Assembly (NCBI GenBank): GCA_027295505.1 | Contig: JAPUKU010000056.1 | Location: forward strand, 1-56,242 | DNA from: Acidobacteriota bacterium | GTDB taxonomy: Bacteria; Acidobacteriota; Polarisedimenticolia; JAPUKU01 | Reading direction: 5' to 3' | Length of the DNA: 56,242 bases | In this document: positions 1-56,242 of the stretch, piece by piece | Numbering within the stretch: position 1 is the stretch's first letter | Layout: every line of letters begins with the position of its first letter | The notes under the pieces: generated by a model | What the model was told of the DNA's origin: nothing | What the model saw: the letters and a program-made list of their open reading frames with translations, nothing else | Database searches by the model: none | Translations under genes and position numbers: made by a program

Positions 1-1
1 C

Positions 2-1396
2 GCCGCCCTCATGCTCTCCAGCCTGAGCCTGGGGGGGTGCATGCCATTCCATCGCCTCAAGATGAAAGAAGTACACCATGATTCGGCGCAGCGGGAGACG
101 CGCAATCCAGTCATCCTCCTGCACGGTTTCATGGGCTCCAAGCTGCACCATGTGCGCACAAAGCGTTCAGCCTGGGGCCGGGTACGCAACCTGTTCTGGA
201 AGAGCAGGGGTGATGACCTGGCTCTGCCCATCGATCAGGAACCCCTCTTGGCCAACCGCGACAATCTGGTGCCGTACGAGATTTGCGACAGCGTAGGCGG
301 CATCGACTTCTACAGCCCGATCGTGCGGGCGCTGCGCGAAGTCGCCGGCTACGATATCGGTGACATCGAACACCCGCATCCCGGCGAGAACCTCTACGTC
401 TTCGCTTACGACTGGCGGCGGGACAACGTCGAGAGTGCCCAGGCACTGGGCGAGGCGATCGAGCGCATCGTCCAGGCCCACGGCCGCCCGGACATGAAAA
501 TCGACCTGTTGGCCCACTCGATGGGCGGCCTGGTGGCGCGCTACTACGTCGCCTACGGAACTGAGGATGTGCTGGATCAGGATCCCCTGCCCGCTCCGTC
601 GTATGCCGGTGCCCACAACATCGACAAGATCATCCTGATCGGCACGCCGAACGAAGGCTCCTTGACGGCGTTCCGGGTCATGCATCTGGGAATTACGCGA
701 TCGCTGTCCCCGGAGGCACTCTTCACGATGCCCTCCATCTACCAGCTCTTCCCCGATCGGGAGGCACGACCCTTTGTCGACGCGGAGGGCAATGTTCTGC
801 CCATCAGCCTGTCAGATGCCGACAACTGGGTCAAATATGGTTGGTCGGCCTACCAGCCTCACATTCTGGCCGAGATGCGCTCCAAGCTCCCCCGGCGGCA
901 TCGCAAGTCGGCGGAATCGTTCCAGAGAATGCGTGAGCAGATGCATGCATTCCTGGGCGCCGCGCTCGAGCGCGCCGATCGATTCCACAATGCGCTGAGC
1001 CAGGCCAACGGCCACCAGGCTGGCATCCGGCTCTACACTTTCGGAAGCGACTGCATCCCCACCCAGGCACGCGCCGTGCTCCAGGAGGAAGGCGGGGTCT
1101 GGAAGCTTGCGTTTTCGGTGGAGGCAGCGCGCACCGATCCCCAGCACACGGACCGGGTCCGCGACCTGCTTTTCATGCCGGGCGACGGCTCGGTCACCCT
1201 GGCCAGCCTCATGGACCAGGACCCCACGGCTCCTCCGGGCTCCAAGCCATCGCTGCCAGTTGAACAGACGGTGTTTCTTTGCGCGCAGCACGGTTTTCTG
1301 ACGCGTAACCCGGTCTTCCAGAACAACCTGTTCCACGTCCTGGCGAACGGGCCGGCACATCCGGAGGGGGAGACGCACCCCCTCGCTTCCCGGTAG
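2..1396 (+). CDS. LCAT/PGAP1-like alpha/beta-hydrolase lipoprotein (5' end outside window)
   Basis: Serine hydrolase of the lecithin:cholesterol acyltransferase/PGAP1-like group, probably acting on lipids or esters in the envelope. An early LLHGFMGS segment gives the oxyanion-hole region, AHSMGGL carries the nucleophile serine (GxSxG), GDGSVTLAS near residue 390 fits the acid, and QHGFLTRNP near the C-terminus fits the histidine. The first ATG lies at 11, but the frame is open to the window edge (AALMLSSLSLGGC). That looks like the end of a lipoprotein signal peptide with lipobox L-G-G-C, so the true start is probably upstream and the product membrane-anchored. Substrate is unknown. The symporter gene follows after 13 nt and may be cotranscribed. 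Confidence 0.8.
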   Translation, partial: AALMLSSLSLGGCMPFHRLKMKEVHHDSAQRETRNPVILLHGFMGSKLHHVRTKRSAWGRVRNLFWKSRGDDLALPIDQEPLLANRDNLVPYEICDSVGGIDFYSPIVRALREVAGYDIGDIEHPHPGENLYVFAYDWRRDNVESAQALGEAIERIVQAHGRPDMKIDLLAHSMGGLVARYYVAYGTEDVLDQDPLPAPSYAGAHNIDKIILIGTPNEGSLTAFRVMHLGITRSLSPEALFTMPSIYQLFPDREARPFVDAEGNVLPISLSDADNWVKYGWSAYQPHILAEMRSKLPRRHRKSAESFQRMREQMHAFLGAALERADRFHNALSQANGHQAGIRLYTFGSDCIPTQARAVLQEEGGVWKLAFSVEAARTDPQHTDRVRDLLFMPGDGSVTLASLMDQDPTAPPGSKPSLPVEQTVFLCAQHGFLTRNPVFQNNLFHVLANGPAHPEGETHPLASR

Positions 1397-2752
1397 ATTC
1401 CCGCCCATCGTGATCTACCTCACCTCCATACTCGTGTATCTGGGTGTCCTGGTCATCTTGGCCGCGATACTCAGCCGGCGGGTGCGGAACCAGGACGACT
1501 TCATGGTCGCCGGCCGCAAGCTGGGCGCCGGTGTGCTCGTGGGCACTCTTCTGGCAACCTGGATGGGCTCCGGCAGCCTGCTCGGTGCGGCAGGTCTTGC
1601 GTACCGGGAAGGATTCGCCGCCCTGTGGTTCTCGGCTGGCGCATGGATCGGGATCGGGCTGCTCTATTTCGTGGCGGCTCGTGCCAGGCGCCTGGCGCTG
1701 TTCACGGTTCCGGATCTGCTGGAGCTCCGCTACCACGTGGCCGCGCGCGTCCTCGGCACGATCACCACAGTGGTTGCCTACACGGCCATCACCTCGTATC
1801 AGTTCCGCGCCGGCGGGGCAGTGCTCGCTATGACTACCGGCCTGGATGCGGAGGCTGGAATGATCATCACCGCGCTGTTTGTCATCACCTTCACGGCCCT
1901 GGCCGGGATGCTGTCGGTGGCTTATACCGATCTGGTGAATGGTGCGGTGATGACCGGAGGCATGGTGATCGTCTTTCCGATCCTGTTGAGCAAAGCGGGT
2001 GGCTGGTCAGGGGTAGTCGCCTCCCTGCCCGCATCCCACTTCAGCCTGTTCGGAAATCTCACCTGGGTCGAGGCGATCGCCTACATGCTGCCGGCCATGT
2101 TGTTGCTGCTGGGCGAGGCGAACATGTATCAGCGCTTCTTCTCGGCCCGAAGCGAGTCCACCGCCCGGCGGGCTGTCGCCTTCTGGATTGTCGGTCTTGT
2201 GGGCATCGAGCTTGTGCTGGCCTGCACGGCGATCGTCGGTAGCGCCCTCTACCCAGAGCTGGGCGATCCCTCGGCTGCCGCCGCGGGCGCTCTGCCGATC
2301 GGAGTCAAGAACGCCAGCGAGACCATTCTTCTTTACTCGATCCGCCACGGGCTGCCCGTGGCCCTGGGCTGTCTACTTCTGGCCGCGGCCGTGAGCATGA
2401 TCGTATCAACGGCCGACTCCTTCCTGCTGGTCCCTTCGACCAACCTGGCAAGGGATGTGTATCAGCGCTTCCTGAGGCCCCGGGCGACTCCCCGGGAAAT
2501 TCTCATCGTGTCGCGCGTACTGGTGGTGCTGTTGGGGTTGGCGGCCTACGTACAGCTGCGCTTTTTTTCCGGCATCCTGGAGGCCGCCATGTACGCCTAC
2601 ACGATGTACGGCGCCGGCCTCACGCCGGCGATCCTGGCCGCCTTTTTCTGGAAACGCGCCACGCCGGCCGGGGGCGTGGCCTCGATCGCCGGCGGCATGT
2701 TGGTAACGCTGGGCTGGGAGCTCGGGGGCGGCACGGCAATCGGCCCCACGGT

Positions 2753-8230
<5,478 letters not shown>

Positions 8231-8397
8231 TGGGGTGGGGTGAAACTGTTATGGTATAGTGCGTTTTCTGAAGCGTCAAGAACGGACTTCCAGCTCATTT
8301 CCGTGTCCTACCTCGCAGTCATCGGTGGCTTGTCGCTCACGCCCCCCGCCGAAAGCCAGGATCCGCAGCCGATCGTGCTCGAACAGGTCGTTAGGCC

Positions 8398-9819
8398 ATG
8401 AGACGCACCAAGATAGTGGCCACGATCGGACCGGCGAGCCGGGAGCTCAAGACATTGCGGGCGCTCATCGAGGCCGGCACCGACGTGGTGCGGCTGAACT
8501 TTTCGCATGGGAAACCCGCTGATCATGCACGCATAATCCAGCGTGTCCGTCGCCTGTCCCGGACGCTGGGGCGACACGTGGCTATCCTCCAGGATCTCCA
8601 GGGACCCAAGATCCGTATCGGCCGCCTGCGGAGCAGCAAGGTGGACATCCGGGCCGGCTCCCGCCTGGTCATCACCTCACGTCGCGTCGTCGGCCACGCC
8701 CGCCTGCTTCCCACGAACTACCGGAAACTACCGCTGGAGGTGAAATCCGGGGATCGTGTTCTTCTGGATGACGGACACATCCAGCTCAGGGTGGTCTCCG
8801 TATCCGGAACCGAGATCCACTGCCGCGCCGTGGAGGGCGGTACTGTACAGGAGGGCAAGGGGATCAACCTGCCTGGCGTGAAACTCTCCGCCCCCGCTCT
8901 CACCGAGAAAGACCGGACCGATGTGCTCATGGGAGCACGGCTCGGGGTGGACTATGTGGCGCTTTCTTTTGTGAGACGAGCCCAGGATCTGCACTCACTG
9001 CGACGCCTGCTGCATGGACAGGGACTGGACACTCCCATCATCGCCAAGATCGAGAAGCCGGAGGCGGTGCAGAACCTGGAAGAGATCCTGCAGGCCGCAG
9101 ACGGTGCCATGGTTGCGCGTGGCGATCTCGGGGTGGAGATGCCTCCGGAGGAGGTACCGCTGGTTCAGAAGCACGTCGTGGAGAGAGGCCGGGTCACGGG
9201 TAAACCGGTGATCACGGCCACCCAGATGCTCGACTCGATGCGATTCAATCCGCGCCCCACCCGGGCCGAGTCCTCAGATGTGGCCAACGCGGTGTTTGAC
9301 GGTGCGGACGCCCTCATGCTGTCTGGAGAGACCGCGGACGGCCGCTACCCGGTGGAGTCGGTGGCCATGATGGAGCGCATCATCCGAAAGGTAGAACCCG
9401 CCGTGCTGCGGAGCGCAGCCGAAGAACCTTTCGAGCAAGGAGTGGAAGTCGCGGAGAGCCTGGCCGATGCGGCCTGCCGCGTCGCGCGCGCCTCGGGAGC
9501 CCGCGGCATCGTAGCCCTGACCGTAACTGGCATGGCCGCGCGATTGATCTCCAGCTTTCGCCCGCCGGTCCCGGTATTCGCGCTGTCACCCGAGGAAAAA
9601 ACAGTGCGTCAGCTGGCCCTGTTCTGGGGAGTGCGCCCGCTGCTGACACGCAGACGGCAGAGCTTCGAGCATCTTCTGGATGAAATGGAGCGGCGTCTCA
9701 CGGCCGAGGGATTGGTCACCGTCGGTGAGTCGGTGGTCGTGCTCACCGGACTGCCGTTCGGCCCCGGAGCGACCACCAACCTCCTCAAAGTCCACCGTAT
9801 CGCACCGGCTCGACGCTGA
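8398..9819 (+). CDS. pyk: pyruvate kinase
   Basis: Catalyses phosphoenolpyruvate + ADP to pyruvate + ATP, the last step of glycolysis, in the cytoplasm. 473 residues is normal for the family. The N-terminus RRTKIVATIGPAS, LNFSHG, the K-bearing IIAKIEKPEAV segment, the MVARGDLGVEMP motif and KPVITATQMLDSM are all present and intact, so the enzyme should be active. The C-terminal regulatory domain is complete. The ATG at 8398 gives the standard N-terminus. It converges on rho with only 9 nt between stops. The leader is divergent from uvrA and carries a TATAGT at 8255-8260. Confidence 0.97.
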   Translation: MRRTKIVATIGPASRELKTLRALIEAGTDVVRLNFSHGKPADHARIIQRVRRLSRTLGRHVAILQDLQGPKIRIGRLRSSKVDIRAGSRLVITSRRVVGHARLLPTNYRKLPLEVKSGDRVLLDDGHIQLRVVSVSGTEIHCRAVEGGTVQEGKGINLPGVKLSAPALTEKDRTDVLMGARLGVDYVALSFVRRAQDLHSLRRLLHGQGLDTPIIAKIEKPEAVQNLEEILQAADGAMVARGDLGVEMPPEEVPLVQKHVVERGRVTGKPVITATQMLDSMRFNPRPTRAESSDVANAVFDGADALMLSGETADGRYPVESVAMMERIIRKVEPAVLRSAAEEPFEQGVEVAESLADAACRVARASGARGIVALTVTGMAARLISSFRPPVPVFALSPEEKTVRQLALFWGVRPLLTRRRQSFEHLLDEMERRLTAEGLVTVGESVVVLTGLPFGPGATTNLLKVHRIAPARR

Positions 9820-9828
9820 AGCGACCGT

Positions 9829-11301
9829 TCAGCGGCGGCTGCTGCGGACAGGCGTAGTGTTCATGGAAGCAAGGAAGTCGGCGTTCGTCTTGCTCTTGCG
9901 CATATTATCGAGGAGAAGCTCCATGCTCTCGGCCGGCGAGAGCTGATCCAGCACCTTTCGAAGCACCCAGATCCGCTGCAGATCCGAACTCTCGATCAGC
10001 AACTCCTCCTTGCGGGTGCCCGACCTGGCAATGTCAATGGCCGGGAAGACCCTTCGATCAGCAAGCTTTCGGTCCAGGTTGATCTCCATGTTGCCGGTTC
10101 CCTTGAACTCCTCGAAGATCACGTCGTCCATGCGACTGCCCGTGTCAATCAGGGCCGTGGCCATGATCGTCAAGCTGCCTCCGTCCTCAATGTTACGCGC
10201 CGCGCCGAAGAACCGTTTCGGCCGCTGGAGAGCATTGGCGTCCACACCGCCGGACAGCACCTTGCCGCTCGGCGGCACAATGGTGTTGTAGGCGCGCGCC
10301 AAGCGCGTGATGCTGTCGAGGAGAATTACCACATCGCGTTGGTGCTCCACCAACCGCTTGGCTTTCTCGATCACCATCTCGGCGACCTGTACGTGGCGGG
10401 TGGCGGGCTCGTCAAAGGTTGAAGAGATGACCTCCCCCTTGACGGAGCGTTCCATATCGGTGACTTCTTCCGGGCGTTCGTCGATGAGCAGCACAATGAG
10501 CGCCACTTCGGGGTGGTTGGCGCTGAGACTGTGGGCAATCGCCTGGAGCAACATGGTCTTTCCGGTCCGGGGTGGCGCCACGATGAGCCCGCGTTGCCCC
10601 TTACCGATCGGAGTCAGCAGATCCATGATGCGAGCCGACTGATTCTCGTTGGGGCCCTCCAGCTGGAGGCGTTCCTGCGGATAAAGGGGCGTGAGGTTGT
10701 CGAAGAACACACGCTTCTGCGAGCCCTCAGGTTCCTCGAGGTTCACCGCCTCCACTTTCAGGAGAGCAAAGTAGGACTCGCCCGACTTGGGCGAACGCAC
10801 CTGTCCGGAGACCGTATCGCCTGTGCGAAGGCTAAAGCGGCGTATCTGAGATGGGGAGACGTAGATATCGTCAGGGCTGGGCAGATAGTTGTACTCCGGT
10901 GCGCGCAGGAAGCCGTAGCCGTCTGGCAGCACCTCCAGCACGCCTTCCGAGAAGATGCGCCCCTCACGCTCGGCCTGGGCCTTGAGGACATGGAAGATCA
11001 GATCCTGGCGTCTCACACCGGCCGCTGAGCCGACGCCCAGGTCCTGTGCCACGGCGCTCAGGTCACTCAGGCTCATGTGCTTGAGTTCCTTGAGGTTCAG
11101 TGCACCGTTCTTGGCCTTCGTCGCCGCCTCACCGGGCTTCAGCACCGTCGCTACATCGGCAGAGGCTGCAGGAGTTGCAGGGGCAAGTGCAGGGGCGGAG
11201 GGTAGGCTCCTGTCGGGGGCGGACCGGCTCTGCTCTGCCGCACCCCGCGGGCGTCTCGGGCCCCGACGGTCTGTGTTGGGTCGATTGTCTTCGAACTGAA
11301 T
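9829..11301 (-). CDS. rho: transcription termination factor Rho, probable ATT start
   Basis: Hexameric RNA-dependent ATPase/helicase that terminates transcription. The Rho_N and cold-shock RNA-binding region ([19 protein letters not shown], then GYGFLR), the P-loop PPRTGKTML, Walker [17 protein letters not shown] and the C-terminal arginine-finger region are intact. The only GTG/ATG near the domain is GTG at 11145 (438 aa), which has no ribosome-binding site. The frame stays open another 52 codons to ATT at 11299-11301, which sits 8 nt after a perfect AGGAGG (11310-11315). That start gives 490 aa with an Arg/Pro/Ala-rich low-complexity N-terminus, common in long Rho proteins. I chose the ATT start by this inference; the Rho identity itself is certain. 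Confidence 0.93.
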
Positions 11302-11309
11302 GGTCTTAT

Positions 11310-11315
11310 CCTCCT
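11310..11315 (-). promoter_or_regulatory. perfect Shine-Dalgarno deciding the rho ATT start
   Basis: AGGAGG on the minus strand, followed by ATAAGACC and then ATT CAG TTC. The 8-nt spacer is ideal for initiation at ATT 11299-11301. No ATG, GTG or TTG occurs at this spacing in any frame. Confidence 0.65.
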
Positions 11316-11461
11316 ACGGGATTGGGTGGATCTGGGTAACCAGCCCACCCGATTTTGAAGGGTCTGATGTCAAGCAGCGAGAAATGTCATCTCGGTGACG
11401 AAATCACCTCAGTAGGTGCCAGGGAATATGCTTGAAAAAACGATTTTAAGGTTGGAATCGC

Positions 11462-11491
11462 TTAACGGCGCTCTCGGTGGGCGCGGCCCAT
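11462..11491 (-). other. possible 9-codon Arg-rich leader ORF in the rho 5' UTR
   Basis: ATG GGC CGC GCC CAC CGA GAG CGC CGT TAA, encoding MGRAHRERR, lies inside the predicted rho leader, with GAGAG just upstream as a weak ribosome site. E. coli rho also has a leader ORF. This one is too short to separate from chance and is recorded as a candidate only. Confidence 0.2.
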
Positions 11492-11585
11492 ACTCTCAAC
11501 ACCTGGTATTCAGGAGCTGAACTTCTCCAATGGCTCTGCTGGGACCGTGCTCGATAAACGCTAAATGAGGGAACCTTCAAAAAGC

Positions 11586-11614
11586 ACTATAAGCATACCG
11601 TCGGGTAATGTCAA
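11586..11614 (-). promoter_or_regulatory. sigma-70-type promoter for rho with a long leader
   Basis: Minus strand TTGACA (11609-11614), 17-nt spacer, TATAGT (11586-11591), which is close to consensus. Predicted transcription start is near 11579, giving a leader of about 280 nt before rho. A long leader fits the autogenous control of rho known in enteric bacteria. The -35 overlaps the end of the upstream small gene. Confidence 0.6.
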
Positions 11615-11925
11615 CCCCCAGCACTCCGCCGCGTGCCTGAGAGGTCATGCAACACCTCCCGGTAATCGCGCGCGTTCAGATGCAGGAGAAGAATAGCCGA
11701 ATCCAACGTGTCCCGCCACAACGGCTGTAAATCTGGGCTGCACTGGGGTTTGAGAGCCCGCAAAGTGCGCAGGGCTCTTCCCATTCGCCGGCGGTGCTCC
11801 TGCCGGATCAACCGCAATTGTGCCTGAAACTTGGCAGACGGTGCGCTGGATGCCAGCATTCGCTTCAGCTCCCGCACCTTCACGGCCAGTGTCGGGAACG
11901 GAATGAGAGAGGGTGAGCACTCCAT
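11611..11925 (-). CDS. small hypothetical protein, helical and basic
   Basis: 104 residues, unrecognised. A weak AGAGGG site precedes the ATG. The sequence is Leu/Arg-rich with heptad-like spacing (VKVRELKRMLASS, FQAQLRLIRQEHRRRMGRALRTLRAL) and no signal peptide, so a small helical or coiled-coil cytoplasmic protein is likely. It lies 38 nt downstream of the NodB deacetylase on the same strand and directly before the rho promoter. It could be a chance frame, but the length, start context and lack of any competing gene favour a real gene. Confidence 0.45.
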   Translation of the reverse strand: MECSPSLIPFPTLAVKVRELKRMLASSAPSAKFQAQLRLIRQEHRRRMGRALRTLRALKPQCSPDLQPLWRDTLDSAILLLHLNARDYREVLHDLSGTRRSAGG

Positions 11926-11963
11926 ACCCTCTCTTTACGGCGACCTCCTCTTGCCGTCAAGGC

Positions 11964-12908
11964 CTATCGCTCCCTTTTCGAGCGCTTGGCGCCCTGGGCC
12001 TGTGAGACCTCCTTGACCCGCGTGGCTACCTCCTCGCCCGTGGCGAACCAAACGGCCGGAAAACCTCTCGTCCAGGCCAGGAACTCATCCAGCATTTTTA
12101 TGCGGGCGGGCCTGCCGATGAACTGAGGATGCAGCGTCAGATTAAAGTATCCTCCCTCCTCATAAGCAGCCTCGAAACCTTCCTTCCATAGAAGCGCCAC
12201 CGAGGCGGCGGATACGAGAGGTTTGTTCCAAGATTCCTCATCGAACCAGAAGTGTGCGGCATCATCCAGCACCCAGGACACCGGCAACTCCACCAACCCC
12301 CGTGGCTCGTGATGCACGTACGGCAGGTCGGAGTCCATCAGGTTGCTCGAGTAAAGGAAGCCTTCCTGGGCCACCAGTCCGAGGGTCGAGTCACTCAGAG
12401 CCCAGGACGGCGCACGATATCCGACCACGGTGGCACCGGTGATCTTTTGGAGCACCTCACGACTTTCGCGCAGCAGGCGTAGTTCCTCGTCCCTCTCCAG
12501 TGCCGACGGCGATTCATGGCGCACACCGTGAGCGCCCAACTCGTGGCCAGCAGCAACGATGGACCTGGCTACCTCGGGATACGTCTCGGCAATCCAGCTG
12601 GGCATGAAGAAGGTCCCCCGCAAGCGGTGACGTTCGAGCAGTTCCAGGATTTTCGGGACAGCGCTCTGCGGCCCGTAGCGGCCATGCGAAAGGGATCCGG
12701 GCGGGGCTTTCTGTGTTGCAGGATCTTCCCACCACACGGTCTCACCATCGACATCGAAGGTGACGGTCAGCGCCGCAATTTTTCCGTCCGGCCACAGAGG
12801 TGCTGCAGGCTCTGGCGCCGCCACCGCCAGGCTCGCGAGGCCCGAAAGAGCACCTGCCACCGCCAGCGGCATCCGTCTGCCTGTCCATCTCACCATCCAG
12901 TCTCGCAT
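11964..12908 (-). CDS. secreted NodB-fold polysaccharide deacetylase
   Basis: 314-residue exported carbohydrate deacetylase with an N-terminal signal peptide (RRMPLAVAGALSGLASLAVAA). The NodB motifs are visible: TFDVDGE (catalytic base and metal Asp), the His metal pair in AHGVRHESP, YRAPSW, and LTLHPQF near the C-terminus. The arrangement TFDVDGE / RAPSWALSD / GFLYSSNLMDSDLPY resembles the Helicobacter PgdA and allantoinase-PuuE-like branch rather than classical chitin deacetylases. The substrate may therefore be peptidoglycan or another N-acyl compound in the periplasm. The C-terminus is a basic tail. Confidence 0.85.
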   Translation of the reverse strand: MRDWMVRWTGRRMPLAVAGALSGLASLAVAAPEPAAPLWPDGKIAALTVTFDVDGETVWWEDPATQKAPPGSLSHGRYGPQSAVPKILELLERHRLRGTFFMPSWIAETYPEVARSIVAAGHELGAHGVRHESPSALERDEELRLLRESREVLQKITGATVVGYRAPSWALSDSTLGLVAQEGFLYSSNLMDSDLPYVHHEPRGLVELPVSWVLDDAAHFWFDEESWNKPLVSAASVALLWKEGFEAAYEEGGYFNLTLHPQFIGRPARIKMLDEFLAWTRGFPAVWFATGEEVATRVKEVSQAQGAKRSKRER

Positions 12909-12941
12909 CTCACCTCCCGGTTGATGCCAGGTTCACCTCGG

Positions 12942-12971
12942 GTGACGCCCGGCGCATGGTTCTGCTATTAT
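12942..12971 (+). promoter_or_regulatory. candidate promoter for the DUF1704 gene
   Basis: GTGACG (12942-12947), 18-nt spacer, TATTAT (12966-12971). The -10 ends 8 nt before an ATG at 12980, so the transcript would start almost at the first codon of the 9-codon leader ORF. Confidence 0.4.
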
Positions 12972-12979
12972 CCTCGCAG

Positions 12980-13009
12980 ATGTTCGAGGTTTTCGTCCGC
13001 ACCTCATGA
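12980..13009 (+). CDS. 9-codon leader ORF coupled to the DUF1704 gene
   Basis: Encodes MFEVFVRTS. Its TGA (13007-13009) overlaps the ATG of the next gene (13006-13008) in an ATGA junction, the usual geometry for stop-restart translation. The ATG is about 8 nt from a TATTAT box, so it would be read as a nearly leaderless mRNA. The downstream ATG has no Shine-Dalgarno of its own, which makes coupling a reasonable way to start it. Alternatively translation may start directly at 13006. Confidence 0.35.
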   Translation: MFEVFVRTS

Positions 13010-14304
13010 GATCGCGGGCCCGGCTCCGGCGTCTGCTGCGCGACTGCTCACAGGCAATCGTGCGGGCGCAAAAGCCCATCCGCATCTTGTCGGCCCTGCA
13101 CTGGCCCAACTCGGTGCAGGAGGTGTTCTTCCGTCACCGGGCCCGCAGGCTGCCGCACCACGATTACCCGCCCTTACGGTTCGCCCCCCGGGGAAAGCTA
13201 CGGGAGTTTCAGGATATCCGATCGAAGTTGGATGGTCACGACCCCCTCCAGCGGATCCTGATCGACACCTGCAACTCTTACCTATGCTGTGTGCGAATGC
13301 TTCAGCATATCGGCACCGCCGATTTTTACAAATACTCCCGGGATCTGTATGGATCCTCCAATGACCTGTTCGTGGACGGCCGGACCACGAACCTCGAGCT
13401 CGCTCAACATTTCGACCGGATGCTCGCCGGTTTCACGGGTTCCGACATCGGCGAGCACATTTCTTCGCGCTACTCAGCCGAACAGGCTGCCCAGCTCCTC
13501 CAGCGGCGGCTGCGGCGATACTTCAGGGACTCTCGGGTGAAAGTGCAGGTGTCGAACAAACTCACGGCCAATGCGGCGGCCGGCTCCACCACGATTAAGA
13601 TCAAGCGTGGAAGAATGTTCAGCGGCCGAGCCATCGAGCAACTCGAGCACCACGAGGGGCACGTCCACGTCGGCACGACCATGAACGGGCGGCACCAGCC
13701 AGTTCTCAAGTTTCTCGGCAAGGGCGCGCCCCGAACCACTAAATATCAGGAAGGGCTGGCCGTTTTCAGCGAGTTCATGAGCCAGACCATGGATTTGCAA
13801 CGCCTGCGTTCCCTTACCGACCGCATCATCGCCATCGAGATGGCGGAGCAGGGAGCGGACTTCATCGATCTGTATCATTACTTTCTGGACCGCGGCCATG
13901 GGCCGGAGCAGGCCTTTGACAATGCGCGGCGAGTGACTCGGGGAGGGCTCGTCCAGGGCCACGCGCCCTTCACCAAGGATATCTGTTACCTCGATGGAGT
14001 CATTCGAGTCTGGAACTTCATCCGCGTGGCTATCAAGATGCACCGACCCGAGTTCGTGCGTTTCCTGTTTGTCGGCAAGCTGACCCTCGAAGATGTGCCC
14101 ATTCTCGTTCACAAGAGCCAGGAAGACTTAGTCAACCCGCCGCAACATGTCCCGCCCTGGATCAAGGACATGCATTTCATGGCCGCCTCCATGAGCCTTT
14201 CCACGTTCCTCAACCGGATTCAGCTAGATGCGGTCGAACGGTACTACGATCGGGTCTTCCGCGAGGCTCTCAGCGGCGGAGAGCGCTCCCCCGGCGGTCA
14301 CTGA
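13006..14304 (+). CDS. DUF1704 (QEGLA-motif) putative zinc metallopeptidase, MATCAP-like
   Basis: 432-residue protein of the DUF1704 family, recognised by YQEGLAVFSEFMS and the segments LEHHEGHVH and KDICYLDGVIRVWNF. HEGHVH is an HExxxH zinc motif, and the Glu of QEGLA about 40 residues later fits a third ligand. Eukaryotic members (MATCAP/KIAA0895L) are tubulin tyrosine carboxypeptidases using the same HExxxH motif; bacterial members have no established substrate. No signal peptide is seen, so it is cytoplasmic. It converges on the MsbA-like exporter with a 34-nt gap. Confidence 0.8.
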   Translation: MRSRARLRRLLRDCSQAIVRAQKPIRILSALHWPNSVQEVFFRHRARRLPHHDYPPLRFAPRGKLREFQDIRSKLDGHDPLQRILIDTCNSYLCCVRMLQHIGTADFYKYSRDLYGSSNDLFVDGRTTNLELAQHFDRMLAGFTGSDIGEHISSRYSAEQAAQLLQRRLRRYFRDSRVKVQVSNKLTANAAAGSTTIKIKRGRMFSGRAIEQLEHHEGHVHVGTTMNGRHQPVLKFLGKGAPRTTKYQEGLAVFSEFMSQTMDLQRLRSLTDRIIAIEMAEQGADFIDLYHYFLDRGHGPEQAFDNARRVTRGGLVQGHAPFTKDICYLDGVIRVWNFIRVAIKMHRPEFVRFLFVGKLTLEDVPILVHKSQEDLVNPPQHVPPWIKDMHFMAASMSLSTFLNRIQLDAVERYYDRVFREALSGGERSPGGH

Positions 14305-14338
14305 GAGGTCGCTGAGCACGGATCGCACGCCGTTCGAC

Positions 14339-16219
14339 CTACTGTGCCATCCGCTCCAGACCCGGATCCGGCCGGTCATCCCTGAACTGCAGTTCGTGGA
14401 GCCGGCGATACAGCCGTCCCTTGCTGAGAAGTTCACTATGGGTTCCCGATTCGACGATGCGCCCGCCGTCCAGCACGATGATGCGGTCAGCACGGCGCAC
14501 GGTTGACAGTCGGTGCGCGATCACGAAGACCGTCCGTTTCCGCATGAGGTTCTCAAACGCCTCCTGTATGCGAGCCTCCGATTCCGCATCCAGCGCGGCG
14601 GTGGCTTCATCCAGGATCAGGATGGGGGCATCGCGGAGAATCGCACGCGCAATCGACAGGCGCTGCCGCTGGCCTGCGGAAAGGCGTGATCCGCCTTCTC
14701 CGATGCGTGTCTCGTACCCCTCCGGTAAGGCTCGGATGAACTCGTCGGCGCAGGCAGCCCGTGCAGCCTCCTCGATCCGCTCCATCGAGGCGTCCGGCGT
14801 CGCGTAGGCGATGTTTCTGCGCACGGTGTCGTCGAACAGCACGGTCTCCTGAGCGACAATGCTGATCTGGTTTCTCAGCGAGAGCAGACGCACATTGCGG
14901 ACATCGTGACCATCGAGTCTAACCTCTCCCGAGGTTGGATCGTAGAAGCGCGGCAGCAGGCTCATCAGAGTAGTCTTCCCCGCCCCGCTGCGCCCCACAA
15001 GGGCCACAACCTGTCCGGCCGGCACCTCGAGGTCGATGCCGCGCAGTGCCTCACAGCGCCCATAGGCAAAGTGCACGTTGCAGAACTCCACGCGCCCCTG
15101 GACGGGAGGCAGATCCGAAAGATCTGGATCTTCGGCGCACTCGGGCGGGAGATCGAGGATGCTGAAGACGCGTCGTGCTGCCGCCAGTCCCTGCTGCATG
15201 CTGTTGTTGAGCCGCGCCAGCCTCTTGGCCGCCAGAAAAAGATAGGCGAGGCTGGCCAGAAAGCCCGGAAGAATTCGCAGATCGAGCTGGCCCAGAGAAG
15301 CCTTCCAGCCCACTCCGATCAGGAACACGACCAGGGCCACCGCGCCGGCCAGATCGATGACGGGGGTGGTCAACGAGTTGAGCTTGACCGCCTTGATAGC
15401 CGGCTGCTGCGCCCGCTCGAGAGCCTTCCGGAACCTCCCGCGCTCGAACTTCTCGGCCCCAAACGCCTTGACCACTCGCACCCCTCCGAGCGTCTCGTTG
15501 AGTACCGCCGACAGTTCAGCCATGCGTTCCTGGCTCTTGCGGCTGGCGCGCTTCAGCTTGCGCCCCAAAAGAACGATGGGCCACACCACCAGCGGCAGGA
15601 TGACGAGAAGCACGAACGACAGGTCCGAATGGAGATAGAACACGAAGACGAGCTGAAATATGAGGATCGATCCGGCCCGCAGCATCTCTGCCATATCTCC
15701 GGAAGCGATCCGCTGTATTCGCCCCACATCTCCCGTGATGCGGGACATGAGGGAGCCTGTCGAATGGAGCGAAAAGAAGCGCGCCGGCTGGCGCAGGACC
15801 TGGTCATAGAGCTGATCACGAAGATCGAGCACGACGTCCAGGCCAATGCGGCGCAGACCGTAGCTGCTCACGTACTCAAACGCTCCCTTGAGGAATATGA
15901 GGACCAGGAGCCACAGTCCCACCCTCACGAACGCCCCGGGGCCGTGCTCGAGCGCGGGCATCTGGGGAATCCAGCCCTGTAACCGTGCCAGCAAATCCCC
16001 TTTGAGCGTTTCCAGGCGGACGGGCGGCGCCCCGGGCACGGGTGCGGCAACTGCAGCGCCCAATGGGGCGGATTCCTCTCCGAGTGCGCCCATCAGGGAG
16101 ATCATCAGGCTGACCAGCAGGACGCTGAGTACTCCCACGAGCAACAGGCTCGCCACGGCCGCCGCCAGACGTCCCAGATGGGGACGGTAGAGGCGCAGGA
16201 GGCGGAGGAAATCACTCAT
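14339..16219 (-). CDS. MsbA-like lipid/multidrug ABC exporter
   Basis: 626 residues: an N-terminal six-helix transmembrane domain fused to one ATPase domain, so a homodimeric half-transporter. The nucleotide-binding domain shows P-loop VGRSGAGKTTL, signature LSAGQRQRL (Ala in place of the usual first Gly), Walker B ILILDEATAALD and the switch His in IAHRLSTV. The ISIVAQETVLFDDTVRRNI stretch is typical of MsbA-type lipid flippases. The loop between helices 1 and 2 is unusually long (about 60 residues, Ala/Pro/Gly-rich). The substrate, lipid A or another lipid, is inference. Confidence 0.88.
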   Translation of the reverse strand: MSDFLRLLRLYRPHLGRLAAAVASLLLVGVLSVLLVSLMISLMGALGEESAPLGAAVAAPVPGAPPVRLETLKGDLLARLQGWIPQMPALEHGPGAFVRVGLWLLVLIFLKGAFEYVSSYGLRRIGLDVVLDLRDQLYDQVLRQPARFFSLHSTGSLMSRITGDVGRIQRIASGDMAEMLRAGSILIFQLVFVFYLHSDLSFVLLVILPLVVWPIVLLGRKLKRASRKSQERMAELSAVLNETLGGVRVVKAFGAEKFERGRFRKALERAQQPAIKAVKLNSLTTPVIDLAGAVALVVFLIGVGWKASLGQLDLRILPGFLASLAYLFLAAKRLARLNNSMQQGLAAARRVFSILDLPPECAEDPDLSDLPPVQGRVEFCNVHFAYGRCEALRGIDLEVPAGQVVALVGRSGAGKTTLMSLLPRFYDPTSGEVRLDGHDVRNVRLLSLRNQISIVAQETVLFDDTVRRNIAYATPDASMERIEEAARAACADEFIRALPEGYETRIGEGGSRLSAGQRQRLSIARAILRDAPILILDEATAALDAESEARIQEAFENLMRKRTVFVIAHRLSTVRRADRIIVLDGGRIVESGTHSELLSKGRLYRRLHELQFRDDRPDPGLERMAQ

Positions 16220-16349
16220 GATTTCGGGTTGCGATCAGTTCAGGATGAACTCGTTGGAGCCGGGCTGGCACGACGCCAACCGGTTGCCTCCCAGCATACT
16301 CCGGGGCATGGCCGAACGCACGCCAGCGGTGGAAGAGCCCGGTTTCCGC

Positions 16350-17051
16350 TCAAACAAGGATAGCTTTGATCTTCTCCTGGAGGGAGGGATCTGGATCGGC
16401 GAATCGGAATCCGAGCGCATGGCGATCCTTGCCCGCAAGGCGGGTGTGGCGGATCACCTCGGCGATCGCGCGCAGGGGTTCATCCCCCCCGGGTAGCTTG
16501 AACTGGATCTCAACGCGCGTTCCCAAGTTGAGCGGGTGGGAGGCGACGACCAGCATGCCATCGGGGCTGAGATTCTGGCAGGTGCCGGAGACCTGGTCAC
16601 GCCGGCTTCCGTAGACAACCTCTACCTGAATGCTGGCGCGTTCGGCGGAACGCTGCGCGACGCCAAGGATCCGGGAGATCCGCTGCATCAGATCGTCCGG
16701 ATCCACAGGGCGGGTTACCTGCTCGTCCCAGGCGGCGGCCCCCAGTTCGGCGTCCTCGGGACTCGTGATCAGGATCCTGGGCGCACCCCGTGCTCCGCTC
16801 GAGGCAAGCCTGCGGCACAGATCAGCCCCGCTTCCGTCCGGCAGGAGATATGAAACGACAATCAAATCCGGTTTCTCTTCGGCCAGGATCTCTTCCGCTT
16901 CAGCCACACTGCGGGCGTTCAGGATCTGGCAGCCGATGCGGCCAAAGAAGCCGCGCCTGAATTGCTGATAAAAATCGGAATCCTCGACGAAGAGTACAAC
17001 CATGACGTGACGCGCAGGGGGCGCTAGGAGAAGCGAGACTAATGGGTTCAC
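16350..17051 (-). CDS. degenerate receiver domain fused to PilZ domain
   Basis: A two-domain protein. The receiver-like domain begins VLFVEDSDFYQQF and has a Ser where the phospho-acceptor Asp belongs (DLIVVSYLLPDGSG) and Arg in place of the switch Lys (VTRPVD), so it is probably not phosphorylated. The C-terminal PilZ domain keeps RSAER (RxxxR) and NLSPDG (NxSxxG), the c-di-GMP-binding motifs. It is likely a c-di-GMP effector with a receiver used for protein contact. The start is uncertain: GTG at 17051 (233 aa) or ATG at 17003, which opens directly with the receiver sheet and is the more natural N-terminus. Confidence 0.8.
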   Translation of the reverse strand: MNPLVSLLLAPPARHVMVVLFVEDSDFYQQFRRGFFGRIGCQILNARSVAEAEEILAEEKPDLIVVSYLLPDGSGADLCRRLASSGARGAPRILITSPEDAELGAAAWDEQVTRPVDPDDLMQRISRILGVAQRSAERASIQVEVVYGSRRDQVSGTCQNLSPDGMLVVASHPLNLGTRVEIQFKLPGGDEPLRAIAEVIRHTRLAGKDRHALGFRFADPDPSLQEKIKAILV

Positions 17052-17109
17052 CTTTCGGTGTCAAGAACACCCCGCCTCCTCAGGGCGGTCAGTCTCTGCC
17101 AGCGGCAAG

Positions 17110-18432
17110 TCAGTAGGCCGCCAGGTAGCGTTCCACCTCCCAGGGGTGAATCTGGGCAATGTATTCGGCCCACTCTTGGCGCTTGGCCGTCAGGTAGTTC
17201 GTGTAGATGTGCTCTCCGAGCACAGCCTGGACAACGGCGTCCTTGCGCAAAGCAATGATGGCATCGTTCAGATCGGTGGGCAGGTTCTCTATCTTCAGAC
17301 GCCGGCGCTCCCGCTGGCTCATGTTGTAGATGTTCTTGTTGATTGGCTCACCAGGATCCCTGCGGTTGGCAATCCCATCCAGACCGGCTCCGAGCATCAC
17401 CGCGAGGGCCAGATAGGGATTGCAGGCGGGATCGGGCATACGAAGCTCGGCCCGGGTGCCTACGCCGCGCCGATCGGGCACACGTAGCAGCGGGGAGCGA
17501 TTGCGCTCCGACCAGGCAACGTTGGTCGGGGCCTCATAGCCGGGCACCAGGCGCTTGTAGGAGTTGATCAGCGGATTGGTGATCGCGCAGAACCCTCTCG
17601 CATGCGCGAGCACACCGCCGATGTACCACATGCATAGGTCACTCAGCTCGTACTTACTCTTGGGATCGTGGAACACGTTCGAGCCGCCCTTGAAGAGCGA
17701 CTGGTGCGTGTGCATCCCCGAGCCATTCTGGCCGTAGAGCGGTTTCGGCATGAAGGTGGCGTGAAGATCAAAATCGAGGGCCACCTTCCGGACAATGTGC
17801 CTGAAGGTGGCGATGTGGTCGGCCGTCATCACCGCCTCCGCGTACTTGAAGTCGATCTCGTGCTGACCCGGGGCGACCTCGTGATGCGCCGCCTCTACCT
17901 CGAAACCCATGAGCTCGAGCACCTCGACGATACGGCGTCGGCATTCCTCCCCCCGATCGATCGGGGTGAGATCGAAGTACCCTCCCGCGTCGTGCGTGCG
18001 GGTGGTCGGGTTGCCCTGCTCATCCTGATGGAAAAGAAAGAATTCGGCTTCGGTGCCGGCCATCATCGTGTACCCCAGTGCACCGGCCTGCTCGCAGACC
18101 CGCTTAAGCGCCAGGCGCGGACAGCCACCGAAAGGCCGGCCGTCGGGATGGTGGATATCGCAGATAAGTCGGGCGACCTTGCCGCTGGAGTTGGCCCAGG
18201 GGTACACGCGGAAGGTGCTGAGTTCCGGCGCCAGGACCATGTCCGATTCCTCGATCCGTACGAAGCCCTCGATCGATGAGCCATCAAACAGAACCTGGCC
18301 ATCGAGCGCCTTCTCGAACTGGTTGCGGGGCACCTCGACGTTCTTGACCCGCCCCAAGATGTCCGTGAACTGAAGCCGAAGGAACCGGACCTCTTCCTTC
18401 TCGACCTGTTTGAGGATTTCAGCTCGCTCCAT
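17110..18432 (-). CDS. glnA: glutamine synthetase type I (GSI-alpha form)
   Basis: Makes glutamine from glutamate, ammonia and ATP. At 440 residues it matches the shorter GSI-alpha (Bacillus/archaeal-like) class, which lacks the insertion of enteric GS; I see no enteric-type adenylylation segment near the C-terminus. Active-site motifs present: FDGSSIEGF, GTEAEFFLF, PGQHEIDFKY, NGSGMHTHQSLF and RAELRMPDPACNPYL. The ATG at 18432 has GGGAGGAG 5 nt upstream. The gene reads away from an AT-rich divergent region with inverted repeats, so nitrogen-responsive transcriptional control is likely but the regulator is unknown. Confidence 0.96.
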   Translation of the reverse strand: MERAEILKQVEKEEVRFLRLQFTDILGRVKNVEVPRNQFEKALDGQVLFDGSSIEGFVRIEESDMVLAPELSTFRVYPWANSSGKVARLICDIHHPDGRPFGGCPRLALKRVCEQAGALGYTMMAGTEAEFFLFHQDEQGNPTTRTHDAGGYFDLTPIDRGEECRRRIVEVLELMGFEVEAAHHEVAPGQHEIDFKYAEAVMTADHIATFRHIVRKVALDFDLHATFMPKPLYGQNGSGMHTHQSLFKGGSNVFHDPKSKYELSDLCMWYIGGVLAHARGFCAITNPLINSYKRLVPGYEAPTNVAWSERNRSPLLRVPDRRGVGTRAELRMPDPACNPYLALAVMLGAGLDGIANRRDPGEPINKNIYNMSQRERRRLKIENLPTDLNDAIIALRKDAVVQAVLGEHIYTNYLTAKRQEWAEYIAQIHPWEVERYLAAY

Positions 18433-18564
18433 GCACTCCTCCCTCTTACTGCCTGGCAGAGTAGCCGCCGGAGCAGCGTGCCAGATTTGATTGTTGGAAA
18501 GATGGTAATCTTAGGTGTTTCTACCTGTAGTGTCAACGAAAGTTTGCAAAACAGATCATTTTTT

Positions 18565-18578
18565 TAGATCGATATCTA
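18565..18578. repeat. inverted repeat upstream of glnA
   Basis: TAGAT-cgat-ATCTA, a perfect 5-bp inverted repeat 133 nt upstream of the glnA start. Related TAGAT/GTAGATTATA words recur at about 18610-18650. Possible operator for glnA; no known regulator is assigned. Confidence 0.3.
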
Positions 18579-18745
18579 CAATTTACTGAAATCTATTAAA
18601 TACTGACCTGTAGATTATACGGTATAGTCACTTTTTATAGATCGATCGAACGCTACAGGCGGCCTTCTCCAGCCTGGCCCCTGTCCAGATCCCGTCATGA
18701 CCCTGTCCAGTTACGCAACCGATTCCATAAGTTTATTTATAACAA

Positions 18746-18759
18746 TTGTTTACAAACAA
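18746..18759. repeat. palindrome, candidate activator site
   Basis: TTGTTT-ac-AAACAA, perfect 6-bp arms. It lies about 145 nt upstream of the sigma-54 -24 element, the normal range for an enhancer-binding-protein site. Its role as the activator site of the subtilase promoter is inference. Confidence 0.3.
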
Positions 18760-18901
18760 ATACCCCGCCCAGCCCCGCAGACGTGTCCAGGGGATGCTCA
18801 TGAGGGTGTGCCGCCAAACCCTCGAAATCCACACCCAAAAAAATATCTAAATCATTCAATCTAAATGGATTAAACATGTATTTGCCAAAATGGCATAACC
18901 A

Positions 18902-18917
18902 TGGCACGCCTGTTGCT
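18902..18917 (+). promoter_or_regulatory. sigma-54 (-24/-12) promoter for the subtilase
   Basis: TGGCACG-CCTG-TTGCT, an exact match to the sigma-54 consensus TGGCACG-N4-TTGCW, with GG and GC exactly 10 nt apart. It points to the subtilase at 19010. Predicted transcription start is near 18929, giving an 80-nt leader. A sigma-54 promoter requires an ATP-driven enhancer-binding protein, which is not encoded in this window. Confidence 0.75.
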
Positions 18918-19009
18918 CTCTCACCATGCGGATGCCGCGCTAGCGGTTCCGCCAGCGGGAACCTGGAGATTGAACCCACTGGAGATTGCCAAGGAGGGCA
19001 ACACTTTAT

Positions 19010-20731
19010 ATGCGAGTAACCCGATGCATCGCTTCAATCCTCTGGACAATGGCCATCGGCGCCCTGGTCTGCGTTGCGGCGTCCACTTCAGCCCTGGCGG
19101 CCCGAACGGACCGCGCGCTCGAGAGGGCCGCGAACGGCCGGCCTCAGATGGTCGATGTCATTGTTCAGACACCCGACAGGCCGACCTTCGAAGATCGTAC
19201 TCTGGTGGGCGCCTTCGGAGGCGAGGCCGGACTGCCGTTTTCTAGCATCAACGGCTTCCCGGCCCGAGTACCTTCTCCAGCGCTGAAGGGCCTGGCTAAC
19301 AATCCGCGCTTCAGCAGCCTGTCGCTCGATGCACCGATGAAATCATTCTGGGACCGTAATGCCGTGCGCCCCCCCGTGGGCGCTCCGGAGGCCTTCGCGA
19401 CTTACGGCGCGACAGGGGCCGGCGTCGGTGTGGCGGTCGTGGACAGCGGCGTTGCGAACCACGAGGACTTCAGTAACGGCGTTAACTCTAGCATTCGTGG
19501 GTTTGTAGATTTTGTCGGTGACACGGACAAAAAACTCATTGACCCGTACGGCCACGGCACGCACGTGGCCGGGATCCTCGCAGGGCACGGAAGCGCGGTC
19601 GACCGTTTCTCCGGTATCGCCCCGGGATCCTCGCTCTACATTCTGCGCGTTCTGGACGGGAACGGCCGAGGCACCGTCAGCAACGTGCTGAGAGCGCTCG
19701 ACTGGATCCGCCATAACGCAGCGGCCCACAACATCCGCATCGTCAACCTGTCGCTGGGACACCCTGTCTTCGAGCCCTACAACAGCGACCCACTCTGCAA
19801 GGCGGTTGAGGACCTGGTCAGGAGAGGCATTGTCGTGGTGGCCGCCGCCGGCAACTACGGACTCTGCGACGGCGCCGAGTGTTACGGAGGTATTACGGTT
19901 CCGGGCAACTCCCCTTACGCGATCACGGTCGGCGCCATGAACCCCAGGGGCACAGCCTCACGCGTTGACGACGTCATGGCGCGGTTTTCCTCCCGCGGGC
20001 CGACGTTCGTCGATGGCATCGTAAAACCTGACATAGTGGCCAACGGAGTGTTCTCGGTGTCGATGACCTCACCTGGCTCTTACTTCGAGACCCGGTACGG
20101 TGAGCTCGAGGTGAGCTCGACCGAATACGACGCGTCGGTGGGCTCCGGAGACTACTTCCTTCTCAGCGGCACCTCGATGGCCGCGCCCGTGGTATCGGGT
20201 ATCGCCGCGATGATGCTGCAGAAGAACCCGTCCCTCACCCCGAACCTTGTGAAGGCAATTCTCATGTACACCGCGGAGGATCGCGGCTACGACATCATGA
20301 CCCAGGGCGCCGGGTATGTGAACGCGCCGGGTGCCGTCGAGGTTGCCGAGAGCATCACAACCAATCCGACCTCCGTTGGCGATGGAGAGTACTGGTTGAC
20401 CTCTCCGTTGAGCGGATCCAGCACCATCGACGGCCAGGGCGTACTGTGGACCGGGCGACTCCTGTTCACCACGTCGATCCTGACGAGCTCATCGCAGAAC
20501 CCCATCGTCGGCTACAACTTCGAAGAGCTATGGGGCCAGGGCGTGCTCTGGAACTACATGCAGACCGTCTACTCTTACGAGTTCGACGATCTCGACATCG
20601 AATCGAGCGCGGTCTACTGGACCGGTGGCGTCAGTTCCTTCTCGGTGCTGTGGACTTCGTGGCAAACCCAGAGCGCCAGCGATCTGATCTACAGTGAGGG
20701 ATATCGTTGGGACGGGAAAAAGAATCGATGA
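19010..20731 (+). CDS. secreted subtilisin-family serine protease (S8)
   Basis: 573-residue exported protease. The signal peptide runs MRVTRCIASILWTMAIGALV to about ALA-A, followed by a propeptide region, then the S8 catalytic domain: Asp in VAVVDSGV, His in GHGTHVAG, oxyanion Asn in AAAGNYG and Ser in SGTSMAAP. About 110 residues after the catalytic domain are rich in Trp, Ser and Thr with a recurring VLWT/VYWT word (VLWTGRL, VLWNYM, VYWTGG, VLWTSW), perhaps a small beta-rich binding or sorting domain. ATG 19010 follows AAGGAGG at 18991-18997 and starts the signal peptide cleanly, so it is preferred over TTG 18986. Expression is probably sigma-54-dependent. Confidence 0.9.
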   Translation: MRVTRCIASILWTMAIGALVCVAASTSALAARTDRALERAANGRPQMVDVIVQTPDRPTFEDRTLVGAFGGEAGLPFSSINGFPARVPSPALKGLANNPRFSSLSLDAPMKSFWDRNAVRPPVGAPEAFATYGATGAGVGVAVVDSGVANHEDFSNGVNSSIRGFVDFVGDTDKKLIDPYGHGTHVAGILAGHGSAVDRFSGIAPGSSLYILRVLDGNGRGTVSNVLRALDWIRHNAAAHNIRIVNLSLGHPVFEPYNSDPLCKAVEDLVRRGIVVVAAAGNYGLCDGAECYGGITVPGNSPYAITVGAMNPRGTASRVDDVMARFSSRGPTFVDGIVKPDIVANGVFSVSMTSPGSYFETRYGELEVSSTEYDASVGSGDYFLLSGTSMAAPVVSGIAAMMLQKNPSLTPNLVKAILMYTAEDRGYDIMTQGAGYVNAPGAVEVAESITTNPTSVGDGEYWLTSPLSGSSTIDGQGVLWTGRLLFTTSILTSSSQNPIVGYNFEELWGQGVLWNYMQTVYSYEFDDLDIESSAVYWTGGVSSFSVLWTSWQTQSASDLIYSEGYRWDGKKNR

Positions 20732-20786
20732 TGTCTCAGGTCCCCTCCTGAGCCGCGCGGCCCGACCCAGCCCGCGCGCACCCCCA

Positions 20787-20824
20787 GGGCCCGGGATTCC
20801 CCCTCCCGGGCCCTCGCCTTTTCT
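20787..20824 (+). terminator. intrinsic terminator after the subtilase
   Basis: Perfect 10-bp GC stem GGGCCCGGGA / TCCCGGGCCC (20787-20796, 20804-20813) with a 7-nt loop, followed by TCGCCTTTTCT. The U-tract is imperfect but the stem is very strong. Confidence 0.7.
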
Positions 20825-20843
20825 CCCCCCGCAGGACGCAACC

Positions 20844-20873
20844 TTGACCCCCCCGGAAAGCCTCTGCTAAGAT
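20844..20873 (+). promoter_or_regulatory. promoter of the potDABC operon
   Basis: TTGACC (20844-20849), 18-nt spacer, TAAGAT (20868-20873). It sits after the subtilase terminator and about 85 nt before the potD ATG. Confidence 0.5.
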
Positions 20874-20957
20874 CCGCGCCGTTTTCACGAACTGACTTCC
20901 AGACCTGCCGACATTTCCAAGCCCGCGCCACGGGCTCCTGGCCGGAGGTTCCTGCCG

Positions 20958-21995
20958 ATGCGCCGCTGCTTCCTTCTCGCTCTACTGTTGCCTCTCCTGG
21001 TGCTCCTTGGTTGCCAGACAGGCCCACCAACCCTCAACCTGCTCGTATGGGAAGGGTACGCTGATCGCTCTTTCGCGGCCCCGTTCGAGGAACGCTTCAA
21101 CTGCAAGGTGACCGCTACCTATGTCGGCACCATGGACGAGTTCTTCACCAAGATCAAGGCAGGAGGGGGTGGCACCTACGATCTCATCTCCCCCTCAGGC
21201 AACGCCTGGAAGCGATTCATCGACAGCGACCTCGTTGAAGCGCTGAACCTCGAGAACATTCCTAACTTTGCTCTCCTGGCCCCCACATTTCAGAACCTGC
21301 AGGGGAATCGCAAGGATGGAGAGGTCTACGGGGTGACCTTCGCCTGGGGGCCGTGCCCGATCACTTACAACCGGGACGCCGTAGCCGAGGAGCCGTCGTC
21401 GTGGGAGGCCCTATTTGACCGTCGGTACCGCCGGCGCATCGCGGTTCAGGACGATCCGACGACGCTCTACACGATCGCCCTGTACATGGGGTACGAAGAT
21501 CCGTATAACCTCAACGACACGGATCTGCAGAAAGTGAAAGAAAAACTGCTCGAGCTCAAGCCGCAGGTCCGGAAGTTCTGGTCCACGGCAGGAGAGCTCA
21601 TCAACCTGTTCGTCAATGGCGAGGTTGACATGGCGCTCTCCTGGCCCTTGATCACCAACCAGCTCCGCCAGAAAGGCTTTAATGTGGGAGAAGTCACCCC
21701 CCGGGAAGGGGCCACCGGATGGATCGATTCCTGGATGATTGTCAAAGGCACGCAGCACAAAGATCTGGCCGAGAAGTGGATCAATTATATGCTCGAGCCG
21801 GAGACCCAGAAGAAGCTCACCGACGTGACCGACTACTGCCCGGCTGTGCCCGGCACGGCCGCTCTGCTCACCCCCGAGCGGGCACGCAACCTGCATATCG
21901 ACGATCCATCCTACTTCGACCAGCTCTCTTTCTGGGCCCATGTCGAGCGGCTCGACCGCTACCTCGAGGTCTGGAACGAGGTGAAGGCGCACTGA
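20958..21995 (+). CDS. potD: polyamine ABC transporter substrate-binding lipoprotein
   Basis: Periplasmic binding protein of the spermidine/putrescine PotD/PotF type, delivering substrate to PotBC. 345 residues. The lipoprotein signal MRRCFLLALLLPLLVLLGC has a lipobox ending LLGC, so it is membrane-anchored. LNLLVWEGYADRSF and the YDLISPSGNAWKRFI segment match the family start (usually LNVYNWSDYI). GGAGG lies 9 nt upstream of the ATG. It is the first gene of a tight operon with ATPase and two permeases. Exact substrate (putrescine, spermidine or another cationic compound) is not certain. Confidence 0.9.
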   Translation: MRRCFLLALLLPLLVLLGCQTGPPTLNLLVWEGYADRSFAAPFEERFNCKVTATYVGTMDEFFTKIKAGGGGTYDLISPSGNAWKRFIDSDLVEALNLENIPNFALLAPTFQNLQGNRKDGEVYGVTFAWGPCPITYNRDAVAEEPSSWEALFDRRYRRRIAVQDDPTTLYTIALYMGYEDPYNLNDTDLQKVKEKLLELKPQVRKFWSTAGELINLFVNGEVDMALSWPLITNQLRQKGFNVGEVTPREGATGWIDSWMIVKGTQHKDLAEKWINYMLEPETQKKLTDVTDYCPAVPGTAALLTPERARNLHIDDPSYFDQLSFWAHVERLDRYLEVWNEVKAH

Positions 21996-22014
21996 CCCGC
22001 GGCGGGCGCGCCTG

Positions 22015-23118
22015 ATGACCGATCACGCTCCGCTCGAGCACCTGCGCCTCCAGGCGCTCTGGAAATCGTTCGGCGATGTGAAGGCCGTGCGCGGCATCGA
22101 CCTCAGCGTGTCGCGCGGCGAGTTCCTGACGCTGCTGGGCCCGAGCGGCTGCGGTAAGACCACGACCCTCCGCATGGTGGCAGGTTTCGAACCCCCCACG
22201 TCGGGCACCATTCTCTTGCACGGCAAGGACATCACGAACGAACCACCCAACTCCCGTCCGATTAATACGGTTTTCCAGCACTACGCTCTGTTTCCCCATC
22301 TCTCCGTTGAGGAAAACATCGCTTTTGGCCTGCGAATGCGCGGCGTCCCTGCCACCGAGCGCCAGCGGCAGGTGACGGATGCCCTGCGGGCCGTCGCCCT
22401 TCCCGGCTTTGAACGTCGCCACCCCCGGCAGCTCTCGGGCGGCCAGCAGCAGCGTGTTGCCCTGGCACGCGCCCTGGTGAACCGGCCCGAGATCCTTCTG
22501 CTGGATGAGCCTCTCGGGGCGCTAGATCTGAAGCTGCGAAGACAGATGCAGCTCGAACTGCGGGCGCTTCACCGCGAAGTCGGCATCTCCTTCCTCTATG
22601 TCACCCACGATCAGGAGGAAGCGCTGGCGATGAGTGATCGGGTAGCAGTGATGAACGCCGGGCGCATCGAGCAGATCGGTTCACCACGCGAAATTTACGA
22701 GCAGCCCATAAGTCGTTTCGTGGCTGATTTCATCGGCGAGACAAACCTGCTCGAGGGACGGGTGGTGCGGGTCGACGGCACGCGGGTGCAGGTGAAGCTC
22801 GGTCCGCACATACTGCACGCGCTGGGGGAAGGTTGCGTCACCGGTACGCAGGTCGCTCTGTCGATACGCCCTGAGCGCTGGACCCTCACCGAGGGCGTCC
22901 GGGACGCCGACATGAACCGCTTCTCCGGCCGGGTGCGCGAATCGGTGTACGCGGGCTCGGTGCTGCGCCAGGTCGTGGAACTCGAGGGGGGCATCACCGT
23001 GGTGGCCACCCGCCCAGGAAACCTCGCAGGCGAGCCGGCGGGATCGGCCGTGACGCTGACCATCATTCCCTCCGATGTCGTGGTCCTGCCGGCCGGGCCG
23101 CCGGACCCCCCGGCATGA
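22015..23118 (+). CDS. potA: polyamine ABC transporter ATPase
   Basis: 367-residue ATPase driving polyamine import. P-loop [12 protein letters not shown]-loop region [16 protein letters not shown], signature [15 protein letters not shown], Walker [12 protein letters not shown] and switch His in VTHDQEEAL are all intact. A C-terminal TOBE-type regulatory region follows residue 240. It starts 19 nt after potD, and its TGA overlaps the potB ATG (ATGA at 23115-23118), showing translational coupling. Confidence 0.93.
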
Positions 23119-23972
23119 GGGCCGACGCCGACACCCGACATTACTGGCCGCTGCTGCTGCCGGTGAGCCTCTGGAGCCTGGCACTACTGTTGGCTCCCCT
23201 CTCCATTCTTTTTGCGATCTCTTTTTTCAATGTCGAGTACGTAACCCTCATCCCCGCGTTCACTCCCGACAATTACTTAAAGGTCCTGACCCGCCCTCTG
23301 TACTCGGGCCTGCTGTTGAAGACATTTAAGATCGCCGCGCAGGTCAGCCTCTGCTGTGTGCTTCTCGCTTACCCCGCTGCCTATTTCCTAGTGCATCTTC
23401 CTCCAAGACTACGACAGACCCTGTACTTCATGGCTATCGTTCCCCTGTGGATCTCTTATCTCATCCGCTGCTACGCCTGGAAGCTGATCCTGGGGCAGAA
23501 CGGAGTCCTCAATTCGTTCCTGCAGTGGATCGGCATGACACAGGAGCCGATTGCCGCTTTCCTTTACAGCGAGTTCGCGCTCACCTTGACCCTGTCACAC
23601 GTTTACGTAGCGTTCGTGCTCATGCCTGTCTACTCCTCACTGGAGAAGATTCCGCGCCATTTGGGAGAGGCGGCTTCCGACCTGTACGCCAGTCCCTGGC
23701 AGCGGTTGCGCCGGGTGACGCTGCCCCTGTCGATGCCCGGGGTGGTGACGGGGGCCACGTTCGTCTTCAGCCTCACCCTCGGCGATTTCGTTGCCGCCAC
23801 GCTCGTCGGTGGTCCGGAGAACCTGATGATTGGCATGGTGGTGTGGAATCTCTTCGGCACCGCGTACCAGTGGCCGTTGGGAGCGGCCATCTCGTTTCTG
23901 ATCCTCATGGTCGTGCTCGGCTTGGTGAGCTTGGCCGACCGCATCGGTGCTCTGCGCCGGGTGGAGCTGTGA
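23115..23972 (+). CDS. potB: polyamine ABC transporter permease, PotB type
   Basis: 285 residues with six predicted membrane segments. The cytoplasmic EAA loop that docks on the ATPase is visible as GEAASDLYASPWQRLRRVTL. It overlaps potA by 4 nt and the next permease by 4 nt (GTGA), so the three genes form one translational unit. Confidence 0.92.
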   Translation: MRADADTRHYWPLLLPVSLWSLALLLAPLSILFAISFFNVEYVTLIPAFTPDNYLKVLTRPLYSGLLLKTFKIAAQVSLCCVLLAYPAAYFLVHLPPRLRQTLYFMAIVPLWISYLIRCYAWKLILGQNGVLNSFLQWIGMTQEPIAAFLYSEFALTLTLSHVYVAFVLMPVYSSLEKIPRHLGEAASDLYASPWQRLRRVTLPLSMPGVVTGATFVFSLTLGDFVAATLVGGPENLMIGMVVWNLFGTAYQWPLGAAISFLILMVVLGLVSLADRIGALRRVEL

Positions 23973-24757
23973 GCTCCTCTGGCACCGGCCTCTCGAGGTT
24001 GCTGCTCCTCGGCTACGGCATAGCGTTCTTCGGCTTCCTGTACCTTCCCCTCGCCGTGATCGTGTTGTTTTCGTTCGATGCCTCCTCTGTCTCATCGTTT
24101 CCGCTCGAAGGCTGGACCCTCCACTGGTACCGGGAGCTCTTCTCAGATGGGGCTCTTCTAGGCGCGCTCTGGAACAGCCTGCGCGTTGCCGTGGTGGCAA
24201 CGGCCGGTGCCGTGCTGCTGGGCACCTCCGGAGCTCTGGGTCTCGATCGCTGCAGGTTTCCGGGACGGGGTCTGCTTCAGCGCCTGGTGCTGATGCCAAT
24301 CGTTCTGCCCGGGATTCTGACCGGTGTTTCTTTTCTGACTTTCTTTGCGAGCCTCAACTGGCCCCTGTCTCTCACGACAGTGACACTCTGCCATGTCACA
24401 TTCTGCGTTCCCATCGTCCTCACCCAGGTGCTCGCCCGACTGCGCCGCTTCGATCGCCGCCTGGAGGACGCGGCCATGGATCTGTATGCCAATCGGCTCA
24501 AGACTCTCCTGTATGTCACGCTGCCATCCCTGCGTACCTCGATCCTGGGAGGAGCGCTCCTGGCGTTCACACTCTCGATGGATGAGATCGTCGTCACACT
24601 GTTCGTGACCGGGCGGGACAACACCCTGCCGATGCAGGTGTGGGCCATGCTGCGCCGCGGGATCACCCCGGAGGTGAATGCCATTGCCACCCTGGTTCTG
24701 GTGGCCTCGTCACTCCTGGTGGCACTGGCCGCAGGCCGTCTCAGAACAGACAATTAG
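23969..24757 (+). CDS. potC: polyamine ABC transporter permease, PotC type
   Basis: 262-residue second permease with about six membrane segments and the EAA-type loop LEDAAMDLYANRLKTLLYVTL. The frame is open further upstream, but the real start is the GTG at 23969, which overlaps the potB TGA in a GTGA junction and begins just before the first membrane helix (LLLLGYGIAFFGFLYLPLAV). The ending AAGRLRTDN is typical of short PotC proteins. Confidence 0.9.
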   Translation: MSSSGTGLSRLLLLGYGIAFFGFLYLPLAVIVLFSFDASSVSSFPLEGWTLHWYRELFSDGALLGALWNSLRVAVVATAGAVLLGTSGALGLDRCRFPGRGLLQRLVLMPIVLPGILTGVSFLTFFASLNWPLSLTTVTLCHVTFCVPIVLTQVLARLRRFDRRLEDAAMDLYANRLKTLLYVTLPSLRTSILGGALLAFTLSMDEIVVTLFVTGRDNTLPMQVWAMLRRGITPEVNAIATLVLVASSLLVALAAGRLRTDN

Positions 24758-24814
24758 GCCCGGGATTACGGCAACCCTTTCCTGGTTGCGCCGGTCAGGC
24801 ACGTTCGGCTGTGA

Positions 24815-24849
24815 TATTATTTGTGGTCGGAGCGCGCTTGGCTCCGACC
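24815..24849 (+). promoter_or_regulatory. -10 box and 5' hairpin before the aminotransferase gene
   Basis: TATTAT (24815-24820) is followed 4 nt later by a perfect 9-bp hairpin, GGTCGGAGC (24825-24833), loop GCGCTTG, GCTCCGACC (24841-24849), then TTTCCGCGTTTT and the ATG at 24862. It could be an mRNA 5' stem-loop that protects or attenuates the aminotransferase message, or a weak terminator for potDABC. The -35 is poor. Confidence 0.4.
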
Positions 24850-24861
24850 TTTCCGCGTTTT

Positions 24862-26145
24862 ATGGGACGATCCAGCGACATCATCAGCGGACACCAGGAG
24901 TATCTGTTCCCCTGTGTGAACGTTTACTACGACGACCCCGTGGTGATCACCCGGGGAAAGATGGGACGGGTATGCGACGCCGACGGACGCGAGTACATTG
25001 ATTTCTTCGGTGGCATCCTTACCATCAGCGTCGGGCACTGCAACCCCGAGATCACCGACCGGGTGGTTGCACAGATGCGAGAGTTACAGCACGCTTCCAC
25101 CCTCTACCCCACCGAACCTCAGGTTCAGCTGGCCAAGCGTCTCGCCGGCCTGACTCCGGGAGGCCTCAAGAAGTCGTTCTTCACTAACAGCGGGACCGAG
25201 GCGAACGAGACGGCCATTCTGCTGGCGCAGTTGTTCACGGACGCCACCGACGTCATCGTCCTACGCCACGCTTACCACGGGCGCTCTGCCCTGACCATGA
25301 GCATGGGGGGGATGGCACCGTGGCGAGTCCAGCGCATTCCGGTGGGAGGCATCAGCCACGCGCACGCCGCCTACTGCTACCGGTGCGCCCTTGGCCGCAG
25401 CTACCCAGACTGTGGGGTGGCGTGCGCGTCGGACGTCGAGGAACTCATTCAGACGGCCACATCCGGGCGCATTGCCGCGGTCATTGCCGAGCCGATTCAA
25501 GGAGTGGGCGGCTATATCACTCCCCCCCCGGGCTACTTCGAGGAGCTGGTGCGAATCGTCCGAAGCCATGGCGGCCTCTTCATTTGCGATGAGGTACAGA
25601 CCGGCTTTGGCCGCACGGGCAAGATGTTCGGCATTCAACACTGGAACGTCGAACCCGACATCATGACCTTTGCCAAGGGACTCGCCAACGGCGTCCCCAT
25701 CGGCGTGACCATTGCCCGGGAGGACATTGCCGACGCGTTCAAAGGCCAGAGCATCTCGACCTTCGGGGGCAATCCCGTCAGCGCCACGGCCGCTCTGGCA
25801 ACGCTCGACTACATCGAACAGAAGAACCTCGTCGAAAATGCCCGGATCCAGGGAGAGCGCTTGCGCAACCACCTGCTCGACCTCCAGAAAAAGTGCCCGG
25901 CCATTCGGGACGTACGGGGCCTGGGTCTCATGCAGGCCATCGAGTTTGCGTCTGAAGACGGCACACCTCTGGCGGATGAAACCGCGCGTGCCTTTGAGGA
26001 GACCCGACACCAGGGGCTGCTGCTGGGCCGGGGGGGGCTCTACAAGAACTGCCTGCGCATCGCGCCTACGCTCAACGTGAGCGCGGAGGATATCGACGAG
26101 TCGATGCGCATCCTCGGGCAGTCGCTCACCGCGCTGGGAGGCTAA
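24862..26145 (+). CDS. class-III aminotransferase (AGXT2/GABA-type), likely amine catabolism
   Basis: 427-residue PLP enzyme. Diagnostic segments are NSGTEANETA, the PLP-binding ICDEVQTGFGRTG and the Schiff-base Lys in MTFAKGLANGVPIG. A CYRCALGRSYPDCGVAC insert is characteristic of the AGXT2/archaeal 4-aminobutyrate aminotransferase branch; its four Cys could bind a metal. The ATG at 24862 gives the usual N-terminus. Its place directly after potDABC suggests it transaminates putrescine or a breakdown product such as GABA, but alanine:glyoxylate or other omega-amino acid activity is equally possible. Confidence 0.85.
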   Translation: MGRSSDIISGHQEYLFPCVNVYYDDPVVITRGKMGRVCDADGREYIDFFGGILTISVGHCNPEITDRVVAQMRELQHASTLYPTEPQVQLAKRLAGLTPGGLKKSFFTNSGTEANETAILLAQLFTDATDVIVLRHAYHGRSALTMSMGGMAPWRVQRIPVGGISHAHAAYCYRCALGRSYPDCGVACASDVEELIQTATSGRIAAVIAEPIQGVGGYITPPPGYFEELVRIVRSHGGLFICDEVQTGFGRTGKMFGIQHWNVEPDIMTFAKGLANGVPIGVTIAREDIADAFKGQSISTFGGNPVSATAALATLDYIEQKNLVENARIQGERLRNHLLDLQKKCPAIRDVRGLGLMQAIEFASEDGTPLADETARAFEETRHQGLLLGRGGLYKNCLRIAPTLNVSAEDIDESMRILGQSLTALGG

Positions 26146-26241
26146 GCCCGAGAGAGGGGGGGGCCTCACCTTGCCGACAATCCGATCCGTTTGATAACAT
26201 GGAAGTTATCGCCCCTGGAACAACTTCGATGAGAGGATCTC

Positions 26242-27576
26242 ATGAACTACCTTGATCAAGAAAAGCAACGCTATGCAGAGAGAACTCCGCGCTCCCGGCA
26301 GCTGGCAGAGGCCGCCCGGGAGGTGCTTCCCTTGGGTGTGAGCAGCCACGTACGCGTCTTCGACCCCCATCCGCTGTTCATCGCGAGCGCAAAAGGCTCC
26401 CGCCTGAAGGACGTGGACGGAAACGAGTACATCGACTTCGGGATGTGTTTCGGAGCCGGCCTGGCGGGACATGCTCACCCGACCGTGACGCGAGCCGTCC
26501 GCGAACAGGCGGAGCGCGGCAGCCTGTACTGCCTGACCACCGAATCGGAGGTGGAGCTGGGGCGGGAGCTGAGGCGGCGATTCGGCCAGGACCAGTGGCG
26601 TCCCTGTAACTCGGGCGGTGAAGCCACCATGCACGCGCTGCGCATTGCCCGCGGCTACACTGGGAGGGACAAGATCGTCAAGTTCGAGGGCGCCTACCAT
26701 GGAGCCCATGACGCCGTCCTGGTCAGCATCAAGCCACCGGTGGGTCAGATCGGCCGGGCCGATAAGCCGCGTGCTGTCGCCAACTCCGCCGGTATCCCCA
26801 AGGGCACGCTGCAGAACACACTGGTGGCCGCTTTCAACGACCTGCGATCGGTCGAGCATCTGTTCGAATCAAATCTGAATCAGATCGCTGCCGTCATCGT
26901 CGAGCCGGTGATGCTCAACCTGTGCATCTGCATGCCCGAGGATGGGTTCCTGCAAAAGCTTCACGAACTCTGTCGCACCAACGGCGCCCTGCTGATTTTC
27001 GACGAGGTCAAGACCGGAACGAAGATTGCTCCCGGCGGAGCCAGCGAGTACTTCAAGATGAAGCCCGATCTCACCTGTGTCGCCAAATCGATCGGCGGAG
27101 GACTACCGCTCGCCGCCGTGGGCGCCAGTCACGAGATCATGAGCGTAGTGGCCGACCTCTCGGTCGTACACGCCGGGACATTTGCTGGAAACCCTCTTTC
27201 CGTGGCCGCCGGCCTTGCGACACTCAAGGAAGTCCTCACCCCTGAGGCAACCCAGAATGCCTTCAACCTCTGCCGCACTCTCACTAAGGGCTGTGACGAG
27301 ATCATCCGCAAGCACCGCCTGCAGGCCACCACAGTCCACATCGGCTCCATGGGGATGGTCATGTTCACCACCGAGCCAGTGCGCAACTTCAGGGAGTGGC
27401 TGAGGATTGATCAGACCCGCTGGCAGGAAATGCTCACCGGAATGCTGAACGTGGGCGTGCTGCCCTTTGCCATCGACAACGATGAGCAGTGGACGGTGTC
27501 CGTGCAGCACACCGAAGAGGACATCGACGCATTTCTGTCAGCTTTCGAGAAGATTGCGCCCAACCTGACGAGTTGA
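26242..27576 (+). CDS. class-III aminotransferase, glutamate-1-semialdehyde aminomutase-like
   Basis: 444 residues. The fold is that of HemL-like enzymes: GSRLKDVDGNEYIDFGMCFGAGLAGHAHP, FEGAYHGAHD, LIFDEVKTG and the PLP Lys in CVAKSIGGGLPL. Unlike true HemL it is encoded away from heme genes, beside a polyamine importer and another aminotransferase, so a catabolic omega-aminotransferase or beta-amino-acid role is more likely than heme synthesis. GAGAGGA precedes the ATG. A GATAAC-ATGGAA-GTTATC inverted repeat (26193-26210) lies in its leader. It converges on the HTH-receiver gene with 2 nt between stops. Confidence 0.82.
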   Translation: MNYLDQEKQRYAERTPRSRQLAEAAREVLPLGVSSHVRVFDPHPLFIASAKGSRLKDVDGNEYIDFGMCFGAGLAGHAHPTVTRAVREQAERGSLYCLTTESEVELGRELRRRFGQDQWRPCNSGGEATMHALRIARGYTGRDKIVKFEGAYHGAHDAVLVSIKPPVGQIGRADKPRAVANSAGIPKGTLQNTLVAAFNDLRSVEHLFESNLNQIAAVIVEPVMLNLCICMPEDGFLQKLHELCRTNGALLIFDEVKTGTKIAPGGASEYFKMKPDLTCVAKSIGGGLPLAAVGASHEIMSVVADLSVVHAGTFAGNPLSVAAGLATLKEVLTPEATQNAFNLCRTLTKGCDEIIRKHRLQATTVHIGSMGMVMFTTEPVRNFREWLRIDQTRWQEMLTGMLNVGVLPFAIDNDEQWTVSVQHTEEDIDAFLSAFEKIAPNLTS

Positions 27577-27578
27577 GA

Positions 27579-28154
27579 TTAGTCGTCGCCGACAAGCAGG
27601 GACGTTACATCCCTGCGGATCTGCTCTGCATCGAGCGGTCCGGCAATGCAGCGGTTGGCACCGTGCCGTATGAATTCGTCAGCCAGCGCGGCGTTTGGCT
27701 CAGAGGTCACCGCGATGATCTTCGTGTGCCGCGTATCGGGCCTGGCACGTATCCGCCTGCAGGCATCCGCCCCTTCGCCCCCCGGCATGAGAACGTCCAG
27801 GATGATCAGATCCGGCGCAAACTCCGCCACCTTGACCCCGGCTTCGAAACTGCTGGAGGCCGTTTCCACGTCACAAGGGGGGTCCATCTGGCGCAGGCCC
27901 TGGGCGAGTGCATCAACCACGGCTGGCTCGTCGTCGACGATCAGGATGCGATTGCGTCTCGGAGCGGTACGCAAGCGCCTGCCGCTCTGCTGGGCCGAGA
28001 TGAAGGCCTCCAGATCCTCCCGGCTGATCCGACGGTGCCCACCCACCGTTCGGTATGCCTTCAGGTAGCCCGCGTCAATCCAGTTGCTCACTGTCTTGGG
28101 AGCGACGTTCAGATAACGGCTGGCCTCAAAGGTGGTGAGGACGTCCTTTTTCAC
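27579..28154 (-). CDS. excisionase/MerR-like HTH fused to receiver domain
   Basis: 191-residue DNA-binding regulator in reversed order. An N-terminal HTH_17-type domain (LTTFEASRYLNVAPKTVSNWIDAGYLKAYRT, split as read) with the GGHRRI wing is followed by a receiver: RILIVDDEP, phosphosite LDVLMPGG, TSEP. The switch Lys, normally in a KP pair, is replaced (IAGPLD), so output may be unusual. GTG 28154 has GGAGG 5 nt upstream and opens the HTH, which is why I prefer it over longer starts. It is divergent from the MoxR gene across a 12-bp palindrome. Confidence 0.82.
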   Translation of the reverse strand: MKKDVLTTFEASRYLNVAPKTVSNWIDAGYLKAYRTVGGHRRISREDLEAFISAQQSGRRLRTAPRRNRILIVDDEPAVVDALAQGLRQMDPPCDVETASSSFEAGVKVAEFAPDLIILDVLMPGGEGADACRRIRARPDTRHTKIIAVTSEPNAALADEFIRHGANRCIAGPLDAEQIRRDVTSLLVGDD

Positions 28155-28202
28155 CCTTCCTCCACTAAATTCTCTAGTAGTTCGATTATGTAGGTTTTTT
28201 CG

Positions 28203-28214
28203 ACTGTATACAGT
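28203..28214. promoter_or_regulatory. perfect 12-bp palindrome in the divergent promoter region
   Basis: ACTGTATACAGT, fully self-complementary, 49 nt upstream of the HTH-receiver start and 71 nt upstream of the MoxR ATG. It is a good candidate operator for the HTH-receiver protein itself. It is not a LexA box: CTGT and ACAG are only 2 nt apart instead of 8. Confidence 0.45.
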
Positions 28215-28271
28215 TCGAATGATCGTGTCAAGCTTGGGGCTATCCGATTGCCCCCTCTTCCAGCGCTCTGG

Positions 28272-28277
28272 TATTAT
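28272..28277 (+). promoter_or_regulatory. -10 box of the MoxR gene, near-leaderless
   Basis: TATTAT ending 7 nt before the ATG at 28285. The predicted transcript starts at or within a few nt of the start codon, and no Shine-Dalgarno is present. Confidence 0.4.
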
Positions 28278-28284
28278 CGCGCAC

Positions 28285-29133
28285 ATGGCGATTGCGGCCG
28301 CGGACAATTGGAAGGCCTGGAAGAAGAATGCCGGCCTCGTGGGCCGGGAGAAGGAGAGCCGGTTAGCGCTGGCGGTCCTGCAAGCTCAGCGCCATCTCCT
28401 TCTTGAAGGCCCTGTTGGCGTGGGGAAGACGTTTCTGGCCCACTGCCTGGCCCGCTACCTTGGCCGCAGTCTGTACCGCGTGGACGGCGACGAGCGATAT
28501 AGCGAGCAAAAGCTTACTGGCTGGTTCGACCCTCCGATGACCCTCAAAGTCGGCTACGTCCAGGATGCCTTCCGCCAGGGCCCTCTGGTTGCCGCCATGA
28601 AGGAAGGGGGCATCCTCTTCATCAACGAGCTTAATCGGATGCCGGAGTCGGTCCAGAATGTGCTCCTGCCAGCACTTGACGAGCGCCTGATCGATATTCC
28701 CCACCTCGGCCAGCTCCGGGCACAGGGGCCGTTCCAGGTGATCGCGACTCAGAATCCCCATGAGTTCGTAGCCACCAGTCACCTCAGTGAGGCCCTCAAG
28801 GACCGCTTCGAATGGGTGGCGCTCGATTATCAATCCCGCGAAGAGGAGATCCGCATCGTTCAGGGCCAGACCGGCGTGGCGGACGAGAGACTCATTTGCG
28901 GCGCCGTGGACCTGGCCCGCGCCACACGAACCGACGCGCGCGTGCGACGCGGGGCGAGCGTGCGCGCCGCCATCAGCATCGTGGACATCGCTTCCGCCCT
29001 GGGCGGGGTCGATCACCTGGAGGAGGCGGCCCGGGTGGCCCTACCGACACGCATCCAACTTCGCGAGGAACACCAGGACTCGACCGGTGATCTGATCCAG
29101 GAGCTGGCGGGCAGCGAAAAAAAAAACGGCTGA
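28285..29133 (+). CDS. MoxR-family AAA+ ATPase
   Basis: 282-residue MoxR/CbbQ-type AAA+ ATPase; such proteins work with a VWA partner to insert metal ions or remodel proteins. Walker A EGPVGVGKTFL, Walker B GGILFINELNRMP, sensor-1 IATQNPHEF and the arginine region ALKDRFEW are intact. The start ATG 28285 follows a TATTAT box by 7 nt. The last codons read through ten A residues (29117-29126) and stop two codons later. The VWA gene frame is open across the same A-run, so a fused product is possible. The protein resembles the I subunit of Mg/Co chelatases in architecture, but family membership beyond MoxR is not established. Confidence 0.88.
   Translation: MAIAAADNWKAWKKNAGLVGREKESRLALAVLQAQRHLLLEGPVGVGKTFLAHCLARYLGRSLYRVDGDERYSEQKLTGWFDPPMTLKVGYVQDAFRQGPLVAAMKEGGILFINELNRMPESVQNVLLPALDERLIDIPHLGQLRAQGPFQVIATQNPHEFVATSHLSEALKDRFEWVALDYQSREEEIRIVQGQTGVADERLICGAVDLARATRTDARVRRGASVRAAISIVDIASALGGVDHLEEAARVALPTRIQLREEHQDSTGDLIQELAGSEKKNG
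29117..29126 (+). promoter_or_regulatory. A10 homopolymer, candidate slippage/frameshift site
   Basis: Ten consecutive A in a GC-rich gene, spanning GAA AAA AAA AAC at the end of the MoxR frame. Only 29096-29133 is open both in the MoxR frame and in the VWA frame, and the run lies inside that window. Loss of one A, or a +1 frameshift, joins MoxR to VWA through a Pro/Thr-rich linker. Confidence 0.45.
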
Positions 29134-29204
29134 GCACTCTGCCCAGGACCACCGATCCCCGCCTTCCACGCAGACCCACCCTCCGCTGACGCTCAATGAG
29201 ATCG

Positions 29205-29213
29205 AGGAGGTGA
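29205..29213 (+). promoter_or_regulatory. perfect Shine-Dalgarno overlapping the VWA GTG
   Basis: AGGAGGTGA, the full anti-Shine-Dalgarno complement, but it contains the GTG (29210) itself and no start codon lies 5-9 nt downstream. ATG at 29196 begins a 5-codon frame (MRSRR) whose TGA overlaps this GTG as GTGA, so stop-restart coupling is possible. Confidence 0.4.
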
Positions 29214-30055
29214 CAGCCGGCACCGGTCTGGCTGCAGGAGGCGGCTCCTCCAGCTCCCAGACGGAATCGGTCGCCTGGCGGGTAGCCTGCCGTTACCACC
29301 AGATCCGCCGCCAGGTACCAAACCACAGACGCCGAAAGCTGTTACGGCAGCTGGCGGTACGGGGTGTGCTGGAGAAAGCTCGCGCCATCCTGGGTGCAGC
29401 CAAACGCCGTGCCCGCCTCGTGTCGCAGACTTATCGCGAGGGGGATGCCGGGGAACTCGACCTCGAGGCCACCCTGGAACGCTGGGGCGGCCGGGGCTGG
29501 CCACGGCCGGAGGATCTTGTGGTACGCCGCCGGGAGGAGAAGCGTCTCGACTGCGCCCTCATGGTCGACACCAGCCTGTCGATGGAGGGCAAGAACATTG
29601 CTCTGGCCAGCACCGCCGCCGCGGTGCTGGCCATGCGCCTCAATCCACTGGACGTTTCCGTGATCCTGTTCGAGAACCGTGCCTCGGTTGCGAAGCCTCT
29701 CGGTATGCGCCTGTCTCTGGAGCAGATCGTCGCCCGGATTCTGGACGTGCCGGCCACCGGCTACACGAACATCCACGATGCGCTGCGCTGTGGAGCCCAG
29801 CAGCTCTCCCGCTCCCAGCGCCGCCAGCAGTGCGGCATCCTGATCACGGACGGCAAGTACACGGTCGGGGGGCCTCCCTTGCCTCTCGCGAGCCGCTTCA
29901 GCCACCTGCACGTCCTCATGACCGAGGATTACAGCAACGACCCCCAGCTCTGCCGCAGCATGGCCCTGGCCGGCCATGGTCAGATGCTACCCGTCCGGCG
30001 GTATGAGGATCTCCCGCGTCGCATTGAGCGCCTGCTGGTCGAGATAATGCGCTGA
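29210..30055 (+). CDS. VWA (von Willebrand A) domain protein, MoxR partner
   Basis: 281 residues from GTG 29210. An N-terminal basic helical region (about 110 residues) precedes a VWA domain with MIDAS motif MVDTSLSMEG (DxSxS), the conserved Thr in ATGYTNIHDAL and Asp in LITDGKY. This is the usual partner of MoxR AAA+ ATPases, as in Mg-chelatase I/D or CbbQ/CbbO pairs. The start is unsure: GTG 29210 lies inside the Shine-Dalgarno, and the frame stays open upstream to 29096, past the A10 run. It may be made separately, by coupling, or as a MoxR fusion. A strong terminator follows 9 nt after the stop. Confidence 0.85.
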   Translation: MTAGTGLAAGGGSSSSQTESVAWRVACRYHQIRRQVPNHRRRKLLRQLAVRGVLEKARAILGAAKRRARLVSQTYREGDAGELDLEATLERWGGRGWPRPEDLVVRRREEKRLDCALMVDTSLSMEGKNIALASTAAAVLAMRLNPLDVSVILFENRASVAKPLGMRLSLEQIVARILDVPATGYTNIHDALRCGAQQLSRSQRRQQCGILITDGKYTVGGPPLPLASRFSHLHVLMTEDYSNDPQLCRSMALAGHGQMLPVRRYEDLPRRIERLLVEIMR

Positions 30056-30064
30056 AGGAGAGGA

Positions 30065-30098
30065 GGCGTTGGGCCTGATGGCCCAACGCCTTTTGCTT
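30065..30098 (+). terminator. intrinsic terminator of the MoxR-VWA unit
   Basis: Perfect 11-bp stem GGCGTTGGGCC / GGCCCAACGCC (30065-30075, 30080-30090) with a TGAT loop and TTTTGCTT tail, starting 9 nt after the VWA stop codon. Confidence 0.9.
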
Positions 30099-30108
30099 AG
30101 GAGGAGGT

Positions 30109-30171
30109 ATGAGAAGACGTACCTGTCTTCTCTCTAGAGCAAGGTGTGTGCCAATCCGCTACTATGGTTAA
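30109..30171 (+). CDS. possible 20-residue micro-ORF behind a strong ribosome site
   Basis: ATG directly after TTAGGAGGAGGT gives MRRRTCLLSRARCVPIRYYG and stops at TAA 30169-30171. The AGGAGGAGG is among the best ribosome sites in the window, yet the gene is only 20 codons and follows a terminator. Codons 1-8 form a perfect hairpin (30111-30132). It could be a small regulatory peptide, a leader, or a chance frame; no promoter is evident upstream of the ribosome site. Confidence 0.3.
   Translation: MRRRTCLLSRARCVPIRYYG
30111..30132 (+). promoter_or_regulatory. hairpin at the start of the micro-ORF
   Basis: GAGAAGAC-GTACCT-GTCTTCTC, perfect 8-bp stem with a 6-nt loop that begins inside the ATG. 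In an RNA it would occlude initiation from the AGGAGGAGG site (30099-30107). There is no following T-run, so it is not a terminator. Confidence 0.35.
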
Positions 30172-30215
30172 CCCAATTATTTTCAATAAGTTATCCAATT
30201 CACGTGGTGTGTGTC

Positions 30216-30234
30216 TGTGACACTCTGTGTCACA
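30216..30234. repeat. TGTGACAC inverted repeat downstream of the sensor kinase
   Basis: TGTGACAC-tct-GTGTCACA, perfect 8-bp arms. It resembles a CRP half-site pair, but the central spacing is 9 rather than 6. It may be an operator or a 3' hairpin of the kinase mRNA; no T-run follows on either strand. Confidence 0.35.
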
Positions 30235-30260
30235 ACCATGCAAAACATGTCATTATTTTG

Positions 30261-32204
30261 TCAGGAGACCGGCTCGGGCTCCAGCACAGGCTTGACGTCC
30301 GGCTGCAGTACCGCTGAGAGCGTGTCGAGGAGTTTTTCGATCTCGAACGGCTTCGAGAGGACGGGTTGTTTGGTGGTCTCGAGGAACTGGCGCGTCTCCT
30401 CGTCGACGGTGTCGCCCGTGGAGAACACCACGCGCTCGGCGAGATAGGGAAAGTCACGGCACACTGTGTCGTAAAGGGCCCGCCCGTTCATGTGGGGCAT
30501 CTTGAGGTCGAGCAGCAGCGCGTCGTACTTGCCGTTGCGGAGCTTGCCCAGCGCCTCCAAGCCGTTTCCGGCCGTATCAGCACGAAAGCTGCTCTCGGTA
30601 AGAAGATCGACCATGAGGTCCAGAATGACCGGCTCATCATCTACCACCAGGATGCGCGGCATCTTGCGGCGGCTCCCGGATTCGGTCTCGCCCGATGCGG
30701 AGGACTCCGCGGCGACCATGGGCAAATCAATGGTGACGACCACTCCGCCATCGCGTCCGTTCTCAATGCGCAGCTCGCCCGCATGGTCACTCACCACGCT
30801 GTAGGAGATGCTCAAGCCGAGCCCCATGCCTTTGCCGACCTCACGCCTCGTGAAGAACGGTTCCATCACCTTGTCGATGATGTCGGCTGGGATCCCCCCC
30901 CCTGTATCCTCAAAAGTAACGAGAATGCGCCCATCCCGGCCCGAGGTCCGGACCGTGAGGGTCTTGTCCGAGCTCTCCAGCATGGCGTGGTGTGCGTTGT
31001 TGATGATGTTCATGAAAACCTGCCGCATCTGATCGTAATCCACCATGGTGAGCGGCAACTTCGGGTCCAGCTCGGTGACGACCTTGATGTCGTCTAGATT
31101 GAGCTGAAACGACATGACATTGAGGACTTTGGTGAGGATGCCGTTCAGACCCAGGTAGCGCTTGACCGGTTTGTGCTGGCGACCGAAGATAATCAGGTTC
31201 TGGATGATCTTCTGGCAGCGGCAGGCCTGGGAGTAGATGCGCTCCAGCTGACGCTTGAGCTTTGTTTCCGGGCTGCGCCCCAGCAAGAGCTGTGAATAAC
31301 CGATCACTCCAGTAAGGGGGTTGTTGAGCTCGTGAGCCACTCCGGCCACCAGCCGCCCCAGCGAAGAGAGCTTTTCGTTCTGCACGAGCTGCATCTGGAG
31401 ACGCTGGTGCTCCTTCTCAGCCTCACACCGGTCTGTACGGTCCTCGACCAGGAACACTAGCCCGCCCCCCTGGTCCGGGCGCCGCAGGCTGCTGGCCCGG
31501 ATCTCGAGAATACGGCCCCCTTCCCGCACCTCCAGTGAATGCTTGGCGTTGGCGTCTGCCCGTAGCTCCAGGACCAGTCTGGAAATCTGTTCCTCTGATT
31601 CGGGGAAGCATTCGGTGATCGAACGGTTCAGAAGTTCCCAGGTGTGGCGGCCCAGAGCCTTGGCAAAAGCCTCGTTGCAGTAGACCACAAAGTCATTGGC
31701 GTTGATCTCAACCGCTCCTTCGGAGAGCGACTCCAGGATCGAGTTCCGATCGCTCAGCTCCTCAAGCAGTTCCTTGACGACCTCACGGCGGTGCATGTCT
31801 CGAAATCCCGACAGGTAAAGCTCAGGCTCGTCGCGCTGGATCCACTCGATGCTCTCGTCTACCCCCTTGAGTATCTTCTCGGCCTGCATCTTGGCCACAA
31901 AGGCGCGCGCCCCCAACCTGCGCAGGTTTCCGATCTCCTCGAGCAGGATTCCGGAGACAATGACGATGGCGATGGAGCGCAGTTTTTCGTGGCTTTGCAG
32001 GTAACTACAGACCTGCATGCCATCGATGGCCGGCATAATCAGATCCAGGATGATCAGATCGGGACGATCTTCCTCCACCTCGCGGAGTGCCTGCTCACCG
32101 CTGCAGGCCTCCTTGACATCGAACCCCTTGTCGCGCAGGTGATCGCCCATGAGGCGAGTGTAGAAATGGTTGTTGTCGACGACAAGTATTTTTGATACAT
32201 CCAT
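30261..32204 (-). CDS. hybrid sensor histidine kinase: REC-PAS-HisKA-HATPase-REC
   Basis: 647-residue cytoplasmic hybrid kinase without membrane segments. In order: N-terminal receiver (KILVVDNNHFY, phosphosite ILDLIMPAIDG, but AKM instead of the KP pair), a PAS domain around residues 170-280 (LSEGAVEINANDFVVYCNEAF), a dimerisation/phosphotransfer helix with His in AGVAHELNNPL, an ATP-binding domain (NIINNAHHAML, FEDTGGGIP, GMGLGLS), then a fully conserved C-terminal receiver (ILVVDDEP, LLDLKMP, LSKPFE). ATG 32204 opens the first receiver directly. It is divergent from the DsbA-like gene. The signal sensed is unknown; a receiver at the front suggests it listens to another kinase. Confidence 0.92.
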   Translation of the reverse strand: MDVSKILVVDNNHFYTRLMGDHLRDKGFDVKEACSGEQALREVEEDRPDLIILDLIMPAIDGMQVCSYLQSHEKLRSIAIVIVSGILLEEIGNLRRLGARAFVAKMQAEKILKGVDESIEWIQRDEPELYLSGFRDMHRREVVKELLEELSDRNSILESLSEGAVEINANDFVVYCNEAFAKALGRHTWELLNRSITECFPESEEQISRLVLELRADANAKHSLEVREGGRILEIRASSLRRPDQGGGLVFLVEDRTDRCEAEKEHQRLQMQLVQNEKLSSLGRLVAGVAHELNNPLTGVIGYSQLLLGRSPETKLKRQLERIYSQACRCQKIIQNLIIFGRQHKPVKRYLGLNGILTKVLNVMSFQLNLDDIKVVTELDPKLPLTMVDYDQMRQVFMNIINNAHHAMLESSDKTLTVRTSGRDGRILVTFEDTGGGIPADIIDKVMEPFFTRREVGKGMGLGLSISYSVVSDHAGELRIENGRDGGVVVTIDLPMVAAESSASGETESGSRRKMPRILVVDDEPVILDLMVDLLTESSFRADTAGNGLEALGKLRNGKYDALLLDLKMPHMNGRALYDTVCRDFPYLAERVVFSTGDTVDEETRQFLETTKQPVLSKPFEIEKLLDTLSAVLQPDVKPVLEPEPVS

Positions 32205-32269
32205 GGGACAGTTACCCCCACGGACCAACATAGCCTGTGCTCTACCCAAGTCAAATTAGGAATTGGGCA

Positions 32270-32298
32270 TTGACGCCGACCCTCCGGCACCGTAACAT
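32270..32298 (+). promoter_or_regulatory. promoter of the DsbA-like gene
   Basis: TTGACG (32270-32275), 17-nt spacer, TAACAT (32293-32298), 16 nt before the ATG at 32315. Predicted leader is about 10 nt, and no Shine-Dalgarno is seen. Confidence 0.6.
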
Positions 32299-32314
32299 TT
32301 TTGACACCCACGCC

Positions 32315-33319
32315 ATGATCAGGATTCATTCAACGCATGCCCGGATTTCAAGCCTGCCCGGCAACCTGTTGCTCCGCTCCCTGGCAGGCATGGCGCTCTG
32401 TGCACTCTCAGTGCATTCAGCTCCGGCCGCTGAGTCTCAGACCGCACCGGCTGCCGGCACCCGGAGCGAGATGCTCGAGGAGCTCACACCGGAAGCTCGC
32501 AAGCGGGCCGCGGCAGTCCTCGAGGCCAGCCCCTGCCTGTGCGGGTGCCGTCTCGACTTGGCGGTCTGTGCTCTGGAGCACCCCGACTGTAGCCGCAGTT
32601 CGAGCATTGGCAAGAACATGGCGCGGCTGGCTGCGGAGGGCGCATCGGAAGAGGATCTCAAGGCATATGTCCGCACACAGCCGATCCTGCCGCGCCCCCG
32701 CCTACCTTCCACGAACCGGCAGGTCGGTCAGTCTGCTTCCTCTGTTCTCGAGGCGACCGAGCACACGTTTACAATCGACAGCTCCGCCTTCACCGGCCCG
32801 GTGAACGCGCCCGTGACGATCATCGAGTTCTCAGACTTCCAGTGCGGGTTCTGCGCCAAGAGCCAGCAACTGCTGAAGACAGTACTGGCCCGCTACCCTG
32901 AGCAGGTCCGCCTGGTCTACAAGCACTTCCCTCTTCCTTCACATGAGCAGGCCCGCGGCGCCGCCATGGCGGCCATGGCAGCTCAGGCGCAGGACCAGTT
33001 CTGGGCCATGCACGACCTGTTGTTCGCCAATCGAACGCAGCTGGATCAGGCGGCGTTCCTTCGCTTCGCCTCCCAGCTGCAGCTCGATATGGATCGATTC
33101 GAGCAGGACTTACAGAACCCGGCTTTCATGGCGCGGGTCAACGAGGATATTGTGGAGGGGCGCTCGGCCCGGCTGCCGGGCACGCCCAGCTTCTACGTCA
33201 ACGGCCGCAAGCTGCAAAGTAATTCAATGGTGGGATTCCAGCAAGCGATTGCGGAAGCACTGCGCGATGTCGAGGTCGGTAAAGCCCTGCACGGCTGGTG
33301 CCCCGTGCCTTCACGGTGA
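32315..33319 (+). CDS. DsbA-like thiol oxidoreductase with N-terminal PCLCGC domain
   Basis: 334-residue periplasmic protein with an N-terminal signal peptide ending near SAPAAE. Residues about 70-130 hold a Cys-rich helical module (ASPCLCGCRLDLAVC, then HPDCS), similar to PCYCGC-type motifs. The C-terminal thioredoxin-fold DsbA domain has active site CGFC (FSDFQCGFCAKS) and the cis-Pro in LPGTPSFYVNG. It likely forms, isomerises or reduces disulfides; the extra Cys module may be a metal site or a second redox centre. It converges on a small gene 30 nt away. Confidence 0.85.
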   Translation: MIRIHSTHARISSLPGNLLLRSLAGMALCALSVHSAPAAESQTAPAAGTRSEMLEELTPEARKRAAAVLEASPCLCGCRLDLAVCALEHPDCSRSSSIGKNMARLAAEGASEEDLKAYVRTQPILPRPRLPSTNRQVGQSASSVLEATEHTFTIDSSAFTGPVNAPVTIIEFSDFQCGFCAKSQQLLKTVLARYPEQVRLVYKHFPLPSHEQARGAAMAAMAAQAQDQFWAMHDLLFANRTQLDQAAFLRFASQLQLDMDRFEQDLQNPAFMARVNEDIVEGRSARLPGTPSFYVNGRKLQSNSMVGFQQAIAEALRDVEVGKALHGWCPVPSR

Positions 33320-33348
33320 AGCCAATCCCGGCCGCCCACTTCGAGGTT

Positions 33349-33738
33349 TCAATCGGCCATTTCGAGGAGCGCCTCGAGGACTTTCTCTACGTTTTCTGAG
33401 GTAACGTCGGCGGAGTGCAGACCCAGATCCAGAAGCTCCTGACGGAGCCCCTCGGCGGTGACGGTGATGCTGCTCTCCTCCACGAAGGCCTTGTCGCGTG
33501 CATGGTTCAGGAGCAGCGCTGCAACCGTTTCCATCACATCATGCAGAACTTCGGTTCTCAGACCGGTCTCGAGACGCAGGCGCTCGATGGCTCTCTGTAG
33601 ATTCTGCGCGTCCTGGTTCATGCGGGAAACGGCTCCACCGGCTGTTCCGGAAGTGACCGCCTCCAATATCTTGTTCCCTGCGACAGGGGTCAAGCGCAGT
33701 TCCCAGAAAAATCCGCCGTCATTTGAGGGGCTTGACAC
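33349..33738 (-). CDS. small hypothetical protein, helical
   Basis: 129 residues from GTG 33738, or 90 from ATG 33621. Not recognised. The region from MNQDAQNLQ onward is strongly helical (LQRAIERLRLETGLRTEVLHDVM) and acidic at its end (SENVEKVLEALLEMAD). No signal peptide or membrane segment. GGAG lies 12 nt before ATG 33621. The GTG start would overlap the promoter of the divergent membrane-protein gene, so the shorter form is at least as likely. Confidence 0.5.
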   Translation of the reverse strand: MSSPSNDGGFFWELRLTPVAGNKILEAVTSGTAGGAVSRMNQDAQNLQRAIERLRLETGLRTEVLHDVMETVAALLLNHARDKAFVEESSITVTAEGLRQELLDLGLHSADVTSENVEKVLEALLEMAD

Positions 33739-33759
33739 ACCGACCGGAGGATTTATATT
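33732..33759 (+). promoter_or_regulatory. promoter of the duplicated-motif membrane protein
   Basis: TTGACA (33732-33737), 16-nt spacer, TATATT (33754-33759). It lies 45 nt before the ATG at 33804. Confidence 0.55.
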
Positions 33760-33803
33760 TGCGGCGCGGACGGGATAGGCCCGAGTGCCCGGCCGCTTTT
33801 TTC

Positions 33804-34550
33804 ATGCCACCCACCGACGAAATCTACTACATCGATGCGGATCTCACGACCGCACCGCCGACGGGGACGGAGAAGTATCAGACCCCGAGGCCTGGATCCA
33901 GGCAGGGCCGCTCCCGCCTGGGCGACGCCACCGTCGTGCCGACGGGGGGAAAGCGACCGGCCCTTGCCGCGAGCCTCTCGTTGTTTCTGTGCGGTGCCGG
34001 CCAGCTGCTCAACGGGCGGCGTGATCTTGCCCTGCTTTACTTTCTGACCGAAGTGCTGTTCATCGCGGCAAACTGGTTCCTGTGGAACATGTGGAGCTCC
34101 GTGGTGAAGACGGTCGGCCTTTTCAGCATTCGACCCACCGATGTCATGCTGGTGGCCACTGCCGGAAATTTCCTGTTTCTGATGTTCATGGTCTTCAACG
34201 TGTTCCAGGCCCACAAGGACGCCTCGGGTGGAGGACAGGCGGAATCCTGCCAGCCCTGGATCTCGACGCCGGCATCCATTCTGGTGCCCGGATGGGGCCA
34301 GATCCTCAACGGTGAACGCGGCAAGGGAGCGCTGCTCCTGGGGACGTTTCTGGCGGCGCTCTATGCTTTCGGATTGTCGTGGTTGCACAAGCCCTTGTGG
34401 AAGCTCTGGGACTCCAGCTATCAGATGATCTTCGGGTTCGAGCTCACGATTGGAGGGTTGATCGCTCTTTCGGTCGCCCTGGTGGCGTACATCTACGCCT
34501 TCTACGACGCCCTGCTCGTTTCCCGGCGGCAGCGGACGGGCGGACTGTAA
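33804..34550 (+). CDS. polytopic membrane protein with duplicated GxGQxLNG motif
   Basis: 248 residues. A polar 55-residue N-terminus is followed by about six hydrophobic helices. Two copies of a TM2-like motif are visible: GAGQLLNGRRDLALLYF and GWGQILNGERGKGALLL, about 110 residues apart, so the membrane part looks like an internal duplication. Similar two-copy proteins of unknown function occur in Acidobacteriota and relatives. ATG 33804 follows a polar region without a strong ribosome site. Confidence 0.75.
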   Translation: MPPTDEIYYIDADLTTAPPTGTEKYQTPRPGSRQGRSRLGDATVVPTGGKRPALAASLSLFLCGAGQLLNGRRDLALLYFLTEVLFIAANWFLWNMWSSVVKTVGLFSIRPTDVMLVATAGNFLFLMFMVFNVFQAHKDASGGGQAESCQPWISTPASILVPGWGQILNGERGKGALLLGTFLAALYAFGLSWLHKPLWKLWDSSYQMIFGFELTIGGLIALSVALVAYIYAFYDALLVSRRQRTGGL

Positions 34551-34556
34551 TTCTAC

Positions 34557-35255
34557 TCAGTACCCTGAAGGGGACTCTGGAGGCAGTGAATCCCGATGGC
34601 TCCGCGCCTCCAGTGATGGCAGGTCGTCTTCCGCCGACTCTCCGGCCGGGTCCTTCTGTATGGGGGTATTCTCACTTTCGGGGTTCGTGAGGATCAGCTC
34701 CAGGTTCCGCATTTTCTCCTTCAGAACGGCAATCTGGAAGTTCTTCTCCTCCATCTCGATCTCCGCCTCCCGGAGGTGGCGCGTCAGAAAATCAACTTCC
34801 TTGATGATGCGGCGCTTGAGATCGTGGATCTCGTGGTTCTTGTGCTTGATTTCCGAGTTCTTGAGGTCGATCTCTGCCTTGAAGTCGAGCAGCTTCTGGC
34901 CGCTGGCGCGGATCATTCCGAACTGTACGAGCAGCTGCTCATGCTTCATCATCAATTCGTTGTAAACGCTTACATGAACGAAATTGCGCAGGTGTTGATC
35001 CAGAGCCTCCGCTGACTCCATGCGGGCGATTACACGCCGGCTTTCGCGCACCGGTACCATCTCGGTGCGTACCGCTGCTGGCGGCTCCGCGGCGCTGCGC
35101 AACAGGTCCAGATCCTTTTCCTCGATCCGGTACTCCTCGCCAAATTTTCCTTCCACCTTGGCCGCTTTGATGCGTCCCTGCTTGATATAGCGGCGAACCG
35201 TCGCAGGGTGGAGTTTCACCCGGCGCGCAACTTCTCTGATTGTCAGGGGTTCCAT
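34557..35255 (-). CDS. MerR/HTH_17-type DNA-binding protein with long coiled coil
   Basis: 232 residues. An N-terminal winged HTH (LTIREVARRVKLHPATVRRY, then GEEYRIEEKDLD) is followed by about 110 residues of coiled coil (AEIDLKNSEIKHKNHEIHDL, LREAEIEMEEKNFQIAVLKE) and a disordered acidic tail. The coiled coil should dimerise or bind a partner. No ligand or receiver domain is present, so it may act as a structural or constitutive regulator. Target unknown. It converges on the membrane-protein gene with 6 nt between stops. Confidence 0.78.
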   Translation of the reverse strand: MEPLTIREVARRVKLHPATVRRYIKQGRIKAAKVEGKFGEEYRIEEKDLDLLRSAAEPPAAVRTEMVPVRESRRVIARMESAEALDQHLRNFVHVSVYNELMMKHEQLLVQFGMIRASGQKLLDFKAEIDLKNSEIKHKNHEIHDLKRRIIKEVDFLTRHLREAEIEMEEKNFQIAVLKEKMRNLELILTNPESENTPIQKDPAGESAEDDLPSLEARSHRDSLPPESPSGY

Positions 35256-35357
35256 TTCGATCTCAGATCTCCGCTTACTGGAGAGGCGTTTCTTATACCA
35301 GATGCGCTCCGACCTGTAAAGGCGCGCGGCGCTCTTTATCTATCAGATTTTCCCGAA

Positions 35358-36065
35358 TCAGTAGGAGAACAAAACCGGTCCGTACGGGGTGCTCAGATGG
35401 GAACTCACCACCACGGGTGCACCCACCAGGAGGGTCACGGGTGGGAACCAGGTGCGGAAACCGTCGTGCGGAGCCCTGCTGTAATAGAGCTTGTAGCGCG
35501 TGTAGCCACCGGGATTGTGGAGCGTGCGCGGAGGTGTCAAAAACGATGCCGGATACGGCCGGACGAGGCTAATGCCGGCAGGTGGGCTGACCACCAGCGG
35601 TGTGTCTGCCGCACGGGCCACGGAAGCCGCGGAAAGCTCGTCCACGCGCCCGTACCGCGTGACGGTCGGGTTCACCCGGTTGAACGGCACCGAGTTGGGA
35701 ACCTCACCACCGATCCTGCGCCCCTCTTCATCCAGATTGGTCAGCAGCAGGCCTGCTTCGCCCGGCAGCATTTCGGCACGGGTGACCTGACCCGTGGTGG
35801 AGTAGACACCGTCGAGCAGCTCTTCGAGAAGGTTCTCCGAGGCGCCCGCCTCCACGAGCCTCAGAAGATCCATCACGCCGAGATCGTGCTCGAGCCCCCA
35901 GCGCTCGACATGCCGGAGAATGACCGACTCACCAACCCCGCCGTTCAGCAGCCTCTCAATGTCCGCCACCCTCACGCTGTCGGCAAGGACGGGTGGGGTC
36001 AGGGCCAGGCTCACCAGAAAGCCGACGGCCAGGCTCAGGGGACGGCTGAAGGAGACACCACACAT
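35358..36065 (-). CDS. secreted hypothetical protein
   Basis: 235 residues with a clear signal peptide (PLSLAVGFLVSLALTPPVLA). The first mature part (VADIERLLNGGVGESVILRHVERWG) looks like a small helical domain seen in secreted proteins that sense or dock; the rest is Pro/Gly-rich and ends in VLFSY. Not recognised. ATG 36065 sits 9 nt from a TATAAT box on the same strand, so it probably has its own promoter and a very short leader. Confidence 0.65.
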   Translation of the reverse strand: MCGVSFSRPLSLAVGFLVSLALTPPVLADSVRVADIERLLNGGVGESVILRHVERWGLEHDLGVMDLLRLVEAGASENLLEELLDGVYSTTGQVTRAEMLPGEAGLLLTNLDEEGRRIGGEVPNSVPFNRVNPTVTRYGRVDELSAASVARAADTPLVVSPPAGISLVRPYPASFLTPPRTLHNPGGYTRYKLYYSRAPHDGFRTWFPPVTLLVGAPVVVSSHLSTPYGPVLFSY

Positions 36066-36074
36066 GGCACTAGG

Positions 36075-36104
36075 ATTATACCTTCCCTCTAACCCGCTGC
36101 CCAA
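36075..36104 (-). promoter_or_regulatory. promoter of the secreted hypothetical gene, near-leaderless
   Basis: Minus strand TTGGGC (36099-36104), 18-nt spacer, perfect TATAAT (36075-36080), 9 nt before the ATG at 36065. It lies just downstream of the CBS gene stop. Confidence 0.5.
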
Positions 36105-36109
36105 TGGCA

Positions 36110-37498
36110 TCACTGGCGCTGGGTCAGAAAATGAATGATATCGTAGCGGGTAACAATCCCGACGATTCGGCCGGCGCGGCGCGCCAGGACGGCGCCGTTT
36201 CCGCGGGTGAGCAGGCGGGTCACGTGCTCGAGCGTGTCCTGGTATGACACGACCGGAAAGGGATTCGCCATGGAAGGTTTTACTGGAGCATCCAGCACCG
36301 AGGAATCCTTGAGGACGGCGTTCATGAGTCGCCCTTCTTTGAGGCTGCCCACGGATTCCCCCTTTTCGATGAGGGGAAGCTGCGAGATGTTGTGCTTGTT
36401 CATGAGATCCAGAGCCTCGCGGCCGGTGATGGTGCCCTCGGCCGAGATCACTCCGGCGAAAGACGGAGGTTTGTTGTCCAGCAGCACCTGCACCAAGACC
36501 TTGTCAGTCTCCAGCATCCGCTTCTCGCGCATCCACTCGTCGGAGTGGAATTTGCTCAGGTAACGCTCCCCGGAGTCAGGAAGTATGCAGACCACCACGC
36601 GCTTCTCATCGTTGAGCTCCTGCGCCAGCTGCAGGGCCACGTGAACGATCGTTCCCGAGGAACCTCCCACGAGTAGGCCTTCCTCGCGCGTCAGCCGGCG
36701 AGCGGTCAGGAATGAGTCCCGGTCGGAGACGTTACGAAACTCGTCCACGTATTCCAGGTGCAGGGTTGTGTGCATCTTGTCACTGCCGATCCCCTCAACG
36801 AGGTAGACGCTCGAGTGTCCCATGCGCTCGCTCTCGAAATACTCCTTGAAACCCGAGCCGTAAGGATCGGCAGCTACCACACGCACGTCCGGGTTGCGCT
36901 CCTTCAAGTAACGACCGACACCGCTGATGGTGCCGCCCGTACCGGCACCGCATACGAAGACATCAATCCGACCTCCCACCTGCTCCCATATTTCGGGCCC
37001 CGTTGTGCGGTAGTGGGTCTCGGGGTTCTCAGGATTGCCGAACTGGTCCGCAAGGATGGCGTTGGGCGTTTCCTCCACGATTCGCCTGGCCACATTGACG
37101 TAGTTTTCCGGCGAATCGGGGCTAACAGCGCTCGGCGTGATGATGACATCCGCTCCAAATGCCTTCAGAAGTTTCACCTTCTCATTGCTCATCTTATCGG
37201 GCAGAGTGAAAATGCAGTTGTATCCCTTCAGACTTGCCGCTATGGCCAGCCCGATGCCCGTGTTGCCCGCGGTGGACTCGACCACGGTGCCTCCCGGCTT
37301 GAGGGCGCCGGAGCGCTCGGCCGCTTCGATGATGGCGACACCGATGCGGTCCTTGATGCTACCGCCCGGATTGAAGAACTCCACCTGGGCCCACAACTGC
37401 GTCGGGCACCGCCCGAGGACGCGGTTCAGGCGGATGAGGGGGGTATTACCGATGGCCTCGAGAACGTTCTGGTGGACGCGCTTGGATAGGTCTTTCAT
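36110..37498 (-). CDS. cystathionine beta-synthase
   Basis: PLP enzyme that condenses serine and homocysteine to cystathionine, or acts as a related beta-replacement enzyme (transsulfuration). 462 residues: the catalytic fold with PLP Lys in NPGGSIKDRIG, phosphate loop CGAGTGGTISG and the ESTAGNTGIGLA motif, followed by two C-terminal CBS domains (from about residue 340) as in regulated enzymes. This form has no N-terminal heme domain. It is the first gene read from this start on the minus strand and is followed by the secreted protein gene with its own promoter. Confidence 0.92.
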   Translation of the reverse strand: MKDLSKRVHQNVLEAIGNTPLIRLNRVLGRCPTQLWAQVEFFNPGGSIKDRIGVAIIEAAERSGALKPGGTVVESTAGNTGIGLAIAASLKGYNCIFTLPDKMSNEKVKLLKAFGADVIITPSAVSPDSPENYVNVARRIVEETPNAILADQFGNPENPETHYRTTGPEIWEQVGGRIDVFVCGAGTGGTISGVGRYLKERNPDVRVVAADPYGSGFKEYFESERMGHSSVYLVEGIGSDKMHTTLHLEYVDEFRNVSDRDSFLTARRLTREEGLLVGGSSGTIVHVALQLAQELNDEKRVVVCILPDSGERYLSKFHSDEWMREKRMLETDKVLVQVLLDNKPPSFAGVISAEGTITGREALDLMNKHNISQLPLIEKGESVGSLKEGRLMNAVLKDSSVLDAPVKPSMANPFPVVSYQDTLEHVTRLLTRGNGAVLARRAGRIVGIVTRYDIIHFLTQRQ

Positions 37499-37633
37499 GC
37501 GAGAGGGCGGAATTGGCTCCAGCAGCCTCGCTACCCGGCCGCTCGATGGCTAGTGAATCGAGTCTATCCCGCCCCTCTCGCACGGGTCAACCGCACGGAC
37601 AGGGAACCGCATGACTGCCGCCTGGTCGAGCTG

Positions 37634-39097
37634 CTAACAGGCAAGACCACAAGGCACATGGCCACGGTCTTCGCCCCCGAGGGAACGGATGGAGGTAACG
37701 TCCACGGCGGTGAGCGCCAGGGGCGCAGCCCGCTTCAGGACCCTGCAGGCAGGCGGTTCGCACGCTGAAGCTTGTTCGAGAGACACGATGCGCAATCTTC
37801 GCTCAGGCAGTGCCATGCTGACGCCCGCTCCTGTCAACGATCCGGGTGAGCGCCCCAGGTAGAACCAAAATGCACGGTCGAACCACGGATCTCTCAGGGC
37901 CGGATCCACCCCCAGGACGATGTCCGCTCCCATGGGTTCCACAGCCTGCGCCAAAGATCGGAAGGGGCGACCGCGCGGGGTCCCGATCGTCCCGGGCCAG
38001 ACTGCAATCACCACGGTGGCGAGGACGAGCCCCGCTGCAGACCAGCGACGCAGCCTTTCAGACGCGCACTCATTAATGCCGTGAACCAAGCCACGCGCCG
38101 CCAGCAAGGCGAGGGGCGGATAGAGAGGAAGAAGGTAGCGCGGCGAGCGTGAAGCGACGACGGCGAGCATGACCACCTGACAAGCCAGATAGGCCAGCAG
38201 CGTTCGATCGAGAAGCCCCGCTGGATCGAAGCAAGGTCGCCAGGCCCGCTTCAACCGAACCAGTCCCCACAGGATAAAAGCCAGACCCGGCCAGCCGGTC
38301 CGGGCCAGATGTTTCAGGTAATAGATCGGATCGTCTGCTCGTGCTGAATCGATCAGATTTGACTGCAGGCGCTGGACGGTGTGCACACCCACATAGGTGT
38401 CCAGGAACAGATCGCCCGTTCGCTCGTACGCCAGCCAGTGCCATGGCACGACGATCGCCAAAAAGAGCAGCAGGGCAACTCCACCCCAAACCCACCGTCT
38501 TCGAGGTTCCCTCACCCCCTGTCCCTGAAGGCAGATCAGAACTGCAAGCGCCATCAGCAGAGGCAGTGTCGCCGCGCCCCGAGACAGGACGGCGAACGCC
38601 GCCAGTGCACCCGCCGCGGGCCAGGTGTGCGGCTTCTGGGTTGCGTACCATGCGCACGCCAGCGCGGCCATGCACAGCAGAGTAAACAGGGGATCGGTCG
38701 TGTAGGTCCTTCCCCACTTGATGAACATCGGCAGCAGGCAGAGCAAGACTGCACCCATGAGGCCTGCGGGGCGCCCCGCGGCACGCGCACCGAGCAGGTA
38801 GACGATCAGCACACACCCGAGCACTGACGCTCCCGCCAGGACACTGGCGCCGAATTCCGAGACACCGGTAATCCGGTAGATCAGCGCCGTCAACCAGAAC
38901 AGCAGAGGCGGTTTCTCGAGGAAAACCTCCCCCTGCCAGGAGGGCACCACCCAGTCACCGCTGAGCAGCATCTCCACCGAAACTCGCGCATAGCACCAGG
39001 AATCGAGAAACCGTAATCCCGATTCGGGCAGTCGTGCGAAACCGGCTACGAGCCCCAGGCCAGCTGCAGTGCACATCCAGGGGCACACGCGCCTCAC
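37634..39097 (-). CDS. GT39/ArnT-like membrane glycosyltransferase
   Basis: 487-residue polytopic protein of the PMT/ArnT glycosyltransferase superfamily, transferring a sugar from a polyprenyl-phosphate donor at the periplasmic face. The first periplasmic loop keeps the family pattern VSVEMLLSGDWVVP and EKPPLLFWL, but the usual Asp-Glu pair reads D-S (FLDSWCYARV). About 11-12 helices follow, then a soluble C-terminal part. GTG 39097 overlaps the hydrolase TGA (GTGA) with GGAGG 9 nt upstream, so the two are coupled. A longer upstream frame exists but lies opposite other coding sequence. Confidence 0.82.
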   Translation of the reverse strand: MRRVCPWMCTAAGLGLVAGFARLPESGLRFLDSWCYARVSVEMLLSGDWVVPSWQGEVFLEKPPLLFWLTALIYRITGVSEFGASVLAGASVLGCVLIVYLLGARAAGRPAGLMGAVLLCLLPMFIKWGRTYTTDPLFTLLCMAALACAWYATQKPHTWPAAGALAAFAVLSRGAATLPLLMALAVLICLQGQGVREPRRRWVWGGVALLLFLAIVVPWHWLAYERTGDLFLDTYVGVHTVQRLQSNLIDSARADDPIYYLKHLARTGWPGLAFILWGLVRLKRAWRPCFDPAGLLDRTLLAYLACQVVMLAVVASRSPRYLLPLYPPLALLAARGLVHGINECASERLRRWSAAGLVLATVVIAVWPGTIGTPRGRPFRSLAQAVEPMGADIVLGVDPALRDPWFDRAFWFYLGRSPGSLTGAGVSMALPERRLRIVSLEQASACEPPACRVLKRAAPLALTAVDVTSIRSLGGEDRGHVPCGLAC

Positions 39098-39975
39098 GAC
39101 AGGAATTCCTCCAGCAAAGCCGTCAGCTCCCGGCGGCACTCCCAGTACGGCAGATGGCCGCAGGAGCTGAGCTCCCGTCCTCGGGCTCCAGGGATCCGGG
39201 CCGCCAGGGTGCGGCTGACATGCGGGGGGATCAGGCGATCCTGCGCCCCCCAGATGACGAGCGTCGGCGTATCGACACCGGCAAGCGCACCGTCCAGGAT
39301 TCCCTCTCCTCTCAGCAGCGATTCGACGAGCCAGCGCCGTTCGGGCCGTATGCGGCGAAAAAGGTCCCGGAGTACAAAGTGTGGAAGGCGCAGGGGGTGA
39401 TGGGTTAGGGTGTTGACCAGATCTCGAACGTCCTGGAGACAATCCGGCATCAACCAGGCCCTCGGTGGAGGGGGATCGAAGCTGAGTCCGGCGCTCGACA
39501 CCAGCACCAGCCGCCTCAAACGTTGCGGTTTACTCAACGCCATCCGCAGCGCCACCCACCCGCCAAGTGAGAAGCCAACGACGTCGACGCTCGATGAGGA
39601 ACCGACCTGCCTCGTCAGCCACTCTTCCAGCCAGCGCGCAACATCCACCACCCCGAAGGGTGCTCCCGGACTTCCCGAGCGCCCGTGAGCCGGCAGGCTC
39701 GGAACAAGCAGGCGGCGGCCGCTCAGCAATCCGGGGAGGATCGGAAACCAGTGCCCGGCCTCAGCGCCCAGACCGTGTAACAGCAGTACGGGAGGATCGC
39801 TGCCGGGTCTTTCCAGCCAATGCAGACGCAGGTCTGAAACGCTCTCCCGCTTGGAGCGCAGCCCGGCGAGGCACAGTCGGACACGCACAAACCAGTCCGC
39901 GATCGTCAGCGGCCGCCACAGGCACGCCACCGCTATGGCTGCGGCGGAGGCAAGCGCCATCCCCAGGAGATTCAC
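39094..39975 (-). CDS. alpha/beta hydrolase
   Basis: 293 residues. An N-terminal hydrophobic segment (LLGMALASAAAIAVACLW) probably anchors it in the membrane. The hydrolase core has LLLHGLGAEAGHWF, nucleophile Ser in VGFSLGGW, acid Asp in WGAQDRLIP and His in CGHLPYWE. It likely cleaves an ester, amide or thioester; substrate unknown. It begins at GTG 39975, 2 nt after the preceding BON gene stop, and overlaps the GT39 gene by 4 nt. Position in the BON-hydrolase-GT39 run suggests an envelope role. Confidence 0.82.
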   Translation of the reverse strand: MNLLGMALASAAAIAVACLWRPLTIADWFVRVRLCLAGLRSKRESVSDLRLHWLERPGSDPPVLLLHGLGAEAGHWFPILPGLLSGRRLLVPSLPAHGRSGSPGAPFGVVDVARWLEEWLTRQVGSSSSVDVVGFSLGGWVALRMALSKPQRLRRLVLVSSAGLSFDPPPPRAWLMPDCLQDVRDLVNTLTHHPLRLPHFVLRDLFRRIRPERRWLVESLLRGEGILDGALAGVDTPTLVIWGAQDRLIPPHVSRTLAARIPGARGRELSSCGHLPYWECRRELTALLEEFLS

Positions 39976-39977
39976 GT

Positions 39978-40799
39978 TCAGGGCTGCAGAGGAACAGTTT
40001 GTATGACGTACCCGCCCGCCGCGGGCATGACCTCGATAGTGTTGTTCAGGCCGCGCACACCGCTCACGATGCCGACCACTTTCTCGGCCACCAGCCGATC
40101 GAAAACTCGCGGCACCTGCCCGGACAGCGTCACCACCCCGTTCTCGACCCTGACCAGTATGTCCCCCTCAATCGGGTACTGGCGTCGATTCTCAATCAGT
40201 TCGATCAGGCGCACGCGCATGCGCGTGTCATCGAGGTTGGCGTCACTCATCGCCATGAGCTGATTGTCCAGTCCCTGCAAGCCTTCAACCTGAAGCGCCG
40301 CGTTGCGGGCCCGGGCGCGCTCGCTCGAGGTTCTCACGCGCCCGGCAAGAGTGGCCACTCCGTCCACAACCGTTACTTTCACACGCACCGAGCGCAAAGC
40401 TTTGTTCACTTCCCCGGCAACTTTCTCGGCAAGACGGTCATCTCCTCCCTTGAAGGGTTGGATGTCAATTTCATGCTCGAGGCCGAGGAGACCTCGCACT
40501 CTGGCGGCCTCGAGCAGCGCTTCATCGCGCCACTTCAGGTTCGGAGCCTGCCCCCGCAGGACCGCAATACCGTCCTGCACCTCAACCGAGAGCGACAGCA
40601 TGCGCACGTCCGGATCGGCGGAGAGCAAGCGGATCACCCGCCCGCGTAGGGCTGCATCCGCGGCACTGCGGGTGGGAGCCGGCTGCGCCGCCTGCTGGGT
40701 CTGGCTGTCGGCCGCACGGCCAGCGGGCGCGACCACCACGAGCGCGAGCGCACAGGCGATGCAGGCCAGCTTCGTTCCAGTAGTTTCGAACTTCTTCAT
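39978..40799 (-). CDS. periplasmic BON-domain protein (second of a pair)
   Basis: 273 residues with a signal peptide (LACIACALALVVVAPAGRAA). Three BON domains follow (DGIAVLRGQ, DGVATLAGRV, NGVVTLSGQV are the recurring strand-turn-strand cores). BON domains bind membranes or phospholipids in OsmY-type proteins. It shares its three-domain plan with the gene just upstream, which suggests tandem duplication. ATG 40799 is preceded by GGAGGGG. It lies 10 nt after the upstream gene. Confidence 0.82.
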   Translation of the reverse strand: MKKFETTGTKLACIACALALVVVAPAGRAADSQTQQAAQPAPTRSAADAALRGRVIRLLSADPDVRMLSLSVEVQDGIAVLRGQAPNLKWRDEALLEAARVRGLLGLEHEIDIQPFKGGDDRLAEKVAGEVNKALRSVRVKVTVVDGVATLAGRVRTSSERARARNAALQVEGLQGLDNQLMAMSDANLDDTRMRVRLIELIENRRQYPIEGDILVRVENGVVTLSGQVPRVFDRLVAEKVVGIVSGVRGLNNTIEVMPAAGGYVIQTVPLQP

Positions 40800-40809
40800 C
40801 CGTCCCCTC

Positions 40810-41676
40810 CTACTCTTCCACCTCATCTTCGGGCGTCTCCGGATCGCTCTGAAGAGGCCTCACCGTTCCCGCCGTTTCGTCACCCCGGGGAGCGTGGGCC
40901 GATCGGATGCGCGACCTCGGCACCACCTTGATCAGGTTCTGCACGCTCAGAACACCACCCACGTACCACGCCAGCTGCTCAGCATCCAGCCGATCGATGA
41001 CCCGCTGCACCTCTCCTTCCAGGATGGCGATCCGGTCCCGCACTCGGGCTGAGACCTGGCCCTGGATCGGGAACCTCAAACGATCTCCCAGCAGGTCTCG
41101 AATCTGATCCTGCACCAGACCGTCACTCGCGTCTTGCCCCCCTCGCACCCGCAGCCTCAGATCCACACCCCGCACGCCCTCGACCCGCCGCGCCGCCTCC
41201 AGGGCCAGCAGACGCTGCCCCGCCGAACGGACCTCGCCCTCGATGACCGCCCTGCCCTCCTTCACGTCAATTCGCAGCTCGAGCCGCTCCAGCACCGGGA
41301 AGCGCTCTATTTCTTCCTCCACATACCCCCGCAGCTCTGAATCGGTAGCCATCCCTGCGGGGACCTCGAGCGCACTCTGTAGATCGACCAGGCCCCGAAC
41401 TCCAGCAACGGCGCGGCGCGCCATCTCGGCTTGCTCCAACGAGTTAACGCTTCCCTTCAGAAGCCCAATCCCTGACCGTATGCTGACCTCAATCGGCAAA
41501 CCTCGCAGTTGAACGCGCCGCTCCAGACGGGAGCGTGCCCTGAGCTCGAGCTCGGCGTCATCGTAGCCATCCTCGGCGGCGGCACACACCACCGGGAACA
41601 CGCCAGCCGCGATCATTACCCAGGCCAGAGCGATCCAAACCTGGCCGAGGCTTTGGCCCCTGATCATGCCTTCCAT
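40810..41676 (-). CDS. periplasmic BON-domain protein (first of a pair)
   Basis: 288 residues with a signal peptide (VWIALAWVMIAAGVFPVVCAA) and three BON domains (SGIGLLKGSV, EGRAVIEGEV, DRIAILEGEV). Paralogue of the next gene. Likely binds envelope lipids or stabilises the outer membrane. Starts at ATG 41676 or 41667; neither has a convincing ribosome site. The C-terminus is acidic (ETPEDEVEE). It begins 94 nt after the HPr-kinase-like gene and could be part of that transcript. Confidence 0.8.
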   Translation of the reverse strand: MEGMIRGQSLGQVWIALAWVMIAAGVFPVVCAAAEDGYDDAELELRARSRLERRVQLRGLPIEVSIRSGIGLLKGSVNSLEQAEMARRAVAGVRGLVDLQSALEVPAGMATDSELRGYVEEEIERFPVLERLELRIDVKEGRAVIEGEVRSAGQRLLALEAARRVEGVRGVDLRLRVRGGQDASDGLVQDQIRDLLGDRLRFPIQGQVSARVRDRIAILEGEVQRVIDRLDAEQLAWYVGGVLSVQNLIKVVPRSRIRSAHAPRGDETAGTVRPLQSDPETPEDEVEE

Positions 41677-41769
41677 TCTAGCCGAGTCTCGAGGGGGGAG
41701 GGGGAAGGCCGATGGGGCCCGCGCCCGGAAGGAATCACTTCGCACAGTGGCGGACCGGGCAGCCAGGTA

Positions 41770-42648
41770 TCAGGCGGGAATGCAGACGGGGAGGGGTCTC
41801 AGCTTCACGACGTTCTGATCGATGAGCTGTAGTGCGTCCTCCAGCGATCCGTACTCGAGCTCGGCGCACAGCGCCCCGCGCGTGAGGCGTTCGGCCATTG
41901 AAAGAAAATTGGCCGGATCGAACCGGTAGTGGTTGTATGAGGCACCTGCCAGCCGACGCACGGCCTCCACGCGCTCGAGCGATTGCAGCCGGGGCTTTGC
42001 CCCCTCGCGGTAGGTGGGAAACAACAGAGCCGTGCGGCAGGGTCCCACGGGACCGGAGTGGCAAAAAGCCGGCTGCACAATCATGTGATGAATGCGCCGC
42101 TGGGGTGACGTCAGAGGGCCCGGCCGGGCAGGCTCGAGCTCCGGGCCCGGTTCTGGAAAGAACGGAATGGATCCGAACTTCAGGTTGAGTGGTTTTGGAA
42201 ACTCCTGCACCTGAAGTGAGTCGGGGCTTACGATGAGCATCTCGTCGGTGACATAGAGAGCACCCCGTTTGATGAGCCCCGCCACGAGCGTTGTCTTGCC
42301 GCTGCGCGGGGGGGCCGGCAGCAGGATGAGCGTATCAGAGACAACCGCGGCTGCGGCGTGGAACAGTGCCGGCCCGTCGAGGAGCCGGACGAGCTGACCA
42401 TAGATGTTTGCCTCCAGGTACTCCAGGGCGTCGTCCAGGTCACGGCAGCGAAAGAGCCTGCCGCGGCCCTTTCGCACCACGAATCCTTTGTCGCGCTCGA
42501 CTTCGTAGTGCTGGTAACCCGGTGCCGCGCCTTTTCGGATGGGGAAGGGCTTCAGGATGCGGCGAAATTCGTCCTCGAATTCGGCGCACGTGCATCGCAG
42601 GCCGAACGGCTGCCCTGCCAGGCGCACGGTGTGCTCGACCGCTCTCAC
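41770..42648 (-). CDS. HPr-kinase-like protein of a RiPP cassette (ScmC-like)
   Basis: 292 residues. A P-loop (LLPAPPRSGKTTLVAGLIKRG) followed by YVTDEMLIVSPD fits the HPr kinase/phosphorylase fold; such proteins phosphorylate peptides in some RiPP pathways, and one occurs beside radical SAM genes in the SynChlorMet cassette (ScmC). Here it follows the radical SAM gene with a 4-nt GTGA overlap (42645-42648), so it is made with it. Real HprK contexts (HPr, PTS) are absent. The P-loop is altered to PAPPRSGKTT, and the usual Asp pair reads D-E. Function in peptide phosphorylation is inference. Confidence 0.75.
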   Translation of the reverse strand: MRAVEHTVRLAGQPFGLRCTCAEFEDEFRRILKPFPIRKGAAPGYQHYEVERDKGFVVRKGRGRLFRCRDLDDALEYLEANIYGQLVRLLDGPALFHAAAAVVSDTLILLPAPPRSGKTTLVAGLIKRGALYVTDEMLIVSPDSLQVQEFPKPLNLKFGSIPFFPEPGPELEPARPGPLTSPQRRIHHMIVQPAFCHSGPVGPCRTALLFPTYREGAKPRLQSLERVEAVRRLAGASYNHYRFDPANFLSMAERLTRGALCAELEYGSLEDALQLIDQNVVKLRPLPVCIPA

Positions 42649-44258
42649 GCGGAACGAAGCTCCATCAATCCCAGACCGGCCAGCTCTGCCAGCAACTGCC
42701 GCACATCACGGCGCACATCCGGCTCGGGGGCCCGGTACCGACGGGCGAGATTGCGGGCGATCCTGTCCAGGCTGCGCCGGCCGTTGCATTGCCCCACGAT
42801 CTCGGTGGCAACACGGTTCACGGCCAGGAGCGCTGAGTGCGCGCGGGAGTAGAGCAGGCCGAGCTCGCCGCAGCGCACCCAGCTCAGGCTTTCGCCGCGC
42901 ACTGGAATGCATCCGTCGACAGCGGCTGGAGAGGTGTCCGGCTCCGGTGCCCCTTCCCAGGTCCCTGTGTACGGATCATAAGCACAGGAAGGCGGCTTGG
43001 ATCGAAGCTGGCCCGTCTGCTTGTAGGCCAGCGCCCGGCAATCAAAACAACCGTAGCGAAATTCACAGTCGCGGCAGACGGGAATCTGCTCCTTGTCGAT
43101 CGACCAGAGATCCTGGAGCGAGGCGGTCTCGAGGACCTCCTGCAGCGGACGGCGCAGGACGTTGCCAACTCCGAGCTCTCTGGAAAATATGCAGGGGAAG
43201 ACGTCCCCAGTGGGAGCGACCGCTATCTTGCCGCTCCAGCAGGTCTGGCACCCCATGCTGCCGTTCGCCCCGGCCTGCATCGACTGTCCGCTAGGGGGCG
43301 AGGTCATGCGTGTCTGTCCTCCCGCCGGCACCAGCGAATCACCGCAGCCGCGCCCCGTGGGCCTCACCTCATCCACACCGATCGTGGCGCGATCCACACC
43401 GAGCGACGCCAGCAAGTCTTTGGCCGGCTCGACATCTTCCTGGTTCATCCGCATACGGATGATCCCTGCGCGGACCGCCACGCCGGCGGTGATTAGAGAG
43501 CGGATCGCCTCCACGGTCCGGCGAAATGATCCCGGCACCTGGGTGATCGCCTCATGGGTCTCCTCACAGTGGGAGTAGAACGAGACGGCGACATGCACGG
43601 CTCGCTCCCGCAGAAAGCGCACCCGGCTCTCGTTGAGGAGCGTCGCATTCGAGTAAACCTCGATCCATCGGTAACCCAGCGCGCGGGCTTCGTCGATCAG
43701 CCCCGGCAGATCGGGATCGAGCAGAGCCTCTCCACCGGTGAACTGCACCTTGCGGCAACCTGCCCTGGCGGCCTCCCGGAGGATCCGCAGGTGCTCGCCG
43801 GTGCGCATGGGTCCATCTTCCAGACCCGGTCCCGACCCCGCGTAGCAATGCACGCACCGCAGATTGCACCGTTCCGTCAACTCGAGCCACAGGAAATCGA
43901 GTTCCTTCCGGGATGGAGGTTGGACGGCTAGCGGAGCATCCTGGAGGATGGGAAGCCTCACGATGGAAGCCGGCCGCGGCTTCTCGTTCTCCTGCGGCTG
44001 TGGGGAAAGGACCAGCAGCGGGTGGTCGGAGAGAGCCCGAATGACGAACTGGCGCGAGCGGCTGGAGCGTACGCCAAGATCCCGCACGACGTGCGCGAGC
44101 GGCCGGCCTTTTAAGGCGTCACCGATGAGGCGCGTCATCCAGGCGTCGAGCGGCCAGATGCGCTTTGATTTCAGATCGTACAGTGCAGATCGTGCCGGAC
44201 CGCGCACATACCGCACATCCGGCCTGAGGGAAAGGTACGCCCCATTGCATTTCTTCAC
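42645..44258 (-). CDS. radical SAM/SPASM peptide maturase with PqqD-like ends
   Basis: 537-residue radical SAM enzyme. The CxxxCxxC cluster motif is CNLRCVHC near residue 130, GGEALL is the SAM-binding glycine motif, and a C-terminal SPASM domain binds more clusters (GCQTCWSGKI, DVFPC, CRDCEFRYGCFDC). The last 80 residues (LLAVNRVATEIVGQCNGRRS) and the first 90 resemble PqqD, the peptide-recognition (RRE) domain of RiPP maturases. It likely crosslinks or oxidises the Cys-containing peptide encoded just upstream. GTG 44258 overlaps the peptide TGA as GTGA; GTG 44273 (5 codons longer) is the alternative. Confidence 0.85.
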   Translation of the reverse strand: MKKCNGAYLSLRPDVRYVRGPARSALYDLKSKRIWPLDAWMTRLIGDALKGRPLAHVVRDLGVRSSRSRQFVIRALSDHPLLVLSPQPQENEKPRPASIVRLPILQDAPLAVQPPSRKELDFLWLELTERCNLRCVHCYAGSGPGLEDGPMRTGEHLRILREAARAGCRKVQFTGGEALLDPDLPGLIDEARALGYRWIEVYSNATLLNESRVRFLRERAVHVAVSFYSHCEETHEAITQVPGSFRRTVEAIRSLITAGVAVRAGIIRMRMNQEDVEPAKDLLASLGVDRATIGVDEVRPTGRGCGDSLVPAGGQTRMTSPPSGQSMQAGANGSMGCQTCWSGKIAVAPTGDVFPCIFSRELGVGNVLRRPLQEVLETASLQDLWSIDKEQIPVCRDCEFRYGCFDCRALAYKQTGQLRSKPPSCAYDPYTGTWEGAPEPDTSPAAVDGCIPVRGESLSWVRCGELGLLYSRAHSALLAVNRVATEIVGQCNGRRSLDRIARNLARRYRAPEPDVRRDVRQLLAELAGLGLMELRSA

Positions 44259-44485
44259 GTGTTGGGACCGCACGGTCCGCCTGTTGGATTGCAGCTCTTG
44301 TTTTCCGGGTTACAACCCGAAAAGGCTGCCGCGGCGCCCGGCGAAAGGAAAAAGGACGAGATGATCACGAGCGCCACGTAAGCCAGGCGCTTCAGAACCC
44401 GCTTGCGGTGGGCACCGCGTTTTTCCCTGTCGGCTGAACTGGCCTTGTCCAGTTTTGAATGTGGGTGTTGCTTCTTTCTGCTCAT
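44255..44485 (-). CDS. candidate RiPP precursor peptide, Cys/Gly/Pro-rich core
   Basis: 76 residues. A basic N-terminus (KKQHPHSKLDKASSADREKR, then HRKRVLKRL) and a hydrophobic stretch (YVALVIISSFFLSPGAAAA) precede a short C-terminal segment with three Cys: CNPENKSCNPTGGPCGPNT. The Cys are spaced 7 and 7 residues apart, each followed by N-P or G-P, as expected for a crosslinked core such as a sactipeptide or ranthipeptide. It is first in a coupled three-gene set with radical SAM and HPr-kinase-like genes, overlapping the maturase by 4 nt. No good ribosome site is visible. The membrane-like leader is unusual for RiPPs and may mean export before or during processing. It could instead be a small secreted protein. 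Confidence 0.6.
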   Translation of the reverse strand: MSRKKQHPHSKLDKASSADREKRGAHRKRVLKRLAYVALVIISSFFLSPGAAAAFSGCNPENKSCNPTGGPCGPNT

Positions 44486-44747
44486 TAGCGACGTACCGGA
44501 AGAGCCTGGCGGACTTCAACGGCCCTCGAGGGCAACTCCTGTGAGGACGTACCCAGGGGCCCGCCCGGCACGAAGACCACTCTTCAGTCAATGTGGTTCC
44601 GTGCAGGATCAAAGTCAAGAAATCATCCGTGACGTATCTTATTGAAAACAAATTCGTTACAAGATAGTCCCCCAGACAACCCCCGATCTCAACTGTTGAC
44701 TTACCTATATAAATGTATAGATTATCATCAGTTTAAATATATAGTTT
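44486..44747. other. divergent AT-rich intergenic region, RiPP cassette / TPR gene
   Basis: The half near the TPR gene is very AT-rich (about 44690-44747), unlike the rest of the window. It carries TTGACT (44696-44701) and GATTAT (44720-44725, 18-nt spacer) toward the TPR gene. No convincing minus-strand promoter for the peptide gene was found. Confidence 0.4.
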
Positions 44748-46064
44748 ATGAAATTACAATATCTATCAATTATTTTATTGATATCCGTTTTGACGGCTCC
44801 GCCGTGTGCCGCTGCGCTCTCACGCCCTCAAGCTTTCGAACCCCTGGGCCCTCCCATCCACGAGGAATCGGCACAGCCTCATTTACAGAGAGCTCTGGCT
44901 CACTTCTTTAACGCCGAGTTCGAACCGGCTATTCGCGGTTTCCGGCGCGCTCTGTCCATCTCGCCCGATCTTGCAGAAGCCTACAAGTACCTGGGAGTCT
45001 GCTTTGTGGAGACCGGGAAAGTGGAAGACGCGATCAAGACCTATCAGCAGGGTCTGACCCATGGCGCCAGCGATCCGGAACTACATTACTTCCTCGGCCT
45101 GGCCCACCTGCGACTCGGCAACCTCGAGAAGACGGTCATGTCCTATCGGGAAGCACTGCGCCACGCTCCGAATTACCCCGATTTGTATTTCAACCTCGGA
45201 GTCGTGTACGACCTAATGGGGCAGTACGAAGACGAGATCGAGGCGTATCAACGCTACTCGGAACTCCGCCCGGATAGCCCCGAAGCGCACTATAACCTGG
45301 GCGTGGTCTACGGTCGGCTGGGGAAGACCGAGAAGGAGATTTTCCATTACCAGCGGGCCGTAGCGCTATCCCCGGAGTACGCGGACGCGTCCTATAACCT
45401 GGCGGTGGCTTACGGGCGCGCGGGACGATCGGATGAGGAGCTCGGCGCCTACCGTGCCGCCATCAAGGCGCAGCCCGACTTCGCGGAAGCCCACTATAAC
45501 CTGGCGATCGCTCGCAAGGAGCGGGGGGATCTCGAGGGGGCAGTCGACTCATACCTGGCGGCCATCGAAGCCAACCCGGGAGACGCACGGTCCCTGCACA
45601 ACCTGGGTGTGGTTTACGGCCGGCTGGGCCGGCTCGAAGATGAGATCGAGGCGTACCTTGCCGCCCTGAAGCTAAACCCAGACGATGCGGACACCCACTA
45701 CAACCTGGGAATCGCTTACAGCGACCTGGGGGACAACGCGGGTGCCGTGGACGAATACCGGGCGGCGCTACGCCTCTCACCGGACCACGCCAATGCCCGT
45801 CACAACATGGCGGTGGCGTACCAGCGCCTGGTCTACCGGGCCATGGCGGATGAGAACATGGAGCAGGTCCTCTCGCTCGTCCGTGAGATCGCAAGTCTGT
45901 CTGAACCGAGGACTCTTCCAACCCTGAGAGAGGCGTACCTCTGGGCTGGCAGACACGCCTCGCCCCACTCCAGCCCTGAGGAGCGCGCGGCCTACGATCA
46001 GCTCATGAATGAAGTAGTACAGGCACTTAAGGGGATGGGAGTTGCTGCACACCTCGATCAATAG
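44748..46064 (+). CDS. exported TPR-repeat protein
   Basis: 438 residues with an N-terminal signal peptide (LQYLSIILLISVLTAPPCAA). From about residue 45 to 360, eight or nine tetratricopeptide repeats read as AEAHYNLGVVYGRLG..EEAI..Y..AL (for example EAHYNLGVVYGRLGKTEKEI and LHNLGVVYGRLGRLEDEIEA). TPR arrays bind partner proteins; the location suggests an envelope scaffold. The C-terminus is helical. It starts in an AT-rich promoter region, and codons 1-12 are unusually AT-rich compared with the rest. Confidence 0.85.
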   Translation: MKLQYLSIILLISVLTAPPCAAALSRPQAFEPLGPPIHEESAQPHLQRALAHFFNAEFEPAIRGFRRALSISPDLAEAYKYLGVCFVETGKVEDAIKTYQQGLTHGASDPELHYFLGLAHLRLGNLEKTVMSYREALRHAPNYPDLYFNLGVVYDLMGQYEDEIEAYQRYSELRPDSPEAHYNLGVVYGRLGKTEKEIFHYQRAVALSPEYADASYNLAVAYGRAGRSDEELGAYRAAIKAQPDFAEAHYNLAIARKERGDLEGAVDSYLAAIEANPGDARSLHNLGVVYGRLGRLEDEIEAYLAALKLNPDDADTHYNLGIAYSDLGDNAGAVDEYRAALRLSPDHANARHNMAVAYQRLVYRAMADENMEQVLSLVREIASLSEPRTLPTLREAYLWAGRHASPHSSPEERAAYDQLMNEVVQALKGMGVAAHLDQ

Positions 46065-46131
46065 ATCTCAGCCCCATAAACCGTTCTAATTTGAAACGAT
46101 AATGCTCTAAGTCAAACCCTCAGGCTCCGGC

Positions 46132-46161
46132 TTGACAGCAGGGTAGTTTCATTTCTATACT
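46132..46161 (+). promoter_or_regulatory. promoter of the PAS/Fis-type regulator, near-leaderless
   Basis: TTGACA (46132-46137), 18-nt spacer, TATACT (46156-46161), 10 nt before the ATG at 46172. Confidence 0.55.
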
Positions 46162-46171
46162 TCGGCCGTCA

Positions 46172-47215
46172 ATGACGCTCTCCAGGCACCTGCATGGGGT
46201 CGATGCCAGTCGGTCAGACAGGCTCTCCCGCTGGGCTCCACTCCTGCTTTCCAGCCACCCGTTCCCGAAGCACGAGGCCCTCGCCGCGGCCCCGTTCGAC
46301 CGTGCCCGTCTGCCGTCCAGGCCATGGTTCTCGCCTGCATCGGTGCCGGGACAGAGCGAGACGGTAACCCTGGAAGACCTGCTGGCGGGCATGGCCGGAT
46401 CTCGGGAAGCCGCGGCCCCAATCCTCGAGAAGATCGCCTCCTCTCCCGGGGGAGAATGGATCGATTTCCTTGCCGCTTCCCAACTACGTCCGGCTTCGAG
46501 CCCCGTGTCGATCGGCGCCTTTCATGTCCTGGTGCCGTTGCCGGGAGAGCAACAAGCTCTGTTCGTATGGTACGGCCAGCGCCTGCCGCAGCTCGAGAAC
46601 CGCTGCGCCCTCATGCAGGAAGAGCTGGAGCGTGCACGCCGCGCCCTGGCGCAGCTCGAGTCGGGACTGCGCCGGGAACGTGCCCGGGTAGAGACACTGC
46701 TGGAGGCCTGCACAGAGCCCGCCTCGATCCAGGACCCCGCCTACCGCATCGTCGCCCAGAATGGCCCCCACCGTCGGATCTTCGGCGACCGGAGGGGCGA
46801 TCTCTGTCATGAAGTGTACCGGAGGCGGGAGCTGCCCTGTGAGGGGTGCCCCATGGCGGAGGCGCTAGAAACCCGGCAGCCCGCGTGTCTGGAGGATCAG
46901 CCCGGGGAGGGCCCGCTCTCAGGTCTGGAAGTGAGGATCCGGGCCCTGCCACTGTTCGCGCCCGATCACTCCCCTGGCGGCATCGTCGAAGTTTTCGCGT
47001 CCTCTGAAACCCGGATCGCGCTTCCGGATACGGACGCCCACGCCCCAGCACAGAGCCTCCGCGACTACCAGATGCAGCACATCCAGGAAGTCCTCGCGCG
47101 CTGCGGGGGAAACCGTGCCGAGGCGGCTCGGCAGCTTGGAATCAGCCGCGCCACTCTCTGGCGCAGGCTCGGCACCCACCCCACGCGTCCCCCCGAGGCC
47201 TCCCGTAGCGCCTAG
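46172..47215 (+). CDS. Fis-type HTH regulator with Cys-rich PAS-like domain
   Basis: 347 residues. A middle coiled coil (LMQEELERARRALAQLESGL) leads into a PAS-like domain with a conserved Cys cluster: LCHEVYRRRELPCEGCPM. The C-terminal 50 residues are a Fis-family HTH (IQEVLARCGGNRAEAARQLG, then ISRATLWRRL), normally the tail of sigma-54 activators. The AAA+ domain of such activators is missing, so it cannot drive sigma-54 on its own. It may bind DNA as an accessory factor and sense redox state or a cofactor through its Cys. Its 3' end overlaps the GNAT gene by 4 nt. Confidence 0.75.
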   Translation: MTLSRHLHGVDASRSDRLSRWAPLLLSSHPFPKHEALAAAPFDRARLPSRPWFSPASVPGQSETVTLEDLLAGMAGSREAAAPILEKIASSPGGEWIDFLAASQLRPASSPVSIGAFHVLVPLPGEQQALFVWYGQRLPQLENRCALMQEELERARRALAQLESGLRRERARVETLLEACTEPASIQDPAYRIVAQNGPHRRIFGDRRGDLCHEVYRRRELPCEGCPMAEALETRQPACLEDQPGEGPLSGLEVRIRALPLFAPDHSPGGIVEVFASSETRIALPDTDAHAPAQSLRDYQMQHIQEVLARCGGNRAEAARQLGISRATLWRRLGTHPTRPPEASRSA

Positions 47216-47940
47216 ACACCCCCGTTTTCGCGCAGGCACCGGTTCATTTCAGCCAGAGACCGACGCGGTTCACCTGCTTCGTATAACCAGTGACGAAGGT
47301 TCCTTTTCAGGCTCTGCCAGTCTCGATCGAGCACGGCGTACCACGAGGTGTCACGGTTTCTGCCTTTGACGACCATGTGCTGCTTGAAGGTTCCTTCGTA
47401 CTCAAAGCCAAGCCTCAACGCCGCCTGGCGCGAGCGCCGGTTGAGGGAGTCGCACTTCCACTCCACCCTCCGATACCCCAGGTCGTCGAAGGCATACGTC
47501 ATCATGAGATAGATCGCTTCTGTATTGACACGGGTCCTCTGCGCGAACGGCGCATACCAGATGTTGCCCAGTTCCAGGCGGCGCATGGCGGGCACCATGT
47601 TCAAGAAGCTGACCATGCCGACGCATCGCCCCCGGGCGGCCTCGATGACCGTGAAGAACAGGGGATCGCTCGAGTCCTGAACTTTCCCCAGCCACCTCTT
47701 CATGGCTTCCTCATCGGAGAACGGCCCCTGGAACAGGTAGGTCCAGACGCGGCGTGCCTCCTTCGATCCGTGGGAAACCTCGAATAGCTCGGCAGCATCG
47801 GCCTCCGCATCGAGAGGGTTCAGGGTGACCATGCGGCCACTCAGCGCCCGACGGACCGGAGGTTCAGCCGGAATTCCTGGCACATTCCCCCCTACGGGCA
47901 GCGCTTCATTGCCCGGCCCGGCCTGCAGATTCTTCGACAT
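47212..47940 (-). CDS. GNAT N-acetyltransferase (RimJ/RimL-like)
   Basis: 242 residues. The core has the GNAT beta-bulge and acetyl-CoA region read as NIWYAPFAQRTRVNTEAIYLM (in pieces) and the family ending WKCDSLNRRSRQAALRLGFEYEGTF in two overlapping blocks, as in RimL-type enzymes acting on protein N-termini or small amines. It begins at ATG 47940, one base after the RraA-like gene stop (TGAgATG), so the two are cotranscribed. Substrate unknown; its operon of amino-compound genes suggests a small amine or amino acid. Confidence 0.82.
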   Translation of the reverse strand: MSKNLQAGPGNEALPVGGNVPGIPAEPPVRRALSGRMVTLNPLDAEADAAELFEVSHGSKEARRVWTYLFQGPFSDEEAMKRWLGKVQDSSDPLFFTVIEAARGRCVGMVSFLNMVPAMRRLELGNIWYAPFAQRTRVNTEAIYLMMTYAFDDLGYRRVEWKCDSLNRRSRQAALRLGFEYEGTFKQHMVVKGRNRDTSWYAVLDRDWQSLKRNLRHWLYEAGEPRRSLAEMNRCLRENGGV

Positions 47941-47941
47941 C

Positions 47942-48640
47942 TCATTTCTCGATGGCCCCGCCGATCTCATCGAGGTGACGGCGGAACGAGTAGGAAGGGT
48001 CCCGGGCGCGGCGCTCGAGATATTCATGGAAGTGCAGCTGGTCTCGCAAACGATTCCCTGATCCCAGGGAACGCGCCTGACAGAGCTCGGTGGCGGCGAT
48101 CGATTTCGCTGCAGTCAGGACCCCGTCCAGTGCCCTGGCCGGTATGAAGATTGCGCCGTCGCTATCCCAGAAGACGATATCCTCCCGTCCAACTGCTAGC
48201 GTTCCAACAACCGCCCGCTCGAGAGCATCCGGCTCCCGGGAATCCAGCCGCCGGGGGCCCATCAGACAGGCGCCGTAGCTGAAGATCGGCAGGTCGATCG
48301 ACACGAGCTCGCGTGTGTCACGGTGTGCACCCCACACGAGGATGCCGGCAAGTCCGGCCGCCTGCGCCTCGAGGGTCACCAGGTCGCCGATGCACCCCTC
48401 GTCTTTCCAGCCCTGATTGTCGATCACCAGCACGTCGCCCCCTTCAGCCGTTCCAAGAGCCTCGAGAAAAACATCGACGCTTCCCGCGTGCCGGGCAGGC
48501 AGAACCCTGCCGGCGGCTTTCATGTGCGGCACAAGAGGCTTTCCTCCCGGCGGTGCACAGCGAATCTCCACACCGGTGCTCAGACACGCATCGAACAGCA
48601 GCGGGGTGGTCAGGGATGTGAAGGCTTTCCCGGCTGTCAT
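47942..48640 (-). CDS. RraA-family protein (HMG/oxaloacetate aldolase-like)
   Basis: 232 residues. The RraA fold is recognised from GCIGDLVTLEAQAAGLAG and WGAHRDTREL (usually GxLLAxxAxxxGxxGxVxxGxxRD), with pyruvate/metal residues present in the GD and RD positions. Members are 4-hydroxy-4-methyl-2-oxoglutarate/oxaloacetate aldolases or RNase E inhibitors. The neighbours (permease, aminotransferase) favour a catabolic aldolase or decarboxylase role. GGAGG lies 14 nt before the ATG, so a CTG two codons earlier is possible. Confidence 0.8.
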   Translation of the reverse strand: MTAGKAFTSLTTPLLFDACLSTGVEIRCAPPGGKPLVPHMKAAGRVLPARHAGSVDVFLEALGTAEGGDVLVIDNQGWKDEGCIGDLVTLEAQAAGLAGILVWGAHRDTRELVSIDLPIFSYGACLMGPRRLDSREPDALERAVVGTLAVGREDIVFWDSDGAIFIPARALDGVLTAAKSIAATELCQARSLGSGNRLRDQLHFHEYLERRARDPSYSFRRHLDEIGGAIEK

Positions 48641-48759
48641 GGTCAGGCGCTGCCTCCTCTCCCTTCATACATTAGGGTACACAAATACACTGGCTTGACG
48701 AACTCTCCGGGCAGACCTGGCCACCCCGAGCCCCCACACCCTGCTCACATCAAACGACC

Positions 48760-50211
48760 TCAGATGTTGGGGCTGTTCAGGCGTCGGTGCTGCGTCCGCA
48801 ACCGAGGGGGGGAATCGGAAACAGCATTCAGGATCCGCATGAGCCCCCAGTAGACCAGGCCGGGAACCACGCAGGCCGCCATCGAGGCCGGCATGAACCG
48901 GAAGAGGTAATGAGTTTCCGAAGTCAGGGGGTTGTACATCGATAGATAGACGAACTGTCCCAGGACCAAGCATCCCACTGCCACCCAGTTGAAACCATAA
49001 GAGTAATGGTATTCACCCTTAGGATCGTCGTCAAAGAGCGACCACAGGTTCAGGCGCTGCTTCCTGAGAAAGAAATAGTCGGCGAAGAGAATCCCTGACA
49101 GCGGCGCGTACATGGTGCCGTTGTAGGCCAGAAACGTGTCGCCCAGGTCATACAGGTCGTGCGGCCAAAACACGAATGGCAGGCACGGCACGATGGTCCA
49201 GGCGATCACCACCCACCAGGGTGCAAAGCGCAGGGAGCGCAGGTGCCGCAGCGACAGACCCGTGGCGTAGAGGGAGACCGCCGATGAGGTCACGTTCGCC
49301 AGCGCCACGAAGATGAGCGCCAGAACCCCCATGACGACGCCTCCCAGAGGCACCATCCACTCGGTCGGGTCAGCGGTCTTGACCACCAGCGCCGAGAACA
49401 GAGAGACACAGCAGACGACCGACATGAACAGACCCAGCTGCAGGATCTCCGGGTAAACCGCGTCACGGCGCTTACGTGTGTTCCGGGCCAGGAAGCCGAT
49501 CCCGCCCCACCAGGAAAATCCGGACGCTACGCCCATCTCAAACACAATGAAGTAATTGATCAGCGGATCGGGGCCGGGATCCAGAGGAGGTGCCTGGAGT
49601 ATCGCCTGCCAGCCGTACTTCTGGATCAGCATGTAGAACATGAAGACGCTGAGCAGTCCCAGCCCCGGGGCGATGATGGCGTTTGTGATGTTGAGCAGGT
49701 GCACGCCTCTCGTCACCAGAAGATAAGAGAGCCACAGGCCGAGCCCCACGCCGGCGCCGACCACCCAACCGGCCGGCTCATATCCCAGCGCCCGCACGAT
49801 GTTACGGATGCCGTTGCCGAACATCACCAGAATCAAGCCCGTCCAACCGAGCATGTTGATGATGTAGAACACCAGAACAAGCTTTGATCCCCTCTGTCCG
49901 AAGGAAGATTTGCAGTACTCGATCTGCTCCAGCCCGTAGCGCTGGCAACCGAGCGACAGGGGCATCGTGGTCAGGAAGACACCCACCAGGTTGCCGCCGA
50001 TGAGGCACACGATCCCCTGCACGGCTCCGACCCAGCTAGCGGCATAGCCGCCGATAAGGAAGCACCAGGTCGCCACCGCATACGCAAAACAGGTGGCGTG
50101 GGCGCCCCAGGGGCCGTACTCGCGCTCCTGAGGCAGCAGAGGCAGGCGCCCGAATACGCTCTCTTGCCGTATCAGCTGCCCGGCGTCAGGCTGGGAGGCC
50201 GCGGGGTTCAC
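48760..50211 (-). CDS. NCS1-family permease (cytosine/purine/hydantoin type)
   Basis: 483-residue polytopic permease with about 12 helices. The N-terminus REYGPWGAHATCFAYAVATW matches NCS1 transporters, which import nucleobases, allantoin, hydantoins or thiamine with a cation. The motif GFSWWGGIGFLARNTRKR also fits. The gene is read after a small membrane-protein gene and before RraA-like and GNAT genes. Which nitrogen compound it carries is not known. Confidence 0.85.
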   Translation of the reverse strand: MNPAASQPDAGQLIRQESVFGRLPLLPQEREYGPWGAHATCFAYAVATWCFLIGGYAASWVGAVQGIVCLIGGNLVGVFLTTMPLSLGCQRYGLEQIEYCKSSFGQRGSKLVLVFYIINMLGWTGLILVMFGNGIRNIVRALGYEPAGWVVGAGVGLGLWLSYLLVTRGVHLLNITNAIIAPGLGLLSVFMFYMLIQKYGWQAILQAPPLDPGPDPLINYFIVFEMGVASGFSWWGGIGFLARNTRKRRDAVYPEILQLGLFMSVVCCVSLFSALVVKTADPTEWMVPLGGVVMGVLALIFVALANVTSSAVSLYATGLSLRHLRSLRFAPWWVVIAWTIVPCLPFVFWPHDLYDLGDTFLAYNGTMYAPLSGILFADYFFLRKQRLNLWSLFDDDPKGEYHYSYGFNWVAVGCLVLGQFVYLSMYNPLTSETHYLFRFMPASMAACVVPGLVYWGLMRILNAVSDSPPRLRTQHRRLNSPNI

Positions 50212-50235
50212 AGGGAGTGATCCGGGGGCTCCCGA

Positions 50236-50439
50236 TCAGACAAACATCCACAGAAAGATGTGGGGGAGGATGAGGAAGGCGATGATGCAGAACACCCAAT
50301 CGAGCATGGTGAAATTCCCGAACGAGGAATCTTCGAGGTTTTCCAGGATCTCGATGCGCCTTTCGAGCTCACGGACCAGAAGCTCATGCTCGGCGGCATG
50401 CCGACCGGTGGATGGAGCGGTGGACGTCTGCGGTTTCAT
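50236..50439 (-). CDS. small single-pass membrane protein next to the permease
   Basis: 67 residues: a polar N-terminus, a short helical stretch (LLVRELERRIEILENLED) and one C-terminal membrane helix (DWVFCIIAFLILPHIFLWMF). It starts at ATG 50439 and its stop lies 24 nt before the NCS1 permease start. Such small proteins accompany several symporter families as stabilising subunits; here that is inference from position. Not recognised otherwise. Confidence 0.65.
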   Translation of the reverse strand: MKPQTSTAPSTGRHAAEHELLVRELERRIEILENLEDSSFGNFTMLDWVFCIIAFLILPHIFLWMFV

Positions 50440-50535
50440 GAGATGCCAGCGACGTGCGCGGTGAGATTACCTATCCTAGCAGGGGGTTCGGGGATCCTCA
50501 AGCCCGTGGAACGCGGGTTCTGATCTCCCGCCTCT

Positions 50536-51894
50536 TCAGGAGGTGATCTCGTCCAGAAATTCTTCGAGTACCGCCACGTAACGACCCATGTCGCCGGCAG
50601 TGGCCGGAAACGACGCTGCAGGACCCGCGCTCGAAATCGCCTCCCAGATTCCCCGGTTTGCGAAGTAGACGCGCATGAGCCCGCGCAGTTCTGGATTCTC
50701 TACCGCACGGGCTTCAAGCGCATTGCGCGGCAGCTGCGGCGCAAAGGTGTAACCCGAGCGACAGAACAACCTCTGGACCGACCACGCCAGATTCGCCTTC
50801 TGGAAGGCCGCCTCAATGCCATCCGCCAGCCTGCCGCCCAGGGCGGCTCCCCGTGCGTATGTTTCCTCGGTGAGCACCTGCTCGAGCGTGGCACGTGCCG
50901 CTGCCAGCGAGAGGGCGTTGCCGAACAGGGTGCCTCCCGTCGCCACCCCCTTGCCCGAGTCTTGGCCCGCAGGATCAGCCTGCCAGCCCCCGCGGAGGTG
51001 ACACCCTATTTCCTCAGCCATACCGTAGGTGCCGATCGACACGCCACCCGCCAGACACTTTCCGAGCACGATCATGTCCGACTCGATCCCCCAGGCCCGG
51101 GTCAGTCCTCCGTAAGCGCACACCTGCGTATGCGTCTCGTCCAGCACGACCAGGGTTCCGTGGCGGTGGGCGATCTCTTTCATGGCATGCAGGAACCCGT
51201 CATCCGGCAGGATGACTCCAATGTTAGTGAGCGCCGGTTCGGTGACCACACAGGCCACATCACCGTCACCGAGAACCGACTCCACGGCGTCCAGATCGTT
51301 GAACTGCACGATACGCGTGCACTCGGCTGCTCCTCGCAGCAAACCAGCGGTCCCGGGCCGCACTTCACCGTCCTCGAGCTCGACCAGAGATTCGTTGATC
51401 TCGCCGTGGTACTGCCCGTCAAATAGCAGCACGGTGTCGCGGCCGGTCACGGCTCTCGCCAGGCGGATGGCCTCGATGTTTGCCGTCGAGGCCGAGAGCG
51501 TGAATTGCCAGTGCGAATGGCCGTAGCGTCGCGCCAGCTCCTCGGCCACGACGAGCGCATCCTCCGTGGGCAGCAGGAACTGGCTGCCCTGCTTCATGCG
51601 CTCGGCTACCGCCCTCACCACCGGTTCCGGCCCGTAGCCGCAGTTCATGCTGAGATCAGCCTGGTTCATGTCGAGATACCGATGCCCGTCGACATCGGTG
51701 AAATAGGCGCCGCTCCCCCCGGCGATAAACATCGGCATGTGCTCGTAGAGGGACAGCATCCAAGACATCGGCACGCCCCCTGGCATCGAGCGGCGCCCCC
51801 GTTCCAGCAAGGATCGAGAGCGCGGGCGCTCCGTCACGAAGCGTTCTTGCTCGCGGATCAGGATTTTGCGAACTCTCTCGCCTGGAATCATCAT
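50536..51894 (-). CDS. class-III aminotransferase, HemL-like
   Basis: 452 residues. GSGAYFTDVDGHRYLDMNQAD, FDGQYHGEINE, VLDETHT (usually DEV) and the PLP Lys in IVLGKCLAGGVSIG identify the fold, and it resembles glutamate-1-semialdehyde aminomutase-like enzymes of unknown substrate. The DETHT variant appears in a subgroup acting on amino acids or amines rather than in heme synthesis. It is first in a minus-strand run with permease, RraA-like and GNAT genes. ATG 51894 or 51891; TAGAAT lies 9 nt upstream on this strand, so the mRNA may be nearly leaderless. Confidence 0.8.
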   Translation of the reverse strand: MMIPGERVRKILIREQERFVTERPRSRSLLERGRRSMPGGVPMSWMLSLYEHMPMFIAGGSGAYFTDVDGHRYLDMNQADLSMNCGYGPEPVVRAVAERMKQGSQFLLPTEDALVVAEELARRYGHSHWQFTLSASTANIEAIRLARAVTGRDTVLLFDGQYHGEINESLVELEDGEVRPGTAGLLRGAAECTRIVQFNDLDAVESVLGDGDVACVVTEPALTNIGVILPDDGFLHAMKEIAHRHGTLVVLDETHTQVCAYGGLTRAWGIESDMIVLGKCLAGGVSIGTYGMAEEIGCHLRGGWQADPAGQDSGKGVATGGTLFGNALSLAAARATLEQVLTEETYARGAALGGRLADGIEAAFQKANLAWSVQRLFCRSGYTFAPQLPRNALEARAVENPELRGLMRVYFANRGIWEAISSAGPAASFPATAGDMGRYVAVLEEFLDEITS

Positions 51895-52046
51895 CGATTC
51901 ATCAATTCTAGCAGCAATGAACTGCATTGCTGCGGCAGGACTCGACGAACCACTGTGCGAACCCTACATTGCTCAGCATGGGACCGGCGCGCACGAGCCC
52001 TCTGCACTGCGCCGGCTCGAGTTCATGCTGGCCTCGAGCCATCCTG

Positions 52047-52577
52047 ATGCTTCCGGTGGCGTGGTGGACGCTGACGCTGACCACAGGAGTTTCGTCCTAC
52101 TGCTTTCTCGATCTCGTGAACCTTGCCTTCCACGAGGCGGGTCATCTGATCTTCAGTTTCGCCGGAAGCACGCTGCAATACCTGGGCGGCACACTGACCC
52201 AAATTCTGGTGCCCGTGCTGCTCGCGGGAAACTTTCTCCTCCGTGAGAAACAGCCATTCGCAGCCGCTGTGTGCTCCTGGTGGGCGGGTGAAAATCTCAT
52301 CAACATTTCCGTCTACATGGCTGATGCGCGCGCTCTTGCCCTACCCCTCGTCGGAGGGGGCGATCATGACTGGAACGAGCTGTTCCACCGCTTCGGTCTT
52401 CTCGGAGAGCCTTTGGTACGCACAGTCTCTGCCGCCACGCACGCGCTCGGTGTCACCGTGATGCTCGTATCCCTTGCCTGGTGCATCTACTTCGTGCTGC
52501 CCGCTCCGGCCCGCGGTCGTGTCCATGAAAGCTTGGCTTCCCGCTGGCCCTGGATGGAAACGCTCCTGGCGGAGTGA
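52047..52577 (+). CDS. M50-like membrane metalloprotease homologue
   Basis: 176 residues from ATG 52047, with about four hydrophobic segments. AFHEAGHLIF in the first part is an HExxH zinc motif inside a membrane helix, as in site-2 proteases, and DHDW further on could supply the third ligand. It is much shorter than RseP and lacks a PDZ domain, so it belongs to the short M50-like group. The start is uncertain: the frame is open to TTG 51927, and no ribosome site is seen at 52047. It converges on the kinase-like gene. Confidence 0.6.
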   Translation: MLPVAWWTLTLTTGVSSYCFLDLVNLAFHEAGHLIFSFAGSTLQYLGGTLTQILVPVLLAGNFLLREKQPFAAAVCSWWAGENLINISVYMADARALALPLVGGGDHDWNELFHRFGLLGEPLVRTVSAATHALGVTVMLVSLAWCIYFVLPAPARGRVHESLASRWPWMETLLAE

Positions 52578-52598
52578 CGGGCGGACCGACGAAGGCTC

Positions 52599-53585
52599 TC
52601 AACTCCGGCCTGCGACCCGCACGTTTTCGACCCGCACCCGGACCCGCTTCTCCCAGATCTTGATCTGATCAGCAGCCCAGGCCGCCTGCGATTTGTCCCC
52701 GGAACGAGCCTGCTCCAGCATCCGTGCCCAACGATCGAGGCAGACGAGCAAGGTCTCGAACTCCCAGAGACCCGGTTCCGGGCTCTTGCCTCCCTGCTGT
52801 TCGTACATCTCCAGGAACCGCGATACGCGGCACGGGTCCAGATCGAGAAGCCGGACCGCCACCGCGGAGAGCTCGCATTCCCGCCGGTCATAGCGCATAC
52901 GATAGAGATCGAGGAGGCTCACATGGCCGTCCTCGTGGACGAGAACGTTGTTGAAATGCAGATCGTTGTGCAAGAGCTGAAAGTCCCGCAGCGCCTCGAG
53001 CCGCGGCTTCCAGGCAGCAAGAGCCACCAGGAGATCTCGGGCTTCTTCCCGGGTGAGACCTTCCACGAGCGACAGGCGGCGAACGATCTGGCGCGCCATT
53101 CGTAGACGAGACCCGGCGTAACCGGTGCGCTTCCGCCGTCCGAACGTCCCCCACGAATCTCGATGCTCGGAATGCAGTCTCGCGAGGCTGCCGGCCAGCT
53201 GGTCTAAGGCCGGTGTCCGATCATGCGCCTTCCCTAGCGGAACACCCTCGAGGAATTCCTCCACCGCCACGTACGCCCCGCGCCAGAGCCTGCCCATGTG
53301 CGAGGTGTTGCACAGCAGTAAACGTGGCACCGGCACTCCGAGGAACTGCAGCTTGCGCGTGGACTCGCGCAATCTCACCAACCGGTTGCGGAGGGCGAAG
53401 ACGCGCAGGACGGCGAGAGTGCGGCCTTCAGCCTGCACCATGAACGTTCGCCCGCCGCGGCCAGAGGGTGGCCGCACGAGCCGGAGCTCATGTTCTGTGT
53501 CGACCGCCAGGGCGCGCCGCAGCAACCGGCGGCTGCGACGCTCCAGCCGGGCCATCCGCGAATCAGCGGCCGGGGGATGGTTCAC
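52599..53585 (-). CDS. aminoglycoside-phosphotransferase/LPS-kinase-like kinase
   Basis: 328 residues of the protein-kinase-like fold used by APH, choline kinase and LPS heptose kinases. The catalytic loop HNDLHFNNVL and metal Asp in LLDLYRM are intact; the ATP-binding Lys is less clear. The very basic N-terminus (RLERRSRRLLRRAL) is typical of WaaP/KdkA-like envelope kinases. It likely phosphorylates a lipid, sugar or small molecule. The C-terminus (KIWEKRVRVRVENVRVAG) is basic. Confidence 0.7.
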   Translation of the reverse strand: MNHPPAADSRMARLERRSRRLLRRALAVDTEHELRLVRPPSGRGGRTFMVQAEGRTLAVLRVFALRNRLVRLRESTRKLQFLGVPVPRLLLCNTSHMGRLWRGAYVAVEEFLEGVPLGKAHDRTPALDQLAGSLARLHSEHRDSWGTFGRRKRTGYAGSRLRMARQIVRRLSLVEGLTREEARDLLVALAAWKPRLEALRDFQLLHNDLHFNNVLVHEDGHVSLLDLYRMRYDRRECELSAVAVRLLDLDPCRVSRFLEMYEQQGGKSPEPGLWEFETLLVCLDRWARMLEQARSGDKSQAAWAADQIKIWEKRVRVRVENVRVAGRS

Positions 53586-53675
53586 CGTTGGGTTCCGGGG
53601 ATCGGGGTCACGATGCGTGGAAGAGCCGTTCCGCCTTAGCGGGTCCCACCCGACCGCCCCGGAAGTCGGGGGTCG

Positions 53676-55097
53676 TCACATGGGACAGACAACGAGAAGC
53701 TTGCGCTCCGTCATCTCCTCGAGTGCGTACCGGGCGCCCTCGCGACCCAGGCCGGAATCCTTGACCCCGCCGTACGGCATAGGATCGATCCGGAATGTGG
53801 GCGCATCGCCGGCCACCACGCCTCCAACTTCAAGCGCCTCGTAGGCGCGGAACATCAGGCCGACGTCCCTCGTGAACACACCTGCCTGGAGACCATAATC
53901 CGAGTCATTGACCTGCTTCAGCGCCTCATCAAACTCCTCGTAGCGGCTGACGGTGACGAGCGGCGCGAACACTTCCTGGCAGCTCACCTTCATGTCGCGC
54001 GTCACATCGGAAAGCACGGTTGGGGGGTAGACGGCTCCCTGGCGCTCACCACCGAGAAGCATGCGGGCCCCTGCCTTCCTCGCCTCGGCCACCCACTCCT
54101 CCGCGCGCCGGGCCTCCCTCTCGTTGATCATGGGACCCACGTCAGTCTCTTCATCGAGGGGATCTCCGATCTTCAGGGACTCCACCTTCGGCAGGAACGC
54201 TTCCAGGAATCTGTCGTAACAGCTTTCTTGCACCAGGATGCGCTGCACCGAGATGCAGCTCTGCCCTGCATAGGAGAAGCCACCGAGGGCGCAGCGGGCA
54301 GCTGCGTGCTCGAGATCGGCGTCCTTGTGAACGATGACGCCGGCATTTCCACCCAGCTCCAGCACCACCCGCTTCTTGCGCGCCCTTTGCTTCAACTCCC
54401 AGCCAACCGCCGGGCTGCCGGTGAAGGTGAGCAACTTCAGCCGATCGTCCGTGCACAGCGGCTCGGCCACGGCGGGTGACGAGGGTAGAACGTTGAGTGC
54501 GCCGGCCGGAACGCCGGCTTCCTCAAACAGACGGGCCAGCCGCAGGGCGGTGAGGGGGGTCTGGCTGGCCGGCTTGAGCACCACCGTATTGCCGGCCCCG
54601 ATCGCGGGCGCAAGCTTGTGCGCCACGAGGTTGAGGGGAAAATTGAACGGTGAAATGGCCGCGATTGGGCCCAGAGGGAAGCGCCGGACGAGTCCCCAGC
54701 GGCCCCGGGTGGCGGCAATGCGGTCCAGGGGCAGCCATTCCCCATCCAGCCGCTTGACCTCCTCCGCTGCATCGGTGAATGTCAGGACTGCACGATCGAC
54801 CTCGACCCGCGCTGTCTTCAGCGGCTTTCCGGCCTCCTGGGCGATTAACCGCGCCAGATTCTCGCGCTCACGCTGAATGCCCCGGGCAACTCCCTCCAGA
54901 ATGTCGGTGCGCTCGTAGGTTGCCATCTTGCGGGTTTGTTCAAAGGCCCGTTCAGATGCCTGGATGGCCTGCTCCACGTCCTCGCTGCTGGCCCGGTAGG
55001 TTTCGCCGACTGGCTCTCCATTGAACGGGGAGAGTATGGTGAGCCTCTCCCCTCTCGTCTTCCATTCTCCGTTCACCAGAAAACCCAGACTCTCCAT
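53676..55097 (-). CDS. NAD(P)-dependent aldehyde dehydrogenase
   Basis: 473 residues, the normal ALDH size. FNFPLNLVAHKLAPAIGAGN, the nucleotide-binding FTGSPAVGW, general base Glu in VLELGGNAG and catalytic Cys in GQSCISVQR are present. The subfamily resembles lactaldehyde/succinate-semialdehyde dehydrogenases. With polyamine uptake and several aminotransferases in the window it could oxidise amine-derived aldehydes, but it is transcribed separately from them. GGAGG lies 6 nt before ATG 55097, which overlaps the upstream stop as TAATG. Confidence 0.9.
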   Translation of the reverse strand: MESLGFLVNGEWKTRGERLTILSPFNGEPVGETYRASSEDVEQAIQASERAFEQTRKMATYERTDILEGVARGIQRERENLARLIAQEAGKPLKTARVEVDRAVLTFTDAAEEVKRLDGEWLPLDRIAATRGRWGLVRRFPLGPIAAISPFNFPLNLVAHKLAPAIGAGNTVVLKPASQTPLTALRLARLFEEAGVPAGALNVLPSSPAVAEPLCTDDRLKLLTFTGSPAVGWELKQRARKKRVVLELGGNAGVIVHKDADLEHAAARCALGGFSYAGQSCISVQRILVQESCYDRFLEAFLPKVESLKIGDPLDEETDVGPMINEREARRAEEWVAEARKAGARMLLGGERQGAVYPPTVLSDVTRDMKVSCQEVFAPLVTVSRYEEFDEALKQVNDSDYGLQAGVFTRDVGLMFRAYEALEVGGVVAGDAPTFRIDPMPYGGVKDSGLGREGARYALEEMTERKLLVVCPM

Positions 55098-55759
55098 TAT
55101 GATCCTCCGTAACCCTCCAGGATCCACAGGGCAATCCCGGTCAGGGCAATCAAAGCTCCGCTCACCGCCTCCCCGAAGCGATCCAGGAAGGCGAACTCTG
55201 GCCGGCGCGCGGAACGCAGGCCAATCCAGGCCATGGCAGCCGTGGTTGCAACCGTAGTGACTGTGAAAGCACCTGCCACCGCGACCTGCCAGATTGCCTT
55301 CCACGAGCTGGTAGCGAACAGGAGCGGGATGATGAGCACGCATGGGTTGAAACCCACGACGAAGCTCAGCCCCACCCCGGTCAAACGATGATCAGGCTCG
55401 GCGTGCGGGTCCTCCAGGCGAGGGTGCATGTGCAGGGAGTGCCCGCCGCGCCAGAGAGCCCAGGCAGCATACCCCAGACCGAAAAGGACCAGGAGAACAG
55501 CTGAGATGTTCTGAAGCATTTCACCCATCTCTTGGGCCGTTTCGCGTCCCACCCATAGCGCAAGGGCACCCAAACTGACGGAGACCACGGAATGCAGCGC
55601 GCCGGCCAGGACCGCCAGAGCCAGAGCATGACGCAGATTCCATCGCTTCGCGCGTGACAGCAGCACCAGCGGAAGCCAGTGATCGGGGATGAGGGCGTGC
55701 ACAAGGGCCGTCACCACGGTGGTTCCCAGCAGCGCTAGAGCGGCGGGCTCCAATTTCAT
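55097..55759 (-). CDS. HupE/UreH-like membrane protein (metal or small-ion transport)
   Basis: 220 residues with about six helices. HALIPDHWLP near the N-terminus and GFNPCVLIIPLL in the second half are the repeated H/N-P motifs of the NiCoT/HupE/UreH group, and a His/Asp-rich loop lies between (HSLHMHPRLEDPHAEPDHRL). These export or import Ni, Co or related ions. GGAGGAAA precedes the ATG. It is coupled to the aldehyde dehydrogenase gene by a TAATG overlap, an unusual pairing. Confidence 0.75.
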   Translation of the reverse strand: MKLEPAALALLGTTVVTALVHALIPDHWLPLVLLSRAKRWNLRHALALAVLAGALHSVVSVSLGALALWVGRETAQEMGEMLQNISAVLLVLFGLGYAAWALWRGGHSLHMHPRLEDPHAEPDHRLTGVGLSFVVGFNPCVLIIPLLFATSSWKAIWQVAVAGAFTVTTVATTAAMAWIGLRSARRPEFAFLDRFGEAVSGALIALTGIALWILEGYGGS

Positions 55760-55802
55760 TTTCCTCCTCTACACAAGACGCAGCGTGAGCTCCGTGCCAA
55801 GT

Positions 55803-55831
55803 TTGACACCCCCCCAGGCCCCCTCTAAAAT
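55803..55831 (+). promoter_or_regulatory. promoter of the LolA-like gene, near-leaderless
   Basis: TTGACA (55803-55808), 17-nt spacer, TAAAAT (55826-55831), 7 nt before the ATG at 55839. Confidence 0.65.
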
Positions 55832-55838
55832 GATTTGA

Positions 55839-56242
55839 ATGCACAAGGGAATGCAGCCCATAATCTTAGCACTGGCGGGACTCCTGGCGCTGTCCCCCAC
55901 CCAGGCTGAGGATAGCGAAGTTTCCGATCCCCCTCAGACGGCCCCCGCAACGCAGCCTCCCTCGAACGAGATCGAGCTGCCCCCCTCCAGTCAGAACCGG
56001 AAGCAGGAGCAACGTGTGCGGTCGAAACGGCCGCGCGGCAGGCCTCAGCGTGATGATCGAGCCCTGGAGATCCTGGACGAGATGATCAACGCCTATGGAG
56101 GCAACGAGCACCTGCTAGGGGTGAGCTCACGCTTCATCCGCAGCCGGCGGATCACAGGCCAGGGTATGGAAGCGCGTGAGACCATCATCACCGAGTACTG
56201 GAAGAAACCCAACCTTTACCGCCGTGAGATGGATGGACAGCA
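55839..56242 (+). CDS. LolA-like secreted protein, 3' end outside window
   Basis: First 134 codons of a gene that runs off the window. The signal peptide is MQPIILALAGLLALSPTQA (after a short MHKG), followed by a Pro/Gln-rich disordered linker with basic RSKRPRGRP, then ALEILDEMINAYGGNEHLL and TEYWKKPNLYRREMDG. The AYGG-to-KPNLYRRE pattern matches the start of periplasmic lipoprotein-localisation or outer-membrane lipoprotein-sorting-like proteins. Not enough is present to say more. Confidence 0.65.
   Translation, partial: MHKGMQPIILALAGLLALSPTQAEDSEVSDPPQTAPATQPPSNEIELPPSSQNRKQEQRVRSKRPRGRPQRDDRALEILDEMINAYGGNEHLLGVSSRFIRSRRITGQGMEARETIITEYWKKPNLYRREMDGQ

Follow-up and report, generated by a model that had tools for sequence, protein, structure and literature searches.

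Most radical SAM RiPPs are regarded as small products, either secreted or resembling cofactors, that derive from a leader and a core. Several described systems share parts of the locus reported here. The sactipeptide and ranthipeptide maturases (SkfB, CteB/SCIFF and StsB) combine radical SAM and SPASM domains with an N-terminal RRE-like domain, and their Cys-rich substrate is encoded by an adjoining gene. Lasso clusters that include a homologue of HPr kinase (paeninodin) or a nucleotidyltransferase (pseudomycoidin) are alike in having a lasso-B1-related RRE and an HprK-like kinase, and in the SynChlorMet and HprK-related kinase A systems radical SAM/SPASM proteins occur with PqqD-like and HprK-like ones. 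In the bufferins and other MNIO-modified RiPPs, the precursor contains Cys and has an export signal as its leader, and such leaders have been described as rare among bacterial RiPPs (PMC12452194). By analogy, the bufferins would be the nearest parallel for the leader of the present peptide (PMC12452194), although the chemistry differs, the enzyme here being a radical SAM/SPASM protein rather than an MNIO and the signals being partly of the twin-arginine type; for the kinase, the nearest parallel would be paeninodin (PMC8498205).

The window, a stretch of 56,242 nucleotides (contig JAPUKU010000056.1), belongs to a 2.9-Mb draft genome of an Acidobacteriota bacterium. All features described below lie on its minus strand. 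Three overlapping open reading frames encode, in this order, a precursor-like peptide of 76 residues (44255..44485), a radical SAM/SPASM maturase (42645..44258) and an HPr-kinase-like protein of 292 residues (41770..42648), and both the order and the coordinates agree with those of the earlier note. The longest frame of the maturase begins with a GTG codon at 44273, which gives 542 residues and a 19-nucleotide overlap with the peptide gene. When an alternative GTG at 44258 is taken as the start, the two genes share a 4-nucleotide GTGA junction. The stop codon of the maturase and the start codon of the kinase gene overlap in the same way (GTGA, 42645..42648). The claim that every junction is a GTGA overlap therefore holds between maturase and kinase, but between peptide and maturase only with the start at 44258.

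The C terminus of the peptide (MSRKKQHPHSKLDKASSADREKRGAHRKRVLKRLAYVALVIISSFFLSPGAAAAFSGCNPENKSCNPTGGPCGPNT) reads ...SGCNPENKSCNPTGGPCGPNT. As had been noticed, three cysteines lie within its final 19 residues, and Asn-Pro or Gly-Pro stands after each of them. This Cys-Xaa-Pro core spans Cys-58 to Thr-76 (CNPENKSCNPTGGPCGPNT; 44258..44314). When the core was shuffled, three Cys-Xaa-Pro units were obtained in 0.56% of the shuffles, a statistic that ignores relatedness. The core is preceded by a signal-like segment, Arg-27 to Ala-54 (RKRVLKRLAYVALVIISSFFLSPGAAAA; 44324..44407), consisting of a basic pair, a hydrophobic stretch and an Ala-rich end that resembles a signal peptidase site. It aligns with the segments SRRKMLKKLAYLAP, QRREFIKKLAWVTP and SRRGFIK of relatives. 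The hydrophobic stretch had been described as a membrane-like helix; the stretch is there, and a signal sequence of the Tat/Sec type is the best reading of it. Such a leader would explain why the cassette holds no dedicated exporter or peptidase. The twin-arginine motif is clear in six of the related loci (L077, L080 and L180–L183), and its counterpart in the window is HRKRVLK, with Arg-Lys instead of twin Arg. Several related leaders also carry a [YW]xxP motif, a likeness to lasso leaders, and the window peptide lacks the Pro of this motif. The earlier proposal of an exported product is supported by the signal-like segment, and on these sequence features we hold export to be quite probable.

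A search of genome contigs with a single window protein returned no relative, and full-length relatives of the maturase were obtained with a profile search. Within the class of the window, where the window genome was the only one of its order searched, only generic radical SAM relatives were found. In other phyla the cassette recurs: a peptide, a radical SAM protein with an RRE/PqqD-like fold at both ends and an HprK-like protein follow one another in two Latescibacterota loci (L075 and L176) and in two deltaproteobacterial metagenome-assembled genomes (L077 and L080). In L080 a peptide of 71 residues (...SRRKMLKKLAYLAPIVSSLVLSQNAAAAPSCPGQCPAQCSPLCTPICAPNK) precedes the radical SAM protein with both end domains and the HprK-like protein. 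It is 39% identical to the window peptide over the whole length, signal-like part and Cys region included. In L075 and L176 a PqqD-like protein with a twin-arginine start is followed by a Cys-Xaa-Pro peptide, the radical SAM protein and the HprK-like protein, and in L077 a Cys-rich peptide with RREFIKKLAWVTP lies upstream of the radical SAM and HprK-like genes. The radical SAM and HprK-like genes are also consecutive in L076, which starts inside the Cys-Xaa-Pro peptide, and in L177 and L079, whose contigs start inside the radical SAM gene. Many of the relatives are metagenome-assembled drafts. In L178 the radical SAM, SPASM, PqqD and P-loop HprK-like parts form one open frame beside the open reading frame of a Cys-Xaa-Pro peptide, which is good evidence for a joint function of these proteins.

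A related peptide beside homologous maturases, which had been set beforehand as a test, is thus found in other phyla. The 76-residue frame is short, has no clear Shine-Dalgarno sequence and gave no match in Pfam or NCBIfam, and it could in principle be a frame that is not a gene and that adjoins the maturase by chance. The match to the equally placed L080 peptide along its entire length, the GTGA coupling and the recurrence in other phyla largely refute this explanation, which we regard as scarcely credible. The proposal of a RiPP-like cassette with one radical SAM/SPASM maturase is supported, since the precursor gene adjoins the maturase gene and is conserved with it in the window, L075, L077, L080 and L176. 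No description of the family was found in the open-access literature; a search limited to such papers gives weak evidence of absence, and the cassettes of several distant phyla, together with the tail-bearing enzymes described below, suggest a family of modified surface peptides that is apparently undescribed.

What recurs among the peptides is the Cys-Xaa-Pro unit, usually behind a Tat/Sec-like signal or a [YW]xxP motif, rather than the three cysteines that the earlier note had singled out. In the cores of the adjacent peptides, the unit accounts for 3 of 3 cysteines in the window, 8 of 10 in L075, 11 of 11 in L176 and 6 of 6 in L178, as well as 3 of 5 in L080 and 3 of 4 in L068. The L077 peptide, with 12 cysteines and no such unit, shows that not every member has the motif. 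The position between Cys and Pro varies, which makes a side-chain crosslink acceptor there unlikely. Frequent residues directly after the Pro in the enzyme tails described below are Asp, Glu, Asn and Ser, which are possible crosslink acceptors.

The maturase matches the Pfam domains Radical_SAM and SPASM and, at its C terminus, PqqD. The CxxxCxxC motif of the radical SAM domain (Cys-136, Cys-140 and Cys-143; 43845..43868; PF04055, 8.9e-22) is invariant in the alignment of relatives. The SPASM domain (43062..43241) matches PF13186 at 1.8e-8, and the auxiliary-cluster cysteines, Cys-345, Cys-361, Cys-400, Cys-403, Cys-409, Cys-412 and Cys-430, form the full SPASM pattern and are likewise invariant. 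The C-terminal PqqD/RRE domain (residues 452–541; 42651..42920; PF05402, 2e-10) matches the solved lasso RREs TbiB1 and TfuB1, and also PqqD, in profile comparisons. The N-terminal RRE/PqqD-like domain (residues 13–90; 44004..44237) taken alone has no Pfam hit and no sequence match to solved RREs. In the AlphaFold model (mean pLDDT 81), however, the topology bbbb-HHH-b is present at both ends (residues 13–90 and 455–541), and hhalign relates the two regions to each other with a probability of 88% (E 3e-6). PqqD-like regions thus occur at both ends, as had been read from the letters; a profile search predicts the C-terminal one as an RRE, and the N-terminal one is recognized by fold and hhalign only.

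The nearest solved structures are those of the peptide maturases SkfB, CteB, SuiB and PqqE, and the auxiliary-cluster cysteines are a further likeness to the sactipeptide and ranthipeptide enzymes. The additional C-terminal PqqD domain, the Cys-Xaa-Pro repeat core, the export-signal leader and the kinase partner distinguish the window system from them. No curated family covers the maturase or the kinase, all NCBIfam scores being below the respective cut-offs. For the maturase, StsB reaches 95.6 against 625 and SkfB 57.6 against 300. SynChlorMet was rejected on the same grounds, with one radical SAM protein instead of ScmE plus ScmF and scores below both cut-offs (ScmE, 84.8 bits against 400). 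The locus is supported as a system that works like a radical SAM RiPP system in the broad sense, the product itself excepted.

In a further group of related enzymes the Cys-Xaa-Pro repeats form the C-terminal tail of the enzyme itself. Such a tail, with 3 to 14 copies of the unit, is carried by 29 of the 30 related radical SAM proteins in L082–L112 and by none of the 46 outgroup radical SAM/SPASM proteins (Fisher p 4e-20, a value inflated by near copies and calculated with relatedness ignored). The tail-bearing enzymes belong to Actinomycetota, Pseudomonadota, Bacteroidota, Acidobacteriota, Parcubacteria and others, with Mucilaginibacter (L083) and Actinophytocola (L099) as examples. In these enzymes the tail replaces the second half of the SPASM region, and the kinase is absent. 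The query profile had taken in two tail-bearing sequences, and the search pattern had no part in the tail. Three plasmid hits, obtained by plain tblastn with the window protein and no pattern step, have Cys-Xaa-Pro tails too. The tree unites cassette and tail-bearing enzymes in one group (98/93) and places the tail-bearing enzymes inside it as a single nested group (100/97), with little resolution of the branch order among the cassette enzymes. This arrangement is most naturally read to mean that the Cys-Xaa-Pro unit is the substrate throughout, supplied in trans by the older forms and in cis by the younger ones.

Cys-Xaa-Pro repeats could also bind metal or form disulfides, and the peptide might then be an unmodified Cys-rich secreted protein, with the radical SAM enzyme acting elsewhere. 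At the level of sequence, the unit is co-conserved with one maturase clade across phyla, whether as a neighbouring gene or as an enzyme tail, and the genes are translationally coupled in both the window and L075, which argues against this explanation and makes it improbable. That the 76-residue peptide is the substrate of the maturase we consider very probable.

A third setting of the unit is seen in four deltaproteobacterial genomes (L180–L183). Here the maturase is without a C-terminal PqqD domain, no HprK-like gene was seen next to it, and the adjoining gene encodes a protein with a twin-arginine signal and 14 or more Cys-Xaa-Pro units. In the two of these proteins that were scanned (L180 and L182), PG_binding_1 was detected at 1e-13 or better. 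Fusion of the unit to a maturase or to a peptidoglycan-binding domain speaks for a peptide of the envelope more than for a small secreted natural product of the usual type. Short-motif repeats together with a peptidoglycan-binding end are also reminiscent of the His-Xaa-Ser (Hxs) system, and this end gives a weak HxsA hit (2e-9). The motif, however, is Cys-Xaa-Pro, and the single radical SAM enzyme is a different one. Membership in the Hxs system was rejected for the window: the peptide has neither an HxsA match nor a peptidoglycan-binding domain, and one radical SAM protein stands in place of HxsB plus HxsC. Several relatives have a Cys every four residues, like the Cys-Xaa-Xaa-Xaa repeat targets of TIGR04117. 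The best of them, L180, scores 12.9 bits against a cut-off of 50, and the window peptide does not match.

The PqqE and mycofactocin maturase models are among those that score with the window maturase, and together with the PqqD-like domains they would suit a cassette whose product is a small redox cofactor or a metallophore, excised from the peptide in the manner of PQQ or mycofactocin. Core length and Cys number (3 to 20) vary widely among the peptides, though, and the cores contain repeats, follow a signal sequence and in some relatives lie inside a peptidoglycan-binding protein. No cofactor-type peptidase was found in the cassette. We regard a cofactor product as very improbable.

The third protein was confirmed as a P-loop HPr-kinase-like protein. 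It matches TIGR04352 (HprK-related kinase A) at 2.5e-24, but with 85.9 bits it stays below the curated cut-off of 200, and it was not assigned to that family. Its P-loop, PAPPRSGKT (42292..42318), contains Gly-117 and Lys-118, which are invariant among relatives, as is His-97 before the P-loop. PEP carboxykinase and HprK/P share a fold, and the predicted model (pLDDT 77) resembles PEP carboxykinase and, weakly, HprK/P, with moderate TM-scores; profile comparison also matches HprK/P structures. The core reaction does not need the kinase, as it is missing from both the peptidoglycan-bound relatives and the tail-bearing enzymes.

The paeninodin kinase uses a C-terminal Ser (PMC8498205). In the present family the peptides end in NT, NK, QC, PK, AP or RN, and the aligned cores have no conserved Ser/Thr position, so that phosphorylation at such a position is unsupported. 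A lasso cluster was likewise rejected: the maturase is a radical SAM enzyme, the core does not end in Ser, and neither an asparagine-synthetase-like lasso cyclase nor a B2 protease was found in the cassette or among the scanned flanking and neighbour genes. The HprK-like protein might instead be a regulator or a scaffold, or it might take part in a sugar-nucleotide or glycan step linking the peptide to the surface of the cell. Besides the missing Ser/Thr, this reading draws on the genes next to the cassettes, namely a NTP_transf_5 nucleotidyltransferase upstream of L075 and L176 and, over L075, L176 and L077, NTP_transf_5, PIG-L or polysaccharide genes. The NTP_transf_5 genes are a further likeness to lasso clusters, where the steps of an HPr kinase homologue and of a nucleotidyltransferase follow one another (PMC8498205). 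Around the window cassette, on the other hand, a polysaccharide locus was looked for and none was seen, and NTP_transf_5 was not found nearby, the copy of this genome being at the end of another contig. A role other than peptide kinase comes close to an even chance, and action of the kinase on the peptide is a tentative reading whose chance falls somewhat short of even.

Taken together, the window probably contains an exported RiPP-like cassette in which the maturase acts in the cytoplasm and modifies the cysteines of the Cys-Xaa-Pro units, before the product goes to the envelope. One or both RRE/PqqD-like ends would bind the N-terminal part of the peptide with its signal-like leader, and the enzyme would generate a substrate radical and modify the cysteines of the three units. 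The nearness to SkfB and CteB makes thioether crosslinking the leading candidate for this modification, with a chance of about one half. The HPr-kinase-like protein, a dedicated partner, may then phosphorylate the peptide or prepare its attachment, which is the weakest step. The product would leave by Tat or Sec, as suggested by its sequence and the clear twin-arginine signals of relatives, be cut by signal peptidase near AAAA/F and, by comparison with the peptidoglycan-binding relatives, work in the envelope. A wider picture, which we consider unlikely to hold in full, is that of radical-modified Cys-Xaa-Pro domains in many phyla, which would pass through Tat in folded form and be anchored in the envelope as a free peptide with a kinase, a peptidoglycan-binding protein or a self-modified maturase tail, the free form being attached to glycan by the kinase, in some genomes with a nucleotidyltransferase.

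In this family the leader resembles an export signal, in part a Tat signal, and since the Tat route carries folded proteins, it would fit modification before export. For MNIO-RiPPs with Sec signals, modification before export is an open question (PMC12452194). The tail-bearing clade offers a ready test system, as catalyst and substrate may be joined in a single purified protein, and the Cys-Xaa-Pro motif is a simple handle for mining the many genomes in which the enzymes are annotated only as radical SAM/SPASM.

On either side of the cassette, the window looks like ordinary chromosome, with genes such as those for UvrA, pyruvate kinase and cysteine synthase recognized from the open reading frame sequences. 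Downstream of the kinase gene, two BON-domain proteins are encoded on the same strand.

The Cys-Xaa-Pro (CxP) motif of the cassette peptides also occurs within radical SAM proteins. In the related loci L082–L112 and L184–L186, the second half of the SPASM domain is absent, and in its place the same chain ends in a C-terminal tail built of CxP repeats. These proteins are spread over many phyla and are annotated, if at all, only as radical SAM/SPASM proteins.

In four deltaproteobacterial loci, a homologue of the window maturase adjoins a protein consisting of a twin-arginine signal, CxP repeats, and a C-terminal peptidoglycan-binding domain, profile-scanned in L180 and L182 (L180:3762–4286, L181:3577–4146, L182:1583–2110, and L183:816–1388). 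The peptide of another deltaproteobacterial locus (L077:5521–5850) holds the same cassette position as in relatives and has a twin-arginine-like leader; its core is rich in Cys and Arg, with PCRR repeats and no CxP. In two latescibacterotal PqqD-like proteins (L075:2163–2597 and L176:721–1278), the N-terminus resembles a twin-arginine signal; such a signal would place the peptide-binding domain outside the cytoplasm.

Radical SAM, SPASM, PqqD, and HprK-like parts share one open frame at L178:3636–5840, and a frame for a CxP peptide (L178:5903–6208) faces it head to head. HprK-like, PqqD-like, and radical SAM/SPASM genes are consecutive in L071 (3623–6010) and L072 (3742–6222), both from genomes of the same phylum; this arrangement is distinct from that of the window cassette and has a standalone PqqD.

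In the window, two BON-domain proteins (39978–41745) are encoded 24 nt downstream of the kinase gene in the same orientation and may belong to one operon with it. Upstream of the cassette lies a divergent gene (44748–46064) for a TPR-repeat protein with a signal-like start.
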